NCBI GenBank assembly: GCA_031267485.1
Contig: JAIRYY010000150.1
Coordinates: 1-20,173 of the forward strand
Origin: Tannerella sp.
Lineage (GTDB): Bacteria; Bacteroidota; Bacteroidia; Bacteroidales; Tannerellaceae
Length of the DNA: 20,173 nucleotides
Direction of reading: 5' to 3'
The position numbers and the translations under genes are program-made. The notes beneath the pieces are model-generated. The model searched no databases. It was not told where the DNA came from and worked only from the letters and a program-made list of their open reading frames with translations. Shown here piece by piece: positions 1 to 20,173 of this stretch (the first letter of the stretch is position 1; every line of letters starts with the position of its first letter).

Positions 1-4
1 GCGG

Positions 5-1873
5 TCAGTAACCGCTGGCTTTCGGTTTCGTATCGTACGGATGCTGTTCGCCGGCGTGAATCCGGAACAGTCTCGCGTGCGTCTCTTTCATCGCGTCGAC
101 CATGTCGGGATACGGGCGGTCGGTGATATCGAGCAGTCCGATATTGTAGTTTTCGCCGTCCATGCGTCCGGTGTTTGCCTGGTCAATCCACTGAAACCAG
201 TGGGCGCCGACGAGCGAGGGATGATGATAGCCCTGTTCGTTGTAGTAGCGGTAAGCATTCCCGCGTTCGCGGTAATTGGCGGCCTGCACGATACCGGCAG
301 CCATCCCCCGGTCGGGCACGCCGAAATGATATTCGCCGATGAGAATCGGCAGACCCGTCATTTCGTCGATTCGCTCCATGAACTCAACGGAGGGCTGCAC
401 CTCGTAGCAGTTGAAGCTGAACACGTCAAAATGCCTGGCTGTGACCGACAGCAACCCGTTCGACGTATGTCCGCCGAAACGCATGCCCAGGTTAAGATGA
501 TTCGGGTCATACGTTTTCAGTACCCTGTTCACCAGCCCCAGGAATCTGTCGAACGTCCCGTACACGAACGCGCGTCTCGACTCGAAAGAATCGCCGTTCT
601 CCCCGATCCATGACGCGAGCGCCTTTTTAATCGGGGTATCGCCGCCATTCAGAATACGGTCGCAAAGGACGCTTTCCTGTCCGGGCCATGGCTGCTCGTT
701 CCCCACGAAATAGCCCAGCAGCCAGGGATTATCCCGGTACCGCCGCGCCATTTCCCCGATAGACCCGTCGATATCCCGCGCATACTGCGGATCGTATACG
801 TCCGGCAACCCCATGACGCCTTTTTCGAGCTGCAGTCCCGGCAGGGTGAGGACAAACGGCATCCGGCCGGCATCCGTCATTTCGCGGGACGACCAGTTTG
901 CAACCGTATTCAGCCCCCATGCGTGCATTCTGCTTATAGCCGTATTAATCCATTCGGATTCGTTGCCTTCGCCGTAGCGCCGGCGGATGTTCCAGCGGTA
1001 AAAATCCGCGTATCCCTCCGTTTCGGGCAAATGTTCGAAAACAAACGCCCTGTCTTTTGTCGTTGTCCTTACGGATGCGTTGATGCAGTCGGCGCCGACG
1101 GACAGGAACAGACAGCCCTCGGGATCGACGAACCACCATTTGCCGTCGATTTTTTCCGTACGGAAAAAGCCGGTAGCCTTCCGCTGCCGCGCCCGGTAGC
1201 CTCCGTACTGCGAGACCTCGTCGCCGGGAAACAGCGCCGTCTGCAACCGTCCGTCCTCCTCCCGCCACGCGGCCTGCAAGTCCTCCTCCGACTTCACCTT
1301 GCCGTCCCAGTCCTTCGTCGCCCACTGCCCGAAACGGTCGACCAGAAAAACGTCCTCCAGAAGCGCCTCGCCGGGATCGTCCACAGCCAGCGTGATGGCG
1401 CGTATTCCGAGTGTCGGGTTGTCAACCGGGTTTTTCATGTAGAAGCGGATGCTGTCGATGCCCGTCAGCGTTCCCGTCTGATGGGAATGAATGTTTATCT
1501 GCCCCAGTTTGCGGGCTTTGTTGTACGTGGCGGCCATATCGACGGCCGACGCCGGAAGTTCCCTGAAAAAATCAAGCGGAATCGTGAACCTGAGCCATGC
1601 GCCCGCGAACGGCTGAATGTTTTTCGGCAGGAACCCGCCGGCCGTAACCGGCCCGATGGAAAACCGCTGGGGCGATGAGGCTTTCATCTCCAGCACGAGA
1701 TAGTTGTAATCCGACCAGTCGGACGGTAAACCGGGCGCAATGTCCCTCAGCGCCCAGCTGCAGGAAGATACCGGCTGCGAAGAATCGAACTGCATGACGA
1801 TTGTTCCGGATGATTTTTTACAGGACGGCAGCAACAGCGCCAATGCCATCATTATAAACAGATGCTTTTTCAT
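5..1873 (-). CDS. Agarase-like (GH50-type, clan GH-A) lipoprotein glycosidase
   Basis: 622 aa. Residues 1-18 form a lipoprotein signal with lipobox LLPSC (Cys18), so the enzyme is probably tethered to the cell envelope. Residues about 25-165 look like an all-beta, carbohydrate-binding-like domain. From about 230 the sequence is a TIM-barrel glycosidase: GKWWFVDPEG (244-253) followed by a metal/sugar-loop-like SVGADCI is typical of GH50 beta-agarases and relatives. GNEQPW (391-396, Glu393) fits the clan GH-A acid/base Asn-Glu pair, and LIGEYHFG (511-518, Glu514) fits the nucleophile strand. A polysaccharide substrate (galactan or a related beta-linked glycan) is inferred from the family only. 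The start is the ATG next to the signal peptide. The gene stands alone, with no SusC/SusD or other polysaccharide-utilisation gene in view, although the window edge cuts its downstream side. It is divergent from purB across the MITE-like repeat. Other GH-A families remain possible. Confidence 0.8.
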   Translation of the reverse strand: MKKHLFIMMALALLLPSCKKSSGTIVMQFDSSQPVSSCSWALRDIAPGLPSDWSDYNYLVLEMKASSPQRFSIGPVTAGGFLPKNIQPFAGAWLRFTIPLDFFRELPASAVDMAATYNKARKLGQINIHSHQTGTLTGIDSIRFYMKNPVDNPTLGIRAITLAVDDPGEALLEDVFLVDRFGQWATKDWDGKVKSEEDLQAAWREEDGRLQTALFPGDEVSQYGGYRARQRKATGFFRTEKIDGKWWFVDPEGCLFLSVGADCINASVRTTTKDRAFVFEHLPETEGYADFYRWNIRRRYGEGNESEWINTAISRMHAWGLNTVANWSSREMTDAGRMPFVLTLPGLQLEKGVMGLPDVYDPQYARDIDGSIGEMARRYRDNPWLLGYFVGNEQPWPGQESVLCDRILNGGDTPIKKALASWIGENGDSFESRRAFVYGTFDRFLGLVNRVLKTYDPNHLNLGMRFGGHTSNGLLSVTARHFDVFSFNCYEVQPSVEFMERIDEMTGLPILIGEYHFGVPDRGMAAGIVQAANYRERGNAYRYYNEQGYHHPSLVGAHWFQWIDQANTGRMDGENYNIGLLDITDRPYPDMVDAMKETHARLFRIHAGEQHPYDTKPKASGY

Positions 1874-1906
1874 AGTAAGAATTTATTAAATGTGAAATAT
1901 TCCCTG

Positions 1907-1914
1907 CAAAAATA
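1907..1914 (-). promoter_or_regulatory. Candidate Bacteroidota -7 box of the glycosidase gene
   Basis: On the minus strand the octamer reads TATTTTTG, an exact match to TAnnTTTG, about 35 bp upstream of the ATG. A matching TTTG -33 element is not clear (only a T-run at the right distance), so the assignment is tentative. Confidence 0.4.
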
Positions 1915-1964
1915 GTGATTTCCGCGGAATAAAAGCGGATGAGGGGAAAAAAAACGCCGGCGGC

Positions 1965-2122
1965 GGCTGTCTCAAAAGCACGCAGATGACGCAGATCGGA
2001 CGGATTTACGCAGATTTTTATAAATCTTAATTAGACGGGATGCATATTATCAGCTAATTGGCAATCTGCGTTAATCTATAAAATCTGCGTTATCTGCGTG
2101 CTAAAAGACTTTTGAGACAGCC
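1965..2122. repeat. MITE-like palindromic element with 14-bp perfect terminal inverted repeats
   Basis: The ends are GGCTGTCTCAAAAG (1965-1978) and its exact reverse complement CTTTTGAGACAGCC (2109-2122). The symmetry continues inward: after an indel of about 8 bp both arms run through CACGCAGATGACGCAGAT-type sequence and ACGCAGAT repeats, so the whole 158 bp can fold into one long imperfect hairpin. There is no ORF. I see no clear target-site duplication. The end sequence resembles termini of DDE insertion sequences with the GGCTGTCTCAAAA signature, so a non-autonomous derivative is the likeliest origin. It sits in the divergent gap between the glycosidase and purB, upstream of both. Confidence 0.75.
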
Positions 2123-2182
2123 CCATTTTGTCCCTGTGGCGCATTTTTTGCCGAATCATAGCGCTTTTCCGTTTAAATGTAT

Positions 2183-2190
2183 TATCTTTG
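2183..2190 (+). promoter_or_regulatory. -7 box (TATCTTTG) of the purB operon
   Basis: TATCTTTG is an exact match to the Bacteroidota TAnnTTTG element and lies 26 bp before the purB ATG. The -33 region is only weakly T-rich. It would drive purB and probably the two following same-strand genes. Confidence 0.6.
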
Positions 2191-2215
2191 CCGCGGTTAA
2201 GGCATTAAGATTATT

Positions 2216-3559
2216 ATGGAGCTTTCAATTTTAACAGCAACATCTCCGATTGACGGACGATACAGAGAGAAAACCGAAAACCTTTCCGGATATTTTTCCG
2301 AGTGGGCGCTGATTCGCTATCGCGTCCGCGTTGAAATCGAATATTTCATTTTCCTTTCCGAACATCTGCCGCAGTTGAAACCGCTGAACCAGGCGGAGAT
2401 GAAAGAGCGTCTCCGAAACATTTACCGTCTGTTTTCAACGGATGACGCGGCGCACGTCAAGGAGATTGAAAAAATCACGAATCACGATGTCAAGGCTGTC
2501 GAATATTTTATCAAGGAGCGTTTTGACGGGCTTTCGCTACAGGCATACAAGGAATTTATTCACTTCGGGCTTACCTCGCAGGATATTAACAATACGGCTT
2601 TTCCCCTGATGATAAAAGAATCGCTGGAGGAGGTTTATTATCCCGAAATACAGTCGGCGCTCGACATCCTGAAGAGATATGCCGAGGAATGGAAGGAGAT
2701 ACCGATGCTGGCAAAAACTCACGGACAGCCCGCTTCCCCTACCCGGCTGGGAAAAGAAATAATGGTGTTTGTTTACCGCGTGGAGCAACAGTTGAAACTG
2801 CTGAAAGCCGTTCCCCTGTCCGCCAAGTTTGGCGGCGCCACGGGAAATTTCAATGCGCATAAGGTGGCGTTCCCCGATTATGAATGGCATCAGATGGGCA
2901 ACACGTTCGTGAGGGATTTTTTAGGGCTGGAACGTGAGGAATGGACCACGCAAATATCCAATTACGACAACCTGGCCGCCCTTTTTAACGGACTGAGCCG
3001 TATCAATACGGTATTCATAGATATGTGCCGGGATTTCTGGCAATATATTTCAATGGAATATTTCAAACAAAAGATAAAAGCCGGAGAAGTGGGTTCCTCC
3101 GCCATGCCGCACAAGGTTAATCCCATTGATTTCGAGAATGCGGAAGGCAACCTTGGATTTGCGAATGCCCTGCTGGCGTATCTTGCCGCCAAACTGCCCG
3201 TGTCGCGCCTGCAGCGCGACCTTACGGATTCGACGGTGATACGGAATGTCGGCGTGCCTCTCGCCCATATCGGGATTGCATTCGCCGGCATGGTCAAGGG
3301 ACTTGACAAACTGCTGCTGAACAGAGAGGCTATTGCGAATGAGTTGAACAGTCACTGGGCGGTCGTCGCAGAAGCTATTCAGACGATTTTACGCCGCGAA
3401 AATTATCCTAAACCTTATGAGACGTTAAAGGAACTGACTCGGGTGAATGAGGAAATAACAGAACAGTCAATACACAATTTTATTGATTCTTTGAATTTGG
3501 ATGAAACAATTAAAAACGAATTGAAAACAGTTACACCGCAAAATTATGTGGGCGTATAA
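2216..3559 (+). CDS. purB: Adenylosuccinate lyase
   Basis: 447 aa, close to the E. coli PurB length and type (opening MELSILTATSPIDGRY). The enzyme is cytosolic and acts twice in purine synthesis: it cleaves SAICAR to AICAR plus fumarate, and adenylosuccinate to AMP plus fumarate. Visible family features are TNHDVKAVEY (88-97), TSQD (120-123), KTHGQP with the catalytic-region His169 (167-172), and the flexible signature loop GSSAMPHKVNP (293-303) holding the catalytic Ser294/Ser295, followed by the conserved Glu in NAEGN. The gene appears complete and ends at TAA. It opens a same-strand run with the pseudouridine synthase (55-bp gap) and asnS, so the three are probably at least partly co-transcribed as housekeeping genes. 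Confidence 0.96.
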   Translation: MELSILTATSPIDGRYREKTENLSGYFSEWALIRYRVRVEIEYFIFLSEHLPQLKPLNQAEMKERLRNIYRLFSTDDAAHVKEIEKITNHDVKAVEYFIKERFDGLSLQAYKEFIHFGLTSQDINNTAFPLMIKESLEEVYYPEIQSALDILKRYAEEWKEIPMLAKTHGQPASPTRLGKEIMVFVYRVEQQLKLLKAVPLSAKFGGATGNFNAHKVAFPDYEWHQMGNTFVRDFLGLEREEWTTQISNYDNLAALFNGLSRINTVFIDMCRDFWQYISMEYFKQKIKAGEVGSSAMPHKVNPIDFENAEGNLGFANALLAYLAAKLPVSRLQRDLTDSTVIRNVGVPLAHIGIAFAGMVKGLDKLLLNREAIANELNSHWAVVAEAIQTILRRENYPKPYETLKELTRVNEEITEQSIHNFIDSLNLDETIKNELKTVTPQNYVGV

Positions 3560-3614
3560 AATTTATTAACGTAATCGTGAGATTGCAAGTATTCAAAATT
3601 AAATATTTAACAAC

Positions 3615-5261
3615 ATGGATTTAACAGAAAAAAACGAATCGAAAGCCACATCGGGAAATGAGATTTCAGACAGGGAAGGTTCTTCTTCGGAAGACCACGG
3701 ACAGGACAGAGCCGCAAGTGCAAGTGCAAATGCCGGTGCAAGTGCAGGCGCTATCGAGGGTGAAAAACCAAAGGGAAAGCGTCTACGTATCAAAGACACG
3801 CGCAAAGTGGACTACAACAGTTCCATGCCGACAGGCCGCCCTTATCAGCCGGTATACGGACAGACAAGACAGTCGTCGCCTTTTCAGCAGCGTCCCTATT
3901 CGCCGCAGGATGGAGAGAGACGTCCGCGTTCGGGAGACAGTGATTCCGACAACAGGTATCATTCCGGAGACGGCGGCTATCAGAGAAGAAACTATAACGC
4001 GCCCGGAGAACAGGGCGGATATCAGCCGCGCCATTATAGCCAGGACGACCAGCCGCAGGACAGCGAACAGGGCGGATACCAGCAGCGGAACTACACGCCG
4101 GGCGGGTATCAGCAAAGACGCAGCTACAACACTAACAGCCAGAGTGGCGGCGGATACCAGCCGCGGAGAAGCTACGACCAGGGCGGCGGTAACAGGCAGG
4201 GCGGATATCAGCAGCGGGGATACAACCAGGGCGGCGGCTACAATCAAGGTGGCGGCTACAACCAGGGCGGTGGATATAACCAGGGTGGCGGCTACAACCA
4301 AAGAGGCGGCTACAACCAGGGAGGCGGATATAATCAGGGCGGCGGCTACAACCAGGGTGGCGGCTACAATCGCGGCGGTTACAATCAGGGCGGCGATAAC
4401 CGCGGCGGATACAACCAGGGCGGCGGATATCAGCAAAGAAGACCCGGAGGGGGAGGCAATATGCGCAGGCCGCAGCAGTGGGATTACGCCAGGCAAACTT
4501 TCCCGAAGCCCGTCAAATATCAGGAGGTCGTAACGGACCCTGCGGCGCCGATACGCTTAAACAAGTATCTTGCCAACGCAGGCGTATGTTCGCGCCGCGA
4601 AGCCGACGAATTTATCCAGGCTGGCGCCGTCACGGTAAATGGCGAGGCCATAACGGAACTCGGGACAAAAATAACACGCATGGATAAGGTCTCTTTCCGC
4701 GACCAGCCCGTGCAGATAGAAAGCAAGATTTACATCCTGCTGAACAAGCCGAAAAATTGTGTGACAACTTCCGACGACCCGCAGAACAGGCAAACCGTCA
4801 TGGACCTGGTTAAGAACGCATGCATAGAGCGCATCTATCCGGTAGGCCGTCTGGACCGTAACACAACCGGCGTGCTGCTGCTTACGAACGACGGCGAGAT
4901 GGCTGCCAAGCTGACGCATCCGTCATTTAAGAAGAAAAAGATTTATCACGTATGGCTTGACCGCGAAGTGGCTGTTGACGACATGGAGAAATTAGTCAAC
5001 GGCATCGAACTGGAAGACGGCGAAATACATGCGGATGCCATAAGTTATGCAAACGACGACGACAAAAGCCAGGTCGGCATCGAAATTCACTCCGGCAAAA
5101 ACCGGATTGTAAGGCGCATGTTCGAAACGCTCGGTTATCACGTGACGAAACTCGACCGCGTATATTTTGCCGGACTGACGAAGAGAAATCTCGGGCGCGG
5201 AAAATGGCGCTATCTCTCCGAGCATGAAGTAAACTCGCTTCGCATGGGAGCTTACGAATGA
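3615..5261 (+). CDS. RluB/RsuA-family 23S rRNA pseudouridine synthase with long Gly/Tyr/Asn/Gln-rich N-terminal extension
   Basis: 548 aa. The C-terminal half is the enzyme: an S4 RNA-binding domain (about 311-360, IRLNKYLANAGVCSRREADE) and an RsuA/RluB/E/F-type catalytic domain with the signature GRLDRNTTG (411-419, catalytic Asp414), then KKKKIYHVWL and KNRIVRRMFE. It should isomerise a uridine in 23S rRNA; the exact site cannot be read from sequence. Residues 1-50 are acidic and Ser/Ala-rich. Residues about 70-295 are low-complexity, with Arg-Gly and (G)GGYNQ repeats that should be disordered and RNA-binding or phase-separating. Such extensions are usual, as I recall, for Bacteroidota homologues but vary in length. 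The core alone matches the normal enzyme length of about 240 aa. Other-frame ORFs across the repeats are shadows. It lies between purB and asnS. Confidence 0.92.
   Translation: MDLTEKNESKATSGNEISDREGSSSEDHGQDRAASASANAGASAGAIEGEKPKGKRLRIKDTRKVDYNSSMPTGRPYQPVYGQTRQSSPFQQRPYSPQDGERRPRSGDSDSDNRYHSGDGGYQRRNYNAPGEQGGYQPRHYSQDDQPQDSEQGGYQQRNYTPGGYQQRRSYNTNSQSGGGYQPRRSYDQGGGNRQGGYQQRGYNQGGGYNQGGGYNQGGGYNQGGGYNQRGGYNQGGGYNQGGGYNQGGGYNRGGYNQGGDNRGGYNQGGGYQQRRPGGGGNMRRPQQWDYARQTFPKPVKYQEVVTDPAAPIRLNKYLANAGVCSRREADEFIQAGAVTVNGEAITELGTKITRMDKVSFRDQPVQIESKIYILLNKPKNCVTTSDDPQNRQTVMDLVKNACIERIYPVGRLDRNTTGVLLLTNDGEMAAKLTHPSFKKKKIYHVWLDREVAVDDMEKLVNGIELEDGEIHADAISYANDDDKSQVGIEIHSGKNRIVRRMFETLGYHVTKLDRVYFAGLTKRNLGRGKWRYLSEHEVNSLRMGAYE
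4197..4425 (+). repeat. In-frame tandem repeat encoding GGGYNQ units
   Basis: About ten near-identical 18-bp units (type GGCGGCTACAACCAGGGC) within the pseudouridine synthase gene, with occasional 15-bp or Arg-bearing variants. All indels keep the frame. Synonymous changes between units show it is not a very recent expansion. Copy number may vary between strains. Confidence 0.9.
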
Positions 5262-5293
5262 TATGGCTACTTAATTTTTAAACAGATGCAGTT

Positions 5294-6691
5294 ATGACTG
5301 GAACAAGAATCAGTAAGGTTTTGGGAATGGAAGCGTACGGCGCTGACGTAAACGTCAAAGGCTGGGTACGCACGCGAAGGGGAAGCAAACAGATTGCGTT
5401 CATCGCGCTGAATGACGGTTCGACGATACATAATATCCAGATTGTCGCCGACATAAACAGGCTGGGAGAAGATATACTCAAACCGGTAACAACCGGAGCG
5501 TGTATCAGTGTGAACGGCAAACTGGTTCAGTCGCAGGGAAAGGGACAGAACGTTGAAATACAGGCAGACCATATCGAAGTCCTGGGAACGGCAGACCCCA
5601 ATTCTTATCCCCTGCAGAAAAAAGGCCACTCCCTGGAGTTTTTGCGCGAGATTGCTCATCTGCGTCCGCGAACAAACACGTTCGGCGCAGTCTTCCGCAT
5701 ACGCCACAACATGGCTTTTGCCATTCATAAATTCTTTCACGACAGAGGCTTTTTCTATTTCCATACGCCAGTCATAACGGCATCCGACTGCGAGGGCGCC
5801 GGACAAATGTTTCAGGTGACGACGCTCAATTTATACGATTTGAAGAAAGACGACAGGGGCGCTATCGTTTATGACGGCGATTTCTTCGGCAAACAGGCAA
5901 GCCTCACGGTCTCCGGACAGCTGGAGGGCGAACTGGCGGCCATGGGACTGGGCGCCGTCTATACTTTCGGGCCTACATTCCGGGCGGAAAACTCAAATAC
6001 GCCGCGGCATCTCGCCGAGTTCTGGATGATTGAGCCGGAAGTGGCATTCAACGGGATAAGGGAAAACATGGACCTCGCCGAAGAATTTATCAAATATTGC
6101 GTACAGTGGGCGCTGGATAATTGCCTCGACGACATACGGTTCCTGAGCGAACGGTTCGACGGCGAACTGACGGACCGGCTCGAAAGCGTACTGAAAGAAG
6201 ACTTCGTCAGGCTGCCCTACAGCGAGGGAATAAAAATCCTGGAGGATGCCGTCGCAAAGGGGCACAGGTTCGAATTTCCGGTATACTGGGGAGCCGACCT
6301 CGCGTCCGAACATGAACGTTATCTCGTCGAAAACCACTTCAACCGCCCCGTCATACTGACAGACTATCCGAAAGAGATAAAGGCGTTTTACATGAAACAG
6401 AACGACGACGGAAAAACCGTACGCGCAATGGACGTCCTCTTCCCGAAAATCGGTGAAATAATAGGCGGTTCGGAACGCGAAGCGGACTACGACAAACTCG
6501 TGACGCGCATCCGGGAAATGAATATCCCGATGAAAGATATGTGGTGGTATCTGGATACGCGCAAATTCGGCGCCTGCCCGCATGCCGGATTCGGACTGGG
6601 ATTCGAGCGACTGCTCCTGTTCGTCACCGGCATGGCGAACATCCGCGATGTGATCCCGTTCCCCCGCACGCCAAACAACGCGGAGTTTTAA
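5294..6691 (+). CDS. asnS: Asparaginyl-tRNA synthetase
   Basis: 465 aa, the usual length for bacterial AsnRS. It charges tRNA-Asn with asparagine in the cytosol. The N-terminal OB-fold anticodon-binding domain covers about 15-100 ([21 protein letters not shown]). The class IIb catalytic domain follows, with motif 2 at 229-249 ([16 protein letters not shown]) and motif 3 at 432-441 ([10 protein letters not shown]), then [16 protein letters not shown], the standard AsnRS ending. [16 protein letters not shown] and the C-terminal RTPNNAEF separate it from AspRS. The gene starts 32 bp after the pseudouridine synthase stop and ends with TAA. Downstream lies a hairpin (6743-6779), then the composite repeat. 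Confidence 0.97.
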
Positions 6692-6742
6692 AGGCTTACA
6701 CCCTCAGGCAGCCGGTTGAGTAAGAACCGGATGCCGTGCAAT

Positions 6743-6779
6743 AATCAGGCTGGTGCAAATAACAGGCATCAGCCTGATT
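6743..6779 (+). terminator. Strong hairpin after asnS
   Basis: A perfect 10-bp stem (AATCAGGCTG / CAGCCTGATT) extends inward by four more pairs including one G-U, with a 9-nt A-rich loop. It lies 51 bp after the asnS stop. The U-tract is poor (TTTGGCTT), so it could be a weak terminator or an mRNA 3'-end stabiliser. A smaller hairpin, CCGGTT/AACCGG, lies at 6712-6730. The stretch 6780-6950 holds nothing else that I can identify. Confidence 0.6.
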
Positions 6780-6980
6780 TGGCTTATCCGTACAGGTCAT
6801 TTTCCGGTACTCGCCGGATCACCTGCAAAAACCTGTGTTCAAGCAAAACATTCGCGTAACGTGTTAGCCGGCCGGTGCGGGCTTGTGCAGTCCGCGCCGG
6901 CAGTGAGTCCGGAAAGCGCCGCGCAACGTCAGTTCGATGTAAGATAAAGATATGAATTACCTGTTTATTGCCCGGCGGCC

Positions 6981-7136
6981 CGGAAGCGCATACGCGGAAG
7001 GATTATCCGCATATACGCGGAAGGATTATCCGCACATACGCGGAAGGATTATCCGCACATACGCGGAAGGATTATCCGCATATACGCGGAAGGTACTATC
7101 CGCGCATACGCGGAAGGCCTATCCGCGTATACGCGG
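6981..7136. repeat. Left dyad array: 23/24-bp units around GTATAC-like cores
   Basis: Cores CCGC-nnnnnn-GCGG start at 7007, 7030, 7053, 7076, 7100 and 7123 (spacing 23,23,23,24,23), with a degenerate unit before them. The last is a perfect palindrome, TCCGCGTATACGCGGA. The spacer is mostly GAAGGATTAT. The array lies in the tail-to-tail gap between asnS and the barrel gene. A reading frame happens to stay open through it, but I do not regard it as a gene. Confidence 0.9.
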
Positions 7137-7273
7137 AAAGCCGGGAAGCGTATGCCGCGATGTAGCGGAAGCGTATTATTCATATCAATCGCCTTATTCT
7201 CCGCAGGAGATTCACCGCTTTTGCATGATGAAACCCCTGAGGAGGTCTTTGCCGGGGGTTGATTCCATATTTT

Positions 7274-7455
7274 CTATTGAGGTGAAACAATTAATCATTA
7301 ATCATTAATCACTGAAAATATTCTCTATTGATGTGAAACAATTAATCACTAATCATTAATCATTAATCACTGAAAATATTTTCTATTGATGTGAAACAAT
7401 TAATCACTAATCATTAATCATTAATCACTGAAAATATTTTCTATTGATGTGAAAC
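7274..7455. repeat. 58-bp A/T-rich tandem repeats, left
   Basis: CTATTGATGTGAAAC-type units begin at 7274, 7325, 7383 and 7441 (spacing 51, 58, 58). Inside each is a run of ATTAATC/ACTAATC heptads and the string CACTGAAAATATTTT. The first unit is 7 bp shorter, which equals one heptad. I see no coding content. Confidence 0.9.
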
Positions 7456-7507
7456 CCCTGACGGACTTTGCTTATATCGAACCCGGGTCTGCAGGGCTGC
7501 GCGGCGC

Positions 7508-8254
7508 TTAATTAAGCATCAGTCCGATGCCGAAAGAGCGGACATCCGGGCCTTTCCCGTTTTCGAACATGGAGAAAAGCTGGTAATAGCCGAAGAAACT
7601 GAAGTGATCGAATCCGGCGCGCAACATCAGGCGGACATTCAATGGCGGGATGTTCGGATTGCGATAGTTGATTTTCTCAAGACCGCCCTGCGGACGGCGG
7701 ATATCCAGCTGCGATTTGGAATAATACTTAAATAATCCCTCCACGCCTCCGGAGACGAAAAAGTGCGAATGCGGCCCGGTTTTCGTCTGATATTCCAGCA
7801 TAAGGGGAACCGTCGCGTAATAGACCAGCAGTTTGCTGGATTTATAGTCCCGTTCCGTATCCCTGAAGAAGCCGGCGACGCCGTCGACATACTGCAAGCC
7901 CGTATTTCCCCTGAAATGATAGCGCGACCAGTCAAAACCCAGGCCGGTAACAAACAGGAAATGGTAACTCAGGGGGACGGTATAGTCCGTCAGGTTTAAC
8001 ATGATCGAATAGGAACTGTTCGGATTCAGATCGGCGCCATGCAGGTCTTCCAGGCCGGAAAAGGCAAAACCAACACCTTTCCAGTGCGATTCGGTCGGTT
8101 TCTTCTTCCAGTTGAAGATAAAATCGTAGGACGAGCCATTCAGCAATATCACTGTTTTCTCCGCCGGTTTTTCACTCGCTTCGGCGTATTCCTGCGCCCC
8201 TGCGGGGAGTGTAACCAGCAGGGCGCACGCAATCAGTCTTGAAATTTTTTTCAT
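7508..8254 (-). CDS. Outer-membrane beta-barrel protein, PorT-like
   Basis: 248 aa. Residues 1-20 are a Sec signal peptide with cleavage after AGA. The remainder has alternating aromatic and hydrophobic strands (YTVPLSYHFLFVTGLGFDWSRY, TVPLMLEYQ, LNVRLMLRAGFDHFSFFGYYQLF, FGIGLMLN) typical of an 8-to-10-stranded outer-membrane barrel. It ends with a short hydrophobic strand but not with the classical terminal Phe. The molecular role is unknown. It is the last gene of the sigma/anti-sigma operon, starting 5 bp after the preceding gene, so it may be a target of, or a sensor for, that sigma pathway. No clear terminator follows before the repeats begin. Confidence 0.75.
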   Translation of the reverse strand: MKKISRLIACALLVTLPAGAQEYAEASEKPAEKTVILLNGSSYDFIFNWKKKPTESHWKGVGFAFSGLEDLHGADLNPNSSYSIMLNLTDYTVPLSYHFLFVTGLGFDWSRYHFRGNTGLQYVDGVAGFFRDTERDYKSSKLLVYYATVPLMLEYQTKTGPHSHFFVSGGVEGLFKYYSKSQLDIRRPQGGLEKINYRNPNIPPLNVRLMLRAGFDHFSFFGYYQLFSMFENGKGPDVRSFGIGLMLN

Positions 8255-8259
8255 AATGC

Positions 8260-8745
8260 TTATAATTTGATTCGTTTGTTGTCCACTTTAATAAATAAAT
8301 CCTTCAGTTTGCCCAGTTCGTCCTCCAGACGCGAGGGCGGGAAGTCGCCGCGGATGTAAATCAGTGTCATCTTCGGAGATTTGGCGCTGAACAGGATGTA
8401 TTCGTTCTCCGGCCGGCCCGTCTTCTCCGACAGGTGATAATATCCGGTTTCCGTCATCCCGTCCTTTTGCGATTCCGCCAGAACCGTTCCGTTTTTCAGG
8501 TCTGTCCGGATCGCGTCCAGGGTCGTGCGGACAGCGGCGGAATCGACTGGAATCGTCAGGCTCCGGTAGCGGCTGATGCGGGTATGCCGTCCAAGCACGT
8601 CTTTTGCCAGTTCAATCAGGACGGCTCCCTTTTGTCTGCCGTAGCCGTCGAAAATACCGTCGACACGCAGCCCTCCCTGCGCATTTGCCAGCCCGCAGGA
8701 GGCGAGGAGGCACAGTAAAACAATTATTTTTCTTGTCGTATCCAT
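8260..8745 (-). CDS. Small secreted protein (DUF4252/DUF6108-like) of a sigma operon
   Basis: 161 aa. The N-terminal export signal is MDTTRKIIVLLCLLASCGLANAQ. Cleavage after ANA is likely, but LLASC could also serve as a lipobox at Cys17. The mature part is a small alpha/beta domain with GVIF-like IDGYGRQKGAVLIEL segments (about 28-50) and a C-terminal stretch MTLIYIRGDFPPSRLEDELGKL. This pattern, and the place directly after an ECF sigma/anti-sigma pair, resembles the small domain-of-unknown-function proteins found in such Bacteroidales operons. I cannot decide between the DUF families by eye. It starts 23 bp after the anti-sigma gene. Its function is unknown; a periplasmic role in sensing envelope state is inferred from context only. 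Confidence 0.7.
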   Translation of the reverse strand: MDTTRKIIVLLCLLASCGLANAQGGLRVDGIFDGYGRQKGAVLIELAKDVLGRHTRISRYRSLTIPVDSAAVRTTLDAIRTDLKNGTVLAESQKDGMTETGYYHLSEKTGRPENEYILFSAKSPKMTLIYIRGDFPPSRLEDELGKLKDLFIKVDNKRIKL

Positions 8746-8768
8746 ATCGTTCCGTTTTAAAATTATTG

Positions 8769-9212
8769 TCAGAAAAACGCCTCCAGCGCTTCAATCTGCG
8801 AAGAAAGCGCCGATTCGTTACTTTCGGCAAGATGTTCAAGGGATTTGAGCGCCTCCGACCGGACAAGGTCGATGTTCGTATATTTTTCTCCACTGATGTA
8901 CATATACGAAACCTCCGGCGATGCCGCTTCGTGCGTGCGGAAAGCAAACGGCAATGCGAGGCACAGGAGCAGGACGGCAGCCGCCGCGCTCCACGCCAGC
9001 GCAGTCCGCCGGAGTGGCCGAAGATGCGTGCGGCGGCGCGTTTCCCGCCGTTCGGCTGCCAGATAGCGGAAGATAGGCTGATACGCCTTCAACGTTTCCG
9101 GCAGGTTGTCTTTCCGGAAATAATCGCGGAGAAACTCTTCCTCCTCCAGGCCGGTCAATCCGTCGAAATACGCTTCAACCAGCGATTCCATGTCTGTTTT
9201 TCCTTTTCTCAT
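8769..9212 (-). CDS. Anti-sigma factor-like single-pass membrane protein
   Basis: 147 aa. The N-terminal cytoplasmic part (1-68) is acidic and helical (LVEAYFDGLTGLEEEEFLRDYF) and ends in a highly basic patch (RRETRRRTHLRPLRR). One membrane helix follows at about 70-91, then a short periplasmic tail of about 55 residues with an Ala/Leu/Glu-rich helix. No zinc-binding HxxxCxxC motif of the ZAS type is present. The start codon overlaps the sigma-factor stop (ATGA, 9209-9212), which implies translational coupling and 1:1 production with its partner. The role is inferred: to hold the adjacent ECF sigma factor at the inner membrane until a signal releases it. Confidence 0.75.
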   Translation of the reverse strand: MRKGKTDMESLVEAYFDGLTGLEEEEFLRDYFRKDNLPETLKAYQPIFRYLAAERRETRRRTHLRPLRRTALAWSAAAAVLLLCLALPFAFRTHEAASPEVSYMYISGEKYTNIDLVRSEALKSLEHLAESNESALSSQIEALEAFF

Positions 9213-9712
9213 AATCTATAATTCATTATTTTCATATATTGATTCCGTACATTTTTCCGCGCACGGGAAAGATTCACCGTGACGGCGCTCACCTGCGTGC
9301 CGGTTATCGCGGCAATCTCCTGCAGTTCATACCCTTCGATGTCGCGCATCCTGATGATGGTCTGCTGCAAAACCGGCAGACGTTCAATGATTCGCCGGAC
9401 AAGCGCGACGGCATCCCTGCGTTCGATTTCCGTATAGGGCGTTTCATGATCCGTTTCCCCGGTCAGATCGTCGACATCCGCAATTCTCCTCTGCGCCCGC
9501 AGACGGTCGATGCAGATGTTCCTGACGGTCTGCACGGCGAACGCTCCCGGATTGGCCACCGCATCCAGCTGCCCGCGGATATTCCACAGGCGAAGCAAGG
9601 TCTCCTGCGTCGCATCTTCGGCATCCTCTTCCTGTTGCATCAATTTCAGAGCTACCGCGAAAAGCGTCTTCCGGAGAGGTATGATATCTGTCTTGAATCG
9701 TTCCAGTCGCAT
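9209..9712 (-). CDS. RNA polymerase ECF-type sigma-70 factor
   Basis: 167 aa from the ATG at 9712. The frame extends to a TTG at 9754, but the extra 14 residues (rich in Phe, Cys and Val) overlap an operator-like dyad and look non-coding. Region 2 covers about 10-75 with EDAEDATQETLLRLW (29-43), the usual sigma-2 core-binding and -10 recognition helix. Region 4 covers about 109-155 with LPVLQQTIIRMRDIEGYELQEIA and the helix-turn-helix GTQVSAVTVNLSRARK. There is no region 1 or 3, as expected for ECF members. It heads a four-gene minus-strand operon with the anti-sigma factor, a secreted protein and a barrel, a layout known in Bacteroidales for envelope-responsive regulation. Confidence 0.9.
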   Translation of the reverse strand: MRLERFKTDIIPLRKTLFAVALKLMQQEEDAEDATQETLLRLWNIRGQLDAVANPGAFAVQTVRNICIDRLRAQRRIADVDDLTGETDHETPYTEIERRDAVALVRRIIERLPVLQQTIIRMRDIEGYELQEIAAITGTQVSAVTVNLSRARKNVRNQYMKIMNYRL

Positions 9713-9723
9713 ATTTACCCTGA

Positions 9724-9753
9724 TGACGTTGCAAAGGAAAAAATATAACGTCA
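9724..9753 (-). promoter_or_regulatory. Operator-like inverted repeat upstream of the sigma gene
   Basis: TGACGTT and AACGTCA form a perfect 7-bp dyad separated by 16 bp (centre-to-centre 23 bp, about two helical turns), 12 to 41 bp before the sigma-factor ATG. No TAnnTTTG promoter is visible here, so transcription may rely on the ECF factor itself with this dyad as a regulator site. It supports choosing the ATG at 9712. Confidence 0.45.
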
Positions 9754-9778
9754 AAAGGAAGATTTTTTTTTAAGAAGG

Positions 9779-9816
9779 AAAAAAAAATGCCGCGTCAGCG
9801 AAATGCGACGCGGCAT
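9779..9816 (-). terminator. Rho-independent terminator of the oxidoreductase/DUF6807 operon
   Basis: A perfect 10-bp GC-rich stem (ATGCCGCGTC / GACGCGGCAT) with a 10-nt loop. On the minus strand it is followed by an uninterrupted T-run of about 8-9. It lies 22 bp past the DUF6807 stop, between that operon and the sigma operon, so the two are separate transcription units. Confidence 0.88.
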
Positions 9817-9837
9817 ATACAGGATTCATCCCCTGTT

Positions 9838-10884
9838 TTATTGGGAGAATGTGGCTTCAAGTTCATTCAGTTCCGCATCCGTTGCGAAGCCATTGGTCTT
9901 GATGATGATGCGATGGCGGAGCGTAACCGATTCGCCGCGTTTCAACACCAGTTGGAACAGGGGCGCCGAAGAGTCGAAAACCCGGCTGCCCATGTTGTTA
10001 TGCGCAAAAAGTCCGTAACCCCGGGCATGCGAATGGGCCGGGTAACCGGGATTATCGGCATGGTCGATGATGGCAAGCGTGATGCTCTCGCCGCCTTTTT
10101 CGGCCGAAAGGCTGACCCAGCCGGCGGGCTTGCCCCATATACCTTTCTCCCCGTCCAGTCCCTCACTGTTACGGTAATGCCCGTTGACGCCCTCGTTGTT
10201 CATCGCGGGGACGGAAGTAGGGTTGCCTGCCGCATCGAGGAAAATCTCCGGGCGGGTTGACGGCTCTTCAAACGCACGGTCAACCCGTATGGCGATCAAA
10301 CCCTCCTTGTTGTCCGTAAAGGTAACCGTATCCTGCTGCGCGGTAAGCGTCGTTATGTGGTCGATGATGCGCCAGTCGCCCTTGCCGCTGAAAATGTAGC
10401 TCGCCGCTTCCCTGAGCAGCACGGCGCCCTGATAGTCGACCCAGTCACATTCGACCGCCAGCTCGCCCCGCTCCGGGCCGCTTTCAGCCTTCACGATACG
10501 GCGGTGGCGGATAGAGCCGTAATTCGGTTTCCTCTCCGCCGGTATTGCGTAGGAATTGTTCCAGAAATCCAGCCCGTTGACATCGCCGAAATTGAACCAC
10601 ATACCGACATGATGCGGGTGATCGACGCGTTCGCCCGGATTCGGGTCACGCGGGAAACCGCGTGTAACAACCGTTCCCTTCGCCGTACGGAGAGGATAGA
10701 GAACAGGTTTTTCCAGATCGCCGGGATAGATATACGACGTGAAAAGCTGGCCGCCATACAGCACGTCTACTCTTGCATTATCTTCATCCACAACAAACTC
10801 GACGGAGCTTCCCCCGCATCCCTGCAATGAAATACCGGCGGTCATCGCGGTACATACCGCACAAAATAATAGTAACTTCTTCAT
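9838..10884 (-). CDS. DUF6807 (PmoA-family) lipoprotein
   Basis: 348 aa. The signal peptide ends with lipobox SLQGC (Cys23), so this is a predicted lipoprotein. The body matches the DUF6807 family, often labelled 'methane oxygenase PmoA' in databases although it has nothing to do with methane oxidation: early SYIYPGDLEKPVLYPLRT, the family hallmark DHPHHVGMWFNFGDVNGLDFW (about 88-108, His-rich), and late GLFAHNNMGSRVFDSS with TLRHRIIIKTNG. The fold should be a galactose-mutarotase-like beta-sandwich. The His cluster suggests a metal or sugar site, but no activity has been established that I can name. The gene lies 19 bp after the Gfo/Idh/MocA oxidoreductase. These two families are common partners in Bacteroidota and Planctomycetota sugar catabolism, so a shared sugar-derivative pathway is inferred. 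Confidence 0.85.
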   Translation of the reverse strand: MKKLLLFCAVCTAMTAGISLQGCGGSSVEFVVDEDNARVDVLYGGQLFTSYIYPGDLEKPVLYPLRTAKGTVVTRGFPRDPNPGERVDHPHHVGMWFNFGDVNGLDFWNNSYAIPAERKPNYGSIRHRRIVKAESGPERGELAVECDWVDYQGAVLLREAASYIFSGKGDWRIIDHITTLTAQQDTVTFTDNKEGLIAIRVDRAFEEPSTRPEIFLDAAGNPTSVPAMNNEGVNGHYRNSEGLDGEKGIWGKPAGWVSLSAEKGGESITLAIIDHADNPGYPAHSHARGYGLFAHNNMGSRVFDSSAPLFQLVLKRGESVTLRHRIIIKTNGFATDAELNELEATFSQ

Positions 10885-10903
10885 CGTATTACAAGTTAAA
10901 ATG

Positions 10904-12256
10904 TTATATTTTTTCCGGTAAAACGAATGGCGGACGGTATTCGCGCGTCCTCATGCGGTTTGCATCCTCGTCGCCTGTGAACTGTTCGGAAACGGGATCG
11001 AAGTCCAGCTGACGGCCAAGACGGTATGAGATATTCCCCAGATGCGCCAGCGCCGACGAGAGGTGTCCCGTCTCGACGGGAGCATTCTGCAGGCTCATGT
11101 CGCGAGCGCGGATGGCATCAAGCCAGTTCTCGAAATGAAGCCCCAGCTCGCCCCGCTCGGAGCGCGACGGCCCTTTTTCGCGTTTCTCGCCAAGATAAGT
11201 TTCGTACGTGCCGTAGCCTTTCACGACCAGATAGCCCTTGTCTCCATAGAAAATATTACCCACGCCTGCACCGTCTTCGAGATTGGTGCACCAGTTGCGC
11301 ACTTCAAACTGAATGATTTTCTTCTCTTTCGGATAGTGATAGATAGAAGTCTGTACTTCAGGCACCTCCTTGCAGTCGTCCCAAAGGAATTTCCCGCCCA
11401 TCGAGGTGATGCGCTCCGGCAGTCCGACATCCAGACCCCACATGCAGAGATCCGTTTCGTGGATGCCCTGATTGCCAACGTCTCCATTGCCGTAGTTCCA
11501 GTGCCAGTGCCAGTTGTAATGCACCAGATTGCGCGTGAACGGCGCCATCGGAGCCGGTCCGCACCACAAATCGTAGTCCAGTCCGTCGGGTATCTTCGAG
11601 ATGCCCTTGTTGCCAATGTCGGGACGCCAGCGATAAACCAGGCCGCGTGACATGTAAACCCGTCCGATCAGTCCGTCGCGCAAGTGCTGAACGGCCTCGC
11701 GAATGGCGACCGAACTGCGCAGCTGCACGCCATGCTGCACGATGCGGTTATACTTGTAGGCTGCCTCAATCATCTTCCTGCCCTCATAAATATTGTGCGT
11801 GGCAGGTTTCTCGACATACACGTCCTTGCCGGCCTGACAGGCGAGAATCACCTGCAGGGCGTGCCAGTGGTTGGGCGTCGCAAGCGTGACGGCGTCAATG
11901 TCCTTACTCTCATACAACTTGCGGAAATCCTGTTCAATCGCAACTTTCTGCTTGTACTTTTCCTCAAACTTTCCCGCTTTTTCCCTCAGAACCACCAGAT
12001 CCGGGTCGCAAAACGCCGCCACGGTGGCGTTTTTCTGTTTCATCAACTCTTCGATGTGCGAATTACCCCGTCCGTTAACACCCAGCACGGCCACGCGGAT
12101 ACGGTCGTTTGCCCCGAATGCCTCTTTTGGAATAACCGTCGGCTGACCGATCTTATTCATGACCTCACTCCCAAACGCTTTCGGCGTAACCACCGAAGCC
12201 ACGGCGCCTGTCGCGGCCGCCGATAAAAAATCTCTTCTTGATTTGTCCATAACCAT
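10904..12256 (-). CDS. Twin-arginine-exported Gfo/Idh/MocA family oxidoreductase
   Basis: 450 aa. The start (12256) gives MVMDKSRRDFLSAAATG; an alternative ATG at 12250 also keeps the twin-arginine motif SRRDFL and the Ala-rich signal. Export to the periplasm by Tat, folded with its cofactor, is therefore likely. The NAD(P)-binding Rossmann motif is VAVLGVNGRGNSH (about 55-67). The family motif EKPATHN (149-155) supplies the conserved Lys, and the second domain has the WHWHWNYGNGDVGNQGIHETDL segment common in this exported subgroup. It should oxidise or reduce a sugar or inositol-like substrate; the substrate is not readable. It is first in a two-gene operon with DUF6807, has a good upstream promoter on the minus strand (12351-12382), and diverges from the kinase operon. 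Confidence 0.92.
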   Translation of the reverse strand: MVMDKSRRDFLSAAATGAVASVVTPKAFGSEVMNKIGQPTVIPKEAFGANDRIRVAVLGVNGRGNSHIEELMKQKNATVAAFCDPDLVVLREKAGKFEEKYKQKVAIEQDFRKLYESKDIDAVTLATPNHWHALQVILACQAGKDVYVEKPATHNIYEGRKMIEAAYKYNRIVQHGVQLRSSVAIREAVQHLRDGLIGRVYMSRGLVYRWRPDIGNKGISKIPDGLDYDLWCGPAPMAPFTRNLVHYNWHWHWNYGNGDVGNQGIHETDLCMWGLDVGLPERITSMGGKFLWDDCKEVPEVQTSIYHYPKEKKIIQFEVRNWCTNLEDGAGVGNIFYGDKGYLVVKGYGTYETYLGEKREKGPSRSERGELGLHFENWLDAIRARDMSLQNAPVETGHLSSALAHLGNISYRLGRQLDFDPVSEQFTGDEDANRMRTREYRPPFVLPEKI

Positions 12257-12350
12257 GTTTATTAATAAATTTCACTTTGGATAATATATTGTTTTTCACG
12301 CTTAATCAGTGGATTCACCTTATCATCTTACAAACTGTCAATCACGGCGT

Positions 12351-12382
12351 CAAAAATAAAGAGAAATTTAACCATAACCAAA
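12351..12382 (-). promoter_or_regulatory. Bacteroidota promoter of the oxidoreductase operon
   Basis: On the minus strand, TTTG (12379-12382) and TATTTTTG (12351-12358) are separated by 20 bp, matching the -33 TTTG / -7 TAnnTTTG consensus in both boxes and spacing. Transcription would start near 12345, giving a leader of about 90 nt before the ATG. Confidence 0.7.
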
Positions 12383-12474
12383 TAATTAGCGTTTTTTTTG
12401 TTTTTAATGATTATTTTGTCCCAAATTTTGAACTTTTGCCGGACAGCATTAATTTTTTTTTCATCAAAAACAAA

Positions 12475-12496
12475 AATACCCCACAAATGGGGTATT
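12475..12496. promoter_or_regulatory. Perfect hairpin/dyad beside the kinase promoter
   Basis: AATACCCC and GGGGTATT form an 8-bp perfect stem with a 6-nt loop. A T-run follows on the plus strand (12501-12509), and a T-rich tract also follows on the minus strand. It sits in a divergent gap, where a terminator has no upstream gene to end, and its right arm overlaps the kinase -33 region. It could be an operator, or a bidirectional block to stray transcription. Confidence 0.5.
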
Positions 12497-12523
12497 GGCA
12501 TTTTTTTTTCACTGCTATCTTTG
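12495..12523 (+). promoter_or_regulatory. Promoter of the kinase/FHA/PP2C operon
   Basis: TATCTTTG (12516-12523) fits the -7 TAnnTTTG box exactly. TTGG at 12495-12498 is a near-match -33 box with the right spacing (17 bp between boxes, slightly short). The T-run lies between the two boxes. The ATG is 66 bp downstream. Confidence 0.6.
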
Positions 12524-12589
12524 CACCGCATTCATGAACATATTTGCACAATTAAAAAATAACAGTACTTTTACGCAAATTTTGATATT

Positions 12590-14026
12590 ATGTTAAAGGA
12601 GCAGACATTAGTTAATGAACGGTACTTGTTGCAGAGGATTTTGGGCAGAGGCGGATTCTCGGAGGTTTGGCTGGCGGATGACATCATGACATCCACCAAG
12701 GTCGCCCTGAAATTTTATGCTCCGAGCGGGGGGCTGGATGACGAGGGGATTAAAGTGTTCATTCATGAATTTGCCCTGCTGTTCAACCTGAACCACAGCA
12801 ATCTCCTGAAACCGTCTCATTACGACCATTATGAAAAGATGCCATATCTCGTGCTGGCCTACTGCGAGAACGGCTCGGCGCAGAAACTCATCGACCGGAT
12901 AGATGAAAGAAATGCATGGCGTTTCCTCCGGGATGTATCGGAAGGTTTGCATTATCTTCATTCGAGCAATCCTCCGATCTTACACCAGGACATCAAACCG
13001 GACAATATCCTGATCGACCGGAACGGCCGGTTTGTGATAACGGATTTCGGCATCAGCATCCAGATCCGCAGGACGTTGCGCAAGGCAACTACCGTGGCTA
13101 CCACGGGGGGAACGCTGGCGTACATGGCGCCCGAACGGTTCGGAAGCAATCCGGATCCGGTTAAGGCCAGCGACGTTTATTCCTTAGGCGCCACGATGTT
13201 CGAACTGCTGACGGGGAATGTTCCTTTCGGGGAGTATGGCGGGTTACTGCAGAAAAACGGCGCCGAAATCCCCGTGATTAAACAGAAATATTCCAATAAA
13301 CTGAAACAGCTCGTTTACCGGTGCCTGGCATTGAATACCTGGGACCGTCCGACTGCCCGGGAGATAAGCGTCTGTGCCAGGAAGATGCTGGAGACGAACG
13401 TGGAACAAGGACAGGTCACGATACGCGACAACGGCGGCAGCAGCCATGACGGCGGCAGCGGGCATGGCGATGGCGGTTATGATAGCAGCGGCGGCGGTTA
13501 TAACGGAGGCAGCGGTGGCGGCGGTTATGACGGCGACGGTCATGATGACGGCATTGGCGCCGATGCGGACGGAACCGGAAGGAGCGCCGGCAAAATCGTC
13601 ATCGCACTGGTTGGCGGACTGATATTCGCCGCTTTCGTGATTGCCGCATTTTTTGCCGCTGACAGGATATCCGACAGCCGTGAAAAAAAGAAAGCGGTGA
13701 ACCTCTACAATCAATATATCCTTCAGGGGGACACGCTCAAGGGTATCGGACAGGAGGCGGTGGAGAATTTCCTGATGTACGTGGACGCCCTGGAGAATTA
13801 TCAGCTGGCGCTGAAGAGCGCGGAAAACCTGGATGATTCGCTGTTGAAGAATAACGCCCGTGAAAAAATCGACAACACGAAGTCCCTGATTTTAAAAACG
13901 CGCGATGAATTTTTAAATACAGCGGAGAAAATGAAGAATCTTGACATTCTTCCGGCGGCTGAGGCCTTTACCGAAAGGGCAAACTCTTTGAGCGAGCGGT
14001 ATGAGCATGTAGTAATAAACCAATAA
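12590..14026 (+). CDS. Transmembrane Ser/Thr protein kinase (PknB-like) with glycine-rich juxtamembrane linker
   Basis: 478 aa. Residues about 11-270 are a Hanks-type kinase: Gly-loop LGRGGFSEV (18-26), ATP-anchoring Lys41 (VALKFY), catalytic loop HQDIKPDN (132-139, Asp134), DFG (152-154) and APE (180-182). The catalytic loop has Gln instead of Arg before Asp134, so it is a non-RD kinase, in which activation-loop phosphorylation may matter less. An activation segment rich in Thr (KATTVATTGGT) follows the DFG. Residues about 282-328 form a Gly/Asp/His/Ser linker. One membrane helix follows at about 335-356, and the last about 120 residues are an extracytoplasmic alpha-helical domain with no PASTA repeats. 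It starts the signalling operon. The next gene, 14 bp on, encodes a periplasmic/outer-membrane protein that could be sensed by this domain (inference). Confidence 0.93.
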   Translation: MLKEQTLVNERYLLQRILGRGGFSEVWLADDIMTSTKVALKFYAPSGGLDDEGIKVFIHEFALLFNLNHSNLLKPSHYDHYEKMPYLVLAYCENGSAQKLIDRIDERNAWRFLRDVSEGLHYLHSSNPPILHQDIKPDNILIDRNGRFVITDFGISIQIRRTLRKATTVATTGGTLAYMAPERFGSNPDPVKASDVYSLGATMFELLTGNVPFGEYGGLLQKNGAEIPVIKQKYSNKLKQLVYRCLALNTWDRPTAREISVCARKMLETNVEQGQVTIRDNGGSSHDGGSGHGDGGYDSSGGGYNGGSGGGGYDGDGHDDGIGADADGTGRSAGKIVIALVGGLIFAAFVIAAFFAADRISDSREKKKAVNLYNQYILQGDTLKGIGQEAVENFLMYVDALENYQLALKSAENLDDSLLKNNAREKIDNTKSLILKTRDEFLNTAEKMKNLDILPAAEAFTERANSLSERYEHVVINQ

Positions 14027-14040
14027 TAACCCCATAAATC

Positions 14041-15918
14041 ATGAAAAAGAAATACTTTTTGCTGTTATTCGCCCTGTCGGCGCTTTTCCTGCCCGGCGGT
14101 AATATCCGGGCACAGGATCCCATCTGTATGAATATTTATAACGAGGGCCTTGCTTTGATGAACAAAAAGAACAGGAACAGCTATCAGGAAGCGGTCAAAA
14201 AGTTCGAAGCGGCCGGGATATGCGACGCAAAACTGCTGGATGACTGTAAAAAAAGGATCAGCGAATGCAAAAAAGCTATTGATTCGCCTCCCGCAGCCAC
14301 CCCCGCAACTACTCCCGCGTCGACGCCTGCGCCCACGTCCAAACCTACGTCCAAACCCGCGTCCAAACCCGCGCCGGCGTCTGTCCGGCTTTCCAGGGAG
14401 AACCTGCGGTTTTCCGAGCAGGGAGGTATTGAGAATATCACCGTGTCGGGCGACGACGGGTGGACTGTGTCGGAAACGGCGGACTGGTGCGATGCGAAGA
14501 GAGGCGGCAACCTGGTCGTCATCACCTGCAATCCGAACAAATCAAGTCTCTCCAGAAATACAACCGTGGAAATAAAAGGCGGCAACAGCAGCCGGACGGT
14601 TTCCATCGAACAGGAAGCCGCCGCGGAATATCTGACCGTATCGAAAAAGACGCTCGAATATGCGTCGCCGGGAGGCACGGACAGTGTCCGGATATCAACA
14701 AACGGTGAAAACTGGACGATTGGGGATTTTCCGGCCTGGTGTAACGTGCGGAAAGCCGGAACGGACGGATTGATCATCGTATGCCTGGAAAATCAGACGA
14801 ACCAGGCAAGGAATGAAATTATACAGCTCAAAACGGGCAGGCAGACGATCGGTGTGGAAATAAAACAGGACGCCCGCAAGCCGTTACAGGCTAACGCCGT
14901 ACCGGAGACGGCGCCCGAAGCATCCGAACGCAAACGCGACGCCGCATCCGGTCGCGACGCCACATCCGAACGCCGCGGCACAGCCGGTCGCCGCGTCGTA
15001 TCCGGCCGCGAATCTGCTCCGGCGCGCGATGACGTATCCGGCCGCGAATCTCCGGCGGCAGGCCGTAAAATCTCTTTCGGCATCATGGCGAATGTCCTGA
15101 TTCCGGATTTCAGCGTCAAATCGTCATCCGTTTTGGGCAGCGCCGTCAATTACGGTTACGGCGGGAAATCGGAAACCCCCTCCTATTCCCTTGCGGAACC
15201 GGGATTTAGCGGAGGCGTGGTTGCCGACATCCGAATATCGGAAAACATCTATCTCCAGACCGGACTGTATTATACGAACATAAGCATGAACAATAAAATA
15301 AAGGGAGAACGCAATGACATCATCAGAGATTATACGTCATCGACTTACCTTGAGGGGACGGTCTTCTATAACATCACGGAGAAATATACATTAAATTATA
15401 TCGAACTGCCGGTTCTGCTTTCCTACCGGCATCGCCTGTCCGAAAAACTGATCTGGCAGGTAAGCGCGGGGCCGTATGTCGGATACGGCATCACGGGCAA
15501 GGCCAAAATCCAGGGAACGCTGGACTGGCCCGCGCTGCTGGAATACTACAATAGTGATGACCGGCCAACAGGCGGTATTTACTCGAGAAGCAACGCCCTC
15601 GCGGGAGAACTGGATTTGTTCGGCAAAACCGGCTCACTGTCCCGGACGGGAGACCAACCGGGCGGCAACAGGTCTGATTTCAAAAACGCGCCTTTCCGAA
15701 ACCTGAACGCCGGCGTATCCATCGGTACGGCGATTGAGTATGCAGGCTTCAACGTGGGGGTTTACTATGATATGGGCCTGATGAATATCGCAAACGGGGA
15801 TTATTGGAACTCCGAACGCATGCCCGCAGGCGACAATGCGGACAATGTGGCAATTGACAATTATGTACACCGGCTTAACAAAATTCAGATAAGGGTCGGA
15901 TATATATATCGCTGGTAA
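14041..15918 (+). CDS. Secreted protein with TPR-like, two BACON-like and C-terminal outer-membrane barrel domains
   Basis: 625 aa. Signal peptide at 1-24 (NIRAQ). Residues about 28-80 are a short TPR-like helical segment with four Cys (29, 61, 69, 76). A Pro/Ala/Thr/Lys linker covers 83-114. Two BACON-like Ig domains follow (about 115-195 and 196-280), each with the WTV/WTI...WC...R...I(E/K)Q pattern (VSETADWC, IGDFPAWC, SIEQEAAA, EIKQDARK). A charged Arg/Ser/Glu repeat linker covers about 281-342. The last 283 residues are a PorT-like outer-membrane barrel (ISFGIMANVLIPDF to RVGYIYRW, ending in Trp). Periplasmic domains would thus hang from an outer-membrane barrel. BACON domains are usually linked to glycan or mucin binding, so ligand or cell-wall contact is inferred. 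It lies 14 bp after the kinase and is probably co-translated with it. Confidence 0.82.
   Translation: MKKKYFLLLFALSALFLPGGNIRAQDPICMNIYNEGLALMNKKNRNSYQEAVKKFEAAGICDAKLLDDCKKRISECKKAIDSPPAATPATTPASTPAPTSKPTSKPASKPAPASVRLSRENLRFSEQGGIENITVSGDDGWTVSETADWCDAKRGGNLVVITCNPNKSSLSRNTTVEIKGGNSSRTVSIEQEAAAEYLTVSKKTLEYASPGGTDSVRISTNGENWTIGDFPAWCNVRKAGTDGLIIVCLENQTNQARNEIIQLKTGRQTIGVEIKQDARKPLQANAVPETAPEASERKRDAASGRDATSERRGTAGRRVVSGRESAPARDDVSGRESPAAGRKISFGIMANVLIPDFSVKSSSVLGSAVNYGYGGKSETPSYSLAEPGFSGGVVADIRISENIYLQTGLYYTNISMNNKIKGERNDIIRDYTSSTYLEGTVFYNITEKYTLNYIELPVLLSYRHRLSEKLIWQVSAGPYVGYGITGKAKIQGTLDWPALLEYYNSDDRPTGGIYSRSNALAGELDLFGKTGSLSRTGDQPGGNRSDFKNAPFRNLNAGVSIGTAIEYAGFNVGVYYDMGLMNIANGDYWNSERMPAGDNADNVAIDNYVHRLNKIQIRVGYIYRW
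14941..15048 (+). repeat. 18-bp in-frame repeats in the pre-barrel linker
   Basis: Six degenerate 18-bp units (GCATCCGGTCGCGAC type) encode ASGRDA/TSERRG/VSGRES-like hexapeptides. The unit GTATCCGGCCGCGAATCT occurs twice exactly. They make a flexible, strongly charged linker between the BACON-like domains and the barrel. Confidence 0.75.
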
Positions 15919-15940
15919 TTTAATTATAAAATATAATATT

Positions 15941-16555
15941 ATGAGATGCAGAAATTGTGGATGGGACAATCCCGAAAACAGCACAAGGTGCGTGAAGTGC
16001 AACCAGCCGTTGCATGAAGAACGAAACTCTTTTACTTCTCCCGGACTTGCGGTTGATACTGATTTCAACTCCAGGAAAACAGTGAGCGAAAGTCTGGTCT
16101 TTTCAGACAGGGACGGAGGCAATTCCCCGGCGGACAGGCCGGACCGGAACCCGACTTCGCGTATATGCTATAATTGCAAAAGCGCTGTCGCTTCGGATTA
16201 TTATTTTTGCCCGGAATGTGGCGCCGCCTTATCCGATAAGGAAGACGCGCCGGGAGCAGCAACGCCGGATGTGGCCGCGCCGAAAGTCACCATGCCGGGC
16301 GGCGCAGCGACGCCAAAGGTCACCATGCCGGGCAGCGCGATACCGAATGTAACAATACCGGGCGGCGCGGCAACGCCAAAAGCCACCATGCCTGGCAGCG
16401 CGATACCGAATGTAACGATACCGGGCGGCGCGGCAACGCCAAAAGCCACCATACCGGGCAGCGCGATACCGAATGTAACGATGCCGGGCGGCGCAGCGGC
16501 ACCGAAAGCCACCATGCCGGGCAGCGCGATACCGAATGTAACGATTCCGGGCTGA
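15941..16555 (+). CDS. Double zinc-ribbon protein with Thr/Pro 21-residue repeats (N-terminal part of a gene split by in-frame TGA)
   Basis: 204 aa to TGA at 16553-16555. Two zinc ribbons: C3-x2-C6-x10-C17-x2-C20 and C76-x2-C79-x10-C90-x2-C93, with the CxNCG/CPECG knuckles of bacterial zinc-ribbon adaptor domains. From 120 on come near-identical 21-residue units of type GGAATPKATMPGSAIPNVTIP. The reading frame continues after the TGA with the same repeat and then an FHA-like domain (to 17017), so one ancestral protein of about 358 aa is likely: zinc ribbons, Thr/Pro repeats, FHA. The TGA stands where a Gly codon is expected in the fifth repeat. It may be a real nonsense mutation, a tolerated split with reinitiation at 16577, or an assembly error in a repeat. 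It lies 22 bp after the barrel gene, in the kinase operon. Confidence 0.8.
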   Translation: MRCRNCGWDNPENSTRCVKCNQPLHEERNSFTSPGLAVDTDFNSRKTVSESLVFSDRDGGNSPADRPDRNPTSRICYNCKSAVASDYYFCPECGAALSDKEDAPGAATPDVAAPKVTMPGGAATPKVTMPGSAIPNVTIPGGAATPKATMPGSAIPNVTIPGGAATPKATIPGSAIPNVTMPGGAAAPKATMPGSAIPNVTIPG

Positions 16556-16612
16556 GCGGCAACGCCAAAAGCCACCATGCCTGGCAGCACGATACCGAAT
16601 GTAACAATGCCG
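16298..16612 (+). repeat. 63-bp in-frame tandem repeat (five units)
   Basis: Five 63-bp units encode GGAATPKATMPGSAIPNVTIP-like blocks with only a few base differences each, so array length is prone to change by slippage or recombination. The in-frame TGA falls at the start of unit five (16553-16555). Shorter degenerate half-units flank both sides. Confidence 0.92.
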
Positions 16613-17017
16613 GGCGGTGCAACGCCGAAAGTCACGATGCCGGGCAGCGCGGCAACGCCCGGCGCAGCGATACCCGACGCGCCGGCGCCGGAAGACGGCA
16701 GCGGTCGCCCGACGGTACGTCCCGGAAAACGTTCGTACTGTTCGCTCACGTTAGTCCCGGACGAAAAAGAACCCATTTCCGTAGCCCCCCTGTCTTTTTC
16801 CGGCGGGGAGATTATCCTGAACAGGGCGAACACGGAACCGGACAATATCACGATAACCTCCAAAGCGCAGGCTGTGTTGACGTGCGAAAACAAACGCTGG
16901 TTTATTCAGGACCGGAGCGAGCTGAAAACGACCTGTCTGTACGTGTCGGAAAAGACCGAACTGAAGCCCGGCGATATCATTGTTCTGGGAGACCGGCGAT
17001 TTTTGTTTGACTATTAA
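16577..17017 (+). CDS. FHA-like domain protein (C-terminal part of the split zinc-ribbon gene)
   Basis: 146 aa from the first ATG after the TGA, 21 bp downstream and in the same frame. Residues 1-50 continue the Thr/Pro repeats. Residues about 52-146 resemble an FHA domain: SGGEIILNRAN (75-85), ITSKAQAVLTCENKRWFIQDRS, and LKPGDIIVLGDRRFLFDY. The pThr-binding residues are only partly kept: Arg83 and Ser95 are present, but the usual His after the Ser and the Asn-Gly pair are not obvious, so phosphopeptide binding is doubtful. Whether this half is made alone by reinitiation is unknown; no start signal is evident at 16577. With the upstream half it would be a cytoplasmic adaptor for the neighbouring kinase and phosphatase. 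Confidence 0.65.
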   Translation: MPGSTIPNVTMPGGATPKVTMPGSAATPGAAIPDAPAPEDGSGRPTVRPGKRSYCSLTLVPDEKEPISVAPLSFSGGEIILNRANTEPDNITITSKAQAVLTCENKRWFIQDRSELKTTCLYVSEKTELKPGDIIVLGDRRFLFDY

Positions 17018-17061
17018 GACCTGTCACGATGAGCTGTGCAACTTCTAAGAAATCGGCTCTC

Positions 17062-17100
17062 CCGAAAACGGCGAATATAATTACGGGATTCCCGTTTCGG
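17062..17100 (+). promoter_or_regulatory. Hairpin in the leader of the PP2C gene
   Basis: CCGAAAACGG and CCGTTTCGG form an imperfect stem (one extra base), enclosing a smaller ACGGG/CCCGT hairpin. It lies in the 126-bp gap before the phosphatase, the largest gap inside the operon. No U-tract follows and no TAnnTTTG box is visible, so an attenuator or mRNA processing or stability element is more likely than a terminator. Confidence 0.35.
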
Positions 17101-17143
17101 CAATAAGATAAGGTAATGTATGAATTAAAAAAGGAAAATACAG

Positions 17144-18157
17144 ATGACGAATAAGGTTCATTTTCAGTTGACGGCAGGAACGGATGTGGGATTGCAGCGT
17201 TCCAACAATGAGGATAATTTCGTGGTAAACGCCAATCTTGCCGGACAGGAATGGTTCATACCGAAAGACAGGGTCAGCCACATCACGCTGAGGGAGAAAG
17301 GATGTCTGCTGGTCGTTGCCGACGGCATGGGCGGCATGAATGCCGGCGAAGTGGCGTCCGGTATAGCCATTGACAGCATTCAAAAATCATTCCTGCCGGA
17401 GAATATAACGGACGATGTCATCCGCCGAACCGCGTCAATAAAGGATTTCATGACGGCGGCCATCGTTTCCGCCGATAACGCGATACGAGAACATGCGCGG
17501 GAGAATCCGGATACTTTGGGGATGGGCACCACGATTATCATGGCCTGGATTCTTGATAAAAACGTATATGTTTCCTGGTGCGGAGACAGCCGGGCGTATT
17601 CCTTTCATCCCGAATCGGGACTGATCCGGCTGTCGAAAGACCATTCGTATGTCCAGGAACTGGTTGACAGTGGCCGGCTGGACGATGAGGCGGCCTTTAG
17701 CCATCCGAACAGCAACATCATCACACGAAGCCTGGGCGATCCGGGAGAAACAGCCGTACCTGATTTTGTCGGACACGGGCTTTGCGACGGCGAAGTGATT
17801 TTATTGTGCACCGACGGCCTGTCGGGCATGCTGAGGGACCGGGCGATTGAAGGAATAATGACCGGGACAGCCGGGGATGTGGATGTGTGTAAAAACACGC
17901 TGATAGAATCGGCTTTAAGGGAAGGCGGGCAGGACAATGTGACGGTCGCCCTGTGCAAAATCATCCCGGAGGCGAATGTCGCGGATGAAGCCGGCAGAGG
18001 AGCGGTCGCCGACACTGCGGACGGCGAGGCCGGCAAGCCGAAACGCCCGAGAAAAAGCCCGGTCGTAAAGCTCATTCTCATTGTCGCAATATTACTGTTT
18101 TGCCTGATTGCACTGGGCCTGTACTGTATGCGGTACATTTATAATCCCGAACCGTAA
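17144..18157 (+). CDS. PP2C-family Ser/Thr protein phosphatase with C-terminal membrane anchor
   Basis: 337 aa. Residues about 5-273 are a complete PP2C (PPM) domain: RSNNEDNF (19-26, Glu23/Asp24), VADGMGGMNAGE (58-69, Asp60), GMGTTIIMAW, WCGDSRAY (145-152, Asp148), ITRSLGDP (193-200), CTDGLSGML (222-230, Asp224) and GGQDNVTV (261-268, Asp264). The metal-coordinating acidic residues are all present, so it should be active and Mn/Mg dependent. A Lys/Arg/Pro-rich linker leads to one membrane helix (about 307-328) and a short tail, which holds the catalytic domain on the inner membrane facing the cytoplasm, next to the kinase domain. Its expected role is to remove phosphate from the kinase and its targets. 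It follows the zinc-ribbon/FHA gene and precedes the second FHA gene. Confidence 0.95.
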   Translation: MTNKVHFQLTAGTDVGLQRSNNEDNFVVNANLAGQEWFIPKDRVSHITLREKGCLLVVADGMGGMNAGEVASGIAIDSIQKSFLPENITDDVIRRTASIKDFMTAAIVSADNAIREHARENPDTLGMGTTIIMAWILDKNVYVSWCGDSRAYSFHPESGLIRLSKDHSYVQELVDSGRLDDEAAFSHPNSNIITRSLGDPGETAVPDFVGHGLCDGEVILLCTDGLSGMLRDRAIEGIMTGTAGDVDVCKNTLIESALREGGQDNVTVALCKIIPEANVADEAGRGAVADTADGEAGKPKRPRKSPVVKLILIVAILLFCLIALGLYCMRYIYNPEP

Positions 18158-18208
18158 AACAACAACAACATAATTCAACATATTAATAACTTAATAAATA
18201 AAAAAAGT

Positions 18209-18913
18209 ATGGAACGTAAAATCACAGCAGGAAGAGATCCGTCGAATGACATTCACGTAAGTGAATCTTATGATGGAGTAAGCAGGACTCATGCGAACAT
18301 TTATTACAGCAACGGGCGGATATCGTTTGAAGATATCAGCACCAACGGGTCTTATGTAAACAATAATTTTATTCATCGTTCAAAGATAGAAATATTCCCG
18401 AATGATGTGGTAATGCTGGGCAAACAGTATGTTCTGCCGTGGAGCACAATCAACAATGCCCTTTCCCTGCCGTCGCAGCGGCCGACCGAACCGAAGGGAC
18501 AGGCGTTTGGCGCGCCATACCCCGGCTCGCAAACGCCGCCTCCCGCCTCCGGTTTCTCCGACAGTTATACGTCCGGCAGAAGTCTCGACCGTGAACTTAA
18601 TGCCTGGAACTGGGGCGCTTTCTTCTTCGGATGGCTCTGGGGAATATTTAACGGCGTATACTGGCCGCTGGTCGCTTTGATACCTTATGTGGGCTGGGCT
18701 GCCGCGTTAATTATCAACATTGTTCTCGGCATCAAGGGTAATGCCTGGGCCTGGAAAGGACGGTACTGGAAAGACTTCAGTCATTTCCGGAGAGTGCAGA
18801 AATCATGGGCAATGTGGGCGTTATACGTGTTCATCGCATCCGTTGTTCTCTGTATAACATCCCTGACCCTGTTCTTTTCGGTCATAAAAGCGCTCATAGA
18901 GAATTACGGTTAA
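18209..18913 (+). CDS. FHA-domain membrane protein (DUF2628-like C-terminus)
   Basis: 234 aa. Residues 1-77 are a compact canonical FHA domain with every pThr-site residue in place: GRDPSNDI (8-15), SRTHA (25-29) and STNGSYVN (44-51). It starts directly at the first FHA strand. A Pro/Ser/Gly linker covers about 85-125. The C-terminal part (about 130-230) is hydrophobic with NAWNWGAFFFGWLWGIFNGVYW, as in small DUF2628-type membrane proteins, then two further membrane segments (about 155-175 and 203-227). It should recruit phosphothreonine proteins to the inner membrane, making it the likely reader for the operon's kinase. It is the last gene of the operon, 51 A/T-rich bp after PP2C, and is followed by a strong terminator. 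Confidence 0.9.
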   Translation: MERKITAGRDPSNDIHVSESYDGVSRTHANIYYSNGRISFEDISTNGSYVNNNFIHRSKIEIFPNDVVMLGKQYVLPWSTINNALSLPSQRPTEPKGQAFGAPYPGSQTPPPASGFSDSYTSGRSLDRELNAWNWGAFFFGWLWGIFNGVYWPLVALIPYVGWAAALIINIVLGIKGNAWAWKGRYWKDFSHFRRVQKSWAMWALYVFIASVVLCITSLTLFFSVIKALIENYG

Positions 18914-18962
18914 CAGCTCCTCTCCGCCGGCGATGCACCGTCAGGCAGAGAGCTGTCTCGAA

Positions 18963-19018
18963 AGCCTCATACCGTCGTCGCCAGCGGGCAGGAATGACGA
19001 TGGTATGAGGCTTTTTTT
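18963..19018 (+). terminator. Rho-independent terminator of the kinase operon
   Basis: A stem of about 16 bp (AGCCTCATACCGTCGTC against GACGATGGTATGAGGCT, one G-U/mismatch) is closed by a 16-nt loop and followed by seven T (19012-19018). It lies 50 bp after the last FHA gene. Confidence 0.93.
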
Positions 19019-19040
19019 AACATGTTTTCCGGCCATTAAG

Positions 19041-19246
19041 TTTCACATCAATAGAAAACCTTTCAGTGATTAATGATTAATGATTAGTGATTAATTGTTT
19101 CACCTCAATAGAAAATATGGAATCAGCCTTTCAGTGATTAATGATTAATGATTAGTGATTAATTGTTTCACATCAATAGAAAATATTTTCAGTGATTAAT
19201 GATTAATGATTAGTGATTAATTGTTTCACCTCAATAGAAAATATGG
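19041..19246. repeat. 58-bp A/T-rich tandem repeats, right (inverted copy)
   Basis: Three-plus units of TTTCACATCAATAGAAAAT followed by CAGTGATTAATGATTAATG heptad runs, the reverse complement of the 7274-7455 array. Two units end in a TATGGAATC variant also found next to the left-hand array (7261-7270), so the two arrays share unit types. Confidence 0.9.
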
Positions 19247-19390
19247 AATCCCACCCCCCGGCGAATACCTCCCCGAAGGGGGTTTCACCATACAAAAACG
19301 GTGAATCTCCTGCGGAGAATAAGGCGATTGACAGGAATGCCCTCCGGTCAATACGCTTCCGCTACATCGCGGCATACGCTTCCCGGCTTT

Positions 19391-19690
19391 CCGCGTATAC
19401 GCGGACAGGCCTGCTGCGTATATGCAGGTAGTACCTTCGGTGTATACGCTGATAGTACCTTCGGTGTATACGCTGATAGTACCTTCAGCGTATACGCTGA
19501 TAGTACCTTCGGTGTATACGCGGGTAGGCCTGCAGTGTATACACTTATAGTACCTTCGGTGTATACACTTATAGTACTATAAGTGTATACGCTGGTAGGC
19601 CTGCAGCGTATACACTGAAAAGCCAGCCGCGTATACGCGCATAAGCTGAGAGCGTATACACGTATAAGCTGAGGGCGGACACGCGGGCGG
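19391..19690. repeat. Right dyad array: about 12 units of 23/24 bp with GTATAC core
   Basis: Core starts at 19391, 19414, 19438, 19462, 19486, 19510, 19533, 19557, 19581, 19604 and 19627 (spacing 23 or 24 throughout), with degenerate units before and after. The centre GTATAC or GTATAT is kept while the arms vary: CCGC/GCGG, CTGC/GCAG, CAGC/GCTG, CAGT/ACTT, CGGT/GCTG. The spacer is mainly ATAGTACCTTC or TAGGCCTG. It is homologous to the left array when that is reverse-complemented. Confidence 0.9.
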
Positions 19691-19714
19691 TATCAGACGG
19701 ATTTACGGGGGTTT

Positions 19715-19914
19715 ATAACCTGAGTTCGACCTGAGAATTACAATAAATACCTGAAGATAAACGGTCGCTTGCCCGGAGGGCATTCATAACAGAGCGAATC
19801 TAACTGTAAACGATGAACGGTGTAGAGACGTAGCACGCTACGTCTCTACGTCTCTACTCGAAAGGCAAATACCGTCGTCACCGGAAATTGCCTCTTACGT
19901 CGAACTCAGGTTAT
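19715..19914. mobile_element. Small element with perfect 16-bp terminal inverted repeats (MITE-like)
   Basis: ATAACCTGAGTTCGAC (19715-19730) and its exact reverse complement (19899-19914) bound 200 bp with no ORF of note. No target duplication is evident. The right end forms the last codons of the minus-strand ORF at 19895-20041, suggesting that the element inserted into a longer gene. An unrelated palindrome lies inside. Confidence 0.65.
19822..19849. repeat. Perfect 13-bp inverted repeat GTAGAGACGTAGC
   Basis: GTAGAGACGTAGC, 2-nt loop, GCTACGTCTCTAC, then a partial third copy (GTCTCTAC). From memory, very similar GTAGAGACGT palindromes are dispersed in many bacterial genomes. Here it lies inside the 200-bp element. 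Confidence 0.8.
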
Positions 19915-20041
19915 TCCCGTCGTCAAAACTCATATTAAGCGTGATATGGTCGCGTCTGGAATATGATTCGGGATTTACGGACAGCAGGACGCTTTTTTCT
20001 TTTCCGTCCTGTCTGTATACACGTTTGTGAATGTTTGCCAT
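19895..20041 (-). CDS. Short ORF, possibly a truncated gene
   Basis: 48 aa from the ATG at 20041 (MANIHKRVYRQDGKEKSVLL...) to TAA. The composition is protein-like (balanced charge, alternating strands such as RDHITLNMSFDDG), and the frame remains open about 38 codons further upstream to a TGA. The final residues NLSST are encoded by the terminal repeat of the 200-bp element, so the natural C-terminus may be lost. I do not recognise the family. A different 67-aa frame over the same bases looks less natural (Arg/Gln-rich). The stretch from 20042 to the window end shows nothing else convincing. Confidence 0.35.
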   Translation of the reverse strand: MANIHKRVYRQDGKEKSVLLSVNPESYSRRDHITLNMSFDDGNNLSST

Positions 20042-20173
20042 ACATGCCGGCTCTATCAATGCTCTGCGTGAAGTCGGGCGCTCTGTCCATGTCCTGCCCG
20101 GGTCTGTTGTTGCGCCGGCTCCCTGTCATTGCTGTCATTCCCGGCAGTTACAGTTCAATCCGGCCTTTGCCGC

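Follow-up and report, generated by a model that had tools for sequence, protein, structure and literature searches.

The stretch analysed here, which we call the window, comprises 20,173 nucleotides from Tannerella sp., and its plus strand carries, between positions 12590 and 18913, five mechanically called genes in the order KIN, BAR, ZnFHA, PP2C, and FHATM. These genes and the features associated with them are as follows:

12543-12573, plus strand: promoter-like site of the Bacteroidota type, ending 16 bases before the start codon of KIN.
12590-14026, plus strand: KIN, a transmembrane non-RD Ser/Thr kinase of 478 aa (Pfam Pkinase, 9.8e-46).
14041-15918, plus strand: BAR, a TPR/BACON/barrel protein of 625 aa (BACON, 1.4e-9; OMP_b-brl_2, 3.3e-15).
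15941-17017, plus strand: ZnFHA, with a double zinc ribbon (Pfam DZR, over cut-off), a Pro/Gly-rich repeat linker, and a degenerate FHA domain.
16280-16651, plus strand: 63-bp tandem repeat array within the linker of ZnFHA, with 6 copies (score 527 in Tandem Repeats Finder).
17055-17104, plus strand: scar of a lost FHA-TM-protease gene, keeping some of its last codons (match to the related loci L018 and L001).
17144-18157, plus strand: PP2C, a membrane-anchored PPM-type phosphatase of 337 aa (PP2C_2, 1e-10).
18209-18913, plus strand: FHATM, a canonical FHA domain (1.2e-13) plus a C-terminal membrane domain, 234 aa.
18960-19015, plus strand: terminator-like hairpin with a T run at its end (-36.8 kcal/mol, z -7.1).

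A preliminary description had placed five genes on one strand between a clear promoter and a strong terminator, with no secretion gene among them. The genes are real and do share the plus strand, but the third frame is interrupted in the assembly. The promoter is not clear: the site has one mismatch to the Bacteroidota consensus TTTG-N19-TAnnTTTG, and since three sites of that type were seen across the window against 1.45 expected, it is suggestive only; sigma-70-like sites were at chance level (12 versus 10.9). The terminator, for its part, stands, none of 200 shuffles having proved equally good, and a simple terminator scan had missed it because the loop exceeds the length which that scan allows. 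Scans of the window for Rfam families and for tRNAs gave no match, and no secretion gene occurs among those of the operon. The initial observations were thus confirmed in part, the corrections being to the promoter, to the reading frame of ZnFHA, and to the nature of its FHA domain.

The presence in KIN of the motifs VALK, HQDIKPDN, and DFG marks that protein as a non-RD kinase, and its single transmembrane (TM) segment at residues 336-354 bears out the membrane location that had been ascribed to it. The kinase domain is followed by a disordered Gly/Asp-rich linker (272-337), the TM segment, and a C-terminal extracytoplasmic domain that a predicted model (mean pLDDT 76) renders as helical. When that model was compared by VIA-align, the best 50 matches listed were kinases, covering residues 1-277. 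A TM segment beyond the catalytic domain occurs in 28 of the 29 KIN sequences compared, the exception being a 125-aa fragment (L049); the KIN of L040 has an additional N-terminal TM call. We considered whether the ectodomain and the TPR-like N-terminus of BAR might be homologues, but the BLASTP match (E 0.024 over 26 residues) was unconvincing.

BAR has a start that resembles a signal peptide by eye, TPR-like helices at 27-81, two BACON-like domains at 121-276, a disordered linker at 283-340, and a predicted outer-membrane beta-barrel at 344-623, which arrangement agrees with the one first described: the BACON and barrel families both scored over their cut-offs, and the predicted model (mean pLDDT 74, pTM 0.43) has a helical N-terminus. 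A Foldseek search with that model retrieved Ig-like and barrel chains at query TM scores of 0.11-0.21 among the best 50 listed, values so low that we assign no specific function. The gene adjoining KIN varies among relatives—encoding a BACON, WG, TPR, or unknown protein—so that BAR need not be the sensing partner of KIN.

The ZnFHA gene is split by an in-frame stop at 16553-16555 into open reading frames 15941-16555 and 16577-17017. The stop falls inside the 63-bp repeat array, and the frame is intact in the relatives L001 and L003; the stop may be either a recent change or an assembly error in the array. The FHA domain scores 18.5 bits in Pfam, just below the cut-off of 20.7, and the MAFFT alignment places SK.QA where SR.HA would stand, with TNG absent; those are residues that we take to be the usual ones for phosphothreonine binding. 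Because the binding residues are lost from what is nonetheless the most conserved stretch of the operon, we infer that this domain probably has a docking role other than phosphothreonine binding. The degenerate form is not universal, the copies in L032, L045, L050, and L051 retaining more FHA-like residues.

In PP2C the motifs DGMGG, GDS, CTDG, and GGQDN, presumably those of the metal site, are intact, and one TM segment (310-328) near the end is followed by a short outer tail, in accordance with the membrane anchoring first proposed; 25 of the 26 PP2C sequences have a TM segment beyond the catalytic domain, the exception being that of L035. The NCBIfam Stp1 model gave 215.7 bits against a cut-off of 230. 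FHATM keeps the FHA motifs GR, SRTH, and TNG and has two TM segments by hydropathy. Of the two FHA readers that had been postulated, then, only that of FHATM looks competent for phosphothreonine binding, judging from the motifs.

Ratios of dN/dS, calculated per gene against two to three of L003, L001, L018, L040, and L041 and to be taken as rough because dS was near saturation (0.99-2.24), were 0.16-0.24 for KIN, 0.18-0.24 for BAR, 0.15-0.24 for the zinc-ribbon part of ZnFHA, 0.11-0.18 for PP2C, and 0.15-0.20 for FHATM; the lowest in the operon (0.04-0.07) belonged to the FHA end of ZnFHA, even though that end lies downstream of the stop. For the parts tested, these ratios indicate purifying selection.

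The five-gene set had been taken as the system itself, to be looked for together in other genomes across Bacteroidota. A set is indeed conserved together in other genomes, but in a wider form; contiguous five-gene copies were found only in the window and in L003, and the window's own set, with the remnant of a further gene inside it, appears to be a derived, reduced form and not the full unit, so that the original interpretation is supported in part. The wider cluster, which occurs sporadically across the phylum, comprises a TM kinase, a second kinase with an FHA domain (KIN2), a zinc-ribbon/FHA protein, a PP2C, and an FHA-TM-trypsin-like protein (the FHA-protease), often accompanied by a secreted protein and sometimes by a MotA/MotB-like pair. 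In the family a common order is ZnFHA, KIN2, FHA-protease, PP2C, KIN, and a BACON, barrel, or WG gene. In the window, KIN, ZnFHA, and PP2C are near neighbours with a shared strand, while KIN2 and the FHA-protease gene are absent from it and were not found elsewhere in its genome, G000, which is 77% complete. Two kinase genes were found in that genome, on separate contigs, along with three FHA matches above the Pfam cut-off; the second kinase belongs to a distant module on contig C18 with a LytTR protein, an FHA-membrane protein, a zinc-ribbon FHA protein, a PP2C, and a gene without a Pfam match.

When genomes were screened with an FHA-protease profile (A4), matches turned up in 16 of 123 from the family, 8 of 295 from the order, and 2 of 395 from the phylum, these samples overlapping in part and the order draw containing few members of the family. 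The profile also matched 2097 of the 8000 candidates that were scored in the protein database, the source names among the 120 matches listed including Parabacteroides and Prevotellaceae; a relative is recorded in Parabacteroides hominis (Tannerellaceae, to which the named relatives also belong). Every non-family genome matched by the profile in the order and phylum samples was then counted, which gives an unbiased figure for the 10 loci outside the family (L026, L043-L051): KIN2, ZnFHA, and PP2C each occur in 10/10, KIN in 8/10 (one a contig-edge fragment), the secreted protein in 7/10 (those copies that were scanned had no Pfam match), and a pair consisting of a MotA/TolQ/ExbB protein and a one-TM protein in 4/10, the core genes being on one strand in each locus. 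The other loci read for synteny had been picked partly for a KIN match, and the KIN profile matches other kinases too. Within the family, 25 FHA-protease places (30 rows, split matches being merged by eye and ZnFHA counted from 50 bits; several are cut by contig ends) had PP2C in 18, KIN2 in 19, and ZnFHA in 19; at L062 and L063 the FHA-protease is without PP2C, KIN2, ZnFHA, or KIN. A profile of the MotB-like protein gave full-length matches among the 395 phylum genomes only in G636 and G677 (in the latter in two pieces), both of which carry the FHA-protease cluster; 16 other genomes matched at 1e-12 to 1e-17, mostly over the C-terminal part and within open reading frames some 750-1230 aa long, and G000 gave no match to this profile.

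The window type itself, as recognized by the FHATM profile, the KIN profile, and the reading of contigs, is present in 5 of the 123 family genomes, all of the window's genus: G000, G381 (L003), G400 (L001), G376 (L041 and L018), and G386 (L040 and L019), the set being spread over two contigs in each of the last two. L001-L003 are from Tannerella sp. metagenome-assembled genomes (MAGs), which presumably come from termite guts. G381 has, moreover, a separate and fuller locus, L058, with ZnFHA, KIN2, FHA-protease, secreted protein, and PP2C. L001 contains the five-gene set plus one extra gene on a contig that begins inside the kinase: an FHA-TM-protease gene lies between ZnFHA and PP2C in L001 and L018 and is absent from that place in the window and L003, the contigs of G386 not spanning the interval. 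In trees of PP2C and of KIN, each built without an outgroup, the window-type loci form one branch (99/99 in each).

At the corresponding place in the window, the scar matches the 3' end of the gene in L018 and L001 (77-80% over 41-47 nt, E 1.2e-6) and can still be read as EYNYGIPV, as in the L018 protein. The gap in L003 matches L001 at 73% over 111 nt (E 4e-16), about a third of which is the end of the protease gene and the rest the gap before PP2C. Because the PP2C tree joins the window to the gene-bearing L018, and L003 to L001 and L019, two losses of the FHA-protease among the window-type loci would be the simplest reading. Given trees without an outgroup, our use of the term reduced is based on the scar and on L044, a locus of another family in which KIN, BAR, and ZnFHA are arranged as in the window, with KIN2, FHA-protease, secreted protein, and PP2C coming next, and in which the BAR architecture recurs at 29% identity.

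A TM segment follows the FHA domain in all 23 FHA-protease sequences; the FHA domain of L043 has an altered SR.H motif. The trypsin assignment was below the Pfam cut-off in both copies scanned and is based also on conserved His, Asp, and GNSGGPV stretches, which we take to be trypsin-like catalytic motifs, and on precomputed annotations that give relatives a Trypsin domain. According to MAFFT alignments—leaving out L039, a 187-aa fragment, and a further set of copies—the His, Asp, and Ser are complete in 10/10 outside loci and in 3/12 family loci (L034, L038, L042); the His is lost in L028, L030, L031, and the window-type copies L001 and L018, the Ser in L032, L033, and L036, and both in L037. 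The Parabacteroides hominis copy has likewise lost the His, while P0073, from a Prevotellaceae MAG, keeps all three residues. With a triad residue missing from 9/12 family copies and from P. hominis, proteolysis cannot be the output everywhere, and the relatives form a natural series from active-looking protease through pseudoprotease to deletion.

Since a kinase, a phosphatase, and phosphate readers sit beside surface proteins, the operon probably relays signals between the surface and the interior of this gut-type bacterium. The anatomy was taken from sequence and prediction, and the signal, the contacts, the substrates, and the output we infer. Anchored in the outer membrane, BAR would expose its TPR-like and BACON modules to the periplasm, and might report a ligand or the state of the envelope to the periplasmic helical domain of KIN, which would then phosphorylate itself and the cytoplasmic scaffold ZnFHA; FHATM would dock on the phosphothreonine, and PP2C would reset the state. 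In the fuller clusters such docking might switch the FHA-TM-protease, whose periplasmic domain would act on envelope or secreted targets. That original output, a periplasmic protease, would have degenerated in the window's lineage, losing a catalytic residue before the gene was deleted, and with the protease gone the remaining output would pass through FHATM and ZnFHA. We give an even chance to this reading, which takes the operon to be a reduced version of an apparently undescribed Bacteroidota cluster for phospho-signalling across the envelope and to work as outlined. Somewhat short of even, and put forward tentatively, is the more general proposal of a distinct trans-envelope machine of Bacteroidota whose membrane-anchored periplasmic serine protease would be under the control of two Ser/Thr kinases, FHA scaffolds, and a membrane PP2C, coupled in some lineages to a MotA/MotB-like proton-channel pair, with the outer-membrane sensor module being swapped between lineages and the protease turning into a pseudoprotease and then being shed, as in the window. 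Little is known of how Ser/Thr phosphorylation conveys signals across the Gram-negative envelope, least of all in Bacteroidota, and a conserved cluster of kinase, phosphatase, FHA, protease-like, and outer-membrane proteins offers a concrete, testable route for it.

That the operon might instead be decaying in this strain, a remnant of little function, is favoured by the stop in ZnFHA, a protease gene reduced to a scar, the failure to find KIN2 in the 77% of the genome that is available, and its sparse occurrence within the genus; and the restriction of the window type to 5/123 genomes, together with the sparseness of the FHA-protease profile and the interrupted ZnFHA, does suggest that the system may be decaying. 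Nevertheless, the dN/dS ratios are low in the parts tested, the piece after the stop included, the catalytic motifs are intact, the same gene set recurs in another genome (L003), and the stop itself may be recent or an artefact of assembly, so that we regard the remnant as unlikely. Regulation of a T6SS-, T7SS-, or T9SS-like secretion or surface machine encoded elsewhere we consider quite unlikely. Kinase/PP2C/FHA trios regulate T6SS elsewhere, PpkA-Fha in T6SS is reportedly the subject of a published study, and the top NCBIfam match of FHATM is the T6SS FHA protein TagH (36 bits against a cut-off of 120); but the T6SS sheath marker PF05943, whose model may be weak for the T6SS of Bacteroidota, was found in 0/23 cluster genomes, several of them incomplete, with a control match only in E. 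coli, and the flanking gene families, most of them without identification by domain search and so perhaps linked to secretion, recur in at most 6/26 loci. The constant association with secretion loci that would have made this a known type is therefore not seen for T6SS, and we rejected the cluster as a T6SS regulator.

A KKP-like toxin-antitoxin module for phage defence or stress, in which two kinases would be harmful unless restrained by a PP2C, appears very doubtful. KKP clusters do occur in Bacteroidetes, and they consist of two kinases and a phosphatase, PfkB carrying a C-terminal FHA domain (PMC11341870); the wider cluster similarly combines a PP2C with two kinases, of which one bears a C-terminal FHA, and its kinases match PADLOC kinase models. 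Those matches, however, extend mainly across the kinase domain and are read as generic; the cold-shock domain suggested as a defining KKP feature (PMC11341870) was absent by Pfam from the three kinases scanned, namely that of the window and the two of L028; the window has a single kinase in place of a PP2C followed by two kinase genes; the flanking families are as variable as stated above; and the KKP description consulted names no membrane, barrel, BACON, or protease-like component. The signalling reading remains the one that we prefer.

The preliminary description knew of no named system with this set, and the titles and opening lines of abstracts retrieved in a literature search likewise gave no such cluster, so that the wider Bacteroidota cluster is apparently undescribed. 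Among known modules, the T6SS threonine-phosphorylation pathway is PpkA-PppA-Fha; like the window operon it joins a membrane kinase, a PP2C, and an FHA protein in one module, but the operon has in addition a barrel/BACON partner and a zinc-ribbon FHA protein, and the fuller copies an FHA-protease. The PASTA kinase/Stp pairs (PknB/Stk1-Stp1) resemble KIN in their single-pass topology with a C-terminal ectodomain, and the PP2C is close to Stp1, whereas the KIN ectodomain is predicted to be helical, the PP2C is membrane-anchored, and FHA and barrel partners are present; the NCBIfam PASTA-kinase model reached 144 bits over the kinase domain, under its cut-off of 450, and with no Pfam match to PASTA repeats in the extracytoplasmic part we rejected membership. 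The TerY-P triad, which consists of a von Willebrand factor A (TerY) gene, a PP2C, and a kinase, shares the latter two together with accessory genes; we rejected it as well, since no von Willebrand factor A domain occurs in those proteins of the window and its relatives that were scanned with Pfam. The MotA/ExbB-family protein adjoining a one-TM protein with a TM Asp in four relatives' loci recalls the ZorAB of Zorya, but that pair is tied to kinase genes and absent from the window operon; PADLOC gave weak ZorA matches for it, with no ZorB among the matches listed. Nor did PADLOC match the BAR, PP2C, FHATM, or ZnFHA FHA piece of the window or the ZnFHA and FHA-protease of L001, so that, with just the kinases matched, a known defence module was rejected. 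Nearest by gene content to the fuller cluster is KKP, with its two kinases, one bearing a C-terminal FHA, and its PP2C; from it the cluster differs in that the kinase and the PP2C have TM segments and are accompanied by additional proteins of the FHA, zinc-ribbon, protease-like, and envelope kinds.

On the 3' side of the terminator that follows the operon, the window carries several tandem repeat arrays (19059-19677), whose units measure 7, 58/68, and 23/24 bp. Elsewhere in the window, the N-terminal half of the ORF at 3615-5261 features an extended repeat of the GGYNQ type, C-terminal to which lies what, from our reading of the sequence, we take to be an RNA pseudouridine synthase-like domain. 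Two further genes lie on the same strand, overlapping by a few bases, the former of which is perhaps the anti-sigma of the latter:

8769-9212, short gene with a membrane-like stretch
9209-9754, ECF sigma factor gene

The window's genome possesses a second, distant kinase/PP2C/FHA module (on another contig, C18, 1093-9000), at whose head a LytTR-domain gene is located; the gene 3' of its kinase gave no match in a Pfam search.

Among the relatives, the transmembrane kinase (KIN) is present twice within the cluster of L033 (genome G397), and in L047 (G218) both KIN and the FHA-protease-like gene are doubled. Three loci have in common a three-gene set 3' of KIN, whose L033 copy, when scanned, had no Pfam match:

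L033, 5402-8879
L038, 11038-14389
L039, 10343-12954

A family of secreted-looking proteins adjoins the FHA-protease (the FHA-TM-trypsin-like protein) in further loci as well as in the following:

L034, 3945-4886
L038, 7136-7936
L044, 8115-9026
L047, 9153-10169

The copies examined had no match in Pfam, nor the L034 protein in NCBIfam.

Finally, outside Tannerellaceae, the kinase clusters of L043, L048, L050, and L051 include a MotA/TolQ/ExbB-family protein adjoining a one-TM protein, which partner bears an Asp within the TM and a DVDLHV-type domain C-terminally; this MotA/MotB-like pair is a possible ion-driven component.
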